From a virus, in the IMG/VR virus record IMGVR_UViG_3300030104_004642, positions 1 to 64,000 of that record: a stretch of 64,000 nucleotides of DNA, one strand, 5' to 3'. Below are positions 1 through 64,000 of this stretch, piece after piece (the stretch's first letter is position 1; the number at the start of each line of letters is the position of its first letter). The notes under the pieces are model-generated. The model ran no database searches. It was not told where the DNA came from and saw nothing but the letters and a program-made list of their open reading frames with translations. The position numbers were made by a program, and so were the translations under genes.

Positions 1-303
1 AATAATAATATCTCCGTCACCACAGTGTAATAGTAACTCATTAAGTGTTTCCTCAACTGTTTCAGCAGGTATTGCCATTATAAAAATACCAGTTCCAGGG
101 TTGTCATACATACCCCAACCAGTCTTTACTTGTGAGACAAGTTCCTTAATTCCAGTGGTTACTCCATCAACAAAATCATTTTCATATGCCTCTTGGGCTT
201 TTTCATAATTTCTTCTGTAACCCCATACCACAATCTCTTGTTTCATGAGAAGACGAGACATGTTAAGTCCAACCTTCCCCAGACCAATCATTCCAACCTT
301 CAT
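1..303 (-). CDS. gnd: 6-phosphogluconate dehydrogenase, N-terminal 101 residues (runs off the window)
   Basis: The first 101 residues form an NAD(P)-binding Rossmann start with a GLGKVG glycine motif at residues 7-12, as in 6-phosphogluconate dehydrogenase. The enzyme oxidises 6-phosphogluconate to ribulose-5-phosphate and makes NADPH. Cyanophages carry gnd, with zwf and talC, to push host carbon into the pentose phosphate pathway for nucleotide synthesis. The start overlaps the stop of the preceding gene as ATGA. The C-terminal catalytic part lies beyond base 1, so integrity cannot be judged. Other beta-hydroxyacid dehydrogenases share the fold, but the cyanophage setting and N-terminus favour gnd. 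Confidence 0.85.
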   Translation of the reverse strand, partial: MKVGMIGLGKVGLNMSRLLMKQEIVVWGYRRNYEKAQEAYENDFVDGVTTGIKELVSQVKTGWGMYDNPGTGIFIMAIPAETVEETLNELLLHCGDGDIII

Positions 304-539
304 GTAAGTTTCTCCACTATGCCTTTGATAATGTCAATGTCAATGCCCAAAAATGGTGGCACTATACCAAGTAATCTTAATAAACCATCAAGAAACAAGG
401 CAAGCACTATTGAACCTAGAATCATACTAATGATAGAGGCATTGTGATTGTGTTGTTTGATAGCAGCAGCAATCATAACCTCAACCTCATGTTTAGAGAC
501 GGTATGAGATGGTTTAATCTCATCAAATCTGTGAGTCAT
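300..539 (-). CDS. Small membrane protein, unknown function
   Basis: A 79-residue protein with a hydrophilic, His-containing N-terminus (about 1-33) and one hydrophobic segment (about 36-62) ending near PPFLG. No family is recognised. It shares ATGA with gnd, so the two are translationally coupled. Size and topology are compatible with a holin, antiholin or spanin-like accessory, but nothing in the sequence proves that. Confidence 0.7.
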   Translation of the reverse strand: MTHRFDEIKPSHTVSKHEVEVMIAAAIKQHNHNASIISMILGSIVLALFLDGLLRLLGIVPPFLGIDIDIIKGIVEKLT

Positions 540-579
540 TAGTAGAAAAAAATTGTTTCAGTTAGATTTATGTATGTGA

Positions 580-1026
580 CTACATTTTGAACTTTTCATC
601 AGATTGTGGGACAATGCTGACAGGTGCTTGTTCAATTCTAATTACCTGATGAGGTGCTGTCTGAGCAGCTTTCTCAATCAGTTTTTCCATCTGCTCCTTG
701 GTGATTCCACCACCTGGACCACCATTAGCACCATTTTTTTTAGCAGTCTGGACACCAAAAGTAGCTAAAACCCCTGTGAAAACTGAGGCTATGAAGGTTG
801 GGTCTAGTTTCTGCTCAGGAATACCTAATGCTGCTGGTAGTTTGATGTAAGCAAGGGTGAGGATACCCCCACTCCATACTAGTATTCCAAGTCTAACAAA
901 TGTTGAGAGGATTGCAAGTTGTTCCTCTTTATCATCTGTAGCTTCTTTGAGTTTTGATAGTATTCCTTTTTTCTTGGGTTCCTCTTTAGGTTCCTCTTTC
1001 TTAACATCCTTGACTTCTTCTGGCAT
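580..1026 (-). CDS. Membrane protein with charged N-terminus and Gly-rich hinge, unknown
   Basis: 148 residues. A Lys/Glu-rich head (about 1-35) is followed by two hydrophobic stretches (about 43-68 and 78-96), a Gly-rich hinge (GGPGGG) and an amphipathic tail. I start it at MPEEV because the longer reading frame would run through the strong terminator at 1054-1080. A TCTAAATA motif at 1047-1054 lies 20 bases upstream and may be a late promoter. A holin-type membrane role is possible but unproven. Confidence 0.72.
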   Translation of the reverse strand: MPEEVKDVKKEEPKEEPKKKGILSKLKEATDDKEEQLAILSTFVRLGILVWSGGILTLAYIKLPAALGIPEQKLDPTFIASVFTGVLATFGVQTAKKNGANGGPGGGITKEQMEKLIEKAAQTAPHQVIRIEQAPVSIVPQSDEKFKM

Positions 1027-1046
1027 CTTAAGAAAGCAGTTAATAA

Positions 1047-1054
1047 TATTTAGA
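1047..1054 (-). promoter_or_regulatory. Candidate variant late promoter (TCTAAATA)
   Basis: TCTAAATA on the minus strand, 20 bases before the start at 1026 and just after a terminator. It differs by one base from the T4 late motif TATAAATA. The same variant precedes the sheath gene (63791) and the gene starting at 58859. Confidence 0.4.
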
Positions 1055-1080
1055 AAAAAAGGGACCTTTTCAGGCCCCTG
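1054..1080 (-). terminator. Intrinsic terminator of the hli operon
   Basis: A 7-bp stem (one G-U pair) capped by a GAAA tetraloop and followed by seven T on the minus strand. It lies directly after the stop at 1070 and ends the unit that begins at the promoter at 1952-1980. Confidence 0.85.
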
Positions 1081-1213
1081 CACCCTGATAAACAGGTGTC
1101 ATTATTCCACCATCTGGTGGACCATCATTATCATCATCTGTTTCAACCAACAGTAGCATAAAGAAGAATGGTGTGAGAAAAAAGATAATAGTCTGTGACC
1201 ATTCAAAACTCAT
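1070..1213 (-). CDS. Single-pass membrane peptide with acidic, Gly/Pro-rich tail
   Basis: 47 residues. A hydrophobic helix (about 8-24) is followed by an acidic linker (ETDDDNDGPPDGG) and a short tail ending VYQGAGA. It is the last gene of the hli operon and shares ATGA with the gene before it. It looks like a thylakoid or inner-membrane peptide and, given the hli neighbours, could be a small photosynthetic or NDH-type subunit. I cannot assign it to a known one. Confidence 0.7.
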   Translation of the reverse strand: MSFEWSQTIIFFLTPFFFMLLLVETDDDNDGPPDGGIMTPVYQGAGA

Positions 1214-1308
1214 GACTCTTGACCTTGAGTGTGTTCCCTTGTAGCACATGCGGCAGCACCTAATGGTAATAGGAGTAATACTGCTGCCACGTAAAAACCC
1301 CAAGCCAT
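1210..1308 (-). CDS. Very small membrane peptide in the hli operon
   Basis: 32 residues: MAWGFYVAAV, a hydrophobic helix to about residue 22, a Cys (AAACAT) and a polar tail. Its start overlaps the preceding hli stop (TGATG) and its stop overlaps the next start (ATGA). That tight packing supports translation despite the size. No family is recognised; the LGAAAC stretch loosely resembles a lipobox. Confidence 0.6.
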   Translation of the reverse strand: MAWGFYVAAVLLLLPLGAAACATREHTQGQES

Positions 1309-1415
1309 CACCAGATACCAGGAATCAGTTGACCTGTTGCTGCATAGGATCCCATTGCTGCAATGACTCCAATCATTGCTGCCCAACCGTTGATGCGTTC
1401 TGCTTTTTCGTTCAT
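1308..1415 (-). CDS. hli: High-light-inducible protein (short form)
   Basis: 35 residues with the single-helix chlorophyll-binding core AERINGWAAMIGVIAA and a short GQLIPGIW tail. Hli proteins bind chlorophyll and carotenoid, associate with photosystem II in the thylakoid and protect it from excess light. Phage copies are thought to keep the host photosynthetically active during infection. This one is a minimal, single-helix version. It is the second hli of the operon starting at 1925. Confidence 0.88.
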   Translation of the reverse strand: MNEKAERINGWAAMIGVIAAMGSYAATGQLIPGIW

Positions 1416-1419
1416 TGTT

Positions 1420-1683
1420 TTATACCTTAGAGAGATTTAAGTATGCTTTTGTGGTGTCACTTGGTGTGTTTTCATAGGTAGATGTGTCACCATAGATTTT
1501 GTGATCACTGTACCCAACCATTGCTCCTTTGGTGCGTTGAAGTGCTGCCATAAAAGCAATGAAAAGAAACACACTTGGTGCTCCAATAATAAGTGCTGCT
1601 CCAAACACATAACCCACAAGGAATTCTGCGATTGTATGATTAGCAGTCCAGGCAAACTCAGTTTGCGTCAAAAGTTCAATCAT
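1420..1683 (-). CDS. Membrane protein within the hli operon, unknown
   Basis: 87 residues with a long hydrophobic region (about 17-49, probably one or two helices) and a polar C-terminal tail. It sits between two hli genes, four bases before the next start, which suggests a thylakoid-linked role. I do not recognise a photosystem or cytochrome subunit in it, so function is left open. Confidence 0.72.
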   Translation of the reverse strand: MIELLTQTEFAWTANHTIAEFLVGYVFGAALIIGAPSVFLFIAFMAALQRTKGAMVGYSDHKIYGDTSTYENTPSDTTKAYLNLSKV

Positions 1684-1691
1684 TAATTAGT

Positions 1692-1925
1692 TCAGGCGAG
1701 GAAGGTTCCTGCATTGCGAAGAAGACCAAAGAAGAATACATCACCAGTGGATGCATATGATAACAGTGCTGCAACAAATCCAATCATTGCAACCCTACCA
1801 TTCAGTTTTTCAGCCCTCTCATTATGGGTGACATACCCATAACGCTCAGCCTCTGAATCATAGTACATTCTGGGCTCTTTTGCCCACATATTCGTTTGTC
1901 CAAATTCATTAGTTGTTACAGTCAT
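1692..1925 (-). CDS. hli: High-light-inducible protein
   Basis: 77 residues: a soluble N-terminus (about 1-35) and a chlorophyll-a/b-binding-like helix with ERAEKLNGRVAMIGFVAAL, the Hli signature with its Glu and Asn/Arg ligands. It is a thylakoid photoprotection protein. It is the first gene of the operon and is driven by the consensus early-type promoter at 1952-1980, so it is probably made early in infection. Confidence 0.93.
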   Translation of the reverse strand: MTVTTNEFGQTNMWAKEPRMYYDSEAERYGYVTHNERAEKLNGRVAMIGFVAALLSYASTGDVFFFGLLRNAGTFLA

Positions 1926-1951
1926 TTACCTAATGTAATGATTCTTTACAT

Positions 1952-1980
1952 ACTATATATGTTTTCTTAACTTTTGTCAA
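1952..1980 (-). promoter_or_regulatory. Early/host-type promoter of the hli operon
   Basis: TTGACA at 1975-1980, a 17-bp spacer and TATAGT at 1952-1957 on the minus strand, 27 bases before the hli start. This is near-perfect sigma-70-type geometry, readable by host RNA polymerase. Confidence 0.85.
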
Positions 1981-2194
1981 GCTGTTCACTTCTAAGACTG
2001 GCCACCTCCCTGATCAGATCATTATAATCCCTGACCAGTAGCATATGTTCATTCTCAAGATCCTCCACACGATATTGAAGTCTCTCTATCAGGTCATATA
2101 GATTCCTACAACGTTCAACATTGTCTGCTCCCCTATCTGTACTGGTGAAGAACCACTTAAAAAAGTTCTTCTTTTTCTTCTTACTCTTTTTCAT
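1967..2194 (-). CDS. Small basic/coiled-coil protein downstream of pstS
   Basis: 75 residues: a Lys-rich start (MKKSKKKKKNFFKWFF) followed by a predicted coiled coil (about 25-72, heptad Leu with many Glu/Arg). The start at 2194 overlaps the end of pstS by 14 bases. The hli promoter -35 box lies inside its 3' end. Unknown function; the basic patch could bind membrane or nucleic acid. Confidence 0.65.
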   Translation of the reverse strand: MKKSKKKKKNFFKWFFTSTDRGADNVERCRNLYDLIERLQYRVEDLENEHMLLVRDYNDLIREVASLRSEQLDKS

Positions 2195-3149
2195 TGATGG
2201 TCTCCACTGCAGCAAGTGCTTTCAGTCTCACACTCTCAGGCAGGGCAACATAACCCATCCTTTCAGATTCATTCTGTGCCTCTTCACTCAATATAAAGTT
2301 AAGGGTTTCCTTAACACCAGGTCTTGATTCAGGGTAAGCAAGTATCCAGGTCAGTGAGACAATGGGATAGGAAATCTCACCAGCAGGATTGGGGTCAGTT
2401 CCCCTCAGTTTGTCATCAAGATTGATATTAGCAAGACCATGAGCAGTGGTTGTTGGGTTTGCTTTGAGAAACACACCCTCCTTATTCTGTAATGAGACCT
2501 GCTCCAACTTAGAGGTCATCACATAGTTATAGTTCAGATAACCAATAGAACCCTCTACTTGGAGCATCTGTGCAGCAACACCAGAGTTACCCTTTGCCCC
2601 TACACCCACAGGCCACTTAACTGTTTTTGCTGTGCCATACTTACTCTTCCATTCAGGGGAGAATGCTGACAGTGAGTTGGTAAATCCATAGGTTGTTCCA
2701 GCACCATCAGCACGATACACAACCATGATGGGCACATTACCACAACCAAACTCATTCCAGTTGTGAATCTTACCCATGAAGACATCAGCGAGTTGTGTCT
2801 GTGTCATCTTCACCTCACACCCTGGCACATTGAATGCTGGGACTATGGCACCCCCTGTGACAGGAATCTGAACCATACCACCCTCAGGTATCTTTGAGTC
2901 CTTTACAGAGGCATCTGAGGCACCAAAGTCAACTGTCTGCTTTACAAACTGTCTAACACCTGCACCACTACCAACTGCTTGATAGTTGACCTGATGACCA
3001 GTCTTGGAGGAAAACTTAGCAAACCAAGCCTGATAAAGTGGTGCTGGGAATGTTGCTCCTGCCCCTGAGATCTTAAAAACATCCTTCTTTTCTCCACAGG
3101 ATGCAAGGAGGGGTGCTACCAGGGCAGCAACGATAAATGCTTTTTTCAT
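2181..3149 (-). CDS. pstS: Periplasmic phosphate-binding lipoprotein PstS
   Basis: 322 residues. It has a signal peptide with a lipobox (LASC, Cys18), then the PstS opening ISGAGATFPAPLYQAWF and the phosphate-loop region GSGAGVRQF. It is the substrate-binding part of the host PstSCAB phosphate importer, and phage copies are thought to raise phosphate uptake. I start at MKKAF, since the longer frame adds residues before the signal peptide. A Pho-box-like array lies just upstream, consistent with host PhoB control. The length is normal for the family and no defect is visible. Confidence 0.95.
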   Translation of the reverse strand: MKKAFIVAALVAPLLASCGEKKDVFKISGAGATFPAPLYQAWFAKFSSKTGHQVNYQAVGSGAGVRQFVKQTVDFGASDASVKDSKIPEGGMVQIPVTGGAIVPAFNVPGCEVKMTQTQLADVFMGKIHNWNEFGCGNVPIMVVYRADGAGTTYGFTNSLSAFSPEWKSKYGTAKTVKWPVGVGAKGNSGVAAQMLQVEGSIGYLNYNYVMTSKLEQVSLQNKEGVFLKANPTTTAHGLANINLDDKLRGTDPNPAGEISYPIVSLTWILAYPESRPGVKETLNFILSEEAQNESERMGYVALPESVRLKALAAVETINEKE

Positions 3150-3171
3150 ATTAGGTCTAAATGACATCACT

Positions 3172-3198
3172 ATTTTAACAGATTTAATCTATTTTTAA
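3172..3198 (-). promoter_or_regulatory. Candidate Pho box and -10 element of pstS
   Basis: On the minus strand, GGTTAAAA and GATTAAAT repeat with an 11-bp period (TTAA cores at 3195-3198 and 3184-3187), the spacing of cyanobacterial Pho boxes. TAAAAT at 3172-3177 fits a -10, with no clear -35, as in PhoB-activated promoters. The match to consensus is partial. Confidence 0.55.
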
Positions 3199-3202
3199 CC
3201 AT

Positions 3203-3230
3203 AAAAAAAGGACCCCAGTTAGGAGTCCTT
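3203..3230 (-). terminator. Intrinsic terminator of the porin-like gene
   Basis: A 9-bp stem (AAGGACTCC paired with GGGGTCCTT, one G-U), a TAACT loop and seven T on the minus strand, 20 bases after the stop at 3251. It isolates the porin-like gene from pstS. Confidence 0.9.
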
Positions 3231-3250
3231 AACATGATTAGATCAGGTTA

Positions 3251-3616
3251 TCAGAAGCTGTACTTAAGACCCAGCTTACCACCCAGACCAAAATCATCAT
3301 CATCTTCAGCAGTCAGGAAAGAAACCTCACCATAGACGCCAATGGCATCAGAGACAGGGATACCCAGACCAGCCTTACCAGAGAACTGTGTGTCAGTATC
3401 CTCACCATCAACTGCTACAATGGCAGGACCAGCCTGAACATAGTAGGAAGCATCGCCTGCGTTTCCTTCGTAACCAACATGGATGTCAGTGGTTGCTCCA
3501 GAATAGTCATCACCAACCCAACCAGCGTTGGTTTCTACGTTTACATAGGGACCTGCAACAGCAGCGCCAGCAGACAGGGACAGTGCAGCACCAGCTGCGA
3601 ATACAGATTTGATCAT
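3251..3616 (-). CDS. Porin-like outer-membrane beta-barrel protein
   Basis: 121 residues with a clear signal peptide (about 1-21, cleavage after AVA). Alternating-hydrophobicity strands follow, rich in Gly, Tyr and Asp, ending LKYSF with the C-terminal aromatic residue typical of outer-membrane proteins. It resembles small opacity/OmpA-type barrels rather than a 16-strand porin. It is a single-gene unit: late promoter at 3731, hairpin leader, then its own terminator. It could alter the host envelope late in infection; the function is inferred only from topology. Confidence 0.75.
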   Translation of the reverse strand: MIKSVFAAGAALSLSAGAAVAGPYVNVETNAGWVGDDYSGATTDIHVGYEGNAGDASYYVQAGPAIVAVDGEDTDTQFSGKAGLGIPVSDAIGVYGEVSFLTAEDDDDFGLGGKLGLKYSF

Positions 3617-3635
3617 TAGAAATTACCTCTTTTTA

Positions 3636-3684
3636 CTTGCGGAATGATTACCCGCAGATGAATAGAACCTCGACGTGGTTCTGA
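3636..3684 (-). promoter_or_regulatory. Two-hairpin 5' leader of the porin-like gene
   Basis: The leader between the late promoter and the start carries two clean stem-loops: AGAACC/GGTTCT (3664-3669 with 3677-3682) and TGCGG/CCGCA (3638-3642 with 3652-3656). They lie 22-66 bases before the start codon. Such leaders can stabilise mRNA or control translation. Confidence 0.6.
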
Positions 3685-3730
3685 AATGTTTCCTTTCGTT
3701 ACTTTAATTACTGAAAGACAAAAGGTTAAG

Positions 3731-3738
3731 TATTTATA
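3731..3738 (-). promoter_or_regulatory. Late promoter TATAAATA (porin-like gene)
   Basis: An exact T4-type late motif on the minus strand, about 115 bases upstream of the porin-like start, leaving room for the structured leader. Confidence 0.8.
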
Positions 3739-3760
3739 CTACCAGAGATTTGGTAGTATG

Positions 3761-4561
3761 TCAAGTTGGTGGGGTTTTCCCACCTGATGGTTCAGCAACC
3801 CTGCCCAGGTATGGGTCATAGTTCATCACTTCATCAATGGACAAACTGGCACCTGTTTGTTGCCAGTAGTTCATCTGAGCATCATAGTTCCCTTTGTGAA
3901 ATGCGTCAACGTGCTCAGGGTGGATACTGGAACCCAGTTCAATGCGATAAAGAAGAAGAGGAACAGCATAGGAGTTGCCTGAATTATAGATAAGGTCATC
4001 TGCTACTGGTCTTGGTCTAACTCCATTATCTAGTTTAAACTTGTCACCCCTACAATGTAGATTGATAAGTTTCTTAGCATGATGCCTTGTGATCAGATAA
4101 CAGGCAGTGGAGAACTCATTCACAAATCTCTTGTGGATCTTTGTGTAGATATCACCTGTGCAAATGATAGCAATTTGTACTACATCCCAATCATAGGGCA
4201 ACTTTGCCACCACGTCCTTCCATGTAAAGTTCCAACACTTTACTGTATCAAAGGCACAATCATCCTCCATGATAATCGCATATGGATCATCAGATTCCTC
4301 ATAGAACTTTTTGATTGCTTTAAGGTGTGATGTGGTACAACCCACCTCACCTGGTGACATCATATCAGGGTATCTTCCCTTAAGGATGTGACCCAAATCA
4401 TCATCCCTGCCATCATATCCAGAGATCCTTTGGTAATTATCAACCTGCCAATACTTAAACTGATCCTCAATGTACTTCCATCTCTCTGGTTGCCCATCAA
4501 GATTGATACAATAGATAGGACCCATTTCTTGAAGTTTATATGCTGCCTTGTTCTTATCCAT
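3761..4561 (-). CDS. Glycosyltransferase family 25 (LPS-type)
   Basis: 266 residues. GT25 marks are YCINLDGQPERW near residue 17, MSPGEVGCTTSHLKAI near 67, and the metal-binding AIIMEDDCAF near 95. Family members move sugars onto lipopolysaccharide cores in the cytoplasm. It is the last gene of the glycan cassette and shares bases with the GT11 gene before it. The Pro/Gly-rich tail (EPSGGKTPPT) is outside the catalytic domain. The sugar transferred cannot be read from sequence. Confidence 0.88.
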   Translation of the reverse strand: MDKNKAAYKLQEMGPIYCINLDGQPERWKYIEDQFKYWQVDNYQRISGYDGRDDDLGHILKGRYPDMMSPGEVGCTTSHLKAIKKFYEESDDPYAIIMEDDCAFDTVKCWNFTWKDVVAKLPYDWDVVQIAIICTGDIYTKIHKRFVNEFSTACYLITRHHAKKLINLHCRGDKFKLDNGVRPRPVADDLIYNSGNSYAVPLLLYRIELGSSIHPEHVDAFHKGNYDAQMNYWQQTGASLSIDEVMNYDPYLGRVAEPSGGKTPPT

Positions 4562-5363
4562 TAATCACCTTCCACCCATGACAATACAGGTCCTTAGTAT
4601 TTAAGTGTGCATTATTTGGTCCAAACCATCTACTTGGTGCTATAACCTTCTCACCCTGTCCTAACCATGCTCCCCACCAGGAGAATGAGGAGTTAGCAAT
4701 AATATGATCACTACACTGGGTCATCAGATATAGGTCATGATATGGTCCTGCTGCCTCTGAGACAAGGAATCTATCATCACTGAATAGTTGTTGTTCCATA
4801 CACCACTTAGGATCATCACTGAAAATAATGATCTGCCTTTTGGCATCAATCTTTCCCAATGCCCTCTCATAATATTCAAGTGGTAGATTATGATGATTAC
4901 CAGAGTTGATAAGAAAATCTCCCCTGCGTATATGTAAGGCAACAGGATCCTCAAAACAGGAATCCACAATCTCCCTACACTCATTCACAATCTGTTTCTT
5001 AAATGTGAACTGCTGTCTTACCTCATCCTCACAGTGTTGAAAGTATTTGTCTGTCTGAAAGAATCCATACAGTGTAAAATTCACACTGGGATCTGTTGCA
5101 AAGGCATAACTATTAAACTGAAATCCCTTCTCAGCAAGGACATTCTGTTCCTTCAGCATCCCAATATTATCTGGTTTGATATCAAAACAATCAAACAATT
5201 CTATCCTTAGTTTGTTACCAATACCATCATCAAAGATCTCATCATGATTTGGTATCATAAAAGGCACCCCCAGTTTCCTGGCGATGCCTAATGTTGCTGC
5301 ATACTGAAACATTTGATTTCCAAGTTGTCCCAGTTTGCCAAGATAATTAAATGCTACAGTCAT
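4554..5363 (-). CDS. Alpha-1,2-fucosyltransferase-like (GT11)
   Basis: 269 residues. The family start (LGQLGNQMFQYAATLGIA), the donor-binding HIRRGD motif near residue 143 and the C-terminal NSSFSWWGAWLG motif near 225 are all intact. Relatives transfer fucose from GDP-fucose to galactose in O-antigens and capsules. No GDP-fucose synthesis genes are in the window, so the donor would come from the host. The GDP-mannose-type epimerase at the cassette head is broken. Confidence 0.9.
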   Translation of the reverse strand: MTVAFNYLGKLGQLGNQMFQYAATLGIARKLGVPFMIPNHDEIFDDGIGNKLRIELFDCFDIKPDNIGMLKEQNVLAEKGFQFNSYAFATDPSVNFTLYGFFQTDKYFQHCEDEVRQQFTFKKQIVNECREIVDSCFEDPVALHIRRGDFLINSGNHHNLPLEYYERALGKIDAKRQIIIFSDDPKWCMEQQLFSDDRFLVSEAAGPYHDLYLMTQCSDHIIANSSFSWWGAWLGQGEKVIAPSRWFGPNNAHLNTKDLYCHGWKVING

Positions 5364-6328
5364 GAAAGAAGTAGATTACAAATTTCTTTTGTCTTGTTTA
5401 TACCCATAAGGGATTCCTCAAGCAGGATGTCCACCTTAGAATTATAATCCACAAAAACCTCATAGTCAACCTGGTTCAGCAGGCAGTCAATCCAGCAACT
5501 GGATGGGTTGGTCACATAATACTTTGACCCAATAGAATATAACTGTGATCTGTTAATTTTATTGTGAACTAACCAGGCATTATCAACCAGATGATTATCA
5601 GGACTTCTTAGAAGAATATACTCAAGTTTAGGATGTAATACTCCACCATTACAGGTTGGATGTCTTACAAAATAGCAAGGACCATGAGATAGATCAGAGA
5701 TCTTATCCCATGTCTCTTCTTTCCACTTCTCTGTATAGATTCCTGCCCACTCCCCACTGTTTGTGTCAAGCTTGATATCCTGAGAGTTTGGTTTATCAAA
5801 TCCATTAGTAAAGAAGAATACCTTACTCCCTTTGATAGGTGGTATCTTTGAGTAGAAATGATTTGGGACACCAACATGTAGAATCTTTTGTTTAGGTGTA
5901 GCAATCTTTGGATTCAGGTAATCCTCTTTGACCCAAGTGATCACATGGTCAGCACTAAAAAAATATTTTGGAAGTCTGGTGAGTGCTTCTTGTGAGATAC
6001 CATGCTGTATAGCATAGGTTTTACACTTCACCTTAGTACAAAGGTTAAAATCATAATGATGATACTGATTGCTTGTGCCAGATGTAACAAGCATGGAGTT
6101 AGCATCCTCTGAGTATTCAATAAGTCTCCTCTCCTCTTTTATGTCAAGGGTATAAAACTTTGAATACCTATCCACATACTCATTTACCTTGTATGCCAGG
6201 GCATCATTACTAAGTTCAGCAAAATTTGTGTAAAGAAGAACCTCATGTCCCCCCTCACACATATTTTTTATCATAGGAATCAAGAACCTTAGATGATTCC
6301 TAGTTGTGGTGCATAATATAACTTTCAT
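5360..6328 (-). CDS. Glycosyltransferase-like protein (GT-B type), function uncertain
   Basis: 322 residues starting MKVILCTTTRNHLRFLIPM, with a motif KTYAIQHGISQEAL near residue 125. QHG in this position recalls glycerophosphotransferases and GT-B sugar transferases. Its place between glycosyltransferase genes, with 4- and 1-base overlaps, supports a polysaccharide role. No confident family match from inspection. Confidence 0.6.
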   Translation of the reverse strand: MKVILCTTTRNHLRFLIPMIKNMCEGGHEVLLYTNFAELSNDALAYKVNEYVDRYSKFYTLDIKEERRLIEYSEDANSMLVTSGTSNQYHHYDFNLCTKVKCKTYAIQHGISQEALTRLPKYFFSADHVITWVKEDYLNPKIATPKQKILHVGVPNHFYSKIPPIKGSKVFFFTNGFDKPNSQDIKLDTNSGEWAGIYTEKWKEETWDKISDLSHGPCYFVRHPTCNGGVLHPKLEYILLRSPDNHLVDNAWLVHNKINRSQLYSIGSKYYVTNPSSCWIDCLLNQVDYEVFVDYNSKVDILLEESLMGINKTKEICNLLLS

Positions 6329-6957
6329 TACTTAAATGTAATAGCAAATATAAGATCATCATATCTATTTTTGACCTCCCTAAGGTCAACACCCTTACCC
6401 ACATACCTATCACCACCAACCTCTTTCAGTTTCTTATCAAGTGCCTCAAAGTCCTCAACCTTTTGCACATCCTCAATAAACAATGTGCCTCCTTTTTTGA
6501 GCATGGGAAGATAGTATTCAATACACAACACCTGTGATTCTAAGGTATGGGGTCCATCATCAAAGATAATATCAAAACCCTCTGGTCTTACCTTTTTAAC
6601 CTGTGCTGGTGTGTCCTCATCATAGGCATCACAGTTTGCATATGTAAATCTCTTATTGTCCATGATCTCCCAGCATTTTGGATTCATGGTCTCTTGAATA
6701 TCAAGTAGGAGGAGCCTTGATTTGGTCAGATAATCATGCCACAGGATAGCAGAACAACCATAGTTTGTGCCCAGTTCTAAAACTGAAACATCCTTATCCT
6801 TATACTTCTCAAGATTCTCAACATAGAAGTCACAATAACCATGCTCAGCATCCTTGTCAGTTCCCCAACCACCAAGATGCCTTCCCTGACTATCATACTT
6901 ACCACTGAATCCATTCATGTTATACTTTTCAATGATTTCTACTAATTGATTTTTCAT
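6328..6957 (-). CDS. SAM-dependent O-methyltransferase (macrocin/CmcI-like)
   Basis: 209 residues. The SAM-binding motif is VLELGTNYGCSA near residue 59. The segment IIFDDGPHTLESQ near 130, followed by KKGGTLFIEDVQ, resembles sugar O-methyltransferases of the macrocin/cephalosporin-hydroxylase group. I start at MKNQL, four bases after the preceding stop; the longer frame overlaps that gene heavily. It probably methylates a glycan in the cassette product. Confidence 0.75.
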   Translation of the reverse strand: MKNQLVEIIEKYNMNGFSGKYDSQGRHLGGWGTDKDAEHGYCDFYVENLEKYKDKDVSVLELGTNYGCSAILWHDYLTKSRLLLLDIQETMNPKCWEIMDNKRFTYANCDAYDEDTPAQVKKVRPEGFDIIFDDGPHTLESQVLCIEYYLPMLKKGGTLFIEDVQKVEDFEALDKKLKEVGGDRYVGKGVDLREVKNRYDDLIFAITFK

Positions 6958-6961
6958 AATT

Positions 6962-7813
6962 CTAAGTTGGGTACTTTGTTCTTGGTAAATATGCCCTATT
7001 GGGCAAATGCTTTGGATCAATCTTAATATGTTTCTTGTTGCCATTGAGCACAAAGTAATTATAACATAAGACAGATTCTAATTGCGTCTTGATGTCTGCT
7101 CCTTTGCACCTGTTCTCATACTCCTTTGAGGATAGATTCTCATCCTGATAAACCCTGTTGAATACATCCTCCTTTCCAATCTCACACCAGGTCTTCATTG
7201 CCAATGGATCACCAAAGACAACAATATCACTCAGGATCTTATTGAATACACCATTGTCAAGGGTAACAGAGAAGTCATAATCCATACCAAATAGTGTATT
7301 GTTCTCAATAAACTTCTCATAGTAGTTTAGATCCAACTGTGATACCCAGGCATCATATCTTGATTTAATAATCAGATCATAGGTCTCTGGATTCTCAATC
7401 AGTTTGTATGATTTATAAATGTTTCTGACCTGCCCATAGTAACTCCTAAGGGTGGATTCTTCATTCTCAGCACACCCCATCTTGGCAGATTTGCTCTCCA
7501 CAAATCCAGGTGATGACCTAATTAGATGACAATACTTATTGGCAAAGTTACTAATCTCCTCATCCACCATCTCATAGTTTTCAATATTGATACTCTTATA
7601 GTCAAGGTATCTCTCAAAGAATAACCAATCAATCCTTGGTGAGTTTGTATATCCCTTCTTATCAGCAGGTTCCTTATGTGGTGCCCCTATAATATCATAT
7701 GTGTTTGAGTAGATGTCAATCCTATGACCTAAATTTAATTTTTTAAATTTCCAAATCTCCTCAAAATACTTAGTATCCCTTACAAATCCAGGAAGTAGAT
7801 ATGCTACCTTCAT
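6962..7813 (-). CDS. Unknown protein of the glycan cassette, possibly a glycosyltransferase
   Basis: 283 residues beginning MKVAYLLPGFVRD, with YDLIIKSRYDAWVS near residue 165. This organisation resembles uncharacterised glycosyltransferase-like proteins of surface-polysaccharide loci. No DxD or HxRRxD motif is obvious. It overlaps the deoD-like gene by four bases. Confidence 0.6.
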   Translation of the reverse strand: MKVAYLLPGFVRDTKYFEEIWKFKKLNLGHRIDIYSNTYDIIGAPHKEPADKKGYTNSPRIDWLFFERYLDYKSINIENYEMVDEEISNFANKYCHLIRSSPGFVESKSAKMGCAENEESTLRSYYGQVRNIYKSYKLIENPETYDLIIKSRYDAWVSQLDLNYYEKFIENNTLFGMDYDFSVTLDNGVFNKILSDIVVFGDPLAMKTWCEIGKEDVFNRVYQDENLSSKEYENRCKGADIKTQLESVLCYNYFVLNGNKKHIKIDPKHLPNRAYLPRTKYPT

Positions 7814-8502
7814 AGGATACTCCTCAACACATTCTCAACCATCATACCCAGACCCTGTTCCCTTTCTCCACTAGACATAGACATATCCTTTTCAAGATGA
7901 TCAGACACTGTATTTACTGACAGTGCTTTCTTGTTAAATCTATTAGCAATACTATAAAGAACATGGGTCTCCATATCCACTGCCAGGATACCCATATCCC
8001 TCAATGATTTATGCCAATCAAGGTTTGGTTGATAAAAGTAATCATTGGATACCATCTGGCCAACATAAGCAAGAGGATCCACTTTCATATATTTTTCCAA
8101 CATGTAGTAATCACAACAGGGTGATAATCTAAACCCAGGAGCAAGGTTATCTGTCATAGCATTATCAGTGGCAGAACTCATAGCCACTACAATATCACCC
8201 ACCACAACATGGGGCGAGATACCACCACAACTCCCCACCCTTATGATCTTTTTAACATTATACTCTTTGAATAGTTCATGGACATAAATGCCAAGACTTG
8301 CCTGACCCATTCCACTTGCCTGAACAGATACAGGTTTACCCATATATGTGCCACTAAACCCCATACAATTACGTACAGTATTCACAGTTTTGACATTATC
8401 TAAAAACTTACCAGCAATCCACACTGCTCTCAGTGGGTCACCAGGCATGAGAACTATTGGATTGTATTCTCCCTTCTTTGCTTCAATGTGAGGTGTTGGC
8501 AT
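7810..8502 (-). CDS. deoD: Purine nucleoside phosphorylase, DeoD type
   Basis: 230 residues aligned over the whole length with bacterial DeoD. The start is MPTPHIEAK (His5), then VLMPGDPLRA with the phosphate Arg, IIRVGSCGG near residue 86, DMET near 178 (base/ribose site) and NTVSDH with the catalytic Asp near 202. It splits purine (deoxy)nucleosides to base plus (deoxy)ribose-1-phosphate. In a phage it would recycle host nucleosides. Its place inside a glycan cassette, overlapping a HAD phosphatase gene, is odd. Confidence 0.9.
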   Translation of the reverse strand: MPTPHIEAKKGEYNPIVLMPGDPLRAVWIAGKFLDNVKTVNTVRNCMGFSGTYMGKPVSVQASGMGQASLGIYVHELFKEYNVKKIIRVGSCGGISPHVVVGDIVVAMSSATDNAMTDNLAPGFRLSPCCDYYMLEKYMKVDPLAYVGQMVSNDYFYQPNLDWHKSLRDMGILAVDMETHVLYSIANRFNKKALSVNTVSDHLEKDMSMSSGEREQGLGMMVENVLRSIL

Positions 8503-9070
8503 TAGTTATGATTTGATAAACTTGTTTCCAGTTTTTTACACGAGGTCCATCCCAATCTTGATTGTATGGATGATCTATTAAGACACTTCTGAGACCAACT
8601 CTTTTTCCTGCCTGAGCATGGTTTACAGAATCCTCAATCCAATAATAATCCTTTTCACCATATCTGTCAAGAAGATATTGTTCTTTTCCAACACTAAAAT
8701 CTAAGGCACAATCAATAAAATCAAATACATCTCCAAAAAGATGAATAAGATTATTGCGCCTTAGTCTCTGAGCATACTTATCTTTATCAAGACAACTGAT
8801 AACCTCAAATCTCCATCCCTCCCTATTGAGTCTGGTCACATACTCAACAGAATCCCTGAGAGCAGGGATGAATCCAACACAACCAGATTGATTGAACTCC
8901 CTGGTAAGATAGATTGCTTGGTCCTCAGTAATACCATATCTTATTGATTGTTCATAATACTTGTCAGTATCATCTTGTCTCCTAAAACACTTCTCTGCCA
9001 TCCAGACATCAAAAGCGTATGCCCAATCAAGTAGCACACCATCACAATCAACAATTATTTTCTTTTCCAT
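8483..9070 (-). CDS. HAD-superfamily phosphatase
   Basis: 195 residues. Motif I is IIVDCDGVLLDW (nucleophile Asp8, acid Asp10). Motif II is probably EVISCLDKDKY near residue 90, and the acidic WIEDSVNHAQAG near 144 fits motif IV. The substrate is unknown: a sugar phosphate or nucleotide is likely, because the upstream neighbour is a sugar-nucleotidyltransferase and the downstream one is DeoD. It overlaps both neighbours. Confidence 0.8.
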   Translation of the reverse strand: MEKKIIVDCDGVLLDWAYAFDVWMAEKCFRRQDDTDKYYEQSIRYGITEDQAIYLTREFNQSGCVGFIPALRDSVEYVTRLNREGWRFEVISCLDKDKYAQRLRRNNLIHLFGDVFDFIDCALDFSVGKEQYLLDRYGEKDYYWIEDSVNHAQAGKRVGLRSVLIDHPYNQDWDGPRVKNWKQVYQIITNANTSH

Positions 9071-9788
9071 TTAAGAATTTGTAGATTTGATCCCAGGTTC
9101 CAAGGTCAACATAGTCATCAACTTCAATTGCCTTAGATTTATATATTGGTGTGTCTTTAATCTCCCCTACAAGGAGTCTATGATTCAATGTTGATTTCTC
9201 CATAAACTCAATACAATTATCAAAGACCCTTTTCCTGAAAGCAAAGGCAGTCCAGAAAGCATTAAACCTTTCTAGTTCTTCTTGAGGTTTATCTTCATAC
9301 TCTTCAACCAAATTATCTTGATCAATCCAGAGAGCACCTTTAGTTTTTAACATCTCATCATCATCCATCTCCCTTTTATAGAAGAATGTGAATCCTGTCT
9401 CATTCAAACTATCACCAACAAGACTCACAATGTCCTGAGATGATTTAAGTTTTAGAAAGGTATCAGGTAGAAGCACAAGATTCTTCTCACCAAACAGATG
9501 CTTGGCACTCTTAATTGATCCTGTATATTCAGTCTCTGCTGGATTGAAGAATGTGAATGAGATATTAAATCTTGTTTTATATCTACTCAGATACTTGATT
9601 AATTCAGTCTTATTCTCATTCAATGTCACAACAAATTGAACATCCCTTCTACCATAGTTCTGAAATAGATCAAAACTATAATCAATCAGTGACTTATTCT
9701 TTTCAATAGAGTGAATCTCTTTTGGATAGGGAAGGGATAATCTGGTTCCCTCACCAGCACAAGGAAGTATAACAGTTAGTTCAGACAT
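9048..9788 (-). CDS. Sugar-phosphate nucleotidyltransferase
   Basis: 246 residues. The nucleotide-binding start VILPCAGEGTRLSLPYPKE (residues 6-24) is the G-x-G-T-R-x9-K-type signature of NTP transferases. A later LVLLPDTF near 88 supplies the metal Asp. It should activate a sugar-1-phosphate as an NDP-sugar for the cassette transferases. The exact sugar is not readable. With the HAD phosphatase it may form a two-step activation module like GmhB/HddC in heptose synthesis; that pairing is inference. Confidence 0.82.
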   Translation of the reverse strand: MSELTVILPCAGEGTRLSLPYPKEIHSIEKNKSLIDYSFDLFQNYGRRDVQFVVTLNENKTELIKYLSRYKTRFNISFTFFNPAETEYTGSIKSAKHLFGEKNLVLLPDTFLKLKSSQDIVSLVGDSLNETGFTFFYKREMDDDEMLKTKGALWIDQDNLVEEYEDKPQEELERFNAFWTAFAFRKRVFDNCIEFMEKSTLNHRLLVGEIKDTPIYKSKAIEVDDYVDLGTWDQIYKFLNGKENNC

Positions 9789-10641
9789 TTTCTAGTGCAA
9801 AGGTCCCATTGCCAAATTCTAGCATGGAATACTGGGAGTACGCAAGGGTGTTCAACCACTGTTTTTTGTATGGATCAGGGGGATAGAAGGGACGTTCAAT
9901 CAAACTAAAATCTGACAATGAGACAGGTGCTGTGGGTGAGTTTTCATCAGTGAATGTAGGGATACCCTCCAAATGAGCAGTGATAGCAGCACAGGATGAG
10001 TGTGTAACCAGTGCCCAACAGTCTTTAAGATCCTCCTCTAATGTGGTCCTGGTTGATGGTGACATGACAGAGTTGATTGCTGGTTTATCCCTGATGACAA
10101 TCTCCCTATCTGTATGTTCCCTAAGGGTTTGTAGGGTTTTAGTTCTCCAATTCTTTTGATCATACAGGGCTAGTACATGCTCTGATGGTGGACATACAAG
10201 GATCTTTGATCCAGTCCTCTTGTACTCCTTACCATATCCATTAAAGTGATCATAGAAATACTTCTTCCATCTTGAACCATCAATGGCAAGGGGACTCTGA
10301 TGAATCTGGTTTTGAACATGACAGTTCTTTGATACCCTGAACCACTCACACTTGAAGGGATTCTTGTTTCCAGTATCCTGTGCATATCCTCTCCAAAAAT
10401 ATGCATGATCAATGTGATAATAATCTAAATTATTCTTCCTTCTATACTTGATAAAGTCATGAGTAAGACTACTGGTGGTCATATCACATAGGATAGGCAC
10501 AGTGTCATCAAATTTAGAATAAGATTCAGGTGATAGTTTTGAATTATTGATTACTTTAAACCCATAGTGATTACAGATATTAGTAATCACATCATTAAAT
10601 CCACCACTCTTCCTTGTGCTTTGAATACCAATATTAGACAT
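9781..10641 (-). CDS. Capsule-polysaccharide-type glycosyltransferase-like protein
   Basis: 286 residues. The C-terminal part has ALVTHSSCAAITAHLEGIPTF near residue 218, like the Ser-Ser/Gly-x-Pro segment of capsule-synthesis enzymes of the KpsC/KpsS type. The start MSNIGIQS overlaps the preceding stop by eight bases; the longer frame adds nine residues inside that gene. Probably cytoplasmic; the reaction is not determined. Confidence 0.62.
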   Translation of the reverse strand: MSNIGIQSTRKSGGFNDVITNICNHYGFKVINNSKLSPESYSKFDDTVPILCDMTTSSLTHDFIKYRRKNNLDYYHIDHAYFWRGYAQDTGNKNPFKCEWFRVSKNCHVQNQIHQSPLAIDGSRWKKYFYDHFNGYGKEYKRTGSKILVCPPSEHVLALYDQKNWRTKTLQTLREHTDREIVIRDKPAINSVMSPSTRTTLEEDLKDCWALVTHSSCAAITAHLEGIPTFTDENSPTAPVSLSDFSLIERPFYPPDPYKKQWLNTLAYSQYSMLEFGNGTFALENV

Positions 10642-11209
10642 AAGCAACCATGTTGCCACCCTCAGCAACTTTAAATTTATAATCCAATCCCAGACTCCTA
10701 ATCAGATCAGTGGTTGGTTGTTGATCCTTTTGCTTTACCTCATAGAACATAACTGGTTTATATTCCTTGATAGTTTGCATACCACCCTGAATAATTTGAA
10801 ACTCACTACCCTCAGTGTCAATCTTGATGAAAGATACATCAGTAAAGTTGTATGAGTCCAGGGTCTTGACAGCAACATCCTTAATTACATATGGATTTTT
10901 ACCCTCATTCTCCCAGAATCCACCCTTCTTAAACCTACTGATACTGGCATGACCAGGGATATCCCTACCATTAGGAAGGATAAGATCAGTGGTGGTCTCA
11001 GTATCACTCAGGGCAACATTATACTTCTCAACATCCTCAGAGAGTTGTTCAAAGGTATATGGATTTGGTTCAAAACAAATTACACGCTCAAAGTCCTTCA
11101 CAAGGGCAGTGGATGTGTCACCATCAAGGGCACCAATATCAATATAGGTGTTAAATTTTTGGATATGTGGATAGGCAGATCTCCTAATCCTTTCAAGATC
11201 AACACTCAT
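10634..11209 (-). CDS. FkbM-family SAM-dependent methyltransferase
   Basis: 191 residues. The FkbM pattern is clear: YIDIGALDGDTS (SAM motif, near residue 22), VICFEPNPYTFEQL near 43, and VSFIKIDTEGSEFQIIQGG near 128. FkbM proteins O-methylate sugars and natural products. It overlaps both cassette neighbours, consistent with decorating the same glycan. Confidence 0.9.
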   Translation of the reverse strand: MSVDLERIRRSAYPHIQKFNTYIDIGALDGDTSTALVKDFERVICFEPNPYTFEQLSEDVEKYNVALSDTETTTDLILPNGRDIPGHASISRFKKGGFWENEGKNPYVIKDVAVKTLDSYNFTDVSFIKIDTEGSEFQIIQGGMQTIKEYKPVMFYEVKQKDQQPTTDLIRSLGLDYKFKVAEGGNMVAYV

Positions 11210-11928
11210 TTTAATAACTCTGGACTTCTTTTCATACCCTTTCTACCACCCTTTCTATGGTCAACATAGGGACTCAGGATGGGACACCTTGCCATAACAT
11301 GTCTGTGAAATTCATGATCATTGATGGCATCACCACCACCATGAAACTTTGCTGTTGCCTCAGGGAACATCTCCATCACCCTGTCAAATATGTAGGAGTC
11401 ATTCTGTTGCTTGTAATCAAAGATCTTACCAGTATCATATACCTCCTGAAACTTATCAAAGAATCTTTGAACCACCTCACTCTTACAGTTATAGGTTACA
11501 AATCCAGTCTCAGTGTAATAACTTGGTCTGGGATAGTATGAGAAATCCCTATCACCAATAAAGTTATCATACCATTCCATTGGAATTTGTTTCAGGAAGA
11601 CACAATCAGCATCAATGAAGAACTGCCTATCACCCCATTGTCTACCACCACACTGAGCATATACCTTATATGCAAATCTGACAGCATCCATGATGTAATT
11701 ATCCACATCACCCTTCTGATACTTCTTAATGAAAGCAGCAATGGGGGTCTCCCTAAAAATGTTAAGGTATTTAATTTTTGGATGTTGAGGATAGAGTAGG
11801 ATATTATCCTCCTCCACATAACAATACAATGGGGGATGCTGATGGGTATCAAGATATGTCCTGATCAGATCCTTAGCATACTCATCATAGAGTTTCTTAT
11901 TAAATGTGGTTAAAAAATAATTACTCAT
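11206..11928 (-). CDS. GT-A-type glycosyltransferase-like protein
   Basis: 240 residues. RQFFIDADCVFLKQIP near residue 103 supplies a DxD metal/nucleotide-sugar motif, and PEATAKFHGGGDAIND near 202 resembles the C-terminal His loop of GT8/GT32-like enzymes. Family assignment is tentative. It ends in a basic tail and overlaps the next start by four bases. Confidence 0.65.
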   Translation of the reverse strand: MSNYFLTTFNKKLYDEYAKDLIRTYLDTHQHPPLYCYVEEDNILLYPQHPKIKYLNIFRETPIAAFIKKYQKGDVDNYIMDAVRFAYKVYAQCGGRQWGDRQFFIDADCVFLKQIPMEWYDNFIGDRDFSYYPRPSYYTETGFVTYNCKSEVVQRFFDKFQEVYDTGKIFDYKQQNDSYIFDRVMEMFPEATAKFHGGGDAINDHEFHRHVMARCPILSPYVDHRKGGRKGMKRSPELLK

Positions 11929-12631
11929 GTTTCATTACACAATAATCTACTTCTGCCTGAATGATGTTATCCTTGTTAACATCACTATTGATCTTTGATG
12001 ATAGTTGTTCTGAGTGAACCCTGTTAGTTACAAGGTCATCCATCAGATAAAATGGTTGACCATGATTCTTATCAAGATGATAATAGAACTCAACATCCAT
12101 CATCATCCTAACATTCTCATCAAATCTTTCCACCACCTTATCATTCTTGAATGCCAATACTGATGGAGAACTGATTGAGTTTACACCCCTGATGATATCA
12201 TCATTCCAACCTGGCATCATGGTCCAGTAGAAATCATTACCATCAGTCTGGGTGTGATTGCATCCACATACCAACCAATCCTTATCACTCTCCATCAGGG
12301 ATGTGTATATCTTTTCAAGTGCCTCATCATCATAGAAGAAGTCATCCTGAAATAATACCTTTACGACCTCACCATTACAATGATTGATGGCATTGTTGGC
12401 ATTAAAGGAGATATTTCCCCTCTCTTCCCTGTTTCTGACATACTTGATATTTACACCATTCCTCTCATAATGCTTGACAACATTCTTGACCTCATTACCC
12501 TCACAACTATCAGATACAATTATCTCCCAGTCAGTAAGGGTTTGTATTTGCACTGTGCGCACAAGGTCATCCAGGAACTCAGCACCCCTTCCGTGTGCTT
12601 CCCATGCAGGAACTGCTATTGATACTTTCAT
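11921..12631 (-). CDS. Glycosyltransferase family 2
   Basis: 236 residues. It starts VSIAVPAWEAHGRG, followed by TLTDWEIIVSDSC near residue 42 and the divalent-metal motif VLFQDDFF near 98, the GT2 nucleotide-sugar fold. I start at MKVSI, which shares TGATG with the stop of the damaged epimerase; the longer frame runs into that gene. Acceptor and sugar are unknown. Confidence 0.85.
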   Translation of the reverse strand: MKVSIAVPAWEAHGRGAEFLDDLVRTVQIQTLTDWEIIVSDSCEGNEVKNVVKHYERNGVNIKYVRNREERGNISFNANNAINHCNGEVVKVLFQDDFFYDDEALEKIYTSLMESDKDWLVCGCNHTQTDGNDFYWTMMPGWNDDIIRGVNSISSPSVLAFKNDKVVERFDENVRMMMDVEFYYHLDKNHGQPFYLMDDLVTNRVHSEQLSSKINSDVNKDNIIQAEVDYCVMKHE

Positions 12632-13627
12632 CACATAGTTCTCATTTGAATTTGCTTTCCAATCCATTTATATGTTGCTGCAATGCCCTCTTCAAGGGTC
12701 ATTGAGTAATCCCAATCAAGTTTTTCCCTGACAAGATCATTGTTAGAGTTACGTCCTCTAACACCAAGGGGTCCATCAATATGAATCTTGCTGACTTCCT
12801 TTTCAGCAACCTTGGCAACAGTGTCAACCAGTTGATTAATTGTGACCATCTCCTCAGAACCAATGTTCAATGAACAGGAAGGAACGAGTTTGTGTGCCAT
12901 CTCCCCACACCTCAATTGCTCCACCCTTCTTTGGAAGGTAGGAGACCTTACGACAGATTGCAGCTGGACTCTTCTCTCTTCCTCCCTCCCAGGTGCCCTC
13001 AGGTCCAAAAATATTATGATACCTGGCAATCCTAACAGGAATAGCATGGTTCCTATTGTAAGCAAGGTAGAGACGCTCAGAGAATAGTTTCTCCCATCCA
13101 TACTCTGAATCTGGTGCTGCTGGATATGCTGATTCTTCACGGCAATCAGGGTTGTCTGGGTCAAGTTGGTTGTACTCAGGGTACATGCAGGCAGAACTGG
13201 AATAGAAGATCTTGGTAGAATTCTTACCCTTCTCCTCATTCATTTTGCGCACACCTTCCAATACATTCAGGTTAATAGAAACTGAATTGTGCATGATATC
13301 TGCATCATTCTCACCTGTAAATACAAAACCAGCACCACCCATATCAGCAGCAAACTGATAGATCTCATCAAATGGCTGAATGTATCTGTAAGGGACAGAG
13401 TTATAGAAGTTACCCCTGTCCCCCTTATATTCCAAACATCTTTCTACAAATCTTGTATCTGTTAGATCCCCAACCACAAATTCATTGGCATGATGATCAC
13501 TAAATTCAGGATATTTTACATCAACACCCCTAACCCAGTATCCATCTTCACGCAGTCTTTTAACCATGTGACTGCCAATGAATCCACCAGCACCCAATAC
13601 GAGTGCCTTCTTTACATATTGAGACAT
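12631..13627 (-). pseudogene. GDP-mannose 3,5-epimerase-like gene with internal deletion and frameshift
   Basis: The first frame (13627-12854) has the NAD motif GAGGFIGSH, the SSSACMYPEYNQ catalytic Ser region, YGWEKLFSERL with Tyr/Lys, and continues to WGDGTQTRSFLFIE, then stops. The adjacent frame resumes exactly where the family continues (LNIGSEEMVTINQLVD, PLGVRGRNS, LEEGIAATYKWI) and stops at 12631. About 20 family residues are missing between the two halves. So an out-of-frame deletion, not just a single-base slip, has broken the gene at about 12855-12875. The enzyme would have made GDP-L-galactose or a related sugar. It heads the glycan cassette behind the promoter at 13651. A sequencing or assembly error is the main alternative. 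Confidence 0.85.
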
Positions 13628-13650
13628 GATAAATTAAATCCTATACAACT

Positions 13651-13679
13651 ATTATATCAAGCAGAGTATTTTTTGACAA
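13651..13679 (-). promoter_or_regulatory. Early/host-type promoter of the glycan cassette
   Basis: TTGTCA at 13674-13679, a 17-bp spacer and a perfect TATAAT at 13651-13656 on the minus strand, 24 bases before the epimerase start. No terminator is seen until 3203, so it can drive the cassette from 13627 to 3761. Confidence 0.85.
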
Positions 13680-13884
13680 GTGCATCAAAATTAGGTTCCA
13701 TTGCACTTACAATTTTTCTAAGCAGTGCATCCTCACCACCTGCTGCTGGTGCTGCTGCGTGCTTATGATTCTTGAGTTCTGCTATTGCATTCTCCAGTGC
13801 TTGAAGCCTTGCTTCTACCTCAACATCATACTTGGACATTGATGCCCCACTTGCAGATCTAGCTGCTGATCCTCTTGTTGGCAT
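13657..13884 (-). CDS. Small coiled-coil protein, unknown
   Basis: 75 residues. An N-terminal Ser/Ala/Arg-rich stretch is followed by a coiled coil (VEARLQALENAIAEL, about 22-38), an Ala/Gly linker and a C-terminal helix. A second Met at residue 16 could be the true start. The glycan-cassette -35 box lies in its 3' end. Function unknown. Confidence 0.65.
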   Translation of the reverse strand: MPTRGSAARSASGASMSKYDVEVEARLQALENAIAELKNHKHAAAPAAGGEDALLRKIVSAMEPNFDALVKKYSA

Positions 13885-13917
13885 TGTTATAAATTCAGAC
13901 TACCCCTATTTAGAATG

Positions 13918-14481
13918 TCACTTGTCTTCAATAAACCAATCAATACCCTCCCTACTTGCTAGTTTATCCACATCATGAGGATCCATCTCACCCTTTGGCA
14001 AATAAGCAAGTTCTCTCAAAGCATATACTGATGGATCCATAGTAACACTCGTGGGTAATCTACCTAGTGCCACATTATCAAAGTTAAGTTGATGCCTATC
14101 AAATGTAGAGAGTTCATATTCTTCTGTGTGTGATAGACAGTTTGTTGGGCAGTATTCCACACAGTTTCCACAGAATATACAAACCCCAAAATCTATAGAA
14201 TAGTTTCTTAACTCCTTCTTCTTGCTCTTCTTATTCATCACCCAATCAACCACTGGAAGGTTGATTGGACAGACACGAACACAAACCTCACAGGCAATAC
14301 ACTTATCAAACTCATAGTGTATTCTTCCCCTATATCTTTCAGAGGGTATTAGTTTCTCATAGGGATACTGGACAGTGATGGGTCTCCTTTTCATATGATC
14401 AAAGGTGACTGACATCCCCTGAGCCATATATTTGGCAGTATTAACTACCTCTTTTAAGTATCCAAAGATTGAGTTTCCCAT
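13918..14481 (-). CDS. ndhI: NAD(P)H-quinone oxidoreductase subunit I (NdhI)
   Basis: 187 residues with both [4Fe-4S] motifs intact: C61-x2-C64-x2-C67-x3-C71P and C101-x2-C104-x2-C107-x3-C111P. Cyanobacterial NdhI landmarks are present throughout ([39 protein letters not shown]). NdhI is the ferredoxin-like arm subunit of NDH-1, which feeds electrons from ferredoxin to plastoquinone in cyclic electron flow and respiration. The phage copy looks full length and functional, with its own C-terminal tail (GIDWFIEDK). It is preceded by a terminator and no obvious promoter was found. Confidence 0.95.
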
Positions 14482-14507
14482 TTTGTTTTGGGTACTGTCC
14501 TATGTAG

Positions 14508-14534
14508 AAAAAAAGCAGGGTGATCACCCTGCTC
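14508..14534 (-). terminator. Intrinsic terminator before ndhI
   Basis: A perfect 18-bp palindrome read as a 7-bp stem with a GATC loop, followed by seven T on the minus strand. It ends the unit of the two small genes upstream. Confidence 0.9.
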
Positions 14535-14540
14535 AGAAGC

Positions 14541-14584
14541 ACTTGTCAACCATGGCGCGCCAAGTTATTTTTAAAGAGTAATAA
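14541..14584 (-). other. Palindrome-rich spacer (TGGCGCGCCA and a 7-bp inverted repeat)
   Basis: Between the stop at 14585 and the terminator lie an AGTTATT/AATAACT inverted repeat and the 10-bp palindrome TGGCGCGCCA, strikingly GC-rich for this AT-rich genome. No function can be assigned. Confidence 0.4.
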
Positions 14585-14842
14585 CTAAATCTCTGCTCTT
14601 GCCTTTACTGAATCACCCCTTCTTTCCCTGTAACAGGGCACACCTGCTGGATCTAACCAGAGGGTATAGTCAAAATCTTCCATGGCAGTGAGCAACTGCA
14701 TTTGATTGTCACAAAGATACATGTCTTTGTATTTTCCAGTAATGGAGTCAACCTTTTGAATCCTGTAATCAGGCATACCATTCAGTTCAATGGTGCCCCT
14801 CTCAACATAACGATAGGGAAACTTTTCAAGAAGAATTTTCAT
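14585..14842 (-). CDS. Hypothetical protein
   Basis: 85 residues, soluble, with mixed charge, one central Cys and YLCDNQMQLLTAMEDFD in the middle. No family recognised. It overlaps the preceding gene by four bases and is followed by the terminator at 14508. The early-type promoter at 15071 should drive both. Confidence 0.65.
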   Translation of the reverse strand: MKILLEKFPYRYVERGTIELNGMPDYRIQKVDSITGKYKDMYLCDNQMQLLTAMEDFDYTLWLDPAGVPCYRERRGDSVKARAEI

Positions 14843-15048
14843 ACTGCTGTGTTCAGATCAGAGGCAAGATAATCAAGAAGGATGTCATAGTCATCCAGGG
14901 GATCACCTGAAAAAACTACTCCACTGTTCTCATAAAACTTACGAACTTTTTTGTAAAGTTTTGGATTCTTTACATCCAAGAAGAAGTCACCTTTGACAGC
15001 ACTCTGGAGAGTGTTGATGTCCTTTTTGAACTTGGTAGAGATTTGCAT
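14839..15048 (-). CDS. Hypothetical protein
   Basis: 69 residues, basic N-terminus and acidic C-terminus (DPLDDYDILLDYL), probably helical. No family recognised. First gene after the consensus promoter at 15071-15099, 22 bases from the -10, so likely expressed early. A host-takeover peptide is possible but speculative. Confidence 0.65.
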   Translation of the reverse strand: MQISTKFKKDINTLQSAVKGDFFLDVKNPKLYKKVRKFYENSGVVFSGDPLDDYDILLDYLASDLNTAV

Positions 15049-15070
15049 TGCTCTGTTTGATTACCTTTCT

Positions 15071-15099
15071 ATTCTAATGTACCTGACCACAGAGGTCAA
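15071..15099 (-). promoter_or_regulatory. Early/host-type promoter
   Basis: TTGACC at 15094-15099, a 17-bp spacer and TAGAAT at 15071-15076 on the minus strand. A 7-bp hairpin (15103-15122) sits just upstream, after the tRNA pair. Confidence 0.75.
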
Positions 15100-15102
15100 G
15101 AT

Positions 15103-15122
15103 GGACAGTATAAAAACTGTCC
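15103..15122 (-). other. Hairpin after the tRNA pair
   Basis: GGACAGT/ACTGTCC, a perfect 7-bp stem with a T-rich loop, starting two bases after the mature 3' end of the tRNA at 15125. It may mark a processing site or weak terminator; the T-run is in the loop, not after the stem. Confidence 0.5.
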
Positions 15123-15124
15123 TA

Positions 15125-15197
15125 TGCTTCCTGAGAGGATTGAACTCTCCTTAGGCAAATTATGAGTTTGCTGCATTCACCAGATTGCTAAGGAAGC
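15125..15197 (-). tRNA. tRNA with CAT anticodon (elongator Met, or Ile if lysidine-modified)
   Basis: 73 nt cloverleaf: acceptor GCTTCCT/AGGAAGC, D-stem GCA/TGC, anticodon stem GCAAA/TTTGC around CTCATAA, T-arm GAGAG-TTCAATC-CTCTC, discriminator A. No encoded CCA. The G1-C72 pair excludes an initiator. Met and Ile(CAT) cannot be separated by eye. Confidence 0.88.
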
Positions 15198-15200
15198 AAG

Positions 15201-15272
15201 TAGGACTGCTGGGAATTGAACCCAGTTTGCACCGTTATAAGCAGTGAGCATTAACCAATATGCGACAGTCCC
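15201..15272 (-). tRNA. tRNA-Ile (TAT anticodon, reads AUA)
   Basis: 72 nt cloverleaf: acceptor GGGACTG/CAGTCCT (G1-U72), perfect D-stem GCAT/ATGC, anticodon stem CACTG/CGGTG around CTTATAA, T-arm CTGGG-TTCAATT-CCCAG, discriminator A. It serves the AUA codon, which AT-rich phage genes tend to use more than Synechococcus genes. Three bases separate it from the CAT tRNA. Confidence 0.87.
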
Positions 15273-15446
15273 TCAGGATGCCTCGTTGTTCTGTTCCAGA
15301 TATAACTTCATTATATCATCATCTGCTGGCATCATCACTGCCCTTTCACCACTCTCGTTTTCCACACCTATTGTCTCTCCCTTCTCAACCCTTTCAAGGA
15401 GTTGTTCCCAATTCTTCTGCCAATGTTCCACAGAATAAAATTCCAT
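15273..15446 (-). CDS. Small Phd/YefM-antitoxin-like protein
   Basis: 57 residues. The segment WEQLLERVEKGETIGVENESGERAV follows the Phd/YefM pattern: a helix, a 'GE' turn, a beta strand, then a 'G-x-x-A-V' strand and a following Pro. Phd-type proteins bind DNA and neutralise a toxin. No toxin gene is next to it; the stop abuts the tRNA-Ile gene. It could neutralise a host toxin or be a simple transcription factor. The call rests on a short pattern. Confidence 0.5.
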   Translation of the reverse strand: MEFYSVEHWQKNWEQLLERVEKGETIGVENESGERAVMMPADDDIMKLYLEQNNEAS

Positions 15447-15465
15447 TGCTATGAATATATATGGT

Positions 15466-16155
15466 TTAAATAAATGTTTGTAATTTGTGTAAAATTACTT
15501 TATATGCCTCCACTATATCACCCTCATCCAATCTGAACAAGTCCTTATCATACCTCTCCATATCACTCTTTCCCCACAATCTCATTGAGTCAGGTGATAT
15601 CTCATCAGCAAGTAATAGTTCACCATGAGCATCAATACCAAACTCAATCTTGAAGTCAATAACATCAAACCCAATTATGTTGAACATGTTAATGAGATAA
15701 TCATTAATCAACATTGCTTGCTCAACAATTGGAGCAGAGTCATATCCCATCAATTTAACCCTATCCCTTGTGAGTAAAGGGTCATGCTTGCTATCATCCT
15801 TTAAAAAGAATTCTACAATGGCAGGTAGGATTGGTTGACCCTCCTTAAGTGTGGTGGTCTTCACAATAGATCCTGCTGCCCTGTTTCTAACAATTACTTC
15901 CAGTGGAATGATATCCACCTTCTTACACAACATCCTGTTAGGACCAACCTGTGTGATGTAATGATTTCTAACACCAAGATCTGCTAACTTTTCAAAGATA
16001 ATGGATGAGATCTGACAACAAAGTGAACCCTTACCAGCAGGATAATCCTCCTTCTCACCATTTCCAGCAGTAACTTTATCATGATAATGAATCAATACTT
16101 CTTCAGCATTATCAGTATTGAATACTGTTTTTACCTTACCCTCAACAACAAGCAT
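15466..16155 (-). CDS. purC: SAICAR synthetase (PurC)
   Basis: 229 residues, the normal bacterial length. Signatures: GKVKTVFNT near the start, PLEVIVRNRAAGSI near residue 85, DFKIEFGI near 170 and LLADEISPDSMRLW near 182. It ligates aspartate to CAIR in step 8 of IMP synthesis. Several cyanophages carry pur genes to boost purine supply; purS is also in this window at 40972. Its start overlaps the preceding stop (TGATG). Confidence 0.97.
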   Translation of the reverse strand: MLVVEGKVKTVFNTDNAEEVLIHYHDKVTAGNGEKEDYPAGKGSLCCQISSIIFEKLADLGVRNHYITQVGPNRMLCKKVDIIPLEVIVRNRAAGSIVKTTTLKEGQPILPAIVEFFLKDDSKHDPLLTRDRVKLMGYDSAPIVEQAMLINDYLINMFNIIGFDVIDFKIEFGIDAHGELLLADEISPDSMRLWGKSDMERYDKDLFRLDEGDIVEAYKVILHKLQTFI

Positions 16156-16403
16156 CAGCGCACCTCAAAGTCTAGTCTTTTAACTTTTCTTTTTCTCCTC
16201 TCTTCCTGGTAGAGTAGTTCTTCCCTTGAGAAGTGACTATCAATCTTTTCTTCAACCTTATTGGTAACCATTACAACCTTATCTAGGTCAATGGCGCCAA
16301 CCTTATTGTCCGCCAATCTCATTTGATTAGCACAACCACAGAACTGAACCTTACTAGTGCTGGTCAGTTCTCTATTACATTCCTTGCATCTAACTGTAAT
16401 CAT
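16155..16403 (-). CDS. Zinc-ribbon protein, unknown
   Basis: 82 residues. An N-terminal zinc-binding set, RCKECNRELT with C-G-C further on (VQFCGCANQM), is followed by a basic helical tail. I start at MITVRC because the longer frame would read through the tRNA-Val gene. It overlaps the purC start. A nucleic-acid-binding or regulator role is plausible. Confidence 0.7.
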   Translation of the reverse strand: MITVRCKECNRELTSTSKVQFCGCANQMRLADNKVGAIDLDKVVMVTNKVEEKIDSHFSREELLYQEERRKRKVKRLDFEVR

Positions 16404-16419
16404 TGTTCTGAAAAATAGA

Positions 16420-16491
16420 TGGGAGATACTGGATTTGAACCAGTGACACCCTGCGTGTAAAGCAGACATTCTACCACTGAACTAATCTCCC
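16420..16491 (-). tRNA. tRNA-Val (TAC anticodon)
   Basis: 72 nt cloverleaf: acceptor GGGAGAT/GTATCTCCC region, anticodon stem TCTGC/GCAGG around TTTACAC, T-arm CTGG-TTCAAAT-CCAG, discriminator A. No encoded CCA. The upstream gene stops inside its first ten bases, so processing must cut the shared transcript. Confidence 0.92.
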
Positions 16492-16673
16492 TTTTCTTTA
16501 TATAAGTGGGGATATTCCTGTTTCAACCAACAGGGTTTACACATGGAACCAACCCAAAGGTATAGTTCCTCATTCCAATATCCAAGTGTAGGACACTTAT
16601 TGGCAGGGGTCATCTGACCACATGCACAACACTCTGTCTCCCACATTTTCCATACTCTATCCTTGTCCAGCAT
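16482..16673 (-). CDS. Four-cysteine zinc-finger protein, unknown
   Basis: 63 residues. Two Cys pairs (ECCACGQM near residue 14 and MCKPCW near 44) form a probable zinc ribbon, with Trp-rich surroundings. The stop codon lies in the acceptor stem of tRNA-Val. It overlaps the preceding gene by 17 bases. No family name can be given. Confidence 0.7.
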   Translation of the reverse strand: MLDKDRVWKMWETECCACGQMTPANKCPTLGYWNEELYLWVGSMCKPCWLKQEYPHLYKEKGD

Positions 16674-16899
16674 TCTTCTCTTCCTTCTTAGTTTTGAAGT
16701 AGAGTTTATAATATCTCTTCTTCATCTCTGCAAGCACTTCCATGTCCTCACCAAATCCCATAAATTTAAGATGTTGATAAGTGCCTTCCATCTCACTGAT
16801 TAGACAGCAAATATTTATAGCACTTTGAGGTCTACCTCCAAAGTCATAGTAAGACATTGGTGGTGGATTGCCTGTTGATGATACAAGAGATTCACTCAT
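16657..16899 (-). CDS. Hypothetical protein
   Basis: 80 residues. SYYDFGGRPQSAINICCLISEME lies in the N-terminal half and the C-terminus is a Lys-rich helix. Met15 (MSYYD) is an alternative start. It is the first gene after the structured noncoding stretch. Unknown function. Confidence 0.65.
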   Translation of the reverse strand: MSESLVSSTGNPPPMSYYDFGGRPQSAINICCLISEMEGTYQHLKFMGFGEDMEVLAEMKKRYYKLYFKTKKEEKNAGQG

Positions 16900-16904
16900 A
16901 TGTA

Positions 16905-17168
16905 TGTAGAATAGGTAACCAAGAGGTGTTTAGTTAAGGATTTCCCCAATCTATTCCTCTTGGTTGGTTTGGGTGGGTAGAGGGATTTACTTTTCACCCT
17001 CAACAAGATGGTCTCACTAGTAAGATAGTGATCTTGTTCTTTTCAGTCCTCTTGGTTAGAGTTCTGTGTCACCACAGCGGGCACCACCCCTGACTTACTT
17101 CACCATTACAGAGTGCATGACCACATCTGTTTTTCTGGCATACCCTAAGGAGAATGATCAGTTCTCCA
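16905..17168 (-). ncRNA. Structured noncoding stretch, candidate RNA
   Basis: About 260 bases with no convincing reading frame but several strong stem-loops on the minus strand: GGAGAA/TTCTCC (17149-17167), CTGTG-GTGA-CACAG with a GNRA loop (17064-17077), and a 13-bp two-part stem AACAAGAT+CACTA (17002-17038). A 10-mer, AACCAAGAGG, occurs twice (17048-17057, 16956-16965) and once inverted (16917-16926), so two alternative pairings are possible. It lies between tRNA-Arg and a coding gene on a transcript expected from the promoter at 17316. It is not a tRNA, and I do not recognise tmRNA or RNase P. Confidence 0.5.
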
Positions 17169-17169
17169 A

Positions 17170-17241
17170 CAGGTCCACTAGGAATCGAACCTAGAATAAC
17201 TGCTTAGAAGGCAGTAGTTATATCCGTTTAACTATGGACCC
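17170..17241 (-). tRNA. tRNA-Arg (TCT anticodon, reads AGA)
   Basis: 72 nt cloverleaf: acceptor GGGTCCA/TGGACCT, perfect D-stem GTTA/TAAC, anticodon stem ACTGC/GCAGT around CTTCTAA, T-arm CTAGG-TTCGATT-CCTAG, discriminator G. AGA-reading tRNAs are common in cyanophages. About 75 bases downstream of the promoter -10. Confidence 0.92.
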
Positions 17242-17315
17242 AGATGATGGTTCCTATCGCCGCTAACCCTGAACCACCAAGGGGGTCACCGCAGTGGTCT
17301 CTCAACCACCCTTTA

Positions 17316-17344
17316 ACTATAATACATTGACCAGTCCCTGTCAA
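17316..17344 (-). promoter_or_regulatory. Strong early/host-type promoter (tRNA-Arg/ncRNA unit)
   Basis: A perfect TTGACA at 17339-17344, a 17-bp spacer and TATAGT at 17316-17321 on the minus strand. The -35 overlaps the stop of the gene at 17341. The first products are tRNA-Arg and the structured RNA region. Confidence 0.88.
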
Positions 17345-17589
17345 GGGGTGTCAATCTGAGAACTGGTCAGGTAGTATGCCTCACAGTATTTTACAATACC
17401 TGCTGTATGCATGTTGCCCTGTGAGACCCAATCATTAGCACATTCATAGATTGCTCTTGTGCTGTATTTTGGTAGGGATCCTTCCATTTGTCCACCAAAC
17501 TTAGCAAGCAGAACCTTGAGTGCCTGTTCCCTCACCTTCATTTTTTGATCACTATATCTCCAATCATCCATGGAATTTTTCTGAATCAT
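17341..17589 (-). CDS. Hypothetical protein
   Basis: 82 residues, mostly helical, with YECANDWVSQGNMHTAGIVKYCEAYY in two parts of the C-terminal half. Start shares ATGA with the lysozyme-like gene; Met7 is an alternative. No family recognised; the coupling suggests a partner of the lysozyme. Confidence 0.68.
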   Translation of the reverse strand: MIQKNSMDDWRYSDQKMKVREQALKVLLAKFGGQMEGSLPKYSTRAIYECANDWVSQGNMHTAGIVKYCEAYYLTSSQIDTP

Positions 17590-18212
17590 GAGAGGATAAA
17601 TTTTGCTTTATACTCATGTGAATAAATCTCCCTGTTACCCTTGATACCCCATCCTAACCAGTAGTATGCAGGAGCCATATACTGAGAGATAGAGAATCCA
17701 TGTCCTTCAAACTCAGGGAGGTATTTCTGAAAGATTGGTTCATTAATCATGTATCTGGTTTGACACTTGAATTCACTAGGATCACAACCATACTTCTTAG
17801 CAAAGAGTCCAAGTCCTTTGTGTCTACCTATTGAGGTCCACTGAATAATCCCATAGCCACCACTATGGCAATCGAGGTAAGAAACTCTGCTCCCTCCCTC
17901 GCATATGTTGGAAATAAACTTGCTCTCCTGTTTAATATTGCCCATGATCGCAGCAAGGGCATTAGGATCACTAATCTTTGTTTTTTCTTGGAGTTGTTCC
18001 AGGACATGTTTTTCTTCTGGTGTGCAACTTGGACACTTCCAAGTTTCTACATAAGGTTCTACAACAACCTCTATTGGTTCTACAGACCTCTGCTCTTCTA
18101 AGGATTGAGGCAGACCTGCCAATAGTGTAAAAAGTTCAAGAATCATGGGGGAAATAATCTTTGCGGTAATAACGACCAAGGATGTTGCTATTATAAAAGG
18201 CAGGCGTCCCAT
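17586..18212 (-). CDS. Membrane-anchored phage-tail-type lysozyme
   Basis: 208 residues. An N-terminal hydrophobic anchor or signal (about 5-33) and an acidic linker with a CPSC pair precede the lysozyme domain (about 78-208). In that domain, AAIMGNIKQESKF (Glu96 as candidate acid) and GGYGIIQWTSIGR match the tail-lysozyme (Phage_lysozyme2) family. It should cut peptidoglycan, either for host lysis (signal-anchor endolysin) or on virion entry. The anchor argues for lysis. Confidence 0.78.
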   Translation of the reverse strand: MGRLPFIIATSLVVITAKIISPMILELFTLLAGLPQSLEEQRSVEPIEVVVEPYVETWKCPSCTPEEKHVLEQLQEKTKISDPNALAAIMGNIKQESKFISNICEGGSRVSYLDCHSGGYGIIQWTSIGRHKGLGLFAKKYGCDPSEFKCQTRYMINEPIFQKYLPEFEGHGFSISQYMAPAYYWLGWGIKGNREIYSHEYKAKFILS

Positions 18213-18600
18213 CTGTCAAGCTCTCAACTAAGACATTATTTAGGAACAGCTGCCTGGTTTCCTCATAGTTGACCTTGCCAGGGGTCAGATGTAGGGAGAG
18301 GATAGTTCTGCTAAAGGAACTACGTCCAAACTTTTCAACATCTTGCTTAAGCTCTGGACAACTTCCATAGTAGAGGCGCCAGTTACTTTCAGACGTAACT
18401 CTTGTCCTTCGTTTATTTTTAGCAGTATTTCTAGGCTTTCGTTTTTGCCAAAAATACTTTCTCCCAATGTACTGTCGTTGGTTCTGGAGATTGGTAATGT
18501 TATAAACAAACCCATAGTGGTCCCCAACATCGCTCCCACCAAAGCAGGTGCCCATATAGATCCAGGGATTTTCATACTCAGACTCCTTACTCTCTTCCAC
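18136..18600 (-). CDS. GIY-YIG-like endonuclease (Seg/homing type), tentative
   Basis: 154 residues with a GTG start. The segment YGFVYNITNLQNQRQYIGRK near residue 29 has the GIY...YIG two-strand pattern. A later WRLYYGSCPELKQDVEKFG and NYEETRQLF fit the following helices and Glu. Such nucleases act as homing endonucleases (T4 Seg family) or in repair. It overlaps the lysozyme gene by 77 bases, unusually much, as might follow an insertion. Adjacent to nrdB, a common homing target in T4-like phages. Confidence 0.65.
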   Translation of the reverse strand: MEESKESEYENPWIYMGTCFGGSDVGDHYGFVYNITNLQNQRQYIGRKYFWQKRKPRNTAKNKRRTRVTSESNWRLYYGSCPELKQDVEKFGRSSFSRTILSLHLTPGKVNYEETRQLFLNNVLVESLTDGTPAFYNSNILGRYYRKDYFPHDS

Positions 18601-18775
18601 ATAATTTTTTCATTTCAGTTTTATATATATCATTCTCATGGAAATGATAATCATCAATCTTTTTTGCTTTTACTTTTTGATTAAATCCATTGAAGGGAGT
18701 AAGAGGTTCAATCTCCTCCATCTCCCACCAAATCTGCTCAAAGCTTGAATCCTGAGAAGGTGTCTTTCTTGACAT
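18587..18775 (-). CDS. Small acidic protein overlapping nrdB
   Basis: 62 residues (SSFEQIWWEMEEIEPLTPF near the start). It starts inside the last 38 bases of nrdB and overlaps the GIY-YIG-like gene by 14. No family recognised. The composition looks coding (Trp, varied residues), so I keep it. Confidence 0.6.
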   Translation of the reverse strand: MSRKTPSQDSSFEQIWWEMEEIEPLTPFNGFNQKVKAKKIDDYHFHENDIYKTEMKKLCGRE

Positions 18776-19907
18776 CCTGCTTGATTCCTCCAACAACATA
18801 ACTCTCTACCTCTGTCTCTTGTGGTGCTACCTGAAGACCCTTGGAGGAGATCCAGTGTTGGGTCCATGGTAATGGATTAGCATTAGCTGCTACATCATAC
18901 ATGGGTTTCATACCAAGTGCCTTAAGTCTGCGGTTAGCAGTCCACTCAACATACTTCTTAAGGAGTGCATCATTGAGACCAATCATACTACCATCCCTGA
19001 ACAGGTAGTCTGCCCATGCCCTCTCCTCATTGACTGCCCTATCAAACATGGCATAAACATTCTCTACCTCTTCCTGAGCAATCTCCTTCATCATAGGATC
19101 ATCACCCTCTCTCCACTTCTTCAAAATGTTTTGGGTGATGGCAAGGTGTTGGTTCTCGTCTCTTGCAATAAGGGAGATAATCTTTGCTGATCCCTCCATA
19201 AGCTTAAGTTCACCAAAGGCAAAACTACAAGCAAAAGAAACATAAAACCTAATACCTTCCAGTATGTTGACATTAGCAACTGCCCTGTAAAGTTTTCTCT
19301 TGACCTCTTTGAGTTCAATCTGACCCATGATGTGTCCTTCATTATTCATCTCCCACATGGTACTAGTACCATATTCTTGGGCAGCATTAATGAACTCATC
19401 ATAGGCACCAGTCACACTAGCAGCACGCTCAAGGATGCGTTCATCATAAAGGATCTTATCAAAGACCTCTGCTGGATCAGGATAAACATTCTTGATGATA
19501 TATGTGTATGACCTGCTATGGATCATTTCCATAAATCCCCAAACTTCCATGCAAGATTCAAGCTCAGGTAGTGAACAGTATGGAATGAAAGCCATACCAG
19601 GACCACGACCTTGTACGGAGTCCAGGAGGATCTGGTACTTAAGGTTGCTGGTATAAATGTGTTTTTGTTCTGGTCTGAGCGTTTGGTAGTCTCCACGATC
19701 TTTCTGCAGTGAAACTTCTTCAGGTCTCCAAAAGTATCCCAACTGTTGAGTTGTTAGTTTCTCAAAGATGGGATACTTATAGGAGTCATATCTTTGGACA
19801 CCAAGTGGCTGTCCAAAGAACATTGGTTGCTTTTTGTAGTCATGGGGAGTGCTGTTAAAGACAGTCATTCCCTTGACTTTCCTATCCTCTTTAGTTGTAC
19901 TGTTCAT
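18738..19907 (-). CDS. nrdB: Ribonucleotide reductase class Ia, beta subunit
   Basis: 389 residues. Diiron ligands and radical-site residues lie in CMEVWGFMEMIHSRSYTYI (Glu/His) and ARDENQHLAITQ (Glu/His). It makes the tyrosyl radical used by NrdA to reduce ribonucleoside diphosphates. The start at 19907 follows the nrdA stop by seven bases with AAGG upstream; the longer frame would lie inside nrdA. Full length. Confidence 0.95.
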   Translation of the reverse strand: MNSTTKEDRKVKGMTVFNSTPHDYKKQPMFFGQPLGVQRYDSYKYPIFEKLTTQQLGYFWRPEEVSLQKDRGDYQTLRPEQKHIYTSNLKYQILLDSVQGRGPGMAFIPYCSLPELESCMEVWGFMEMIHSRSYTYIIKNVYPDPAEVFDKILYDERILERAASVTGAYDEFINAAQEYGTSTMWEMNNEGHIMGQIELKEVKRKLYRAVANVNILEGIRFYVSFACSFAFGELKLMEGSAKIISLIARDENQHLAITQNILKKWREGDDPMMKEIAQEEVENVYAMFDRAVNEERAWADYLFRDGSMIGLNDALLKKYVEWTANRRLKALGMKPMYDVAANANPLPWTQHWISSKGLQVAPQETEVESYVVGGIKQDVKKDTFSGFKL

Positions 19908-19914
19908 GCTTACC

Positions 19915-22215
19915 TTAAACTGCACAGGATTCACACTCCCCCTCCTCTACTTGTTCTAATTCGTTTAGTAGACTATTTAGATTTGCTGAATTGTCCTCCT
20001 CAACCTCATCACTCTTCATGTCATGAGTATTCTGATAGTAGGAGGTCTTCCAACCATACTTGTAAGTGGTCAGCAGATCATTTGCCATCTGGGATACGGG
20101 CACTTCATTGTCTGGGTAGTCCTCTGGATTATAGGACCAATTACCTGAGATTGCTTGGTCAAAAAACTTTTGCATCACAGAAACGATATTGATGTAACCC
20201 TCATTACCACCCATTTCCCACAGCAGGGTGTAGCTATTTTTCAGGGTTGTATAAGATGGTACAATCTGTTTAAGAGGCCCCTTCTTGGACTTCTTGATTG
20301 ACAGGAAGTCTCTGGGTGGTTCAATTCCATTGGTGGCGTTTGAGACAACACTGCTGCTCTCTGATGGCATTTGTGCTGAGAGCGTTGAGTGTCTAAGACC
20401 ATACTCTGAGATAGAATTACGTAAGCCATCCCAATCATGTTGCAACTCCTGAGATGAAATCTCATCCACATCCTTCTTGTATGTATCAATTGGTAGGATA
20501 CCATCAGAATATTTTGTTCTACCAAAGTATTCACAATGTCCCTTCTCCTGTGCCAGTTGGTTTGAGGATTTCAACAGATAATACTGGAAGGATTCAGACA
20601 ATCCATGAACAGCATCCCATGCCTCCTGTGAACCATAAGAATATCCAAGTTTAGCAAGGTAGTGTGCCAGTCCAATAAATCCAATTCCAAGGGATCTACG
20701 TGCCTTTGTAGCAACCTCAGCAGCAGTAACAGGATATTCCTGGTAGTCAATCAGTTCTTCTAGTCCTCTCACTGCCAGATCACAAAGATCCTCAAGTTCA
20801 TCATCATTTCTCACCTTACCAACATTGATGGCAGATAAGATGCAAAGGGCAATCTCACCTGTATGATCATCAATATGCTGTAAGGGGTAGGTAGGAAGTG
20901 TGATTTCCTGACACAGATTACTCATCTCAACCTTGTCCTTGAAGGATGAGTGTGAGTTACAGTGATCAATGTTCATCAGATAGAGACGACCTGTCTCTGC
21001 CCTTTCCTTCAGTAGATTAAGAAAGAGTTCCTGAGCTCCCACAGTTTTTCTTGGTACAGATTCATCTGCCTCATAGCGTGTATAAAGCTCATCGAACCTA
21101 TCAGTACCAAAAGCATCAAAAAGCCCAGGCACATCATGAGGACTGAATAGGGATATCTCTCCGTTTTGGATGAATCTTTCGTAAAATAGTTTTGAAAGTT
21201 GAATTGAGTAGTCAAGTTTTCTTACCCTGTTATCTTCTGTTCCCTTATTATTCTTCAGAACAATAATATCTTCTATCTCCTGATGCCAGATGGGGAAGTG
21301 TACTGTTGCTGATCCACCTCTGATTCCGTTTTGCGTGCAGCATCGTACAGTAGATTCAAATTTTTTAAGGAAAGGAACAACACCAGTGTGTTGAACTTCT
21401 CCACCTCTGATTTTACTGTTGATGCCACGGATTCTCCCTGCGTTGATACCAATTCCAGCCCTCTGTGCAACATAACGACCAATGGCCATATCAGAACTAA
21501 AAATGCTATCCAGGGTGTCATCAACATCAACGAGAACACAACTCGCAAATTGACGCAAGGGCGTTCTAACTCCCGCCATGATTGGGGTTGGAATGTTGAG
21601 TTTGTGTTTACTGATTGCGTCATAGTACCTCTTAACGTATGACATTCTGGTTGCTTTGGGATAGTCCCTGAAAATAGTCAGGGCAATCATCATATACATG
21701 AACTGGGGTGTCTCAAATACCTCGCTAGAACTTCTATCCTGCACTAGGTATTTATCCACAACCTGCCTAAGACCAGCGTATGTGAACAGGAAATCCCTAT
21801 CATGATCAATGAATATATCTGCTTTTTCAATCTCTTCTTTGGAATACTTTACAAAGATATCCTTGTCATACAGATCATCATATGCTTTCTCTGTAATATG
21901 ATCAATCAATGAGGGTAGTGTTCTCATTCTGCCATACATCTGCTTCCTTATAGCAAACAGGAGGAGTCTGGCAGCAACAAATTGATAGTTAGGATGTTCC
22001 AGATCAATCAGGTCAGAAGCACTCTTGATCAGGATTTCCTGAATTTCATTTGTGGTAATACCATCATAAAATTGGATACCAGAAGTCATCTCCACTTGAC
22101 TGGCAGAGACCCCTGAAAGACCCTTGGTTGCCTCTTCAACCATCAAATGCATCTTATCTAGGTCAAGAGGTTCAACTCTACCATCTCTTTTTTTAACCTT
22201 AGTGCCATTACTCAT
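19915..22215 (-). CDS. nrdA: Ribonucleotide reductase class Ia, alpha subunit
   Basis: 766 residues. An N-terminal ATP-cone-like region (KVKKRDGRVEPLDLDKMHLM) precedes the ten-stranded barrel: SCVLVDVDDTLDSI, the active-site cysteine region NLCQEITLPT, and HSTLSAQMPSESSSVVSNATNG near residue 610. The C-terminal CESC thiol pair is re-reduced by thioredoxin/glutaredoxin. It supplies deoxynucleotides for phage DNA. It overlaps the primase gene by four bases and is followed by nrdB. Confidence 0.97.
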   Translation of the reverse strand: MSNGTKVKKRDGRVEPLDLDKMHLMVEEATKGLSGVSASQVEMTSGIQFYDGITTNEIQEILIKSASDLIDLEHPNYQFVAARLLLFAIRKQMYGRMRTLPSLIDHITEKAYDDLYDKDIFVKYSKEEIEKADIFIDHDRDFLFTYAGLRQVVDKYLVQDRSSSEVFETPQFMYMMIALTIFRDYPKATRMSYVKRYYDAISKHKLNIPTPIMAGVRTPLRQFASCVLVDVDDTLDSIFSSDMAIGRYVAQRAGIGINAGRIRGINSKIRGGEVQHTGVVPFLKKFESTVRCCTQNGIRGGSATVHFPIWHQEIEDIIVLKNNKGTEDNRVRKLDYSIQLSKLFYERFIQNGEISLFSPHDVPGLFDAFGTDRFDELYTRYEADESVPRKTVGAQELFLNLLKERAETGRLYLMNIDHCNSHSSFKDKVEMSNLCQEITLPTYPLQHIDDHTGEIALCILSAINVGKVRNDDELEDLCDLAVRGLEELIDYQEYPVTAAEVATKARRSLGIGFIGLAHYLAKLGYSYGSQEAWDAVHGLSESFQYYLLKSSNQLAQEKGHCEYFGRTKYSDGILPIDTYKKDVDEISSQELQHDWDGLRNSISEYGLRHSTLSAQMPSESSSVVSNATNGIEPPRDFLSIKKSKKGPLKQIVPSYTTLKNSYTLLWEMGGNEGYINIVSVMQKFFDQAISGNWSYNPEDYPDNEVPVSQMANDLLTTYKYGWKTSYYQNTHDMKSDEVEEDNSANLNSLLNELEQVEEGECESCAV

Positions 22216-23198
22216 ATTTTTTTCCAGGTGTTGAATTTAAGTTTTGCTTGTAGACCTGTATATGTGTTTGATTCTACTACTTTCTGAACATTGTGTCCAG
22301 CAAGAACCATATCATTTAGGTCTTTTTCATGAATGTCAGAAGGCCAGATAACTACCTTCTCCCCTCTCTCAATGACGTCACTGATCCTTCTTGTAATCTC
22401 TCTACTACGGGGTTCGTTATCAAATACCCAACAGCAATCGTTGATACCCCAATCACGCTGAACAAGATCAGCTCCACACATAGCAATCGCATTAGAAAGG
22501 AACGTTGAGTCAAACGGTCCTTCAGTGATATAGACAGTAGATTCTGAGTCAGCATTGTCAAGTCCATAAATTTTGGGGGCATCATCATCTAACATGATGG
22601 TTAAGTATTTAATAGGGTTGGAAGATAGTGCTCTTCCCTGAACCCCTATAAGTTGTTCATCCCTGACAAGAGGGATAACAATTCTTGGTTCACCAAATCT
22701 GGTGTCATCAAATGAGTTGGGTTTAATTTTATTGGCAAATTCCTGGAAGTTTTCAGCATAATAAAACTTACCATCAAATATTGCTCTGCTGGTCAAGTAG
22801 TGTTTTGATTTCTCCACAGAAAATGCTGATGGAAGATCAATCATAGACTTCTTGAATACAGGTTTCTTAGATAATCTATTGAAGATATCTTCTGGTTCTT
22901 CTGTTTGGAAGTTCTTTCCAGCATGTCCTTCCTTGAACTTCTCAAAGACATAATGCTTATGACTCTGAGGGTCAATCTGCTTCAAGAAGTTGTTAAAGGA
23001 CATATTCACACCACAATTATGACACTTGTAGTTGGTGTTATTCTTTATCCTGTAAAGATAACCACGTGCCTTGTTCTTGTTCTTCTGTGAGTCACCACAT
23101 ATGGGACACCTTAGATTATAAAGATGTGGTTTTACCTTTTTAAACTTCTGGAATCTTGATGATATCAGATTGATATATTTGATATCAATGAAATCCAT
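22212..23198 (-). CDS. 61: DNA primase (T4 gp61-like)
   Basis: 328 residues. An N-terminal zinc finger (CPICGDS near 33 and CHNCGVN near 58) and a TOPRIM-like core (VYITEGPFDSTFL near 207, CCWVFDNEPRSRE near 238) follow the T4 primase plan. It makes RNA primers with the gp41 helicase. Overlaps nrdA by four bases. Confidence 0.88.
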   Translation of the reverse strand: MDFIDIKYINLISSRFQKFKKVKPHLYNLRCPICGDSQKNKNKARGYLYRIKNNTNYKCHNCGVNMSFNNFLKQIDPQSHKHYVFEKFKEGHAGKNFQTEEPEDIFNRLSKKPVFKKSMIDLPSAFSVEKSKHYLTSRAIFDGKFYYAENFQEFANKIKPNSFDDTRFGEPRIVIPLVRDEQLIGVQGRALSSNPIKYLTIMLDDDAPKIYGLDNADSESTVYITEGPFDSTFLSNAIAMCGADLVQRDWGINDCCWVFDNEPRSREITRRISDVIERGEKVVIWPSDIHEKDLNDMVLAGHNVQKVVESNTYTGLQAKLKFNTWKKI

Positions 23199-23587
23199 TA
23201 ACTACCAGTAGCACCTCTCTGTATTGTAGGTGGTTCTGGTGCTGGTGTCAAGATCTTACTGACAATTCCATTGTTGTTAAAGACAAAAGTGAGAACAGCA
23301 AGACCTCCCACAGCCATCCAAACCCTCTTCTCTAATCCACGTAATCTTGACAGCACACTGTCATGATCTGCGTCCATTTTATCACGCAGTTTGTCAATCT
23401 TTGTAAAGAGTACAGTGTCAATTTCTTCTTGTTTAGTAATTCGTTCTTCATGGACAGCAAGCATTCTGCTAACTGTTGTATTTACCTCAGATAATTTCTC
23501 TATTGCGGCATCAATCCTGAGGACAATGGGTTTCAAATCCTCAATCTTCTGCTCTAAAACTGCCAGTTTAACTTGATTTTCTTCCAC
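23198..23587 (-). CDS. Coiled-coil protein with one C-terminal membrane segment
   Basis: 129 residues with a GTG start. A long coiled coil (about 1-88) precedes a hydrophobic segment (VWMAVGGLAVLTFVF, about 90-104) and a Pro-rich tail. The layout resembles phage haemolysin-XhlA-like or spanin/holin accessories, but no identification is possible. It overlaps the primase start by one base. Confidence 0.7.
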   Translation of the reverse strand: MEENQVKLAVLEQKIEDLKPIVLRIDAAIEKLSEVNTTVSRMLAVHEERITKQEEIDTVLFTKIDKLRDKMDADHDSVLSRLRGLEKRVWMAVGGLAVLTFVFNNNGIVSKILTPAPEPPTIQRGATGS

Positions 23588-23771
23588 TTGGAGTCCAGTT
23601 TTTTCTTAATCCCCTTTGGAAAATATATCTCTTCTTCTTTCTCACTGGTGGATCATCACCTGCCTCAACAGATCCAGCAATCTTTCCACCACTAATATTA
23701 TTGGCTGGCATACCAACTGCATCTTCTTTAAGAGATCTTACAATATCAATAATCCTATCAATCCTTTGCAT
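23568..23771 (-). CDS. Small basic protein, unknown
   Basis: 67 residues. The opening helix MQRIDRIIDIVRSLKED is followed by a Gly/Pro linker and a Lys/Arg tail. The start MQRID overlaps the upstream stop by 14 bases. It often sits beside structural genes in cyanophages, so a virion role is possible. Confidence 0.65.
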   Translation of the reverse strand: MQRIDRIIDIVRSLKEDAVGMPANNISGGKIAGSVEAGDDPPVRKKKRYIFQRGLRKNWTPSGRKSS

Positions 23772-24144
23772 TTGTAATCCTCTTGAGTTCTTTGAGACAG
23801 TTCTCATCAATATCTAAATCATGAATATATGAGTGTGGATGATCAGGCAATCTATTCAAAAAACATATGAAAGTTTTGATTACATCCCAGTAATCTCTTT
23901 CAATCTTATAGAACAGCATAGGTGTTGCTGCTTCACCAAACAAATTGTACAAAATTATGAAGTGATTTATAAGCAAATGAGACCTCAAATCCCCATTGTT
24001 GCGATACCTTTTGAGCAATCTTTTGATGTACTTAAAGTGATTTAAGTCCTTATCAAAATCCTCTCTGGTTACAGCATGGGGATTTTCATAATGTTTAATT
24101 GCAAAGATGAGAAAGTTTTTCTCATTCAACTCAGTAAATCTCAT
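23758..24144 (-). CDS. Conserved cyanophage-type protein, unknown
   Basis: 128 residues, helical and Tyr/Phe-rich, with HFIILYNLFGEAATPMLFYKI near residue 62 and an acidic HDLDIDENC near the end. It is probably a small virion or assembly protein given neighbours on both sides. No motif gives a function. Confidence 0.7.
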   Translation of the reverse strand: MRFTELNEKNFLIFAIKHYENPHAVTREDFDKDLNHFKYIKRLLKRYRNNGDLRSHLLINHFIILYNLFGEAATPMLFYKIERDYWDVIKTFICFLNRLPDHPHSYIHDLDIDENCLKELKRITNAKD

Positions 24145-24150
24145 AACCCA

Positions 24151-24687
24151 TTATGAAGGCAATACAGAACCAGTTGCTTGAGTGTTGGTGCTAATACCAG
24201 ACATTGCTACCAATACTTCACTCTTAACTCTAAGGTTACCATGAGCATCCATATAGGTCTGAATGCCAACCCAACCAGCATGAGCAGGAGCATACTGGGT
24301 GCCAGCTCTTGCTGCTTGAATATCCTCATTTACACCATATACCTTGGAGGTATAATCTCTCTCAGCATTGGAGGATGTAGGAGCAAATTCAGGATCAACA
24401 ATGTTGGATACAGGTCTGTCACCAACAATGAAGGCATCAGCAGAACCCAGATGAGTATTTGTTGCCTGCTCCACTGAAGGAGTAGTAATAGTCATGGCAG
24501 TATCACTTGTGATTTCTGTGATTACACCAAAACCAGAAGTCATACCAACACCAAGTGTCAAGGTTTGACCCACACTGTAATTAGTGAAAGTAGTGCCAGT
24601 TCCAGTTACAGCTCCAGTAACGCCATTTACAGATACTTGACCACCGCTAGCAGTCAATACATTATCATTATTACCCCATAAAGCCAT
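24151..24687 (-). CDS. Virion structural protein (candidate)
   Basis: 178 residues, Gly/Thr/Val-rich beta-type sequence (GVTGAVTGTGTTFTNYSVG) with no Cys, typical of fibre or head-decoration proteins. The 'GxGTxFT...VG' opening is shared with phage head-fibre-like modules. It has its own exact late promoter 31 bases upstream, supporting a virion role. Confidence 0.72.
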   Translation of the reverse strand: MALWGNNDNVLTASGGQVSVNGVTGAVTGTGTTFTNYSVGQTLTLGVGMTSGFGVITEITSDTAMTITTPSVEQATNTHLGSADAFIVGDRPVSNIVDPEFAPTSSNAERDYTSKVYGVNEDIQAARAGTQYAPAHAGWVGIQTYMDAHGNLRVKSEVLVAMSGISTNTQATGSVLPS

Positions 24688-24717
24688 GTGACTTACCCTG
24701 AATTTCTTGTATAAAGA

Positions 24718-24725
24718 TATTTATA
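24718..24725 (-). promoter_or_regulatory. Late promoter TATAAATA
   Basis: Exact late motif on the minus strand, 31 bases before the start at 24687. Confidence 0.82.
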
Positions 24726-24728
24726 AAA

Positions 24729-24929
24729 TCATTCCTCTCTTGCTTTGATTGCCTTTGTGACAACTTCAAGCAGTTGATCATCCATATCAGTCTTTGTCAA
24801 CTTAACAGCCTTAGCAAGAATAGCAAGACAGATCTCAACCATTTTCTCACCAAGTTCTTCATTCTCAGGAATTTTTTCAACAGCTTCTTTGATAATCTTG
24901 GAAGCCAGGGGAAGCAGAAATGAAAGCAT
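24729..24929 (-). CDS. Small helical acidic protein, unknown
   Basis: 66 residues, almost entirely helical (IIKEAVEKIPENEELGEKM; ICLAILAKAVKLTKTD). It resembles small four-helix-type phage accessory proteins. Its stop is next to a late promoter. Unknown function. Confidence 0.68.
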   Translation of the reverse strand: MLSFLLPLASKIIKEAVEKIPENEELGEKMVEICLAILAKAVKLTKTDMDDQLLEVVTKAIKAREE

Positions 24930-24947
24930 AATAGTGGTGCTACTGCA

Positions 24948-25148
24948 CTATATATGATTCATAAACTCCTTAAATGTTTTCTTCTCAGGAAGTTTCTTGT
25001 GCTTGGTAGAAGCAAAGTCCTTAGCATCTTTCTTCTTAATTGATGCTGCTGCCTTAGCAACCTCAGGTGATGGGTTAGTCATCTCACCTTTCTTGGTGGC
25101 ATAGACCATACCCATAAACCTTTGTTGCGCCTTAGATACGGCAGGCAT
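24948..25148 (-). CDS. DUF3008-like small basic protein
   Basis: 66 residues: MPAVSKAQQRFMGMVYATKKGE, then PSPEVAKAAASIKKKDAKDFASTKHKKLPEK. This matches the DUF3008 pattern found in cyanophages and proteobacteria. Role unknown. It overlaps the preceding stop by one base. Confidence 0.8.
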   Translation of the reverse strand: MPAVSKAQQRFMGMVYATKKGEMTNPSPEVAKAAASIKKKDAKDFASTKHKKLPEKKTFKEFMNHI

Positions 25149-26359
25149 TACTTTTTCTTGGTATTAATCAAGGCACCTTTGCCATATCTTTTGATAATGT
25201 CATCCCTAACCTTATCTACAGCCCTTTGTTTTGCCTTGGGATCAGATGGTTTCTTACCAAATGTGTTGGGTTTACCAGGTGCTCTCTTGTAATCTACATT
25301 ACCATCAACACCACCCCTCTCCATCCTTCTATCCTTCATTGCATCTGATGCTTCCTCAGAGGCAAACTCTTCCTTACGGGTATCACCTCTTAGGGGTTTT
25401 TCTCCCATCCTACGACGTGCCTTGTTTCCAGCGCCCTGATCACCATATCCTGCATATCTGGCACCCTTTCCACCAGTTGATTTCTTTTCATAAGAATCAG
25501 TTCCAGGTCCATCATTACGGACTGCCACATTATGTGCAGTTGCACGATCTCTGGCAGATGCGTTTTGATCATACTGCTTTTGTGCTATTTTTCTCTGACG
25601 TGGACCAGGACGCATTGCCTCATCAACCTCATCCTCTTGTAATGAATGGGGGATCTTGGCATTAAATGCCTTTCTGAAGAATTCATCCATACTCTTTTTG
25701 GTCTCCTTATCAAGACCTTCCTTCATTCTTGCTTCCCTTTTTGCCTTTGTCTTGGCAAGTAATCTTGCTTTAGCGGCATCCTGTTCCTTCTTTGGAATAG
25801 GAGTAACAGCACCAACTTTCTGATCAATTTCACCCATACCATAACCCTCACCAACTGCTTTGGTAGGAGCATCTTTATTTTTATCAGTAGATGCCTTAGC
25901 AACCTCCCTCCTTCTATCCCTTGCAATCTGCATATCAATCTGGGATCTTCTTTTTTGAAGTTGAATCTCCTTAGGACTCATGGATTCATCAACCTCTACC
26001 TCCTCAACCATCTCAACAATCTCACCACCAAGCGCTTCAATTGCCTCTTTCATCCCAATAGTTGGGTTGATAGTAATCTTATTCTTTACTTTCTTTTCCT
26101 TGATAGTCTTCTCATTAGTTTCACCATCAACAACCTCACTAATTTCTGATCTCCAATCAGACTTAGGAGTTCTCCACTTATTCTCAGACAACCCAAGTGA
26201 ACTCTTTACAGCAGATCTTTCAGTGGCACTAATACCAGACTGACTTCCCATGAAGTCATTAAATGCCTTCATCAGATTGCCCTCTTTGCGTGCCTTATAT
26301 CTGATGGATTTGGTCATTGATCTGACCCTACCCTTCACAGCTTCTGGGGAGTTATCCAT
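25148..26359 (-). CDS. Large charged protein of the structural block
   Basis: 403 residues, extremely rich in Lys, Arg, Glu and Asp, mostly low-complexity helix with repeated EEVDEAM-type acidic patches and a basic C-terminus (ALINTKKK). The profile suits an internal head or scaffold-like protein packed with DNA. A CATAAATA late motif lies 33 bases upstream. No enzyme motif. Confidence 0.72.
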   Translation of the reverse strand: MDNSPEAVKGRVRSMTKSIRYKARKEGNLMKAFNDFMGSQSGISATERSAVKSSLGLSENKWRTPKSDWRSEISEVVDGETNEKTIKEKKVKNKITINPTIGMKEAIEALGGEIVEMVEEVEVDESMSPKEIQLQKRRSQIDMQIARDRRREVAKASTDKNKDAPTKAVGEGYGMGEIDQKVGAVTPIPKKEQDAAKARLLAKTKAKREARMKEGLDKETKKSMDEFFRKAFNAKIPHSLQEDEVDEAMRPGPRQRKIAQKQYDQNASARDRATAHNVAVRNDGPGTDSYEKKSTGGKGARYAGYGDQGAGNKARRRMGEKPLRGDTRKEEFASEEASDAMKDRRMERGGVDGNVDYKRAPGKPNTFGKKPSDPKAKQRAVDKVRDDIIKRYGKGALINTKKK

Positions 26360-26371
26360 AAGTCTAGAAAT

Positions 26372-27637
26372 TTACTTCTTTTTCTTATGTTTATTTATGA
26401 AATTCTTTAAACCTTCACCCGTCATCCTTGCCACATAGTTTCTGTGTGAGTCTGTTCCTACCTCTCTTTCACTGGCAGGCACTCCACTTGGACCAGGATA
26501 GTTGACAACTGTCTCTTGAACATCCCTCAACCATGACTTGAACATGATATTGTCCTCAGTCACAGCAATCACATAGTTGGTTCCCCTTCTAATAATTTTA
26601 CCTATCAAACCATGATTAAGGTTCTCAATTATGGAATCCTTTCTAAAAATATTGTTTGTTACATAGTTTTCCCTAAGGTTTTTCCAATCAAACTTAGGTG
26701 CAATCTCCCACAGACTCCATCCTTCCTTGATACCTAACTTCTGACGCAGTTTATTAAAGTTGATTTTTGCTGTTTTATCATCAACAACATTAGGAATACC
26801 ACTCCTATATGTCTTAAAATCATTCTCTGCTGCTGCCTTTCTCATCTTAGAGGCAGACATTCCCTCTACCCCCTCAGCGTCTGGATCTCTGTCTCCAGCA
26901 GATACAATCTCCACACCAGAAAAATCATACAGTTGGCCATTGTAGTCTCCTGATAGTTTGGCAAATTCTTTGACCCTATCAGCACCAACCACAATTTTAA
27001 CACTTGAATGTCCATCATCATACCCCTGCTTCAAAACATCAAAAATGGTCCTTGAGTTAGGATCATTTACAATATCAGCAGCATAATCAGGCATTTGCTG
27101 CTTCATGAGTTCAATCTTTTCATCAGCATCATATGGATTCTTCTTATTATCCTGTGTTCTTGATGGATATATCTTTAATCTTCCCTTTCCTGCTGCTTTT
27201 TTAGCAGCATCCAACAGTTTTTGATGCCCAACAGTGGGTGGGTTAAACCTACCAAATACTACTGTGAGATCTCCAAGGTCTTCTTTAGGAGTGCCATCTG
27301 CTCTCGTAGGCATTGGCATTCTCCTTGGAGTTCCATCTCCAAATGCTCCAAATTCTCCTTGCTGCACAGGTTGTTGCTGTTGTTGCTGTGCATCTTGTTG
27401 TGAATTTGTTGATTTAGGTTGCTCTTTTTCTGCTGAAGAGTCATCTTGTTCCTCCCCCTTCTTAGTAACTTCCTTCTTAGGAAGCATTTCAAGTTTACCT
27501 TTCTTGGTTACAGCAACCCTATTTCCATCCTTATCAAACCAATTTCCATGACCATCTCCCTGCAGATTCTGGCGTGCTGCCTGATCTGCTGCAACTGATG
27601 CCTTAGCCTCTGTTAGGAAGTGTAAGAACGATTTCAT
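26372..27637 (-). CDS. Cytidylyltransferase-fold protein of the structural block
   Basis: 421 residues. A charged N-terminus with a Gln run (about 70-95) is followed by a nucleotidyltransferase domain (about 120-300). That domain has VVFGRFNPPTVGHQKLL (the FxPxHxGH-type motif) and GMSASKMRKAA (the ISSTxxR-like motif). The last 110 residues are extra. Such proteins are a cyanomyovirus hallmark. The enzyme might activate a nucleotide or cofactor, or the fold may serve a virion role. Confidence 0.8.
   Translation of the reverse strand: MKSFLHFLTEAKASVAADQAARQNLQGDGHGNWFDKDGNRVAVTKKGKLEMLPKKEVTKKGEEQDDSSAEKEQPKSTNSQQDAQQQQQQPVQQGEFGAFGDGTPRRMPMPTRADGTPKEDLGDLTVVFGRFNPPTVGHQKLLDAAKKAAGKGRLKIYPSRTQDNKKNPYDADEKIELMKQQMPDYAADIVNDPNSRTIFDVLKQGYDDGHSSVKIVVGADRVKEFAKLSGDYNGQLYDFSGVEIVSAGDRDPDAEGVEGMSASKMRKAAAENDFKTYRSGIPNVVDDKTAKINFNKLRQKLGIKEGWSLWEIAPKFDWKNLRENYVTNNIFRKDSIIENLNHGLIGKIIRRGTNYVIAVTEDNIMFKSWLRDVQETVVNYPGPSGVPASEREVGTDSHRNYVARMTGEGLKNFINKHKKKK
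26392..26399 (-). promoter_or_regulatory. Late promoter CATAAATA
   Basis: Matches the cyanophage late consensus NATAAATA on the minus strand, 33 bases before the start at 26359, within the 3' end of the preceding gene. Confidence 0.65.
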
Positions 27638-27664
27638 TAGGTATAACTTTCCTTCATCAAGTAT

Positions 27665-28435
27665 TTAGGAACTTGCCAGACTGAATACATCTGAGTCACT
27701 TGTTGCAGCAACACCTGTCTCCTGTTGAAACTTTTTCAGGTCACCTTTTGATGGATTAGCAAACCTTTCTCTTGCCATATCATGATATTCATCTGACAGA
27801 TCAAACCCAATATAGTCATGACCAAGCAGGGTGGCAGCAAGACCAGTGGTGCCTGACCCACTGTAAGGGTCAAAGACCAGACCAGGCGCCTGCATCACTG
27901 CCTGTATGCACCTGGCAGGCAGGAATATGGGGTATGGAGCAGGGTGGGGGTTGTTCATGTCAGGGGCAAACTGCCAGACACTGTTCCAGTTGGCAGACCT
28001 TCTAGGCAATCTAGGATGCTTCTTACCCTTACACAACCAGTAGATCCTTTCATCAGTTTGGATGAATCTATATCCAGAAATCTCAGGTCCACTACCCCTG
28101 CTCCACACAATCTCCTCTCTGATATTCCACTTTGTCTTGGTCAACCACTCCCATGGTGAGATAGAATCACCATCAAGATACCTGACTTTATGATTATAGA
28201 ACAGAGAACCACCAGGTTTTGTCTTATCACAGATGATATCTAACAGTTCAATCTGCTGTTCCTGGTACTCATCCTCTGGCAGTGTGTCATCAAAGTCTTG
28301 ATATTCAATCTTACGAAACAATCCACCACCAACACCCCTCTTATTATAGGGAGGAGAAGTAACAGTGCAGTCAATGGAATTATCTTCAAGATCAAGTGCC
28401 ATGTTCAGGCAGTTACCAGTTCTGAGTTCAATCAT
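27665..28435 (-). CDS. DNA methyltransferase, SPPY type (N4-cytosine/N6-adenine, beta class)
   Basis: 256 residues. The catalytic TSPPYNKRG (motif IV, near residue 31) comes before the SAM-binding FDPYSGSGTTGLAA (motif I, near 199): the beta-class order. Amino-MTases with SPPY are usually N4-cytosine, sometimes N6-adenine. No restriction enzyme is adjacent, so it is a solitary phage methyltransferase, probably for self-protection or gene control. It has its own early-type promoter inside a late structural block. Confidence 0.9.
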   Translation of the reverse strand: MIELRTGNCLNMALDLEDNSIDCTVTSPPYNKRGVGGGLFRKIEYQDFDDTLPEDEYQEQQIELLDIICDKTKPGGSLFYNHKVRYLDGDSISPWEWLTKTKWNIREEIVWSRGSGPEISGYRFIQTDERIYWLCKGKKHPRLPRRSANWNSVWQFAPDMNNPHPAPYPIFLPARCIQAVMQAPGLVFDPYSGSGTTGLAATLLGHDYIGFDLSDEYHDMARERFANPSKGDLKKFQQETGVAATSDSDVFSLASS

Positions 28436-28455
28436 AGGGGGAATAATTTGGTTGT

Positions 28456-28484
28456 ATTATAACAGATTTATTGGACTTTGACAA
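28456..28484 (-). promoter_or_regulatory. Early/host-type promoter of the SPPY methyltransferase
   Basis: TTGTCA at 28479-28484, a 17-bp spacer and a perfect TATAAT at 28456-28461 on the minus strand, 21 bases before the start. It shares CTGTTATAATA with the gp55 promoter. Confidence 0.88.
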
Positions 28485-29733
28485 ATGGACCAGCAAGGTC
28501 AGCCTGTGATATATTCATTTTTGATGATAGGAAGTATGCATGAGCAATTAGTTCTCCCAATTTCCCTTGTTGTTTGGCCTTTATGAACATATTAATATAT
28601 CTTAGATGTCTTAATTTTGCTCTAATCTTGGTGGCAAAGTTTTTTCCAGAGGGCACACCACTATCCATGGTCAACATACCCTTAATAAAATCCTCAGGTG
28701 ACATGGATTTTTTATCAATCTCTGGACCAACAATATCAATTGGAACTTGATTTGAATTCAAAACTTTTTTATAATACGCTTGCCAGTATTTAATTTGAGC
28801 AGGAGTTGCTTTCCCACTCATAGGAATATTGAGATTTAAATCCTCTCCTGTGTATTCTTTAACAAGTTTTGCCAACTCTGGTCCAGGAATTGATCCATTT
28901 CTTGCAGCAGCAGTGACAAATTTACCCTTATTGCTAACTGCTCTGTCCCTTGGTTCAGTCACATCAGCAGTTTTACTACCTGCTTTTGTTTCCCAGGTGT
29001 ATCTTTTCTTGTATGCTCCTGCCTCAAACTCCAATTCAAACCTCAAAGAGTTTCCAACAAAGTCCATATCATTTGCCCTTCTACCAGAACTTATTTGAAA
29101 TCTGGTATTCATTGCAGTAACAAAATTTCCAGATTCAACTTTCAATCCATCTGGTCCAAGGGCAATATTTGTTGGAGTAATCTTGACACCAACATTCTTT
29201 GTCTTCTGTTTGAGAGATATGGGGACAAGTATTTTATTCTCTAACAGATCAGACATCAATCTGTTCACTGTACCAATGTAAATTGCTGGATCTAAATCAT
29301 CAAAAGACTCTTTCAGAGTATCTACTTGTCTTCTAATTTCAATTTCTTTATTCTTTTTGACCATGTAGACATCAGCAGTGTCCCATGAGTCCTTCTTACC
29401 AGAAAATATTTTTTTTTGATCTTTATTAAAAGAGTCCCAAATGTAATTTAAAATATCAGTTGTTGCTGCTGCTGGAATGGATTTTGTTCTTCCATCATAA
29501 TGAGCATACTTCCATGAAGTATCCTTAGATCCAGGTCTATGTCCAAGATAATTCATCAATGCTTCTGTCCCAGCAAGAATACCCTCCCTCCATTCACTGG
29601 ACATAGAGGGATATTCTTCATCCATAGCATTTGTCATATCAGGATCAGCACCAGGAACTGCTGATGCCCCATTATTAATTGCCTGATAGTATGATGCTAT
29701 GGATGCTGCCTCAAACTTTGCAGTGTCTGCCAT
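28468..29733 (-). CDS. Large protein of the structural block, unknown
   Basis: 421 residues with mixed alpha/beta composition: SSEWREGILAGTEALMNYLGHRPG near 46 (in two parts) and a long helical C-terminus rich in Lys. No catalytic motif seen. Coupled to the EF-hand-like gene upstream, seven bases apart, so probably late and virion-linked. Confidence 0.7.
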   Translation of the reverse strand: MADTAKFEAASIASYYQAINNGASAVPGADPDMTNAMDEEYPSMSSEWREGILAGTEALMNYLGHRPGSKDTSWKYAHYDGRTKSIPAAATTDILNYIWDSFNKDQKKIFSGKKDSWDTADVYMVKKNKEIEIRRQVDTLKESFDDLDPAIYIGTVNRLMSDLLENKILVPISLKQKTKNVGVKITPTNIALGPDGLKVESGNFVTAMNTRFQISSGRRANDMDFVGNSLRFELEFEAGAYKKRYTWETKAGSKTADVTEPRDRAVSNKGKFVTAAARNGSIPGPELAKLVKEYTGEDLNLNIPMSGKATPAQIKYWQAYYKKVLNSNQVPIDIVGPEIDKKSMSPEDFIKGMLTMDSGVPSGKNFATKIRAKLRHLRYINMFIKAKQQGKLGELIAHAYFLSSKMNISQADLAGPFVKVQ

Positions 29734-29739
29734 TTAAGA

Positions 29740-30627
29740 TCAGAGTGATGCCAGAATCTTAAGGATTTCAGATTCTGAGAACTTACCAGTTGCTTCTAAC
29801 TGTTCCTTCATATCTTTACCTTTCTTCTTATCCTTAAGAGCCTTCTTCATTGACTCTTTCTCATTACCATCACCATCAAAGTCAAGGTAGTCAGGTTTAG
29901 CACCCTTCTTTTCTGCTACAAACTCCTCTTTCTTCATCTCTTTCTCCTTACGGAGTGCAACAGATGACTTTTTCTTGGGCATGTTGGGATAATAAGTCTT
30001 ACCAACCTCTGCCTTATCTACAACCTCACCAGTCTTAGCGTCCTTGTGCATTCCATATGCTTCATTGGCAGGTACACAGTTAGGGACTTGCTTACCACCC
30101 TTTTTCTTCATACCAACCTGCTTGTAACCAACCCAGCAGGGGTCACCTTTCTTCTTCTCAAAGAGACCAAGAAGACCTCTCTTGATTGTCTCCTTATCCT
30201 CAGCAATCACTGTGCTGTGAACTCTTGCTACTCTCTTATCTTGATTATGTCTAGCAGACCAGGTTTCTTCCAGTCTTTTCTTCTGTCTATACTTAGCAAA
30301 CTCTTCCATCTGACCTGCTTGGTTCTTCAGTCTAATCTTACTGAAGGTTTCACCAAAAGCAGCATAGATTCTATCCAACTTTTCTTCCCTACCAACAATG
30401 TTGGACTCAGGGATCATATTGAAGATGATGTCCTCTGCTTCTTTAACAGTAGAGTTCTTGAATACTTCTTCAAGCACTTCTTCTGCCAGTTCACGGAGAT
30501 CGTTATCCTGGAGTCTACCAGTATTCATTTCACTGATAGGATCTCTCTGAGATTCAAGTTCTTCCTTTGCTTCTTTACTATGGACTGCACTGTATGCATC
30601 CATAAAGTTACGCATTGATGAGGACAT
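29740..30627 (-). CDS. Structural-block protein with EF-hand-like loop
   Basis: 295 residues, highly charged and helical. Two recognisable segments: GDPCWVGYKQVGMKKKGGK near residue 160, closed by NCVP (a Cys pair that may bind metal), and DYLDFDGDGNEKESM near 247, a DxDxDGN calcium-type loop. It is common beside cyanophage virion genes. A late promoter lies 27 bases upstream. Confidence 0.75.
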   Translation of the reverse strand: MSSSMRNFMDAYSAVHSKEAKEELESQRDPISEMNTGRLQDNDLRELAEEVLEEVFKNSTVKEAEDIIFNMIPESNIVGREEKLDRIYAAFGETFSKIRLKNQAGQMEEFAKYRQKKRLEETWSARHNQDKRVARVHSTVIAEDKETIKRGLLGLFEKKKGDPCWVGYKQVGMKKKGGKQVPNCVPANEAYGMHKDAKTGEVVDKAEVGKTYYPNMPKKKSSVALRKEKEMKKEEFVAEKKGAKPDYLDFDGDGNEKESMKKALKDKKKGKDMKEQLEATGKFSESEILKILASL

Positions 30628-30648
30628 CTCTACAATTACTACATTTCT

Positions 30649-30885
30649 TTATGTATTTATATCCTCTTTTTCTTCTGACTTCTTATTAAAACCAAAAGGT
30701 CCAACATCACCTTTGTCAAAAGAACGTCTCTTCTGTGCCATGGTGCATACAGTTTCCATCACCTTGATTGTATCCTCTACTGTGCAGTTCTCAGGCATCT
30801 GACGGTGAACAATATCAAACATAGGAAAGAATTCCTTTGCTGCTTCATTTACTTCTTCAACAGTAAGTGGATCATACTCAGTCAT
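30649..30885 (-). CDS. Hypothetical protein
   Basis: 78 residues, acidic N-terminus and charged tail (GFNKKSEEKEDINT), with one Cys pair NCTVEDTIKVMETVC spaced 14 apart. No family recognised. It overlaps the preceding gene by eight bases. Confidence 0.68.
   Translation of the reverse strand: MTEYDPLTVEEVNEAAKEFFPMFDIVHRQMPENCTVEDTIKVMETVCTMAQKRRSFDKGDVGPFGFNKKSEEKEDINT
30654..30661 (-). promoter_or_regulatory. Late promoter TATAAATA
   Basis: Exact late motif on the minus strand, 27 bases before the start at 30627, within the last codons of the preceding gene. Confidence 0.82.
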
Positions 30886-31063
30886 TGTTTAACTCCTTTT
30901 TAAGTTCATCTTCAATCTGTTCATCAATATCAACAATCACATTTCTAAGTTCAACAACTCTTGGTGGAACACATGTAGGGTCATATGTATAAAGTTTAGT
31001 GTCTTGAAACAATGATGCACGAACAGCAGCTGCTGTCCTGACATCCATATTAAGTGTAATCAC
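30878..31063 (-). CDS. Hypothetical protein
   Basis: 61 residues from a GTG start that shares GTGA with the mazG stop; Met6 is an alternative. It has MDVRTAAAVRASLFQDTK and an acidic helical tail. Unknown; often a mazG neighbour in cyanophages. Confidence 0.62.
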   Translation of the reverse strand: MITLNMDVRTAAAVRASLFQDTKLYTYDPTCVPPRVVELRNVIVDIDEQIEDELKKELNND

Positions 31064-31464
31064 AGGTCTCCCTCCTTTCTATTTTCAGATTTATGCACAT
31101 CAAAACTACCACCAGGGTAACGTGCTTGAAGTTTATCAACATTCATCTCAATAACCTCATCAAATGTGGTTTCAAGAGCCATACATGCCTGAGCAAGATA
31201 CCAACAGATATCACCTAGTTCACGCTTCATGTGAAAGACATTATCTTCATTGTAGGGTTTGCCCTGGAAGATAATCTTTTTAACAACCTCAGTAAACTCA
31301 CCAGATTCTGCTGTCAGTCCAAGAGCAGCAGTGAGTAGTTGTGAGGTATTAGTTCCACCTGCTTCCAGTTCAGCAAATCTGGTTGCCATGACTGCATAAT
31401 CAAGACTGGGATCACTAGTAACTCCTTTTACAAAGTCAAGATACTTTTCTGTGTCTACTGTCAT
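31060..31464 (-). CDS. mazG: MazG nucleotide pyrophosphohydrolase
   Basis: 134 residues. The MazG metal motif is complete: AESGEFTEVVKK (ExxE near residue 55) and MKRELGDICWYLA (ExxD near 81). MazG hydrolyses NTPs/dNTPs to NMPs, and in cyanophages has been proposed to act on nucleotide pools or stress signals; its real substrate is debated. I start at MTVDT, two bases after the gp41 stop. Confidence 0.92.
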   Translation of the reverse strand: MTVDTEKYLDFVKGVTSDPSLDYAVMATRFAELEAGGTNTSQLLTAALGLTAESGEFTEVVKKIIFQGKPYNEDNVFHMKRELGDICWYLAQACMALETTFDEVIEMNVDKLQARYPGGSFDVHKSENRKEGDL

Positions 31465-31465
31465 T

Positions 31466-32842
31466 TTAAAATTTAAATCCCTCAAATGATTTTTTAGGTT
31501 TCTCCTCTGGATCATACTCCTGATCCTTGCCATTGTCAAGGATGTCATCCTGAGCAGACTGTTCACAATCATACAGTCTCATCTTTGCCCTGTCAACACC
31601 AACCACAAACCTCTTGAAGATTGTTGGGTCATTGTATCTGTTCTTCAATTGCTTCACCATAATCTGTCCAAGCCCCTCAAGGTCATCAGTTGAAATAAGG
31701 GCAAACATAAGATCAGCAGTAGCAGGGAGACCAAAGGACTCAGAAGTGTCAGTAAGCTCAACATCAGAGCTACCATAACCAGAACGAGTGGTCTGCGTGG
31801 CAGAAACGATAGGGACGTTTGCTTCAACAGCCAACCCTCTAAGTTCCTCAGCAATTGCTTTGACAACTGTATATGAATTGACATTGCTGCCTGCGCGATA
31901 CCTGCTGGAAGAACATATATTAAGGTAATCAATGAAAATAATATCAGGTCTAAATGATTTCTTAAGGGCAAGTTCATTAAGAAGTGACCTGAAGTGACCA
32001 GCATGGGCAGAAGCAGTAGGATACTCCTTAATAATTAGAGTGCCTTGGGTCTTCTGGGCAATGTTATTAACTTTTGTCTCAAACATTTGTTTTGGAAGAC
32101 CAGCAATATCCTGTATGTTTATATTCAGTAGATTAGCATCAATTCTTTCTGCAATTCTTTCTTCAGCCATTTCAAGCGTGATGTATAGTACATTCTTGTT
32201 CTGTAATAGGACACTACTTGCGACATGACACATGAACAAAGACTTACCAACACCAGTGCCAGCAAGAGCAATATTGAGTGTTTTATTTGGAAGGCCACCC
32301 TTTGTAATCTTGTTAAAGAATTCAAGGTCAAACTCAATCCTTTCTTCCTTCTTGTTGTATAAGTCAAACCTTTCTGCATAATCTTGAAGATAATCGTGTC
32401 CTACATTGTTATCAAAAGAAACAGCAAGGGCGTCAGAAAGTATAGAAGGAATTGCATCAGGTTGCTTCTTCTCATCCTGTCCATCTGCAATTGAGATTGA
32501 CTCCATGAGTGCCATGTAAATGGCACGTTCCCTACACCACTTTTCTGTGGTATTTTCTAACCACCCCTCCTCTGCTGGTTCATCATCAAGATAACTGATA
32601 AGTTTTGAGATCTCTTGATAGGATGTGTCGTTAATATCCTTCCTTTTTTCTACCTCAATACTAAGAACCTCCTTTGTGGGAGATTCATTATACTCAGATA
32701 CAAAAGATGCTATCTCCTCAAACACAATCTTCTGATTTGTGTCCTGAAAATAATCTGCTTTGATGAATGGAATAACCTTTCTTAGATATTCCTCATTATG
32801 TAAAAGGTTCCTAAGAACCAAGAATTCAATTTTATCCATCAA
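31466..32842 (-). CDS. 41: Replicative DNA helicase (T4 gp41)
   Basis: 458 residues. An N-terminal helical domain, then a RecA-type core with Walker A AGTGVGKSLF near residue 194 and the DnaB-type IIFIDYLNICSS (Walker B) near 305. It unwinds DNA ahead of the polymerase with gp61 primase. Acidic tail. Overlaps uvsX by four bases. Confidence 0.95.
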   Translation of the reverse strand: MMDKIEFLVLRNLLHNEEYLRKVIPFIKADYFQDTNQKIVFEEIASFVSEYNESPTKEVLSIEVEKRKDINDTSYQEISKLISYLDDEPAEEGWLENTTEKWCRERAIYMALMESISIADGQDEKKQPDAIPSILSDALAVSFDNNVGHDYLQDYAERFDLYNKKEERIEFDLEFFNKITKGGLPNKTLNIALAGTGVGKSLFMCHVASSVLLQNKNVLYITLEMAEERIAERIDANLLNINIQDIAGLPKQMFETKVNNIAQKTQGTLIIKEYPTASAHAGHFRSLLNELALKKSFRPDIIFIDYLNICSSSRYRAGSNVNSYTVVKAIAEELRGLAVEANVPIVSATQTTRSGYGSSDVELTDTSESFGLPATADLMFALISTDDLEGLGQIMVKQLKNRYNDPTIFKRFVVGVDRAKMRLYDCEQSAQDDILDNGKDQEYDPEEKPKKSFEGFKF

Positions 32843-33843
32843 TTACCATATGAGAATTCTTGCTGTGCAATTTGATCCAATTTTTCCATTACTTCTGGTG
32901 TGAAGTATGACTCTGGGTCCTTGTAGATTGCCTTGGCATAGACTTTCTTGCCATCAATCTCATAGCGTCCTGCTACATTCTTCCATAGTCCTCCTATCTC
33001 ACCCAACTCCAGGAGACCATAATACCTATCAAGACCCCGCTCATCATAATAAAGGCGTACTGTGACATCTTTGTTCTCCTTACTCAAACGCGACTTGTGA
33101 GTCTTAGCCTTGATAAGATTGCCAATGACTTCTGTGCCATCTTTCTCTTTTTTCTTGCTAAGATAGATGATTGTACTTGCTGCATACTTGAGTCCACTAC
33201 CTCCTCCCATCTCTTTAGTTGGTACGTAAGCTCCAATGACATCGTATGTGTGATTTGTGACAATGAGCGGTACATTTGCTTGTCCTAGTTTTAGTGTTAG
33301 CATTCTAAATGCTCCCTTGACCAACTGTGATTTGGTCATGTCCCTGACTTGCTTATCATCAAGGGCATCCCTGATCTCTTTCTCAGTGGATAGCATACCC
33401 AGTGAGTCTAACACAAACATGCATGGTTTGCGTTCCTCTTCAGGTTTTTTTAAGTATAGATCAACTGCCCTGAGTGCCTTTGATCTGAACTCCTCAATGG
33501 TTACTACATTGATGACAACCAATCTGGTACAGTCAATCCCTCTACTTGTGAGAAGACCCTTATTAACAGCTGCTTCAGTATCAAAATATAGGCAATACCC
33601 ATCAGGGTTAGAGTCCAGAAAGTTTTTGACAACGGCAAGTGAGAAAAAAGTTTTTCCAGTGCTAGACTCACCAGCAATGGCAGTAATCTTATTCCTAGAT
33701 ACACCACCAAATAAAGAACCTGAAACAACTCCATTAAAGATGTAAGAACCTGTGTCCACAAATTCTTCAGTTTCATCAATGTCTGAGGCGAGTTGGGTGT
33801 ATTCATCTCCAATCTCTTTTACTATGTCTTTTAAAAAATCCAT
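32839..33843 (-). CDS. uvsX: RecA-like recombinase UvsX
   Basis: 334 residues. Walker A AGESSTGKTFF near residue 55 and Walker B CMFVLDSLGML near 140. It forms filaments on ssDNA for strand exchange and recombination-dependent replication, loaded by UvsY (present at 53909). Start overlaps the preceding small gene (TAATG). Confidence 0.95.
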   Translation of the reverse strand: MDFLKDIVKEIGDEYTQLASDIDETEEFVDTGSYIFNGVVSGSLFGGVSRNKITAIAGESSTGKTFFSLAVVKNFLDSNPDGYCLYFDTEAAVNKGLLTSRGIDCTRLVVINVVTIEEFRSKALRAVDLYLKKPEEERKPCMFVLDSLGMLSTEKEIRDALDDKQVRDMTKSQLVKGAFRMLTLKLGQANVPLIVTNHTYDVIGAYVPTKEMGGGSGLKYAASTIIYLSKKKEKDGTEVIGNLIKAKTHKSRLSKENKDVTVRLYYDERGLDRYYGLLELGEIGGLWKNVAGRYEIDGKKVYAKAIYKDPESYFTPEVMEKLDQIAQQEFSYGN

Positions 33844-34013
33844 TACAGGTTAAATCCAAATTGTTCACGAGCAATCTTCTTGTAAGGTCCACCAGGATTA
33901 GCATCCCTAATCTCCTTAATTCTTACAAGTTTTTGATACAAGGCAGCATCCCCACCAAGGCGGAGAGCACTGACAATTGTAGCAAGTTCTTTGTCATTAA
34001 TAGGAAGGTCCAT
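33843..34013 (-). CDS. Small basic protein between polymerase and uvsX
   Basis: 56 residues (MDLPINDKELATIV; DANPGGPYKKIAREQFGFNL at the end). Start and stop overlap the neighbours as TAATG on both sides, strong evidence of translation. No family recognised. It may be a replication accessory because of position. Confidence 0.75.
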   Translation of the reverse strand: MDLPINDKELATIVSALRLGGDAALYQKLVRIKEIRDANPGGPYKKIAREQFGFNL

Positions 34014-36508
34014 TATCCAAAAAATAGTTCCAGGTTTACAACTTTCTCAACATTCCAACCAATGGCATCAAGAATGACTTTGACAGGTTCCAAGAAGGCT
34101 TTGTCAAATTGTAGGTCATAGTCAATGTACTTGTCAACACCAAGTTCCATTGGAAAATCTGAGATGAATGAAATAACATTCTCCCTGATTGGATTTGCTT
34201 TTTTCAGGTAGAGAAACTTGATCTTCTCTCCATTGTTGATGAGTGAATATTTAGTATCAAGATTCTTCTCCTTGATATAGTGATTATACAGAAGGGCACC
34301 CCTACAATGAATGGGAGTTCCCTTGGCATAGATTGTAGAATAACTCTTATGTTTATTCACATCACTCACAGTCCTTGGGAAGGCAATGTCCTCTGGGGGC
34401 ATCTTCTTAAACTTTGCCCTGGCATCATCAATGAAGTCAATAACATCATCCTCAGTGCCACCCATCATCAGGTTGAGAGCATCCTTAATCATCTTCCTAC
34501 ATGGAGCAGGGGTGGATGATTTGACTGCCTCAATACCCATTATCTTGAGTTTTGCTTCCTCATATCTTACACCCTCACTGTCCCAGACATTGAGAATATA
34601 TCTTTTCTTTGCTGTCCAGATGCCCCTATCTGCAATATTCTCCCTCTTCATCTGCATCTTCTGAGCATATGCGTTTACATACGTCGCAAGATCTTGGTAA
34701 CTCTTCTCAATGAATGGTTCCAACTTCTCTTGGCAGATCTTGTCAAGTATGGTAACAAGTTTAGCCTTGTCACTAGACTTGCTACTAAAAAATTTATCAA
34801 CAAGAGGTCCAAAGTTAATATAGATTGAGTCAGTGTCAGATGCGATAACATAATCTACATCTTTTGTCTGTAACAGATTATTTAGGTATTCATTCATCTT
34901 GTTTTCAATCCACCTGATAGATGTCTGTCCTGACAGGGTGATTGCCTCTGCATTGGCAAGTTTGTAGTACCTAAAATACTGGTTACCGATAGCGCCATAA
35001 GCAGAGTTAAGAGAGATCTTCTTAGCCATTTGGATATTGTTGCACCTGGCAATCTCTTTCTCCAGTGCTTTACTTGGTGTCTTTTCATACTCCTGTTTTG
35101 CTTGAAGCATTCTTTTCTTAAAGATCACCCTCTCAGCATACATCTTCTCCATCAGTTCAGGGAGAAATCCCTTTACATCCTTCCTATACATTGCGCCATT
35201 AGCGCACACAGAATTATCCTTATACAACTCAAAACTTATCTCTTGATTAAGAATTCTATCAACTGTGGCTGCTGGATGTTTCTCTGGAAGGAGGGTCTCT
35301 GGGGAAATGTTATATTGCATAATAAGATGAGGATAGAGACTGTTAAGGTCAAAAGAGACCACCCAATCATACTTTCCTGGTTTCGGTTCCTTGACATAGG
35401 CACCTGCGAATTTAGAGTCCTTCTCTGATCTATCCTTGGGAGGAATAACAATGTTTCTCCTCTTTAAATAGTTATAAATTATGGTATCCCACATGCGAAC
35501 CTGATACATCACATCCACATAGTTGACCTTTGCAGTATAGGCCATAGTCAATGCAAGTTCAATCAGTTTCATCTTGTCTTCCAGACGGTCAACAAGTTCC
35601 ACGTCAATGATGTTGTAATCTACAAACTTCTTCCAGTTTCCCCTATAAAAATCTTTGAAGGTATCAAACTCACTGTGATCAAGTTTCTTCTGACCCAACT
35701 CCACCTGAGCAATATAGTCCAGTCTGTATGACTCCTGTGCCTTGTAGGTGAACTTCTTGTATAGTTCAAGATAGTCCAGTGTTGTAAGTCCAGCAATATC
35801 AAAGACATTAAACTTCCTACCAGAAATATATGCCTCATCCTGAGATACAAGACCCCAAGGTGAAAGAAGTTTCATCTTCTTCTCGCCCATTATCCTACTG
35901 ATCCTTCCACAAAGATATGGAATATCATACAGTCTTACATTCCACCCTGTAATAACATCAGGGGTATTGTTACTCCACCAATAAAGGAATGCGTTAAGCA
36001 TTGCTACCTCATCACTGTAATAATGATAGGTAACATTCTTCTGTGTAACCTGGTAGGGTTTTCTGCCCCAGGTGATGATCTCCTTGGTGGCATTATCCTG
36101 AATAGAGATAGTCAACATCTCCTCAGAACAAGATTCAGGGTCAGGGAATCCATTCTCTGCCTGAACCTCAATGTCCATTGTTACCAGGGAGATCTTTGAG
36201 ATATCAAATTTAATCTCTTCCCCTGGATACTTATCAGAAATATATTGATAGACATACCTCTCATTACCATAAATGGGAAAACCATCCACACCCTCATACT
36301 TCTTATAGAACTCCCTACAATCCCTAATGGTGCCTGGTTGGATAGGTTCTACATTATCACCTTCAAGGGTTTTCCACTTGGATTCTTTTTTAGATTTTAC
36401 AAATAGAGTTGGTTGATACTCCTCCTTATAGATTTTCTTTTGACCATTCTCATATTCACGAACCAGAAAGTTGTTGCCAACCATCTGGATGTTTGTGTAA
36501 AACCTCAT
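34013..36508 (-). CDS. 43: DNA polymerase, family B (T4 gp43)
   Basis: 831 residues. Exonuclease motif I is VTMDIEVQAENG near residue 109, with ITGWNVRLYDIPYL near 188. Polymerase motif A is SFDLNSLYPHLIMQY near 388 and motif C is ASDTDSIYINF near 565. It is the replicative polymerase with proofreading. No intein or split is seen, unlike some T4-like relatives. Confidence 0.97.
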   Translation of the reverse strand: MRFYTNIQMVGNNFLVREYENGQKKIYKEEYQPTLFVKSKKESKWKTLEGDNVEPIQPGTIRDCREFYKKYEGVDGFPIYGNERYVYQYISDKYPGEEIKFDISKISLVTMDIEVQAENGFPDPESCSEEMLTISIQDNATKEIITWGRKPYQVTQKNVTYHYYSDEVAMLNAFLYWWSNNTPDVITGWNVRLYDIPYLCGRISRIMGEKKMKLLSPWGLVSQDEAYISGRKFNVFDIAGLTTLDYLELYKKFTYKAQESYRLDYIAQVELGQKKLDHSEFDTFKDFYRGNWKKFVDYNIIDVELVDRLEDKMKLIELALTMAYTAKVNYVDVMYQVRMWDTIIYNYLKRRNIVIPPKDRSEKDSKFAGAYVKEPKPGKYDWVVSFDLNSLYPHLIMQYNISPETLLPEKHPAATVDRILNQEISFELYKDNSVCANGAMYRKDVKGFLPELMEKMYAERVIFKKRMLQAKQEYEKTPSKALEKEIARCNNIQMAKKISLNSAYGAIGNQYFRYYKLANAEAITLSGQTSIRWIENKMNEYLNNLLQTKDVDYVIASDTDSIYINFGPLVDKFFSSKSSDKAKLVTILDKICQEKLEPFIEKSYQDLATYVNAYAQKMQMKRENIADRGIWTAKKRYILNVWDSEGVRYEEAKLKIMGIEAVKSSTPAPCRKMIKDALNLMMGGTEDDVIDFIDDARAKFKKMPPEDIAFPRTVSDVNKHKSYSTIYAKGTPIHCRGALLYNHYIKEKNLDTKYSLINNGEKIKFLYLKKANPIRENVISFISDFPMELGVDKYIDYDLQFDKAFLEPVKVILDAIGWNVEKVVNLELFFG

Positions 36509-36759
36509 GCTTTCACCAGACTTTCATACTTTTCTTTAAGTTTACTATTGGGTTCAGCAATAGTCAAGATCTTATCAGAATGAATCATAAAAACATTCTG
36601 ACTGGTAACATCAACCAACCATGGAGAGAGGGTATCCTGCTCTCCTAATACCATTGGTTCAGTCAGTTTACAATCTGGGGAACCAAGTTCCCCAGCAACC
36701 TCATCAATCTGTGTGATGAGTGAATAGTTCTGAAAGATCAATACCTTTACATTATCCAT
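36505..36759 (-). CDS. Small Sm-like-type protein, paralogue of the gene at 51823
   Basis: 84 residues. The segment SPWLVDVTSQNVFMIHSD plus KILTIAEP closely follows the EPWL...MFMVNMDDVLTMSE stretch of the 128-residue protein at 51823, suggesting a shared fold and descent. Both are short beta-rich domains with a helical tail. Function unknown; next to the polymerase here and next to uvsW there. Confidence 0.65.
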   Translation of the reverse strand: MDNVKVLIFQNYSLITQIDEVAGELGSPDCKLTEPMVLGEQDTLSPWLVDVTSQNVFMIHSDKILTIAEPNSKLKEKYESLVKA

Positions 36760-37054
36760 CTGTTACCTTTGCCTCTACTTTTGCTTTTGCTTCAACCTTC
36801 TTCACCACTGGGGGTTCAGGAATAGGACGATAATTTCTCCATCTAGCAATCTCAACAGTCTCAAATGTTTCTGTTGGATTTCCCCTGTCAATCTTCTTAC
36901 GAGTTACAATGACCTCATCATAGGGATCCTCCTGAACATCAGGGTAATCCATATGAGCGTTGAGTCTGACCTGACGATCAAGTTCAACATACTCCACAAA
37001 TTTTGTGGATTTGGGTTCCACAATAACTGGATACTCTTTCTTTTTGGGTGCCAT
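36752..37054 (-). CDS. Hypothetical protein with Lys/Ala tail
   Basis: 100 residues. The N-terminal basic patch MAPKKKEYPVIVEPK and C-terminal KVEAKAKVEAKV repeat flank a central strand-rich part (YDEVIVTRKKIDRG). Unknown function; overlaps the next gene by eight bases. Confidence 0.65.
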   Translation of the reverse strand: MAPKKKEYPVIVEPKSTKFVEYVELDRQVRLNAHMDYPDVQEDPYDEVIVTRKKIDRGNPTETFETVEIARWRNYRPIPEPPVVKKVEAKAKVEAKVTDG

Positions 37055-37056
37055 GA

Positions 37057-37218
37057 TCAGAAGGATTTGGTGTGGATGTCAAGTTCGCCATCATCAATAT
37101 GGGCGTGGTCAATATGTTCAATATGACCATGCACCATATTTATTGTAATGGTCCCACTCTCCAATGCCTTTGCTATCCTATCTAAGGAGTCTGCTATCCT
37201 GAATAAGCTGTTGTCCAT
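37057..37218 (-). CDS. Small His/Asp-rich protein
   Basis: 53 residues. It opens MDNSLFRIADSLDRIAKALE (helix), then an alternating HGHIEHIDHAHIDDGELDIH segment that could bind metal. I start at MDNSL; the longer frame begins in the terminator at 37251. No known family. Confidence 0.68.
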   Translation of the reverse strand: MDNSLFRIADSLDRIAKALESGTITINMVHGHIEHIDHAHIDDGELDIHTKSF

Positions 37219-37250
37219 GATGAAGAGGTTCTGTCCCCATAGTATAGGCG

Positions 37251-37291
37251 AAAAAAAGGGGGGTGTCAACTGGATTGTGCCAGTTCCCCCC
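37251..37291 (-). terminator. Intrinsic terminator of the hsp20 gene
   Basis: GGGGGG/CCCCCC plus an inner AACTGG/CCAGTT stem with a small bulge, followed by seven T on the minus strand, 34 bases after the hsp20 stop. Confidence 0.9.
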
Positions 37292-37324
37292 TGTGCCCAT
37301 AGGGCGGCGACGATACAATCCTAT

Positions 37325-37762
37325 TTAGAACCACTCTTTTCTTCTATGAGAATCAGGGACAATCCTACCCAGTGTGATGGTTAGCAACCCATTCTCAAAT
37401 TCAACTGATCTAACTTCCGTTTCATCTGAGAGGCTCCAAGTTCTGGTGAAAGATCGTTGAGCCAGTCCTCTATGGACATATGTTTTGCCTGATCCTTCGT
37501 CATCTTCCTTCTTGCCTTCAACGAAGAGTTTTCCGTCTTCTGTGTAGACTGTGACATCTTTTTTTGAAAATCCTGCTAGTGCTAGCTCAAGTAAGGATTC
37601 GCTGCTACTTACTTCAACTAGGTTATAGGGAGGGAAGTTTGACTGTGTTTCTTGTAGTTTAAACAACTTGTCAAAGTATTGATCCATCCCAATACTATTC
37701 TTATTTATACGATCCATCAACGCAGGAAGGTCTGACGCACCATATCTGGTAAGGTTACCCAT
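37325..37762 (-). CDS. hsp20: Small heat-shock protein (Hsp20/IbpA type)
   Basis: 145 residues. The alpha-crystallin domain (about 45-130) has VTVYTEDGKLFVEGKK and FTRTWSLSDETEVRSVEFENGLLTI-type strands (here split by the usual loop). A C-terminal I-x-P-like tail (RIVPDSHRR) is present. It binds unfolded proteins; cyanophage copies are thought to aid virion assembly. It has a late promoter, a strong TAGGAG ribosome site and its own terminator. Confidence 0.95.
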   Translation of the reverse strand: MGNLTRYGASDLPALMDRINKNSIGMDQYFDKLFKLQETQSNFPPYNLVEVSSSESLLELALAGFSKKDVTVYTEDGKLFVEGKKEDDEGSGKTYVHRGLAQRSFTRTWSLSDETEVRSVEFENGLLTITLGRIVPDSHRRKEWF

Positions 37763-37820
37763 TATTCTAGCTCCTATAAAAGCGAGTTTGTTTTGTGTGG
37801 ACCCCTAAGGCATCCAATCA

Positions 37821-37828
37821 TATTTATA
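37821..37828 (-). promoter_or_regulatory. Late promoter TATAAATA (hsp20)
   Basis: Exact late motif on the minus strand, about 60 bases upstream of hsp20. Confidence 0.82.
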
Positions 37829-37862
37829 ACACACTTCTAAAAAAATGTCAGTAGGGTTATCC

Positions 37863-37985
37863 CTAATCGTGATTGTGTTCATCAAAAGAATCTGTCAAGT
37901 CCTTGGAAGGTGGTCCAAAGGACAAGTATATCCCATAGGATGTAAGTATGGCAAGACTCAGCATGATGATTACAATCAGATTCAT
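37863..37985 (-). CDS. psbN: PsbN-like thylakoid peptide
   Basis: 40 residues: a hydrophobic helix (about 3-15), then YGIYLSFGPPSKDLTDSFD, which matches the conserved C-terminal half of PsbN (Y-x-x-FGPPSK-x-L-x-D-x-FD). PsbN assists photosystem II assembly and repair. It shares ATGA with regA. The N-terminus is short but complete. Confidence 0.85.
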   Translation of the reverse strand: MNLIVIIMLSLAILTSYGIYLSFGPPSKDLTDSFDEHNHD

Positions 37986-38419
37986 TCTGCTTCCTGAGTC
38001 TTTCCTTTCTTACCAATATTATACTTCTGCTCCAGGGTCCAATCGTTCTTATCCCTGTATGGCAGGACTTTGATCTGATTCAATGGAGCAATATCCATGA
38101 TTGAATCTTCCTTCACCACACTAATGAGGCCCCAGTCAGCAAGAAGGCGAGTAATACGATTCCTACGCTGAACGTCGTTAACAGTAATGTTAGCGTATTT
38201 GCCATCAAGAGCAAACAACTCCTTAAAATGCACTATGTAATATTTACCTTGCTTGTGCAAAATATGGCAGGATTGATAAAGTTTTTTCTCTTTTCGTGAA
38301 GCTACACCAATTCTTGTTAAGGTTTCCCTTACTTTGAGGAAGTCATCTGGTTCATTCAATATAATCTCAATCATTTTATCCTGAGACCAATGAACCTGAG
38401 GTTCAGTAGTTTGATTCAT
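37982..38419 (-). CDS. regA: Translational repressor RegA
   Basis: 145 residues. MIEIILNEPDDFLKVRETLTRIG and LYQSCHILHKQGKYYIVHFKE follow T4 RegA closely. RegA binds initiation regions of early mRNAs and shuts down their translation. Its place between gp62 and downstream genes is the T4 order. Overlaps gp62 by four bases. Confidence 0.96.
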   Translation of the reverse strand: MNQTTEPQVHWSQDKMIEIILNEPDDFLKVRETLTRIGVASRKEKKLYQSCHILHKQGKYYIVHFKELFALDGKYANITVNDVQRRNRITRLLADWGLISVVKEDSIMDIAPLNQIKVLPYRDKNDWTLEQKYNIGKKGKTQEAE

Positions 38420-38784
38420 CTTTTACCACCAGTGTCAAGTTTTTGTTTAATAAAGAGTAATTGTTCATTGGACAAGATTTTCAAAACTTGTGCTGCCTTC
38501 TCATTACTATAACCATAGTATTTTTTGACAAACTCAAGGTCTGAGACCTTTTCTTTACGAACCCAAGGAGAGAATCTCTTCCTCTTTCTCAGTGTATTTA
38601 TGTAAAAATTATATTGCATGTCTTTATCTAAGAAATGATACTTGTTCATCTCATTAGCAAACAAAACACAATCCAGATGTCCAGATAGACACCTGTTCAC
38701 AATGTATGGTGGATACTCCTTAATGTCCTCACTAAGATCTTCCTTAGTAAAGTTGATAGAATTCAACCAGTCTTTCAGTTCCAA
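38416..38784 (-). CDS. 62: Clamp-loader small subunit (T4 gp62)
   Basis: 122 residues, shorter than T4 gp62 but in the right place before regA, with MELKDWLNSINFTKEDL and the hallmark-like PPYIVNRCLSGHLDCVLFANEMN. It works with gp44 to load gp45. In this window gp44 is about 3 kb upstream instead of adjacent. Confidence 0.85.
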   Translation of the reverse strand: MELKDWLNSINFTKEDLSEDIKEYPPYIVNRCLSGHLDCVLFANEMNKYHFLDKDMQYNFYINTLRKRKRFSPWVRKEKVSDLEFVKKYYGYSNEKAAQVLKILSNEQLLFIKQKLDTGGKR

Positions 38785-38791
38785 TGCCTAA

Positions 38792-38890
38792 TCACCCCTG
38801 CAATAATAAAACAGTTAGTCGCCAAATAAGTAAAGAATATAAAAGTACGAAGAATAGCAACAGCATTATCGTATCTTTTCGTCTTGACAT
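38792..38890 (-). CDS. Very small single-pass membrane protein
   Basis: 32 residues: MSRRKDTI, then one long hydrophobic helix (LLLFFVLLYSLLIW and onward). It fills the gap between the glycosylase and gp62 exactly, eight bases after one stop and seven before the next start. Unknown function. Confidence 0.6.
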   Translation of the reverse strand: MSRRKDTIMLLLFFVLLYSLLIWRLTVLLLQG

Positions 38891-38898
38891 CAGAGAAA

Positions 38899-39315
38899 CT
38901 ACCCAGTGTGTACTTCCACAGTCTCCATAATCTCTTCATTGATATACCTCAAAAGTTCCTTGTCTTCAACATCATTTGGAATATCATTCTTATAGAAGAT
39001 CCTGTAACTATCAGAACCATACTTACCAATACCAAAGAGTTTGGTGGCATCCTCACCATCCCACTTAAGTATATCATGGGTCATACGCATGATACGATGT
39101 GCCCTGATGTTGAACATACCAAGTGGTTTGATAAAGTCAGAGAGACTATCATGCTGCCACACTTTAAGGAACTCCTCTGGTGTGGGTGTTATCTTGAATA
39201 GTTCTGTAAGGATTGGTTTTACCTGATTGCGTGATGTAAGGTTAAGACAGATGACACCAACCATGTGCTGCCATACATTATCAACCTGTTGTTGAACCAT
39301 CAGTTCTTCAACCAT
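38899..39315 (-). CDS. MBD4-like HhH DNA glycosylase
   Basis: 138 residues. The helix-hairpin-helix LFGIGKYGSDSYRIF (93-107), FIKPLGMFNIRAHRIM before it, and VEDKELLRY with candidate catalytic Asp118 match the catalytic domain of MBD4-type thymine/uracil mismatch glycosylases nearly motif for motif. No Fe-S cluster cysteines of endonuclease III are present. I choose the ATG at 39315, which has AAGGAGG about 9 bases upstream, over an in-frame TTG just before. It overlaps dam, suggesting coupled DNA modification and repair. Confidence 0.8.
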   Translation of the reverse strand: MVEELMVQQQVDNVWQHMVGVICLNLTSRNQVKPILTELFKITPTPEEFLKVWQHDSLSDFIKPLGMFNIRAHRIMRMTHDILKWDGEDATKLFGIGKYGSDSYRIFYKNDIPNDVEDKELLRYINEEIMETVEVHTG

Positions 39316-40216
39316 CAACCAGACCCTCCTTTTTCAATCTATTGAAATTGTAGCATCCTTCAAAGGTAAGTTGAACCTTTGGTTTCTTACCATAATTCAT
39401 AAGCAGAAGTTCTTTTCTTTCCTTCTGCTCTCTCATATATTTACCAACAGACCTGAGTGTATATGTATGTTCAAACTCTGCCATATTCCATTCCTGGAAT
39501 CTATCCTTTACTAACTGTCCTGAGTTGTAGGAGACAAGCATATTGATACTACAATCAGAGCAATCACGAGAAAAAGTGTCATGGTTGAATCCTTTATGCA
39601 TACTTCCTTTTTTTCCATATAAACTATCCTTAATGGCATAGGGTGGGTCCAGATAGATGAATGACTTCCTCTCAGAGTATTCATCCATTAATGCTTCATA
39701 GGACAGGTTTGTGATATTCCAGTTTTCAATAATCTTCTGGAAACCTGGAAGTCTATCAATACCCCTCTGAGTAAAATTGTTTTGTGATGCCATCTTAGAG
39801 AAGGAAGATGACTCAGTTAGACCAGAAAAAGAGCACTTATTTACAATATAAAATGCACATGCCTTGGCAAAATCATTAACACTATCATCATTAAGATGAC
39901 CCTTTGATGAATTGAATAACAACTTACACTTGTCAGGGTTATCATGAAACCTTTTAAGTGAACCAAGAAAATCCCTCATCTCATCACCTTTCTCCTGGAG
40001 TTGTTGCCAGAAGTTGGTTAGTGGTTTATATAAATCATTGACCCAGATGTTCAAATGAGGATACATCTTAGTCAAATGAATTGCTACTGAACCACCACCT
40101 AAAAATGGTTCCCTATATTCTTGATAATCAGTTAGATCAGGAATGTGGGGAACAATTTTAGTGAGAGCACGTGACTTACCACCAGGATAACGAAGAGGGG
40201 TTTTCAAAGATTTCAT
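39308..40216 (-). CDS. dam: DNA adenine methyltransferase (Dam type)
   Basis: 302 residues. N-terminal LRYPGGKSRAL (SAM-binding), YREPFLGGGSVAI near 33, and the catalytic LDPPYAIKDSLYG near residue 186 mark a class D12 N6-adenine methyltransferase. Usual target is GATC. No restriction partner is nearby, so it probably protects phage DNA or times replication. Three bases after the next His-rich gene. Confidence 0.93.
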   Translation of the reverse strand: MKSLKTPLRYPGGKSRALTKIVPHIPDLTDYQEYREPFLGGGSVAIHLTKMYPHLNIWVNDLYKPLTNFWQQLQEKGDEMRDFLGSLKRFHDNPDKCKLLFNSSKGHLNDDSVNDFAKACAFYIVNKCSFSGLTESSSFSKMASQNNFTQRGIDRLPGFQKIIENWNITNLSYEALMDEYSERKSFIYLDPPYAIKDSLYGKKGSMHKGFNHDTFSRDCSDCSINMLVSYNSGQLVKDRFQEWNMAEFEHTYTLRSVGKYMREQKERKELLLMNYGKKPKVQLTFEGCYNFNRLKKEGLVDG

Positions 40217-40218
40217 AA

Positions 40219-40485
40219 TCAGTGGATATAGTATTCAAAATTAAAGAAAGAGGAACTATGCATGAAACTTGTGCCATGATGCCCAAAACCTGATCCCCCA
40301 TGGGTGTGCTTATGGTAGTGGCAGTATCCCCTGTTTCTATGGCAGTGATGATGCTTGTGAGATGGCATCCAGTTGCGATGGGTGTGTGGGCGATGGGGAT
40401 GATGTTTATATCTATTTGCCTTGTGTGCCATGGCTGGTGTGCTAAGAAGCATACTACCAGCTAATACCAAGAGTAACTTTTTCAC
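40219..40485 (-). CDS. Secreted histidine-rich protein
   Basis: 88 residues with a GTG start and an AGAGG ribosome site. A clear signal peptide (1-20, cleavage after AMA) is followed by a mature part holding 19 His among 68 residues, with two Cys and an aromatic C-terminus. It should reach the periplasm and bind Ni, Cu, Zn or Co. Its role in infection is unknown. Shares GTGA with the preceding small gene. Confidence 0.8.
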   Translation of the reverse strand: MKKLLLVLAGSMLLSTPAMAHKANRYKHHPHRPHTHRNWMPSHKHHHCHRNRGYCHYHKHTHGGSGFGHHGTSFMHSSSFFNFEYYIH

Positions 40486-40646
40486 TCAATTACCTCTAAT
40501 AAATTGTTTACAGAATTGGACAGTGATCTATATCCTGTGCCAACATAAATCTGACCTACCACCACTGAAACAGTAGCAACACTCCAGAATATGTAGTACC
40601 ACCTACTCTTGACTTGATGTTTTTTGCCTTGTTTCTTCGTCTTCAT
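40482..40646 (-). CDS. Small single-pass membrane protein
   Basis: 54 residues: a basic head (MKTKKQGKKHQVKSR), one helix (YYIFWSVATVSVVVGQIYV) and a polar tail, N-in/C-out by charge. Stop overlaps the His-rich gene (GTGA). Start lies 44 bases inside the preceding gene and lacks an obvious ribosome site. Possibly a partner of the His-rich secreted protein. Confidence 0.6.
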   Translation of the reverse strand: MKTKKQGKKHQVKSRWYYIFWSVATVSVVVGQIYVGTGYRSLSNSVNNLLEVIE

Positions 40647-40791
40647 AAGTAATGGAAATTCTTTTTTTCACATATCCCTTAGAGTCTATCACAAGACACT
40701 TATTAATACAACAGTTGTCAAGTGCCTCTTCAATATTCTGTAACTGCATATGCAGCATCAGATTCCTATCATGCTCACTCAGTCTTTTCAT
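40603..40791 (-). CDS. Hypothetical protein
   Basis: 62 residues with DNCCINKC, a cluster of three Cys, in the middle and a charged tail. Unknown; may bind metal. Overlaps both neighbours. Confidence 0.6.
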   Translation of the reverse strand: MKRLSEHDRNLMLHMQLQNIEEALDNCCINKCLVIDSKGYVKKRISITYEDEETRQKTSSQE

Positions 40792-40975
40792 TGTAGTATG
40801 CTATGGTTTTGTGGAACTCTTCCAGTGGATCAGGATATTTATCAGGATATTGAATCCTGTTTATCCTATCCTTGAACTCTTTTAGTTCTGGGATATGCAT
40901 GTACCCAAGAACATCAATGAGTGCTATAAGTTCATCTTCATCCAACTGGATGTTACGAATGCCATAGTGTTTCAT
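40775..40975 (-). CDS. Hypothetical protein
   Basis: 66 residues, soluble, acidic (DEDELIALIDVLGYMHIPELKEF in two parts). Helical, with no recognised domain. It overlaps purS by four bases, as part of a run of coupled small genes. Confidence 0.65.
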   Translation of the reverse strand: MKHYGIRNIQLDEDELIALIDVLGYMHIPELKEFKDRINRIQYPDKYPDPLEEFHKTIAYYNEKTE

Positions 40976-41247
40976 TTAACCCCCTGAGGCCATTCTTCAA
41001 TCTCCACCAAATCATAATCCCAATCCTCAATAACAGGATTAGCATACAGACGATCAGAAAGAAGGTCCAGTTCTTTTCTTGCTATCTCCTCAGTCTCTGC
41101 TTCCAACCAAACATCAATCACCTTACCCAGTCTAAGCTTCTTGATATTCAAATCAGACAGTCTTCTTGATGCATCCCTCACAGCATTGCCTGGTGAATCA
41201 TCAACCTGTGATCTCAAACGAATAAACACCAACCCTTTAAACTTCAT
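40972..41247 (-). CDS. purS: FGAM synthase subunit PurS
   Basis: 91 residues, the normal PurS size. Signatures: SPGNAVRDASRRLSDL near residue 19, LRLGKVIDVWLEAE near 38 and ANPVIEDWDYDLVEI near 70. PurS bridges PurL and PurQ in step 4 of purine synthesis. PurL/PurQ are not in the window, so the phage subunit may join host proteins or distal phage genes. Confidence 0.93.
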   Translation of the reverse strand: MKFKGLVFIRLRSQVDDSPGNAVRDASRRLSDLNIKKLRLGKVIDVWLEAETEEIARKELDLLSDRLYANPVIEDWDYDLVEIEEWPQGVK

Positions 41248-41407
41248 TCTCTAACTCCTGGATGATTCTTGCTACTTGTTTTTTATTTGTTCCAGAAGGC
41301 GCATTATGCAGACAGATGAGAATACATTCTTTATCAGTGATGGGTGGTTTCATTGTCCACCCATTCTCATCAAGTAGAACCTCTGGTGCCTCAACATTTT
41401 CTGTCAA
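41237..41407 (-). CDS. Hypothetical protein, TTG start
   Basis: 56 residues starting TTG with GGAGGGGG just upstream and TTGA overlap with the preceding stop, which fixes the start. Contains ECILICLHNAPSG and a helical tail. It overlaps purS by 11 bases. Unknown. Confidence 0.65.
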   Translation of the reverse strand: MTENVEAPEVLLDENGWTMKPPITDKECILICLHNAPSGTNKKQVARIIQELENEV

Positions 41408-41601
41408 AATCCCCCTCCTTTTGATTTTTTCTTCTTTGGTTTTGATTTAGGTAAGATTTTTTTCATTTCCTCTTCTGAGTAATTGGCACAGAGAGAAAGC
41501 ATCTTATCAAGAGCATACTGATACTGAGAACCAGCACTCATCTTACTGAGTAGATGGTGTGCTACATCATACCTTAGTTCTTCAAGTTCTTTTTCATTCA
41601 C
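41404..41601 (-). CDS. Hypothetical protein with Lys-rich tail
   Basis: 65 residues with a GTG start sharing GTGA with gp44. Helical (ELEELRYDVAHHLL), then a basic tail KPKKKKSKGGGF. A replication accessory by position only. Confidence 0.65.
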   Translation of the reverse strand: MNEKELEELRYDVAHHLLSKMSAGSQYQYALDKMLSLCANYSEEEMKKILPKSKPKKKKSKGGGF

Positions 41602-42545
41602 TTGAACTCACACTCCACCATAATCTCAGTGAGACATGCCAGCATGTTTATTTCCTGATCAGCAACGAAAGAAGATTGGTATTGATACTTAGCAATGATA
41701 AGAACAGCAGCAGCAATGCCAGAACCTTCCAAGGACTGATAAGAAGCATCATAAACAGACCTAAGAAGTACAGTAGGATCATTGTCCAGATTATCGACGA
41801 CCCACTTACGTACCTTAGGAAAGTCTTTTTCTTTGAGCGTTTTAAAGAGGTCATCAGTTTTTACATTAGAAAAGGAAGCAAGGATGCCAGAGTCAATACT
41901 ACCACCAGCAGCATATCTCTGACATTCATTAAGAACACGTCTCCAATCAGGAAAGTGTTTCTGAATAAGTTCTACCAGGACCTTGTTATCATATTTAATA
42001 CCTTCTGCATCCAAGATTTCTTGGAGACGTGTGAAGAATGATGCTGCAAGTAACTGCTTTTCTTTTCCTTTGAGGGCAAAGTCAATGACTGAGCATCTGC
42101 TATGAAGGGGTTGAATGATTTTGTTTTTGTAGTTGCAGGTGAAGATGAATCTGCAATTACCAATAAACTCCTCTGTAAACGCCCTAAGGCAGAGTTGAAC
42201 ATCTGGGGTTGTGTTATCTGCCTCATCAATAATGATGACCTTGTGTTTGGCAGAAGAAGATAGCGATACAGTTGAAGCGAAGTTCTTTGCATTATTACGT
42301 ACAGTGTCTAAGAATCTACCCTCATCAGAACCATTGATAACATAGTAATCTGTGCCTAATTCAGCACAGAGTGCCTTAGCAACTGTGGTCTTACCACAAC
42401 CTGGTGGTCCTGATAGGAGAAGGTTAGGAACCTCCCCCTTATCTAGGAAATCAATAAAAGTGCTCTTAATATTTTTAGGAAGAATGCACTCTTCAATTTT
42501 CTTTGGGCGATACTTCTCTACCCAAATAAACTCATCACGACTCAT
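41598..42545 (-). CDS. 44: Clamp-loader ATPase (T4 gp44)
   Basis: 315 residues. AAA+ core with Walker A SGPPGCGKTTVA near residue 45, Walker B VIIIDEAD near 103 and sensor-1-like FTCNYKNKI near 137. With gp62 it loads the gp45 clamp. Normal length. Confidence 0.96.
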   Translation of the reverse strand: MSRDEFIWVEKYRPKKIEECILPKNIKSTFIDFLDKGEVPNLLLSGPPGCGKTTVAKALCAELGTDYYVINGSDEGRFLDTVRNNAKNFASTVSLSSSAKHKVIIIDEADNTTPDVQLCLRAFTEEFIGNCRFIFTCNYKNKIIQPLHSRCSVIDFALKGKEKQLLAASFFTRLQEILDAEGIKYDNKVLVELIQKHFPDWRRVLNECQRYAAGGSIDSGILASFSNVKTDDLFKTLKEKDFPKVRKWVVDNLDNDPTVLLRSVYDASYQSLEGSGIAAAVLIIAKYQYQSSFVADQEINMLACLTEIMVECEFK

Positions 42546-42648
42546 CTTTCTCCTGTTGTTTTTTCAACCATTCTTTGAACTTTCTCTTACCCTCTACAAC
42601 CTTCCACCAGGGAGCATAAAGGGGTCCATCATAATCTTTTTTCATCAT
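42535..42648 (-). CDS. Possible 37-residue basic peptide
   Basis: MMKKDYDGPLYAPWWKV then a Lys-rich helix. It starts 20 bases inside speD and ends 11 bases inside gp44, filling the gap. Codon pattern looks coding, but size makes it uncertain. Confidence 0.45.
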   Translation of the reverse strand: MMKKDYDGPLYAPWWKVVEGKRKFKEWLKKQQEKDES

Positions 42649-42973
42649 ATCTATTAATTACCTGAGAGTCAAGGTCAGTAGCAGCCATTGCTTCATACAT
42701 GTATGAGGCACCTGCCCTTGGACTTGTGTGTTCGCCACAGGTGAATATATCACACACTGCTATTCCACTCTCAGGCCAAGTATGAATGGATATATGGGAC
42801 TCTGCTAATAGTGCAATTCCAGTAACCCCCTGAGGTTCAAATTTGTGAGTTGTAACATTCAACAAATTACTTCTGGATAATGTGGCAGCATTGGCAAGGA
42901 CATTGCGAATGTGTGCCTCATCATCCAAAAAACCATAGGGGCATCCTTTTAGTGTAAAAAGAATGTGTTTCAT
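42629..42973 (-). CDS. speD: S-adenosylmethionine decarboxylase (class 1B)
   Basis: 114 residues. The self-cleavage/pyruvoyl site AESHISIHTWPE (Ser59) and CDIFTCG (catalytic Cys) are intact. It makes decarboxylated SAM for spermidine. Phage polyamines may help DNA packing or host translation. Overlaps gp45 by four bases. Confidence 0.95.
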   Translation of the reverse strand: MKHILFTLKGCPYGFLDDEAHIRNVLANAATLSRSNLLNVTTHKFEPQGVTGIALLAESHISIHTWPESGIAVCDIFTCGEHTSPRAGASYMYEAMAATDLDSQVINRYDEKRL

Positions 42974-43635
42974 CCAAAGGTAGAGTCAGGTTCAAGGGCA
43001 ATGAAGTAGGTTACATCAATGTTCTGATTTGTAAAACGTGACAGCAGTTTCTGAGAAACAACCACATCATAGGAACCAGGAACAATTTTCAAATTCTCTT
43101 CTTTGAAATTGAATGTGAACTCTGCATCAGTTTCTCCAACAATAATGGAGAAATCATTAGAGGTGTCATTCTTCTTATCACGAGCAACCAGTTTGATAAC
43201 ACCTGCATCACCAATAGCAGAGATATCAGGGAGTTGATAGATGGATGCTGCCTTCTTCAGTTTTTCCAGTTGTTGACTGGTCAGTTCAAAACAAACATCC
43301 TCTGTGGGAAGAGAGATCTCCTTTTCAGGAGGAGCAACAATGACTGTGGGATCAGCAAAGAAATACTTAGAGCGCATCTTACCCTCTCTGATCATCACAA
43401 AGTCATTGCTCTTGAAGTCAAGTTCAGGACTTGCATGAAGTGACAGACCATTAAGGAACTGGTTCAGGTCATAGATACCAAAATCCCTTGGAAAATCTTC
43501 TTCTACTGTTGCCTCAGCAAGGATGTTCTTCATCACTGAGATAGAACGAAGTTTGTTTCCCTGTTTAAACAGGATAGATTGGTTAATTGAAGAGAAGTTC
43601 TTCAACAGGTTGACAGTGGTATCAGAAAGTTTCAT
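42970..43635 (-). CDS. 45: Sliding clamp (T4 gp45)
   Basis: 221 residues starting MKLSDTT; the longer frame adds residues inside the previous gene. It has the two-domain clamp pattern, with FGIYDLNQFLNGLSL near 64 and a C-terminal EPDSTFG. It is the processivity factor and also the coactivator of gp55 late transcription, both present here. Confidence 0.93.
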   Translation of the reverse strand: MKLSDTTVNLLKNFSSINQSILFKQGNKLRSISVMKNILAEATVEEDFPRDFGIYDLNQFLNGLSLHASPELDFKSNDFVMIREGKMRSKYFFADPTVIVAPPEKEISLPTEDVCFELTSQQLEKLKKAASIYQLPDISAIGDAGVIKLVARDKKNDTSNDFSIIVGETDAEFTFNFKEENLKIVPGSYDVVVSQKLLSRFTNQNIDVTYFIALEPDSTFG

Positions 43636-44179
43636 ATGGTTGAGGGTTGTCATTACAGAGGCCAGCAAAGTGATAGAGAAGAATGCAATAGTGAATTGCT
43701 TTTAGGATGTCTTGCTTAGATTTTCCATCCTTTTTACCAAAACGTGAGAGGTATTTGATAGCATTAGATCTGCAGAATGGTTCTGCATCACCAACAGATT
43801 CAATCAGATCAAGTGTCTGAGTTTTTGATTCAGGAGAAGCATAGTGAGACTTATAGGTGCCACCAAGATACTCCTTAATCTCTTTGAGGATTACATCTTC
43901 ATGATACTTCCAACGTCCATTCTTATTGTCCATGGTTGGAAGGTCAGGAATGTCATAGTTAGGGATATCAAAACTAATAGTATCAGGTGAGCTAGGACTG
44001 AACATATTCATATCCACAGGTCCAGCAGCACCAATAAGATCAGAGGAGAAGGTGATTCTATCATCACCCAATCCTCCTACAATTTTATCATCAAGACCAT
44101 AAATTTTATTGTAGTTTCCTGTGTCAATCATAGTGTCTCCATAAAGTTCATTGTAAAGTAATGACCAAGAGTTTACCAT
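43622..44179 (-). CDS. DUF3310-like protein, unknown role
   Basis: 185 residues. A variable N-terminus precedes a DUF3310-like region near 120-175: QTLDLIESVGD, CRSNAIKYLSRFGKKDG and DILKAIHYCILL. DUF3310 is a phage nucleotide-kinase-like domain of unclear activity. Preceded by its own consensus early-type promoter, which may also drive gp45. Confidence 0.75.
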   Translation of the reverse strand: MVNSWSLLYNELYGDTMIDTGNYNKIYGLDDKIVGGLGDDRITFSSDLIGAAGPVDMNMFSPSSPDTISFDIPNYDIPDLPTMDNKNGRWKYHEDVILKEIKEYLGGTYKSHYASPESKTQTLDLIESVGDAEPFCRSNAIKYLSRFGKKDGKSKQDILKAIHYCILLYHFAGLCNDNPQPYETF

Positions 44180-44184
44180 CAGTT

Positions 44185-44213
44185 ATTATATCAAACCTCA
44201 CTGATGACGTCAA
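44185..44213 (-). promoter_or_regulatory. Early/host-type promoter before the DUF3310-like gene and gp45
   Basis: TTGACG at 44208-44213, a 17-bp spacer and a perfect TATAAT at 44185-44190 on the minus strand, inside the 3' end of the cobS-like gene and six bases before the start. Confidence 0.75.
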
Positions 44214-45300
44214 CTGAATCAGTCATTACAAAGTCAGCATCAACCTTGTCATACAGTTCAAGGAAGGATGCTTTGGTCTCCTCATCAAAGCGATTGATGC
44301 AGACCTGAATTGCCTTCTCCTTATTATTAAAGATGCTGAAAGCATTGATGATATGAACCAGACGACGTGTGCTGATCACCTCCTCAATACCACCATCATA
44401 GAAGGTCTTGCGAATGATGTCAGCCCAGTCCACAAGGTGCTTACAGAAGGCACGATCCTCAACACCCTGATCCAGTGCTACACCCTCAAGGATCTTCTGC
44501 TCTGTGGCAGCAGAGGGATAGGACTGTTCAAAGGTTACTGGGAATCTTTCAAGGAAGGCTTCATTGAGCACATTAGTTCCAATGAATCTACCATCATCTG
44601 ATCCCTTTCCTTTAGTATTGGCGGTTGCGAATACTTGGAAACCCTTTGTGGGCGCAATGTACTGGCCAGTTTTCTTGAGGAAAATCCCTTTTCCTTCAAG
44701 AATAGATTGGAGGCAAAGAATTTTGTTTGAGGCGAGGTCAATCTCATCAAGGAGCAGGACTGCTCCACGTTGGAGGGCTTCAATGACTGGGCCATTGTGC
44801 CAGACGGTTTCACCATTAACAAGGCGGAAACCACCAATAAGATCATCCTCATCTGTTTCAATAGTGATATTGACACGAATCAGTTCCCTTTTGAGTTGTG
44901 AACAAGCTTGCTCAACACAGAGTGTTTTACCATTACCAGAAAGTCCTGTAATGAAAACAGGATAGAATAGATTGGACTTAATAATTTTCTTAACATCAGT
45001 AAAATTACCAAACTGGACAAAGGTATCATCTTTCTGGGGAATGAGATTTTGCTCAACAGCAGGCATTGCAGAGGGTGCATCATAAGACTGCTCAAGTTTC
45101 TCTTTGACAGTCAGGTTCCACTTACCACGACCAACCTTGAAGGTATCAAGTTTCTTGGTAACAGTCTGATAGGTGGTGCCATTCATAGCACACCAGGCAC
45201 GAACATCAGCAGCAACTACCTCTGATCCATAAAGACTTGTGAGTGATGAGACAACGTATTCAGTGGAGAGTGCCATAGTGGTTTTGTTCAACAGGTTCAT
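44191..45300 (-). CDS. cobS: CobS-like AAA+ ATPase (MoxR type)
   Basis: 369 residues. An N-terminal helical region precedes Walker A ITGLSGNGKTLC near 117, Walker B AVLLLDEIDLAS near 180 and sensor segment VFATANTKG near 222. It is the AAA partner of cobaltochelatase CobNST-type complexes and, more widely, MoxR chaperones. The next upstream gene is a CobT-like vWA/protease protein, so the pair probably acts as one machine. No CobN is present, making vitamin B12 synthesis unlikely. Confidence 0.88.
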   Translation of the reverse strand: MNLLNKTTMALSTEYVVSSLTSLYGSEVVAADVRAWCAMNGTTYQTVTKKLDTFKVGRGKWNLTVKEKLEQSYDAPSAMPAVEQNLIPQKDDTFVQFGNFTDVKKIIKSNLFYPVFITGLSGNGKTLCVEQACSQLKRELIRVNITIETDEDDLIGGFRLVNGETVWHNGPVIEALQRGAVLLLDEIDLASNKILCLQSILEGKGIFLKKTGQYIAPTKGFQVFATANTKGKGSDDGRFIGTNVLNEAFLERFPVTFEQSYPSAATEQKILEGVALDQGVEDRAFCKHLVDWADIIRKTFYDGGIEEVISTRRLVHIINAFSIFNNKEKAIQVCINRFDEETKASFLELYDKVDADFVMTDSVDVISEV

Positions 45301-45330
45301 TATAAAGGATTTTGGGGGGTCAAGGACCCC

Positions 45331-45495
45331 TTAGTGGACAGTTGTGGGAGTGGTTTCCTTGGTTTCTTCCTTGATGGTTACTGAATCAACTAACCCTACA
45401 TCCTTCTGCAATCTCAACTGTGTAGGGCAGGGTTCAGAATGAAATCCACCACCCTCAACCAAGGCCAGTAGTGGAAGCATTAGTAAGAAATTCAT
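45331..45495 (-). CDS. Small secreted or membrane peptide between the vWA and AAA genes
   Basis: 54 residues: a short hydrophobic N-terminus (FLLMLPLLALVEGGG) resembling a signal peptide, then one CP motif and a Thr/Lys-rich tail. Shares ATGA with the vWA gene. After its stop a 6-bp GC hairpin (about 45313-45328) lacks a T-run. Unknown function. Confidence 0.62.
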   Translation of the reverse strand: MNFLLMLPLLALVEGGGFHSEPCPTQLRLQKDVGLVDSVTIKEETKETTPTTVH

Positions 45496-47597
45496 GCAAC
45501 CAACTCCATAAACTTACCAAGAACTTTCTTATTTAGTGATTTTGTCTTCAAATTTTTGATAAAGGCAGATTTGATTTTTGCTTTGGAAGCACCATCCTCC
45601 ACATTGAAATCAGTATCTTGATTAAGGGCGCCAGTTTGCATAGCAAAGTATGAGGTGTATCCAGAATTCTTGATGTCAAAATACTTGTCCTTCTTGATTC
45701 TCTTCAAATCATCCTCATTTAACCATTGATACTTACGAATGAAGTTGTTCATTTCTCTGGGAGGACAGAGGCGAATACCAATGAAGTTTGTATTGGAGAA
45801 GGTGTCTTTTAGATCCTGCAATAGAACCTCAGTAAAGGAATGATACTCATACCCAAACAGATAGGTAAACCCAGTTTTTCTGTTTCTGAGATAAGAAGAT
45901 CCACCACTGATGTGCTGAGCTCCTTGACCACCATAATAGTTCTCCCTACCAATCATCATACCATTTGCCTCACCATCAGTAAGGACAAAACAATGCACCT
46001 TTTGAAGATCATTGCTCTTCTTAAACTGAGGAATAATCTGCTTCAACATAATGAGTGCCTCATTCAGAGGTGTTCCAGAGAGAGAATACTGACGTGGATA
46101 GGAATAATTCACATACATTCTCATACCAAACACCATCCTGAAAACAGAAAGCATCTGTGCTTCAAGATCTTTCTTCTTAGCAGTGCTGCTCAGAATATTC
46201 ATCAATCCAAAGTCACCACTGATGATGAACTTATTCTCTTCCCAGACAGTTCTATCCCTGAAATTAGGATCAACACTATCAATGTAAGAGTTTGAAAAAG
46301 CATAGACATCAAATGGGATGTTGCACTTACTACAAAACCAGATGAGATTGTAGAGTTGTTTGATTGTTTCAAGGATACAGTTACCCATTGAACCAGACCA
46401 ATCAAGAATAAAGATCAGTCCATGATTTTTACCATCAGCAAGGGTGGTAATTTTTTTGAAAAGATCCTCATTGTACTTGTAAGTGTGGAGTTTGGAACAA
46501 TCAAGCACACCAGTCCTGGCAGTGGATGCACGTGCATAAGAATCTGCTGCCTTCTTACACTCAAACTCTTTCACAAGATAGTTGACTTCCTTCTGAGCAG
46601 ATTTCCTGAATTTTTGATACTCTGAATCCACATGACCAAATATATCCCTGCCACCACCTAACTCTTCAACTGTTTGAAGGTTGAGTTTTTCAGATTCTTG
46701 TAATTCTTTTTGAATCTTAGCAAAAGGAATGATAAAGTTTTTAACATCAAATTCAGGCATCTCATAGTAACCATTCTCATGACCATCAAGATTACCGTTG
46801 AACTCCTCAACACGTTCCTCAAAGGTTTGATCTGTCTGGACTTCTGGTTCTGTTCCAGGTGCCCCATCAGGCGTTTCATCTTGATTCTGGTTTTCACTTT
46901 TTGATTCATTTTGTTGTGCCTCAGGACTTTCATCTTCACTGTCACCAGAGGAAACTGGTGTGTTCTCAGGGAACTGTTGCTGTTCCTGTTGCTCACCACC
47001 ACCCTGACCACCAGATTTTGGTGGTTGAGGCATGGGTTGCTTCTGGGGTTCCTGGTTACCCTTACAATAGGCATAAAGGGTTTTTGCTGCCTCAACAGCC
47101 TCATCAAATGTTTCAGCATCACCAATCTGTTTGATGATGACCATCTCCTCCTCAGTAAAACTGATATTGATAAATCTACCAATCTTGAAGTATAGATTGG
47201 CACGATCTGCCAGGTTCATCTCATCAACATCTTGATCCTCAATACAGAAGAAATCTTGATCTGAAAGTTCCTTATAACCAGAATAAAATGTCTTGTGTAG
47301 ACCAGGATATTTACGTTTCATTAGTTTCTCAATGCGAGCATCCTCAGTCACATTGACAAACTGTTGGGGTACAACTTTTTCCCAACTCCAATCATTAGAG
47401 GTGAACAATGCGTGTCCAACCTCATGACCAACCAGCATATCATATACAGTGCTAGAAGCACGCTTCCACATTGGCAGGGTCAATACCCTTGTCTCAACAT
47501 TGAATTGTGCGGTTGAGACATTTTTGTTTTCAACAATCAAGTCCTCAGTGGCAAGCAATTTTGCCAGCTGGGATTTAACTTCATAGTTGACAGGCAT
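45492..47597 (-). CDS. CobT-like protein: HEVGH protease motif plus vWA domain
   Basis: 701 residues. An N-terminal zinc-metallopeptidase motif GHEVGHALF (His58, Glu59, His62), an acidic/Gln-rich low-complexity linker (about 195-275), and a C-terminal von Willebrand A domain with MIDAS loop LDWSGSMG near 400, followed by a TDGEANG acidic loop. This order is seen in CobT-type cobaltochelatase subunits and in AAA/vWA chaperone systems. The AAA gene follows. The target protein is unknown. Cytoplasmic; no signal peptide. Confidence 0.85.
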   Translation of the reverse strand: MPVNYEVKSQLAKLLATEDLIVENKNVSTAQFNVETRVLTLPMWKRASSTVYDMLVGHEVGHALFTSNDWSWEKVVPQQFVNVTEDARIEKLMKRKYPGLHKTFYSGYKELSDQDFFCIEDQDVDEMNLADRANLYFKIGRFINISFTEEEMVIIKQIGDAETFDEAVEAAKTLYAYCKGNQEPQKQPMPQPPKSGGQGGGEQQEQQQFPENTPVSSGDSEDESPEAQQNESKSENQNQDETPDGAPGTEPEVQTDQTFEERVEEFNGNLDGHENGYYEMPEFDVKNFIIPFAKIQKELQESEKLNLQTVEELGGGRDIFGHVDSEYQKFRKSAQKEVNYLVKEFECKKAADSYARASTARTGVLDCSKLHTYKYNEDLFKKITTLADGKNHGLIFILDWSGSMGNCILETIKQLYNLIWFCSKCNIPFDVYAFSNSYIDSVDPNFRDRTVWEENKFIISGDFGLMNILSSTAKKKDLEAQMLSVFRMVFGMRMYVNYSYPRQYSLSGTPLNEALIMLKQIIPQFKKSNDLQKVHCFVLTDGEANGMMIGRENYYGGQGAQHISGGSSYLRNRKTGFTYLFGYEYHSFTEVLLQDLKDTFSNTNFIGIRLCPPREMNNFIRKYQWLNEDDLKRIKKDKYFDIKNSGYTSYFAMQTGALNQDTDFNVEDGASKAKIKSAFIKNLKTKSLNKKVLGKFMELVA

Positions 47598-47668
47598 TGG
47601 GTCTCTTGCTTATGTGAATAGTCTACACCCTCTGGCAGGTTTTGAAACCCCTTGCAACCACTTTACAA

Positions 47669-47718
47669 ACTGGCACACGCACCAACCCCCCACACTTTTT
47701 TAAGGTGCAGGGGGTTTT
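47669..47718 (-). other. GC-rich hairpin in the spacer before the vWA gene
   Basis: In the 160-base gap between 47597 and 47758, AACCCCC/GGGGGTT plus CAC/GTG can pair around an A-rich loop on the minus strand. It has no U-tract on the correct side, so it is a weak terminator at best. I see no convincing promoter or gene in this gap. Confidence 0.5.
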
Positions 47719-47757
47719 GGTCTTGTACTCCAGGTTAAGTGTACCTAAGATTCATTA

Positions 47758-47928
47758 TTAGTCCTCTGTTAGGATGTGTCTACAAAATCTCCTGGCTTGA
47801 TGGTCTACTATACCACATTCTGAAATGCACTGGAAGTAATCGGAAACTTGGTTATTTTTGTCATCCAAATTGTTCTTTTCATCCCACTTCCAAGATGCTA
47901 ACTCATTGTGTGATATCAGGTTATGCAT
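47758..47928 (-). CDS. Hypothetical Cys/His-containing protein
   Basis: 56 residues: MHNLISHNELASWKWDEK then YFQCISECGIVDHQARRFCRH, a possible zinc site (three Cys, two His). GGAGG five bases before this ATG fixes the start over the upstream GTG. Unknown. Confidence 0.7.
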   Translation of the reverse strand: MHNLISHNELASWKWDEKNNLDDKNNQVSDYFQCISECGIVDHQARRFCRHILTED

Positions 47929-47968
47929 AATGACCTCCTCACTCACTCTACTATTTAGTCTTCGTATG

Positions 47969-48106
47969 CTAACTTAATGACTTTTCAGTTACATTTAACT
48001 TTGTCTTTAAGAATTTTAATGCTTCTTTACGTTGCCTCAGTTTGACTGGTTTCAGATGAATTTTCTGATCCTTTTTTGAGTGATGTTGCCAGTTTGGAAT
48101 ATTCAT
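47969..48106 (-). CDS. Possible small basic protein in an overlapping frame
   Basis: 45 residues, very basic (KLRQRKEALKFLKTKL). It overlaps the previous gene by 80 bases in another frame. The later part (47969-48026) has no other gene, so the frame may be real, but no ribosome site is evident. Confidence 0.4.
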   Translation of the reverse strand: MNIPNWQHHSKKDQKIHLKPVKLRQRKEALKFLKTKLNVTEKSLS

Positions 48107-48206
48107 TGAGATACCTATCAGATGCTGGGTCAGTGATTAGAGTCATGTTCTGTCTGAACTGATTGCCCATGTCAACAGGGCGCCTAACAAACTTACCGTA
48201 GGTCAT
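48027..48206 (-). CDS. Hypothetical protein after gp46
   Basis: 59 residues: MTYGKFVRRPVDMGNQFRQNM, a helix, and a Ser/Thr/Glu tail. Shares ATGA with gp46. Unknown function; coupling suggests co-expression with the gp46/47 nuclease. Confidence 0.65.
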   Translation of the reverse strand: MTYGKFVRRPVDMGNQFRQNMTLITDPASDRYLNEYSKLATSLKKGSENSSETSQTEAT

Positions 48207-49915
48207 GGTTCTATCCTTGAAAAATTACCTTGCTTCTCAAATTTTACCACATTGTCAAACTTGTCTTCAAGCCCCTCCTTGTGAGAGATGACAAAGATGT
48301 TAGCATCTTTAATTACAAACCTAATGATCTTAAGGAACTCCTCTGTACCAAAACCATCAAGGGATGAGTCAAAAACCTCATCCATGATAAGGAGATTGGT
48401 ATTGACAGAGTTCTTCATTCTTGCCACCTCCCTCCAGGTGAAGAGAAGTGCAAGGTCAATTCTCATCTTCTCTCCCTCAGAGAAAGAAGCATAAGAGAAG
48501 TCCTCATGAATGGGAGACTCAATTGTCTCTGTAAACTCCTCATCAAGTTTAAAGTTGATGTAGAAGTCCATCATTTGAAGATACTTATTTGCCTGTTGAT
48601 TGATGATGGGCAGATACTTCTTGATAATCTGACTCTTTACACCACCATCTTTGAGGAGGTTGTAGGTAAAATCAAGGTAAGTAATCTTCTCTTTCTTCTC
48701 ACTTATATTCTCAAAGGTGTCTTGAAGACTGGTTCTGAACTCTTCTAATTTTTCATGTTCAGAATTTCTGTTTGCAATTTGACTGGTAATAGTTTGAATT
48801 TCTTGTTCAAGTCTGCTGATTTGTCTTTGACACCCATTGATTTGAGAATTGTTGTTAGAAATGCCATTAAGAAGTTTACTTAAATCTCCTGATAATTGTT
48901 TAAATTGTGACTCTTTTTCCTGTTCTTTTTGAATTGCATCTTGGAGTTTTTGATACCCCTCAGATAATTCCTCTTCTTTATTTTTGATGTCACTAATTCT
49001 ATTTAATCTAAATCTCTCTTCAATATCCTGAGAGCAGGTAGGGCAAACAGTATTTTTTTCAAAGAACTGATGATCTTTAAGGCAATTGCCAATCTTCATT
49101 GTCAACTTACCCTCAAAGGCAAGAAATTCTTTCAGTCTTTTTGAAGCATTATTATATTCTGTCAGTTGAAGTTGAACTTGTTTTGTCTCAATATCCAAAT
49201 CATCATTCTTCTTGACATAACCAGATATCTCCTCCATCAGGTTAGTAACAGCGTTATTCTTTCTATCCACATCCCCCTTACTCTGTTCCTCTATCTGTTT
49301 GATAAAGTCTCTCTGCATATCAACCTTATCTTTCAAACTCTCTTTCTTCAATTCAAGTGTTCTGACCTCATCCCTAACAACACGAGTTCTTGATTTCACA
49401 ATCTCATTCATTGAGGAAAAGATCTTGATATCCAATAGATCCTCAACAACCTCCCTCCTACTATTGGTAGGAAGTTGCATAAAGGGAACAAAGGAACTAC
49501 TACCCAGGATCACAATCTGGGTGAATGATTTGTAGTTCATCTTCAAGACATTTTGCTCTAACCACTTCTGCTGATCAATGGCAGATGCACTCTGATCAAG
49601 TTCCTTTCCATCCCTATAAATCTTAAAGATATTGGGTTTAATACCCCTCTCTACCCTCCACTCAACACTATTACAGGTGAATACAATATCCACCAGACAA
49701 TTCTTCTCATTGGTTGTATTGATGAGTTGTCCCTTGTTAATCTTCCTGAATGATTTTCCATACAGGGAGAATGTCAGGGCATCAAGGATTGTTGACTTAC
49801 CAGCACCATTTGATCCAATGATCAATGTTGTTGAGTCACTATCAAGACTTACAGTTGTGGGGTGATTACCAGTTGATAAAAAATTCTTCCAGGTAATTGT
49901 TTTAAAAGTTATCAT
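48203..49915 (-). CDS. 46: Recombination nuclease subunit gp46 (SbcC/Rad50-like)
   Basis: 570 residues. Walker A GSNGAGKSTILDAL near residue 34, a zinc-hook CPTC near 287 in the middle of long coiled coils, and C-terminal SFSEGEKMRIDLALLF (signature) with Walker B LLIMDEVFDSSLDG. With gp47 it resects DNA ends for recombination-dependent replication and host DNA breakdown. Confidence 0.95.
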   Translation of the reverse strand: MITFKTITWKNFLSTGNHPTTVSLDSDSTTLIIGSNGAGKSTILDALTFSLYGKSFRKINKGQLINTTNEKNCLVDIVFTCNSVEWRVERGIKPNIFKIYRDGKELDQSASAIDQQKWLEQNVLKMNYKSFTQIVILGSSSFVPFMQLPTNSRREVVEDLLDIKIFSSMNEIVKSRTRVVRDEVRTLELKKESLKDKVDMQRDFIKQIEEQSKGDVDRKNNAVTNLMEEISGYVKKNDDLDIETKQVQLQLTEYNNASKRLKEFLAFEGKLTMKIGNCLKDHQFFEKNTVCPTCSQDIEERFRLNRISDIKNKEEELSEGYQKLQDAIQKEQEKESQFKQLSGDLSKLLNGISNNNSQINGCQRQISRLEQEIQTITSQIANRNSEHEKLEEFRTSLQDTFENISEKKEKITYLDFTYNLLKDGGVKSQIIKKYLPIINQQANKYLQMMDFYINFKLDEEFTETIESPIHEDFSYASFSEGEKMRIDLALLFTWREVARMKNSVNTNLLIMDEVFDSSLDGFGTEEFLKIIRFVIKDANIFVISHKEGLEDKFDNVVKFEKQGNFSRIEP

Positions 49916-50174
49916 CAGATTTATCAGGTGGAATCACAATGTCATTTTTTGATATAATAGCATACCTGTGACCATGTGTCTCACAGGTATGAATCATTAG
50001 GTCACTCTCAATTTCAATTACATGCATGGTTGGATACTCAAGTTCTTCCAATTGCATGGAATATCTTATAGCATCATCCTGTTCCTCAAAGATGTAAAGG
50101 ACCTGTTCTCCCTCATCATCTACAACAGAATATGCTCCTTCTTTTTCTCTCCCTTCTACTGTAATAATAAACAT
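49902..50174 (-). CDS. DUF3110-like protein between gp46 and gp47
   Basis: 90 residues. VLYIFEEQDDAIRYSMQLEELEYP near residue 25 follows the DUF3110 pattern known mainly from cyanobacteria and plastids. Overlaps gp46 by 14 bases and gp47 by one. Role unknown; the insertion between two subunits of one nuclease is notable. Confidence 0.72.
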   Translation of the reverse strand: MFIITVEGREKEGAYSVVDDEGEQVLYIFEEQDDAIRYSMQLEELEYPTMHVIEIESDLMIHTCETHGHRYAIISKNDIVIPPDKSDDNF

Positions 50175-51223
50175 CAGACTAGCTCACAAGCTTCCTCATA
50201 GACACTCATGATCAGAGATTTTACCTGTGATTTATCCAGGGCAAACTCTGCTTCTTCAATATATCTATTCAAGATGGAGAAGGTATCTTCTGTCTCTACA
50301 TCCTCATTTTGATCAACCCATCCATTATTGAAATCATAGTTCTCAATAATTTTAAGGTCTGCCACTTTGGCATCATAGAGTTTATCAATAAACTTCTCAA
50401 AGGAAGCAGCATCTGATTTAGATTTTACAATTACCTTGATAATCTTATTATGATAGGGGGTTGCATCAAACATCTGATGAGGGGTATCCTCATAATAGAT
50501 GTTATGAAACAGGTGATATGGGTTATCAACATACTCAAAACTCATATCATCAGTTTCCATGAAGACAAATCCCCTGGTGTCATTCACATCATTCCAGAAC
50601 ATTTCATAGGGATTTCCCAGATAGTAAATCTTACCATCATCAGATCTTGTATGATAGTGACCAGAGAATACCTTCTTGAACTTCTGATATTGATTTGTTT
50701 CAGCACCATGATCCATCACACATCCCCTATGTGCCCTGAATCCATTCAGTTCAAGGTGACCCATAGCATAATCACAGGTTGATTCTGCAATAATCCTTGA
50801 TGTCTCTTCCCTATTCTCATCATTGATCCAGGGGATGAATAGGATGGGTGTCTTATCAATGGTGACCTCAGTTGCTACTGAGGAGTATGTGAATACATTA
50901 TCATACTCATTCAATAGCAGGTCATTAGAGTTGATATCATTGGTATTCTTGTAATAGGCATCATGATTACCACACATCAGGTGCATGGTAATACCCATCT
51001 CTTTCAGGGGATTGAAGAATACCCTCTTTGCCCATTCCAGGGATTTAAAATCAATACCCTTACGAACATCAAAGGCATCACCCATGTGAATCACAGTGGT
51101 GATACCTTCCTCTTTTAGTGATGGAAAGAAGATGTCCTCAAAGAACTTTTCAAAGTAGTCATGAAACAACTTGGAACCTTTTCTTGCTCCAAAGTGTGTA
51201 TCAGTAATAACTGCTACTCGCAT
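50174..51223 (-). CDS. 47: Recombination nuclease subunit gp47 (SbcD/Mre11-like)
   Basis: 349 residues. Metallophosphoesterase motifs in order: TDTHFGARKG near 7, IHMGDAFDVRKG near 45, MCGNHDAYYKN near 83, and FSGHYHTRSDD near 186. It is the nuclease partner of gp46. Overlaps the gp55 gene by one base. Confidence 0.96.
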   Translation of the reverse strand: MRVAVITDTHFGARKGSKLFHDYFEKFFEDIFFPSLKEEGITTVIHMGDAFDVRKGIDFKSLEWAKRVFFNPLKEMGITMHLMCGNHDAYYKNTNDINSNDLLLNEYDNVFTYSSVATEVTIDKTPILFIPWINDENREETSRIIAESTCDYAMGHLELNGFRAHRGCVMDHGAETNQYQKFKKVFSGHYHTRSDDGKIYYLGNPYEMFWNDVNDTRGFVFMETDDMSFEYVDNPYHLFHNIYYEDTPHQMFDATPYHNKIIKVIVKSKSDAASFEKFIDKLYDAKVADLKIIENYDFNNGWVDQNEDVETEDTFSILNRYIEEAEFALDKSQVKSLIMSVYEEACELV

Positions 51224-51699
51224 CAGCTCCTCAACTTGCTATGGACAGCATCCTTGATAGAATTGTACTCGCTATAGTTGGTGCTGTCAAGGTCATTGGA
51301 ATCAAAGACCTCATCAAAGTTGGTTTTCTCCAGAATCTTGTTCTTGATTTCCAGTTGCTTCTTCTCCTGCTGGATCCTTCTCAGGAATGCGTAGTAAATG
51401 ATTTGGGTGAAATAGGCAAATGGATTCTTGGATTTCTCTGGATTAAAGTTATGGATATATCTTACACAGTTCTCAATACCATCACAGATCATATCATCCT
51501 TAAACATGTAGTTCACAAAGTTAGGCTTATATGATAGGTGGTTAGCAATCTTCAGGAAGCACTCACCAATATATCTGGGGATCTGTGGTTTAGGATTACC
51601 CCTCTCCTTTGCCCTTGCAACATCAATAGCATACTGTTCAAGGGCTGCTAAGAAGTCCTTATTGTTTACATAGTGTTCTGACTTCTTAGGTCTTGGCAT
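51223..51699 (-). CDS. 55: Late-transcription sigma factor gp55
   Basis: 158 residues starting MPRPKKSEHYVNNKDF. It has the short sigma core with CDGIENCVRYIHNFNPEKSKNPFAYFTQIIYYAFLRRIQQE-type region 2, which I read in separate segments. It recognises the NATAAATA late promoters listed here, together with gp45. Its own promoter is early-type. Confidence 0.94.
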   Translation of the reverse strand: MPRPKKSEHYVNNKDFLAALEQYAIDVARAKERGNPKPQIPRYIGECFLKIANHLSYKPNFVNYMFKDDMICDGIENCVRYIHNFNPEKSKNPFAYFTQIIYYAFLRRIQQEKKQLEIKNKILEKTNFDEVFDSNDLDSTNYSEYNSIKDAVHSKLRS

Positions 51700-51744
51700 A
51701 GTCGTATAAGAGAAGGGCATAATAATCATTTATCTACTGGAATT

Positions 51745-51773
51745 ATTATAACAGGAAAACAAAACGTTGACAA
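51745..51773 (-). promoter_or_regulatory. Early/host-type promoter of gp55
   Basis: TTGTCA at 51768-51773, a 17-bp spacer and a perfect TATAAT at 51745-51750 on the minus strand, 46 bases before the gp55 start. It probably also serves gp47 and gp46. Confidence 0.88.
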
Positions 51774-51822
51774 CTATACACTTTACCAGTAGACTAGGTT
51801 TGTTGCCTTTGAAGGATCAGCC

Positions 51823-52209
51823 TTAGCTAGATTTATAGAGTTTCTCTAAGACCTCCTTAGCATCCTGAACAGATGAAAGATATCCCATCTTCCTATCTAT
51901 CTGAGCATGATTACCCTTATGCATCTTTCTGATGTAATCCTGATAATAAAGGATCATCTCAATATCCTCTGATTCAGACATTGTAAGAACATCATCCATA
52001 TTGACCATAAACATATCATCCTTACTTGACTTAAGCCAGGGTTCAAACTTATGTCCTACAACTGTTCCCCTAACCTTAACCTCCTCTACAACAATAGGGT
52101 TAGAGATTAAAAGCATGGTCCTATCATCATCCACATCTGCTGCTACCTTGGCAAAGATCTCATCCCCACCCTTAAACTTGATTGTACAATAGAAATCATC
52201 TTCCAGCAT
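51823..52209 (-). CDS. Sm-like-type protein, paralogue of the gene at 36505
   Basis: 128 residues. A beta-rich N-terminal domain (FYCTIKFKGGDEIFAKV near 6) and MFMVNMDDVLTMSE near 66 resemble small Sm/LSm-fold proteins. The segment EPWL...MFMV...LTMSE is shared with the 84-residue protein at 36505. A helical C-terminus follows. AGGAGG lies 7 bases before the start. Function unknown, maybe RNA- or protein-binding. Confidence 0.7.
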   Translation of the reverse strand: MLEDDFYCTIKFKGGDEIFAKVAADVDDDRTMLLISNPIVVEEVKVRGTVVGHKFEPWLKSSKDDMFMVNMDDVLTMSESEDIEMILYYQDYIRKMHKGNHAQIDRKMGYLSSVQDAKEVLEKLYKSS

Positions 52210-52218
52210 ACACTCCTC

Positions 52219-53682
52219 CTACTCTTTTATGTTGATTGATATGATGTCATAATTGAATTGCTCTTGAACATAAATCTTCACCCTCTCAATGAAATGATTC
52301 AGTGTATAATTCTTTCTTGATCCTAAGGTAAGATCATCAGCAATATCATATAGTTTTGCTTTCACCTTGTTTTTGCCTTTTCTAAGGACTCTACCAATGC
52401 TCTGTAAATTCCTAATACGAGACTTTGATGGAGAGGCAAAGATTACATTGTGTAGATTTTTAATATTAATTCCTGTACTGAATGTTCCATAAGAGGCAAC
52501 AATGATTGCATCATTCTGTTGCTCTGTGATTTCCCTTACCTGTTCCCTGTCTTCAGCATCTACACCGCCATGAACAAAGAAGACTTGTCTCCCTTCCCTG
52601 ACCTTGTTATTTATCATTTCGTAAAGTATGGCACCATGTGCCTCAACCCTACTGAATAGGATAAGACTGTTACCCTTCAGATCAACAGCAAGGTTGGTGA
52701 TGAACCTGTTCCTTTTTTCATTACCAATCAGGAATTGAATCTCATCCTCATAGGTATCAAACTTCTTAGGTTTGTATTTTAGAACAAGGCATTGGATATC
52801 CAGTGTTGCAAGGTGACCCTCATCAATTAGTTTCTTGGTTTGGGTTACCTTGTATGATGGTCCAAACAATCCCTCTAAGACCCATTTATGGGTCTGTGTG
52901 CCATCTAAAGTACCTGTAAACCCATATCTATACTTTGCATGGTGTAACTTGTCCATGATACAGATGAGGGACTTACTCTTAAAAAGGTGCGCCTCATCAC
53001 CAATGATGACATCATACTCCTCAAAGAATGACCTATCCAGTTGATAAACAGATTGCCAGGTGGTGATGGTCACCTCATTGGTATTGACCCTCTCCCTGCC
53101 AGCATAGATCCTGTGACAGTGATTCTCAGCATCCCAACCATAATCCTGAAAATCCTTAAACATCTGCTCCACAAGTGATGTGGTTGGAACCACAAGTAGG
53201 ATCTTCCTACCAGCATTCACATGGAACCTGACAATGGTGTAAATCATGAATGACTTACCAGATGCTGTTGGTGAGATCAACAACTTCCTGTTATATCTCA
53301 GGGCATCATGAACAGCATCAATCTGATAGTCCCTTGGTTTTATTGGTGTGATTGCTTTCATAAAGTCCTTCACACCCTCCTCTGAGATCATCTCATTGAC
53401 CTCAAATGGTGGACCATAGAACTTATTGTCCACAAACTCATAGGTGTATCCTGATGTCTCACAGAACGCAACAACCTTATCAAGAAGACCCACATAGATC
53501 CTCTTGGTCTTCATGTTGAATAGATGTACATATCCATCCCAATACTTACTCCTGTATTGGGGCATGAATTTCTTATTTGGTACTTCAAAAGTGAATCTAT
53601 CCCTTAACTCATATTCAATATGAGGTTCAGTTTTAACTTGCAGATAGACCTCGTTAATCTTCTGAATACTCAGATCTGCCAT
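52219..53682 (-). CDS. uvsW: Recombination helicase UvsW
   Basis: 487 residues. SF2 motifs: SPTASGKSFMIYT (I, near 137), VIIGDEAHLFK (II, DEAH, near 225), GFTGTLDG (III, near 255), SIGRVLRKG (VI, near 435). It remodels branched DNA and switches replication mode. An AATAAATA late motif 21 bases upstream fits the late timing of T4 uvsW. Confidence 0.95.
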   Translation of the reverse strand: MADLSIQKINEVYLQVKTEPHIEYELRDRFTFEVPNKKFMPQYRSKYWDGYVHLFNMKTKRIYVGLLDKVVAFCETSGYTYEFVDNKFYGPPFEVNEMISEEGVKDFMKAITPIKPRDYQIDAVHDALRYNRKLLISPTASGKSFMIYTIVRFHVNAGRKILLVVPTTSLVEQMFKDFQDYGWDAENHCHRIYAGRERVNTNEVTITTWQSVYQLDRSFFEEYDVIIGDEAHLFKSKSLICIMDKLHHAKYRYGFTGTLDGTQTHKWVLEGLFGPSYKVTQTKKLIDEGHLATLDIQCLVLKYKPKKFDTYEDEIQFLIGNEKRNRFITNLAVDLKGNSLILFSRVEAHGAILYEMINNKVREGRQVFFVHGGVDAEDREQVREITEQQNDAIIVASYGTFSTGINIKNLHNVIFASPSKSRIRNLQSIGRVLRKGKNKVKAKLYDIADDLTLGSRKNYTLNHFIERVKIYVQEQFNYDIISINIKE

Positions 53683-53702
53683 AATGAAATCTCACCTGGC
53701 AC

Positions 53703-53710
53703 TATTTATT
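53703..53710 (-). promoter_or_regulatory. Late promoter AATAAATA (uvsW)
   Basis: Matches NATAAATA on the minus strand, 21 bases before the uvsW start. Confidence 0.6.
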
Positions 53711-53912
53711 ACATGGTATTGAAGGTGTGCTCTAATAATATTTTCTTTGTCCAATCCCTTGCCTGCCAAAGATACTCCTGTTCTTCTGTTGGTCTAGCAG
53801 GTGCTCCTGGCCAGTTTTTAATTGCTTCACTTATTGCATAATGTAGTACCCTTACATCATTTATTCCAAGTGTAACATCATAAAAAATGTCCTGGTGCTC
53901 TTCTGAGTTCAT
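53709..53912 (-). CDS. Hypothetical protein between uvsY and uvsW
   Basis: 67 residues, helical, with WPGAPARPTEEQEYLWQARDW in the middle. Position matches T4 uvsY.-type small genes, but the sequence gives no function. It overlaps uvsY by four bases. Confidence 0.68.
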   Translation of the reverse strand: MNSEEHQDIFYDVTLGINDVRVLHYAISEAIKNWPGAPARPTEEQEYLWQARDWTKKILLEHTFNTM

Positions 53913-54343
53913 CCTATTCCTGAGGTGAAACGTAAAAATTCTATTGAGTTTTTAATTTGATATGTTCTATTAGTTATCTGTTTAAGTATTTCTTCCAAAT
54001 ACCTTAACATAGTTTCATAGTAGTCAATCTTTAGCGAAACTCCTGAGAGTTTCTCATCTGCATCCAAATATTTTTGCATAGTTTCCTTATCCCTAATTTT
54101 TTTAGGAAAGGGATTCTCAACATATACTTCTGGTTCAGCTTTACCAGAAAAATATTCATAGCGTTCGTGTCTGATGTTTTTTCTCTGTTGTTCTGCTTTC
54201 TTTCTCAGCAGATAAATGTTATTATATATCTCATAATATTTAGAGTGTAGAACTGGAATATTCAGGGACTCAGTATGAAGATTATCTGGGTCCATCTTTG
54301 CATCCCTTTCCCACATCTCTTGAATCTTATCAAGAGTGATCAT
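53909..54343 (-). CDS. uvsY: Recombination mediator UvsY
   Basis: 144 residues, all-helical and highly charged: MITLDKIQEMWERDAKMDPDN is the characteristic start. It binds ssDNA and gp32 and loads UvsX. Overlaps the tube-like gene upstream by four bases. Confidence 0.92.
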   Translation of the reverse strand: MITLDKIQEMWERDAKMDPDNLHTESLNIPVLHSKYYEIYNNIYLLRKKAEQQRKNIRHERYEYFSGKAEPEVYVENPFPKKIRDKETMQKYLDADEKLSGVSLKIDYYETMLRYLEEILKQITNRTYQIKNSIEFLRFTSGIG

Positions 54344-54936
54344 ACAAATCCACTTCCCTTAACAATAGTATAATTCAAATACTTAAATGAAACCTGAGCA
54401 GTAAAGTATTCTGTATCCTGCATTGTAGCATCAAATTGAATGGTTGACAAGGAAAATGGGAACATATCCTGAAACTTCACCTTGAAATTTTCATTCTGCA
54501 TGGCATCAAGGATAGTCAATGTTCCATCTGAAAAGAGGTTCATTGTTCCACTATTATCCCTTACTGTACCAACCTTCTCATCCTGAAACTCGTATATTTC
54601 TTCAAGACTCTCAGGAAAACCTATACCCCTGATCCAATTCTGAATTTCAATATAGTTTTGAAGTTCTTCATCAACAAGAAAATTAAGTGTAAGATCCTCA
54701 AAATCAATAATCTCACCAGGCACAGGAATATCCCTCAATCCAGCGGTTGGTTGAATTGTGGTTCTCAAAGTCATACCAGGTATATTCACAGCATTTCCAA
54801 AGAATGATACCTTTGGTGCCCTTGCTATTGAAAATCTAAACCCTTGTGGTTGTAAAAAGTTTCTATTTTGAATAGGGGGTACACCAACAACTGCTGGTGT
54901 GCTCTGGGTTGCTTGTCTTGTCCTTACATCAGCCAT
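54340..54936 (-). CDS. Tail-tube-fold structural protein (gp19-like paralogue)
   Basis: 198 residues. IPVPGEIIDFEDLTLNFLVDEEL followed by IEIQNWIRGIGFP repeats the arrangement of the gp19 tube gene at 60860 (IPVPF...WTITIINDED...FEGWMNTI), but with low identity. It probably forms a baseplate-proximal tube ring, as gp48/gp54 do in T4, or a terminator ring. It has its own GATAAATA late motif and follows the gp23 terminator. Confidence 0.75.
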   Translation of the reverse strand: MADVRTRQATQSTPAVVGVPPIQNRNFLQPQGFRFSIARAPKVSFFGNAVNIPGMTLRTTIQPTAGLRDIPVPGEIIDFEDLTLNFLVDEELQNYIEIQNWIRGIGFPESLEEIYEFQDEKVGTVRDNSGTMNLFSDGTLTILDAMQNENFKVKFQDMFPFSLSTIQFDATMQDTEYFTAQVSFKYLNYTIVKGSGFV

Positions 54937-54949
54937 TATGTTTTTTGAT

Positions 54950-54957
54950 TATTTATC
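54950..54957 (-). promoter_or_regulatory. Late promoter GATAAATA
   Basis: NATAAATA match on the minus strand, 14 bases before the start at 54936 and just after the gp23 terminator. Confidence 0.65.
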
Positions 54958-54965
54958 CTCATAAC

Positions 54966-54991
54966 AAAAAAAGGCACCCCTGAGGGTGCCT
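54966..54991 (-). terminator. Intrinsic terminator of gp23
   Basis: AGGCACCC/GGGTGCCT, an 8-bp perfect stem with a TCAG loop, followed by seven T on the minus strand, 25 bases after the gp23 stop. Confidence 0.93.
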
Positions 54992-55015
54992 GTAAATCCC
55001 AGATATGGGGAAGAA

Positions 55016-56467
55016 TCACATGAGGTTTTTGACCAGGACTCTTCTGTAGTATCTGTTGCTGTTGACTCTGAGTCTTCCCAGACCCTGAGTTGTGCCTTCT
55101 GCAAAGGGGTTGGCAACCAGACCATATCTGGTCTTGAAGCCAATCTTGGGTTGGAAGGTGTTCTCTCCAACTGCACGTACCATCTGCAGGGGTACATAGG
55201 GGCAGTAGAACAGACCTGCATCATAAGGGGAAGAACCCTTATAACCAACAACATAATACTGGTTACCAGAGTTGCTAGCAGAGTTGTTAGCAGCCAGGTT
55301 AGCAGAATAGGGGTCAATGTAAACTCTGAACTTACCATTGATGGTGCCAGCAAAGGTGTTGCCAGTGTCATCAACATTCAGGTTTGCATTCAGGGCAGGG
55401 GTATAATCCAGGATACCAGCCATGGTCAGTGCAGATGCTACATCAGCAGAGCACATGACAATGTTGCCCTTTCCTCTTCTTGTTCTTTGAGCGATTGCAT
55501 TAGCATCTCTCTCAATTTGGAACAGAAGACCCTTGAACTTCTCAACAGACCATCTGCCATTAGAGTCAACATCCAGGTCAAACTGACCAGCAGTTGCTAC
55601 ATTAGAGGCAGCGCCTTGCTCAGCAGACTTGTAGATAGTTCTGATAACTTCTCTGTTGATCTCAGCAAGGATCTCAGTGGAGAGAATGTTAGCAAGTTCT
55701 GCTTCAGCATTCAGGCCATGAATTGCTTTCAGGTCCTGAGCAAGTTCAAGACTGTACTCAGCCTTCAGTGCTCTAGACTTAGCAGTAACAGTGACTTTCT
55801 CAATAGAGAATGCCATCTCATTGAACTGATTGCCTGTGCCATTGCCCAGGTTCTCAGCATCACCAGTTGCCATGCCCTGACCAACTGTGTAACCAGTTGA
55901 AGAGGCAGAACCAACAGGGTTAAGTACAGAAGGATTATCACCATTCTGTGCAGTAGTACCAAGACCAGCAGCGACATCAGCCATGCCACCAGTCAGGTTG
56001 AAGCCATCATCCTGACCAGAGAAGGCAGAATCAACTTCATTGTAGAATGCTTCAGTACCAGATTGATCAGTGTATCTGGAACGCATTGCAAAGATCAGTC
56101 CAGTAGGACCAGACATTGGCTGAACACCAGCCAGATCATATGCAACCAGGTTAGGCATTGCACGTCTGATCAGGGAGATCAGAACAGGGTCAAAACCAGC
56201 AACAGGACCAGCAGCGGTTGCATTAGCACCAAAGCCAGCAGTTGTAGCGGGGTTGCCAGTAGGTTGACCAGCAGCGTTACCACCCATGGTGGGCGTTTCC
56301 ATCAGGTTGATACCCTGACTAAACGCAGCTTCTTCTCTCAGAAACTTTTCTTGGTTTTCCAGCAGGACAGCAGTAACAGCTCTTCTATGGTTATCCTTGA
56401 TACCATCAAGACCTTCATAGTCTAGGAGAGGTGCCCACTTTTCCTGCAGATGTTCAGATTGAAACAT
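55016..56467 (-). CDS. 23: Major capsid protein gp23
   Basis: 483 residues. MFQSEHLQEKWAPLLDYEG, ENQEKFLREEA and LIRRAMPNLVAYDLAGVQPM near 105 are gp23 landmarks; T4-type precursors lose about 65 residues to gp21 in the head. It forms the shell hexamers with HK97 fold. It ends RRVLVKNLM and is followed by a strong terminator. Confidence 0.98.
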   Translation of the reverse strand: MFQSEHLQEKWAPLLDYEGLDGIKDNHRRAVTAVLLENQEKFLREEAAFSQGINLMETPTMGGNAAGQPTGNPATTAGFGANATAAGPVAGFDPVLISLIRRAMPNLVAYDLAGVQPMSGPTGLIFAMRSRYTDQSGTEAFYNEVDSAFSGQDDGFNLTGGMADVAAGLGTTAQNGDNPSVLNPVGSASSTGYTVGQGMATGDAENLGNGTGNQFNEMAFSIEKVTVTAKSRALKAEYSLELAQDLKAIHGLNAEAELANILSTEILAEINREVIRTIYKSAEQGAASNVATAGQFDLDVDSNGRWSVEKFKGLLFQIERDANAIAQRTRRGKGNIVMCSADVASALTMAGILDYTPALNANLNVDDTGNTFAGTINGKFRVYIDPYSANLAANNSASNSGNQYYVVGYKGSSPYDAGLFYCPYVPLQMVRAVGENTFQPKIGFKTRYGLVANPFAEGTTQGLGRLRVNSNRYYRRVLVKNLM

Positions 56468-56512
56468 TTGCTTTTCCTTAAAATGGATTGTTTACAGTTT
56501 GAATTAATTAAT

Positions 56513-57586
56513 TCAGTTTTGCTTGAAAGCACCCAGAGATCTCAGATAGGTCTCCATGGTGGAAGATGTGGCAGCAGTAGTGCTGTCTACACCCTCAGAA
56601 AGAGTCTGAGTTGAGGTTGCTTTAGCAGCAGGAGTTGATCTAGAGAAGTATGACTCCTTTAGAGTCTCCAACTTTTCACGATATTCGTCTTCACTTTCAA
56701 ACTCTACACTCTCAGCAAGTGAAGCGAGCTTTTCCTTCTGGGTCTCAGCAAGACCTGAGGAAACTTGAGTCAGAACGTCTTGAGCAGAGGACTCAGCGAG
56801 TCTCTTATTCAGACCAATGTTCTTATCAATTTGCTCATTGAGCTTGGTCTCCATGTCATCAAGTTTTTCTACCATGCTTTCCAGCACATCATATTTATCT
56901 TCAGGGATGGTTACATAATGTTCTTCAAAAAGTTCCTTCATGCCTGAGAGGAAACTCTCAGTCATTTCAGATTTAATACCATGTTCTACTGCCAGTTCAT
57001 TCTCAGTCATCCACTCTTCGCAGACATACTCGAGATAGGCATCTACTCTTTCTTGAAGTGAGGTCTTGAGTTCTTCTCTTGCCTCATCAAGTTGAGCAGC
57101 ATATTGTGTTTCCAGGGTTTCCTGGATTTCTTTTACTTTGGAATTTAGAGCAGCTTCAAAGACAACCTTTGCTTTTTCTCTAAACTCCTCAGAGAGTTCT
57201 TCACCACCAAGGAGAGCATTGACATCTTCATCCATGTCATATGCTTCTGTTGTCTCTTCAGATTCAGCAACTACTTCCTCAGTAGTTACTTCCTCTTCTG
57301 CTACAACTTCCTCAGTTGCTTCTGCTTCTTCTTTGGCCATTTTCTGCATACCATCAGCTTTTTTGGCACCCTTGTTGACTACATCAGCCACTGTCTTAAT
57401 CTTGGGTTCTCTGAGTTTAGCAGAATCATCATCTGCCTTATAATTCTCAGGGGTAGGACCACCAAGATCCTCATAGGAACCTGCACCTGATGAATCCATA
57501 GGGTCTCCAGCCTTAGCACCAGAATTAACCGCAGTTTTGGATTGTGCTGTCTTTACTTCCATTTCTTGTAGATCTCCACGAGACAT
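56513..57586 (-). CDS. 22: Prohead core scaffold gp22
   Basis: 357 residues, acidic and coiled coil, with an EEVVAEEEVTTEEV stretch and long helices. It forms the inner core on which gp23 assembles and is later degraded by gp21. A late promoter lies 35 bases upstream and gp23 follows with no promoter, so they are co-transcribed. Confidence 0.93.
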   Translation of the reverse strand: MSRGDLQEMEVKTAQSKTAVNSGAKAGDPMDSSGAGSYEDLGGPTPENYKADDDSAKLREPKIKTVADVVNKGAKKADGMQKMAKEEAEATEEVVAEEEVTTEEVVAESEETTEAYDMDEDVNALLGGEELSEEFREKAKVVFEAALNSKVKEIQETLETQYAAQLDEAREELKTSLQERVDAYLEYVCEEWMTENELAVEHGIKSEMTESFLSGMKELFEEHYVTIPEDKYDVLESMVEKLDDMETKLNEQIDKNIGLNKRLAESSAQDVLTQVSSGLAETQKEKLASLAESVEFESEDEYREKLETLKESYFSRSTPAAKATSTQTLSEGVDSTTAATSSTMETYLRSLGAFKQN

Positions 57587-57620
57587 TTGAACTCTCCGAT
57601 TGCCTTTTTTAAACTATATT

Positions 57621-57628
57621 TATTTATA
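57621..57628 (-). promoter_or_regulatory. Late promoter TATAAATA (gp22-gp23)
   Basis: Exact late motif on the minus strand, 35 bases before the gp22 start. No separate late motif precedes gp23. Confidence 0.85.
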
Positions 57629-57645
57629 AATTAAAACCTTTGATA

Positions 57646-58296
57646 TCAAAGGTTATTCAGGAAATAATTAAATACTTCCAGTTTTTTCTCATCCAGTTGC
57701 TTTTGATCAACCAGAGTATTAATCTCTTTGTAGGTTTTGGCAGCAAGTTGTTCCCTAAGGACACCACCATCCCATACCCATTCCTTTCCTTCCATAATAC
57801 CTTCAACAAAGGCATCAGGAGCAGAGGGATCAGCAACAATGTCAGCAGCAGTTGCCAACATGAAGTCATCACCTACAATGTTTACTCCCTCTCTGGTTGG
57901 TTTCAGTGAACCAATACCTCTGGATGAAACACCAAGTTTGACACCTTCTCCAATAAGTGAAGAGGCAATCTTACCCATAGGGGTGCTCAGGAGTTTTGCC
58001 TTACCAATAAAGTTTGAACCACTCTCTTTGAGTGACACAATTTTATGGGATACCCTATCCAGGTTTACAGTTGGTCCTTCTGGATGACCCAGTTCTCCCA
58101 ATGCTCTACCTGCTTGTACGTGGTTTTCATTGTATCTTTGAACTTCCTTTCTCAGGACGCTCATAGGATACATTCTACCATTTCTGTTTTGAAGGTCTCC
58201 CTGTAGGAAGATTCCCTCAATAAACATTGACTTCTTTCCACCAACGCTTTCTACAATGAAGTCAACAGTTTCTATTTCTTCTCTGATTAGTTTCAT
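57646..58296 (-). CDS. 21: Prohead protease gp21
   Basis: 216 residues. GELGHPEGP near residue 68 carries the catalytic His and GVSSRGIG near 123 the Ser of the herpes-type assemblin fold. It matures the head by cutting gp22, gp23, gp20-associated and core proteins. Normal length. Confidence 0.95.
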   Translation of the reverse strand: MKLIREEIETVDFIVESVGGKKSMFIEGIFLQGDLQNRNGRMYPMSVLRKEVQRYNENHVQAGRALGELGHPEGPTVNLDRVSHKIVSLKESGSNFIGKAKLLSTPMGKIASSLIGEGVKLGVSSRGIGSLKPTREGVNIVGDDFMLATAADIVADPSAPDAFVEGIMEGKEWVWDGGVLREQLAAKTYKEINTLVDQKQLDEKKLEVFNYFLNNL

Positions 58297-58304
58297 TTGT
58301 GACC

Positions 58305-58859
58305 TCAGGAGACTTGAACTTGTTGGATGAATGCTTTGCCAGTGCTGGCATTTGTAATAACAGAAACTTTCAATGACCTTCTCAATTCAGCATATGGTGT
58401 GTTGAAGGTCTCAGAAACAGAAGAAGAGTTGTTATCAACAACAATCCTTGTACTGAAAAAACCACCAACATCAGAAGATGTATCAATGCTGGTAATTTCT
58501 TTATGAGTAAAATTATATGTTGATGCAGTTCCCTGCACAGTTAGTGAAACAAAGTCACCAACAGCAAAGGGACAACCTGTTCCTTCAGGAAAATCAAGAG
58601 TTGTGGTAGCACCCTTGGTCAAACCAACAACCCTTTGAGCAGCAACAGGTCCCATACTGATTTCTTCAGAACCACCAGAAGTGCCAACATAAATGTTAGA
58701 TGTGGTGGCAGTTGGATTACCTGCTACAGCAACATGACATCCAGCACCCTCAGCAACAACCCTTAGAGTATCAGACTGTTGATTAAATGCTGCTGATGAT
58801 GCAGCAGATGTACTAGTTGCTAGGACCTGCCCAGTTCCAACTGCTTTTAGTGCGCTCAT
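58305..58859 (-). CDS. Structural protein between prohead core and protease genes
   Basis: 184 residues, beta-rich, Thr/Ser/Gly/Val-rich with two isolated Cys, resembling a decoration or head-fibre protein. It lies where T4 has gp68/other core genes but does not resemble them. A TCTAAATA motif lies 33 bases upstream. Confidence 0.72.
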   Translation of the reverse strand: MSALKAVGTGQVLATSTSAASSAAFNQQSDTLRVVAEGAGCHVAVAGNPTATTSNIYVGTSGGSEEISMGPVAAQRVVGLTKGATTTLDFPEGTGCPFAVGDFVSLTVQGTASTYNFTHKEITSIDTSSDVGGFFSTRIVVDNNSSSVSETFNTPYAELRRSLKVSVITNASTGKAFIQQVQVS

Positions 58860-58891
58860 TTTCCTTGAATTACAATGTACCTGTTAATATG

Positions 58892-58899
58892 TATTTAGA
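58892..58899 (-). promoter_or_regulatory. Candidate variant late promoter (TCTAAATA)
   Basis: One mismatch from TATAAATA on the minus strand, 33 bases before the start at 58859, in the 3' end of the preceding gene. Confidence 0.45.
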
Positions 58900-59125
58900 C
58901 CTGTTCTTCTTCTGGTTCAACTTCTGGTTCAACCTCAGATTCAACTTCCTGTTCAACATCCACCTCAGCAGATGCCTCAGTTTCATTATCAAAAATTGAT
59001 TGTGAAATGTGGGGTGTTACAGTAGAAACTTTTTCAGCTGTTTTAGCATATAGCAATTCCTTAATAGCATCACTAATTTGATTAGGTGATTCATCCTTCA
59101 CCAAAAGATCCATTAATTCGTCCAT
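58895..59125 (-). CDS. Acidic prohead-core-type protein (gp67/68-like)
   Basis: 76 residues: a helical N-terminal half (MDELMDLLVKDES, AIKELLYAKTAEKV) and a repetitive acidic tail (EVEPEVEPEEEQ). This is the profile of the T4 internal core proteins gp67/gp68, and the site next to gp20 is the T4 position. Late promoter 33 bases upstream. Confidence 0.75.
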   Translation of the reverse strand: MDELMDLLVKDESPNQISDAIKELLYAKTAEKVSTVTPHISQSIFDNETEASAEVDVEQEVESEVEPEVEPEEEQV

Positions 59126-59157
59126 ATTGTATAGATATTGTATAGGTTACAATGTTT

Positions 59158-59165
59158 TATTTATA
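59158..59165 (-). promoter_or_regulatory. Late promoter TATAAATA (prohead core gene)
   Basis: Exact late motif on the minus strand, 33 bases before the start at 59125. Confidence 0.82.
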
Positions 59166-60810
59166 TTTCCCCACCCTTGGGTGTTTCAAATTTGGTCTCA
59201 TCAACCTCAGGTGCTTGGGGAGTAGCACCCAATAAACCACCTGTTGTATCACCAGGTGCAGGTGCGATTGGTTGTCCAGTAGCAGGATCAACATCCATCT
59301 GACTTGGATCAGGGATTACACCATCCTTGATTTCCTTCTCAATCAGTGCGTCCTGTTCCTCAATCTCAATATCAGTCTGTCTCAGAATCTTACGTCTTAC
59401 AAAATCATTAGAGTAATACTTACCAACATATGGTTCAGCAAGTGCTGCAAGATTGAGTCTTTCAGTGGTAAGTTCTGCCTCTTTGAGTTCAGCAAAGTGA
59501 TTATCATAGAGGAAGTCATACTGAATATGATCAGACATCTTCTCCCAATCTTCTGGGGTGCAGACATTTTTCAGAAGAAGTTGTGTTTTCAGAAGATCCT
59601 GGAACATATGAGAGAATCTCTTTCTCATTCTTCCAACAAACTTGGAGAACTTGATCTCATCCCTCAGGATCTCTGATGATCTGCCCAGTGAGAAACCACC
59701 CTCTCCCTGAATTCTTGTTTCAGGAACATTCAGGGATCTGTACAACTTCTGTTGAAAGTAGTTGATGTCAGTGATCTCTCCAAGATTCTGACCACCAGGA
59801 AGTGTGGTGATTTCAGTGCCCCTGCCACCCTCTCTTCTTGGCAACCAGAAGTCCTCCATCATGGACATATGCTTCTTATCATCCCTTATCTCACCAGTGT
59901 TGGAGTCATACACCAACTTGTTTCTATAACGCATCATCACATCACGCAGGTATTGCTCTGCTTTTACCTTGGGCAGGTTACCAACATCAATGTAGAAGAT
60001 TCTTCTTTCTGGTGCCCTTGAAAGTCTGTAGATAACAAGAGAGTCCTCAATCATCATCAACTGATTAAGAGGTTTGATTGCTTTGTGCATCCAAGAGAGT
60101 GTTGCTCCCTTGTTTCTATCCACCAGTCCTGAGGTGCAATAGCAGATTGAATCCCTAGTAAGTTTTACACCACCTGCCCTTTGCTGTGTGCCATATCCAG
60201 TCTGCTTACCTCCATCAGTATAGACAAAGTATTCTTCAATAGGTGGGAATTGGAATCCATCATCACCTTGTTTGATGTATATTCCATCACCTTTCTTTTT
60301 GACAATCTGTCTTACATAACGCATCTTAGATGCATCAATGTATCTCAGTTCTTGAATACCATCCTCTGGTTTCTTCTGATCAATGACCTTATTGTAGTAC
60401 AGTCTTCCATCAATATACCAATTCCTGAAAATCTCATGTGCCTTGGTGTCAAAATCAAGGAGATCAAGAATATATCTAAACTCTTCTCTAATTTTTTTCT
60501 TGATGCCATCACTAGCATTTAAATTTGATAGTTCAATCTCAACAGGTGAATCATTAGTATCAGAAACAATTGCTTCATTAACAATATCCTCAATAGCACT
60601 ATCACATTCAGGATACAATGACATGGACCTGTATCTTCTGATCAGATCATTCTCATTCTTATAGATTCCTTCAATATCTACATAAGAGCCAAAAAAACCA
60701 GAGCTAATATAGTTCTCTGACCCATCCTGATTATTGGGGGGTACAGGAGATACTAGCCCTGGTGGTTGCTTCTCAGAATCTTCAATTGAGAAACCAAATA
60801 ATCTTGCCAT
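59161..60810 (-). CDS. 20: Portal protein gp20
   Basis: 549 residues, the usual cyanophage length. NDLIRRYRSMSLYPECDSAIEDIVNEAIV near 54 (in parts), YVRQIVKKKGDG, LKTQLLLKNVC and the Pro/Gly-rich tail follow gp20. It forms the dodecameric vertex for DNA packaging. The widely used g20 diversity marker lies inside this gene. Its leader carries a late motif and hairpin. Confidence 0.97.
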   Translation of the reverse strand: MARLFGFSIEDSEKQPPGLVSPVPPNNQDGSENYISSGFFGSYVDIEGIYKNENDLIRRYRSMSLYPECDSAIEDIVNEAIVSDTNDSPVEIELSNLNASDGIKKKIREEFRYILDLLDFDTKAHEIFRNWYIDGRLYYNKVIDQKKPEDGIQELRYIDASKMRYVRQIVKKKGDGIYIKQGDDGFQFPPIEEYFVYTDGGKQTGYGTQQRAGGVKLTRDSICYCTSGLVDRNKGATLSWMHKAIKPLNQLMMIEDSLVIYRLSRAPERRIFYIDVGNLPKVKAEQYLRDVMMRYRNKLVYDSNTGEIRDDKKHMSMMEDFWLPRREGGRGTEITTLPGGQNLGEITDINYFQQKLYRSLNVPETRIQGEGGFSLGRSSEILRDEIKFSKFVGRMRKRFSHMFQDLLKTQLLLKNVCTPEDWEKMSDHIQYDFLYDNHFAELKEAELTTERLNLAALAEPYVGKYYSNDFVRRKILRQTDIEIEEQDALIEKEIKDGVIPDPSQMDVDPATGQPIAPAPGDTTGGLLGATPQAPEVDETKFETPKGGEI

Positions 60811-60817
60811 TATTATA

Positions 60818-60842
60818 TACTAGGAGTCTTGTGCTCCTAGTA
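60818..60842 (-). promoter_or_regulatory. Hairpin in the gp20 leader (contains AGGAG)
   Basis: TACTAGGAG/CTCCTAGTA, a perfect 9-bp stem with a 7-base loop. The AGGAG ribosome-type sequence is inside the stem, and the hairpin overlaps the late motif at 60841. Only transcripts coming from upstream would include the full hairpin. Confidence 0.65.
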
Positions 60843-60848
60843 TTTATT
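60841..60848 (-). promoter_or_regulatory. Late promoter AATAAATA (gp20)
   Basis: NATAAATA match on the minus strand, 31 bases before the gp20 start. Confidence 0.6.
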
Positions 60849-60859
60849 AACTTAAAATA

Positions 60860-61504
60860 TCATGCCAATGTGGGAGTAGCATTTCCATCATCTCTTCCCT
60901 GCTCATTCTTACCAATTCTGAAGTCCTGTACCTGGAAGGTTACAGTGAATTCTTCAATGGTATCAGTGGAATCATAACTCAGGTCAATGGCAGAAACTTC
61001 TGTTGGGAAGATGCCACTGAATTTATATGATCTCAGGATAATCTGCTCTTTGTTATCAGCAGGGTGCTTATCACCATTTCTGTTCTTACCTCTACCCAGT
61101 TGACTTACATAAGCACTAGTCATGTAAGAACTGGGATTAGCAAGACCAGTGCCATGTGAAAGGTCACTGATGGTGTTCATCCAACCTTCAAAAGCAGATC
61201 TCAGGTTGAAATCCTCATCATTGATGATTGTAATGGTCCAAGGTTCAAATGTTCTGTCACCAGCAACTTTCAGGATTCTACCCCTGAAAGGAACTGGAAT
61301 TTCAGCAACAGTTGAAGCAGGAAGCTGAGCAGCCTTGCAAAGGAATCTCAGATCATTCCGTGTTTCTTTTGACCACAAAGTTCCTTTATCTGAGATACCT
61401 GCAGGAAATGATGGAATAGAAACCTCAAATAGGTTGGGGCGGGCGCCCCCACCTTTTAGTCTATTCTTAAAACCTTCAATGTTCTTTGTGTTAATCTTTG
61501 ACAT
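60860..61504 (-). CDS. 19: Tail tube protein gp19
   Basis: 214 residues. LFEVSIPSFP, AAQLPASTVAEIPVPFRGR, WTITIINDEDFNLRSAFEGWMN and YKFSGIFPTEVSAIDL are typical of gp19. Hexamer rings stack to form the inner tube. Between sheath and portal, the standard order. Confidence 0.96.
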   Translation of the reverse strand: MSKINTKNIEGFKNRLKGGGARPNLFEVSIPSFPAGISDKGTLWSKETRNDLRFLCKAAQLPASTVAEIPVPFRGRILKVAGDRTFEPWTITIINDEDFNLRSAFEGWMNTISDLSHGTGLANPSSYMTSAYVSQLGRGKNRNGDKHPADNKEQIILRSYKFSGIFPTEVSAIDLSYDSTDTIEEFTVTFQVQDFRIGKNEQGRDDGNATPTLA

Positions 61505-61541
61505 GTTTGTTTACCTCTTGGTGTTATTGCTAGAATTATGA

Positions 61542-63752
61542 TCAGGAACCAGTAACTTCAGAGAAGCTAATGCCACCTCTTGTAGCAACAAAGGTAAGAG
61601 TTACAAAGTTGATTGATCTTGCAGGTTGAATGAAGATGTCAGCTCTAAACTCATTATTATCAACAATATCAGGTGTGTTGTTAGTATCATCACAAATAAC
61701 TCTAAAGTCTTCAATACCTCTCTGTGCCTGAATATCAGTCAGGAAAGGTTCAACAATATTGATAAAGTTTGCTCTGGTTGCAGCATCATTGAGTTCAAAC
61801 AGTTGATCATTAGCAGCATCTTCAAGCGCTTGTTCAACAACAAGGAACAGTCTTCTGACATTGATTCTGTCAAAAGCAGACTTGTAACTGAGAGCAGTTT
61901 TATCACCAAACAGAATTGTGCCAGCAGCATTTTGATTTACAACTGGGTTAATTCTATTGCTATAAAGTTGATCTCTCTGTGCTTTGTTGGGGTTGTATGC
62001 CAACTTGACAACATTATTCAGTGTTCCTCTTGCCTGACCAGCAGGTGAGAACCAGGGCAGGAATACAGAATTGTTTCTTGCCATGATACCAGCAATGTCA
62101 CCATTCAGAGGAATAAATCTGAACTCATTGTTGAATCTGTCAAAGACATACTTATAACCACTATCAAATACAGCAAAGGATGATCCTGTAAGTTGTCCAT
62201 AATACTTCAGGACATTATTAGTAGCAGTAGTGGAGTTAGTTACATTAACCACATTTGCTCTATGGGGGGAGATAACTGCCTGACAATCCTTTCTTTGATC
62301 AGCAATAGAAATCAGAAGATTTGCTTTTGCTTGAGTAGAAAGTTCATCATTCATTGAACCACCCATAAGCAGGAAGTCCAGTGCTACCTCATCCTTATTA
62401 TCAAACAGGTTATATCCATTAAGGATGTCACCAAGGGCAGCTGCCATTCCACCAGTAGCAGAATAATCTTGACCACCAGTCAGTGAGTATGAGATATTAC
62501 CAATAAGGTTAAACTTGACATTCTGTGCATTTACACCCCATGCACCATCACCTGCTGTGACAGGAGCAAATCCAGAGGAGAAACCACCAGCAACAGCGTT
62601 TCTTCCATTAGGAACATCTGTGTTGTTACCAGCAGCAGCACCAGCAAAGATATACTGTGAGTTATTTGCCAAGAAGTTCTTATAGTAGTTCTTGACAGGT
62701 GCATTTCCATCCTCTTCAGAATCCTTTGCCTTAGAAAGGAAGAAGTTAGTTTCAAGGATGTTTCCATTGACTCCTGTTACAGCACCCTCATCATCAACAA
62801 CCACTACGTGATAGGCATCACCAGTAGCGTTTCTGGTTGAAGCATAGTTGTTGTCAACAGGCTTGGGAGCAAGAGTCTTCCAGAAGATTGTGCTGTTATC
62901 CAGTGCCAGTTTCTGTTGATCATACCAGTCAACAGATGATACTGTTGTGATTTGAGCACCAACACCAGTGCTACCACCAGTGTTAATACCAGCACTATTA
63001 ACTAAGAAGATACCCTTTGAAGCACCAATGGATTTGAGATCACTTGAACTCTCATAGGTGCAAGCATATTCAGTTCCTGCATCTGTTGTAGCAGCAGAAA
63101 CCTGAGAAATGATCCTAACATCAATTGTGCTCAGTGCATTGGAAGAGGAATCAGTTGAGACACCAGTGATTATTGCTTTCAGATGACCAGCAAATGCTGT
63201 TGTTGTACCAGCACCAGGGACTGCTCCACTGATTGCCATGGTAACACCATGACCAACAACTGCACCAAAGGCAGAAAGGTCAGTGGTGGTAATACCAATA
63301 GTTTGGTCTGCCTGGTTATCAATAGTACAGACTTTTAGTTTATTATTGATTTCTCCTGCCTCTCTTGAAGCAAAGAACCAATCAGAGGCACTGGAATGAT
63401 TTGCCTCATAATCATCATAATTTTTAATTTTAACATCTGTTGCTGCAATTGCTACACCAGCATTTGCATTCTTCAGGTTTGTACCATCAATTCTAACCAC
63501 CTGGAGTGATCCACCATAGGTGAGGAATTCAGATGCAACCATCCAATCCTCATATTGATTATCGTTGTCCTGAGGTCTACCAAAGATCTCAAGCAATTGA
63601 CTCTGATTTGTAATCAGAACAGATTCTTCAATTGGTCCACTTTTAAATGGTGCAGCAATAGCACCAATATTATCAAGAACATTATCAGGTCTACCAACTG
63701 TAAGGTCTACTTCCCTGACCAATACACCTGGAGATAATTGAGGAGTTGCCAT
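61542..63752 (-). CDS. 18: Tail sheath protein gp18
   Basis: 736 residues. PQLSPGVLVREVDLT at the N-terminus, ESVLITNQSQLLEIFG near 43, and the conserved C-terminal core (NRINPVVNQNAAGTILFGDKT, RINVRRLFLVVEQAL). It contracts around gp19. TAAGGAGAG ribosome site 8 bases upstream. Full length. Confidence 0.97.
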   Translation of the reverse strand: MATPQLSPGVLVREVDLTVGRPDNVLDNIGAIAAPFKSGPIEESVLITNQSQLLEIFGRPQDNDNQYEDWMVASEFLTYGGSLQVVRIDGTNLKNANAGVAIAATDVKIKNYDDYEANHSSASDWFFASREAGEINNKLKVCTIDNQADQTIGITTTDLSAFGAVVGHGVTMAISGAVPGAGTTTAFAGHLKAIITGVSTDSSSNALSTIDVRIISQVSAATTDAGTEYACTYESSSDLKSIGASKGIFLVNSAGINTGGSTGVGAQITTVSSVDWYDQQKLALDNSTIFWKTLAPKPVDNNYASTRNATGDAYHVVVVDDEGAVTGVNGNILETNFFLSKAKDSEEDGNAPVKNYYKNFLANNSQYIFAGAAAGNNTDVPNGRNAVAGGFSSGFAPVTAGDGAWGVNAQNVKFNLIGNISYSLTGGQDYSATGGMAAALGDILNGYNLFDNKDEVALDFLLMGGSMNDELSTQAKANLLISIADQRKDCQAVISPHRANVVNVTNSTTATNNVLKYYGQLTGSSFAVFDSGYKYVFDRFNNEFRFIPLNGDIAGIMARNNSVFLPWFSPAGQARGTLNNVVKLAYNPNKAQRDQLYSNRINPVVNQNAAGTILFGDKTALSYKSAFDRINVRRLFLVVEQALEDAANDQLFELNDAATRANFINIVEPFLTDIQAQRGIEDFRVICDDTNNTPDIVDNNEFRADIFIQPARSINFVTLTFVATRGGISFSEVTGS

Positions 63753-63790
63753 TAAATTACTCTCCTTAAGTTCTCATTATTGACTGAAAT

Positions 63791-63798
63791 TATTTAGA
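63791..63798 (-). promoter_or_regulatory. Candidate variant late promoter (TCTAAATA) of gp18
   Basis: TCTAAATA on the minus strand, 39 bases before the sheath start; the sheath gene must be late, and no NATAAATA is nearby. Confidence 0.5.
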
Positions 63799-63834
63799 TT
63801 TTTCGAGTGTTTCAGTGGGGAAATAGGAAGTGAA

Positions 63835-63990
63835 CTACCAATCTGGATACTGCCAATCAACAAATGGTGTCTTTTTCTTTCTTGACTCTATGATTCTATT
63901 AATAGTACATCCCTTACATTCATAAGAATAGGAGGACGCCACAGGTCCTCTATCTTTTCTTGTCCTGTAAAAACTATCTACTAAATTCAT
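63835..63990 (-). CDS. Small protein with a Cys pair upstream of the sheath gene
   Basis: 51 residues: FYRTRKDRGPVASSYSYEC, KGC (C-x2-C), a basic helix and VDWQYPDW end. AAGGAG directly abuts this ATG, which is too close, and the frame stays open to the window edge, so the true start may be outside. Unknown function; likely a small terminase-side gene. Confidence 0.6.
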   Translation of the reverse strand: MNLVDSFYRTRKDRGPVASSYSYECKGCTINRIIESRKKKTPFVDWQYPDW

Positions 63991-64000
63991 CTCCTTCTCA

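Follow-up and report, generated by a model that had tools for sequence, protein, structure and literature searches.

A manA RNA one base behind a tRNA in a viral genome, and the predicted 5' ends of its relatives

What is the structured stretch that separates a tRNA-Arg gene from the next gene in this viral DNA, and how would such an RNA act? In the window, meaning the whole 64,000-nucleotide stretch that was analysed, an earlier sequence-only reading had described a noncoding region at positions 16905-17168 with strong stems, a GNRA loop and a repeated 10-mer, and had likened it to no RNA family that it could name. The structured stretch is in fact a known RNA family, manA of the cyanophage type. 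An Infernal/Rfam comparison, which that reading had proposed as a check, was made with Rfam 15 on both strands, and it matches minus-strand positions 17167-16970 to manA (RF01745) well above the cut-off (87.6 bits against 55.2, E 5.5e-21) and over the full length of the model (positions 1-192 of 192). This is the sole strong match in 16905-17168 other than tRNAs; at the gathering threshold, the matches in the window are limited to manA and tRNA families, and the 115-kb virus record holds a single manA copy.

Weinberg et al. (2010, PMC2864571) reported the manA family in marine metagenomes, cyanophages and two gamma-proteobacteria, and classed it as cis-regulatory and possibly a riboswitch. The window copy has the same multistem fold and the same conserved GGUGGUGC and UAACCA stretches and, as in the family description, is carried by a T4-like cyanophage (PMC2864571). 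It departs from that description in starting one base after a tRNA rather than at a promoter, and in having a DUF7212 gene behind it. The scores of relatives reach 184.9 bits. The window copy belongs to a tRNA-fused subtype that is divergent (87.6 bits, where three copies of the other subtype score 168-185).

All elements of the locus lie on the minus strand. The tRNA-Arg(UCU) gene (17242-17169) encodes no CCA, and its 3' end abuts manA (16970-17167, supported by Rfam score and covariation): the two Rfam matches lie 1-2 nt apart, with one base between the tRNA 3' end and the manA start. The next ORF (16899-16657, 80 aa, DUF7212, PF23848, phrog_741) follows the tRNA after a gap of about 270 nt and begins 75 nt past the outer stem of manA, which places manA in a potential 5' UTR with a tRNA preceding it. 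The neighbouring genes, among them ribonucleotide reductase-like ORFs and purC, and the relatives of the DUF7212 protein, 377 of 377 of which come from cyanophage records, fit a T4-like cyanophage. An early-type promoter had been called perfect; a sigma70-type promoter (TTGACA-17-TATAGT, 17344-17316) does lie upstream, with a consensus match of 11/12, but it stands ahead of the tRNA-Arg and not directly before the RNA. TTGACA/TATRNT sites number six in the window versus 0.6 expected, and by consensus matching comparable promoters precede most tRNA-manA relatives. The putative promoter is inferred to start a tRNA-manA transcript. Elsewhere in the window, we noted a Phd-like antitoxin ORF (phrog_375, 15273-15446, minus strand) and, by eye, an ORF with two 4Fe-4S-type cysteine clusters (13918-14481, minus strand) that resembles NdhI of the cyanobacterial NDH-1 and is a possible auxiliary metabolic gene.

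Folding of the region gave a stable structure on the minus strand (-82.9 kcal/mol, z = -3.07) and a weaker one on the plus strand (z = -2.06). The strong stems and the GNRA loop are indeed present on the minus strand, where both belong to the manA fold. The RNA opens with a 5' hairpin (GGAGAA-CUGAUCA-UUCUCC, 17149-17167), whose first paired base lies one nt after the tRNA. Behind it, the outer stem (helix 1 of the covariation count) is formed by a 5' arm GGGUA (17141-17145) and a 3' arm UACCC (16975-16979, paired as 16979-16975). Inside lie a hairpin of the GNRA type, so typed by sequence (CUGUG-GUGA-CACAG, 17064-17077, helix 4), and a contact between UGGU within the conserved GGUGGUGC (17083-17086) and ACCA of the conserved UAACCA loop (17053-17056), which pair as 17086-17083 with 17056-17053 (helix 3).

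Two 17-base seeds lying in the conserved core served to gather relatives, in place of a looser first viral pattern whose matches were mostly due to chance; the resulting set is biased to the two subtypes that the seeds describe. With the outer stem required, there were at least 177 matches, at least 123 of them distinct, and many near-copies inflate these counts. Among bacterial genome contigs, 78 match the 17-base seed and two of these also keep a UAACCA-like stretch; none was confirmed as a manA copy and most are chance matches.

The covariation check proposed for aligned relatives strongly supports the consensus fold. In an alignment of 19 manA sequences, mutually at most 88% identical, the RNAalifold consensus holds 30 pairs, of which 17 are changed on both sides, including three of the five in the outer stem; 96.3% of cells are paired. 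The covariation score is 0.531, as compared with 0.07-0.12 (maximum 0.116) for slid partners and 0.151 for shuffles. This bears out the earlier call of a structured noncoding RNA. The UGGU/ACCA helix is paired in 19 of 19 sequences yet almost invariant, and is compatible with the fold; RNAalifold nests it within helix 2, and it was bracketed apart solely for counting. Weinberg et al. marked a possible pseudoknot of manA with a question mark (PMC2864571). The core also holds conserved unpaired bases in the 19-sequence alignment.

The position of the 5' hairpin next to the tRNA raises the question of where manA begins in general. For each distinct locus, the 5' hairpin was found by a simple stem search and its distance to the upstream element was taken, which was possible in 121 of the 123 distinct loci among the matches listed, the other two being too near a contig end. 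A tRNA directly precedes manA in 25 of these 121 listed loci (Arg-UCU 19, Gly-UCC 4, Asn-GUU 2), and in 24 of the 25 the first paired base falls 0-1 nt past the tRNA, the exception being a hairpin call that runs into the tRNA. The 96 non-tRNA loci among the matches listed are of another kind: in 94, a sigma70-type promoter scores 9/12 or better, and its -10 box ends 4-6 nt ahead of the hairpin in 88 and 7 nt ahead in two. A score of 9/12 is reached at 2.8% of random sites in the same loci, and never at that place in the tRNA-type loci. As for the two loci left, in one (L229) the Rfam coordinates put a tRNA one base ahead of manA, and in the other (L220) the hairpin was mis-called and a promoter is visible by eye. 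Weak ARAGORN calls ('tRNA-Pyl' and others) upstream of promoter-type manA were, by judgement, treated as false. In a control family, wcaG, inspected by eye, a promoter was flush at the 5' end in neither of two loci, too small a number to count.

A predicted flush 5' end thus holds either way: across the relatives examined, manA is predicted to begin where a promoter starts transcription or where a tRNA ends. This predicted anatomy of the 5' end seems to be new for the family. A quick manA tree, with many weak branches and with clusters of near-copies, needs four changes between the tRNA-fused and the promoter-fused state, at least two of them forced by well-supported branches; the two kinds of manA are not cleanly separated on it.

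Cultured phages show the same siting. In S-B43 and RN05-S, the order is tRNA-Arg, manA, tRNA-Thr, tRNA-Ala and DUF7212, and the Rfam matches around manA lie 1-2 nt apart. In the deposited annotation of S-CREM1 (OP535465), manA is flush between tRNA-Leu and tRNA-Asn. This copy is like that of the window in lying directly behind a tRNA, here tRNA-Leu, with a flush 5' hairpin, and unlike it in having a tRNA (Asn) rather than a gene directly behind (PMC9964418, OP535465); it is annotated as cis-regulatory, and its siting between tRNAs is not discussed in the sections of the article on which we draw (PMC9964418). S-SCSM1 has a tRNA-Arg 97% identical to that of the window, followed directly by the DUF7212 gene, without manA.

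Taken by sequence alone, manA is most simply read as an element that works at the 5' end of an RNA, because the predicted ends leave 0-1 unpaired bases before the first stem. 5'-terminal stem-loops that stabilise bacterial mRNAs are established, and protection against 5'-end-dependent decay is their established role (ompA and others; literature cited in PMC3997798). The predicted anatomy of manA, a hairpin with 0-1 unpaired 5' bases, resembles that of such stem-loops as the E. coli ompA leader (cited in PMC3997798); unlike that leader, manA is about 200 nt long, contains an invariant core and may be joined to tRNAs.

From the family assignment, the fold, the predicted flush ends and the contexts of manA, we infer processing, protection and binding as follows. 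Transcription would begin at the promoter that precedes the tRNA and extend across tRNA-Arg, manA and the DUF7212 gene. RNase Z or an equivalent would cut the tRNA 3' end and leave an RNA that opens with the 5' hairpin of manA; most relatives would instead obtain an equally flush 5' end by starting transcription at the hairpin. The flush hairpin and the compact fold may then shield the linked RNA from RNase E 5'-end-dependent decay during infection, this RNA being the DUF7212 mRNA here, and tRNAs, gp32, talC and petE elsewhere. The invariance of the core calls for a binding partner, and the nearly invariant stretches (GGUGGUGC, UAACCA) probably bind a ligand or a protein that would tune the protection. 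To the proposal that manA is such a 5'-terminal module, freed by tRNA processing or started by a promoter, with a flush hairpin protecting the RNA behind it, we would give an even chance.

A wider formulation is held somewhat more tentatively: manA may be a portable module of cyanophages that always sits where an RNA begins, whether a promoter or the processing of a tRNA 3' end creates that 5' end, that is freed in tRNA arrays and that is not primarily a metabolite switch for one gene. If true, phages would use a portable 5'-terminal manA to protect or mark RNAs in the course of infection. The 5'-end rule narrows the possible functions of manA, a riboswitch candidate left an orphan since 2010; it points to three phages in culture (S-CREM1, S-B43 and RN05-S) and predicts a discrete RNA 5' end. 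Sensing may still be the main function of manA, because a conserved fold of about 200 nt with invariant unpaired bases exceeds what protection needs.

Two other explanations are serious rivals. In the first, which follows the proposal of Weinberg et al. (2010), manA is a classical riboswitch-type cis element: placed in the 5' UTR, it would sense a metabolite and regulate how the next gene is translated. An ATG 11-50 nt after manA in most distinct loci among the matches listed agrees with this, as do the conserved unpaired core, the listing of manA as cis-regulatory and a possible riboswitch (PMC2864571), and metabolic genes such as talC, petE, manA and 2OG-Fe(II) oxygenase behind it. The whole range of genes behind manA is very diverse, however, with gp32, a pyrimidine-dimer glycosylase, a mannose-6-phosphate isomerase domain and DUF6561 among them, and in 20 of the 123 distinct loci among the matches listed it is a tRNA that starts within 30 nt past the outer stem. 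Moreover, the same gene types may sit behind manA directly or past a tRNA: DUF6561 follows at once in L136 and L164 and after an interposed tRNA in L126, L140 and L165, and DUF7212 at once in L162 and L182 and after a tRNA in L152 and L189. At the window locus, no terminator-like element was found. We consider this explanation unlikely, although it is the strongest of the alternatives to a 5'-terminal module. As a separate observation, a tRNA-Gly lies between manA and the same DUF6561 (weakly Sm-like) gene in L126, L140, L165 and L185 and is missing in L136, L164 and L217; manA and the DUF6561 gene therefore stay together while the spacer changes.

In the second, manA is a free RNA of tRNA arrays, trans-acting or structural, which RNase Z and RNase P would excise; the next gene is then incidental. 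The flush tRNA-manA-tRNA order of S-B43, RN05-S and S-CREM1 recurs in six distinct metagenomic loci (of the 123, among the matches listed), and the diversity of downstream genes would suit this explanation as well. Where manA is flush between two tRNAs, RNase P should release it, and it would then protect no downstream mRNA. Most loci among the matches listed nevertheless read promoter, manA, gene, with a short spacer and with no processing site seen, and we regard a free RNA as less likely again than a riboswitch. GOLLD and ROOL RNAs are associated with tRNA clusters. They are likewise large structured phage RNAs (PMC12286853), but no relation to the window RNA was detected with Rfam at the gathering threshold.

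A third explanation comes from the 10-mer AACCAAGAGG, whose inverted copy had been thought to pair with either of two direct copies as in a switch. The repeat itself is as described, twice direct and once inverted: the three copies in the 64-kb window all lie here (17057-17048 and 16965-16956, both minus strand, and inverted 16917-16926), where chance would give 0.26, and none of 2000 shuffles of the region combined a direct repeat of at least 10 with an inverted one of at least that length. The first copy (UAACCAAGAGG with flank, 17047-17058, minus strand) sits in the UAACCA hairpin of manA and includes the conserved loop, so that pairing there would break the UGGU/ACCA contact; the second (16965-16956) and the inverted copy (16926-16917) form a lineage-specific hairpin before the ORF (16917-16965, minus strand). 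An inverted copy that toggles between these two partners, and so controls the downstream gene, is nonetheless very improbable. In a pseudoknot-free model, the local 10-bp hairpin has a pair probability of about 1 and the pairing with the manA copy one of about 4e-5; forcing the latter raises the minimum energy by 7.3 kcal/mol and the ensemble energy by 6.3. Among 118 loci of the matches listed, complementarity of more than 8 nt between the manA segment and the following 120 nt occurs in two, the window and L095. The downstream hairpin is absent from the close relatives L162, L182, L040, L152 and L192; in L182, a manA 99% identical to that of the window is followed straight by a DUF7212-like ORF, and in L040 tRNA-Thr follows manA. 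As an expression platform the alternative pairing is energetically disfavoured and not conserved among manA relatives, and because of this and of the missing hairpin in close relatives the switch is rejected.

Two short ORFs of 36 and 42 aa do overlap the region, but a short protein with incidental structure is practically negligible as an explanation and is rejected by the pair-preserving changes across 19 relatives, with loop-length changes in the alignment and the full-length Rfam match also against it.

The downstream hairpin is probably a real, separate RNA hairpin, because the changes in its inner stem between the window and L095, compared by eye, keep the pairing. Within the viral collection, two other contigs show its pattern. 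One of them, L095, is a near-identical locus and the sole other that bears manA; in L380, spacing and context differ, and the stretch looks unrelated. The 11-mer that the UAACCA hairpin of manA has in common with the arms of this downstream hairpin (16917-16965, minus strand) is non-random. Another strong hairpin, with a CCACC-rich loop, was seen between tRNA-Thr and the next element in the tRNA-manA loci L152, L156, L158 and L192.
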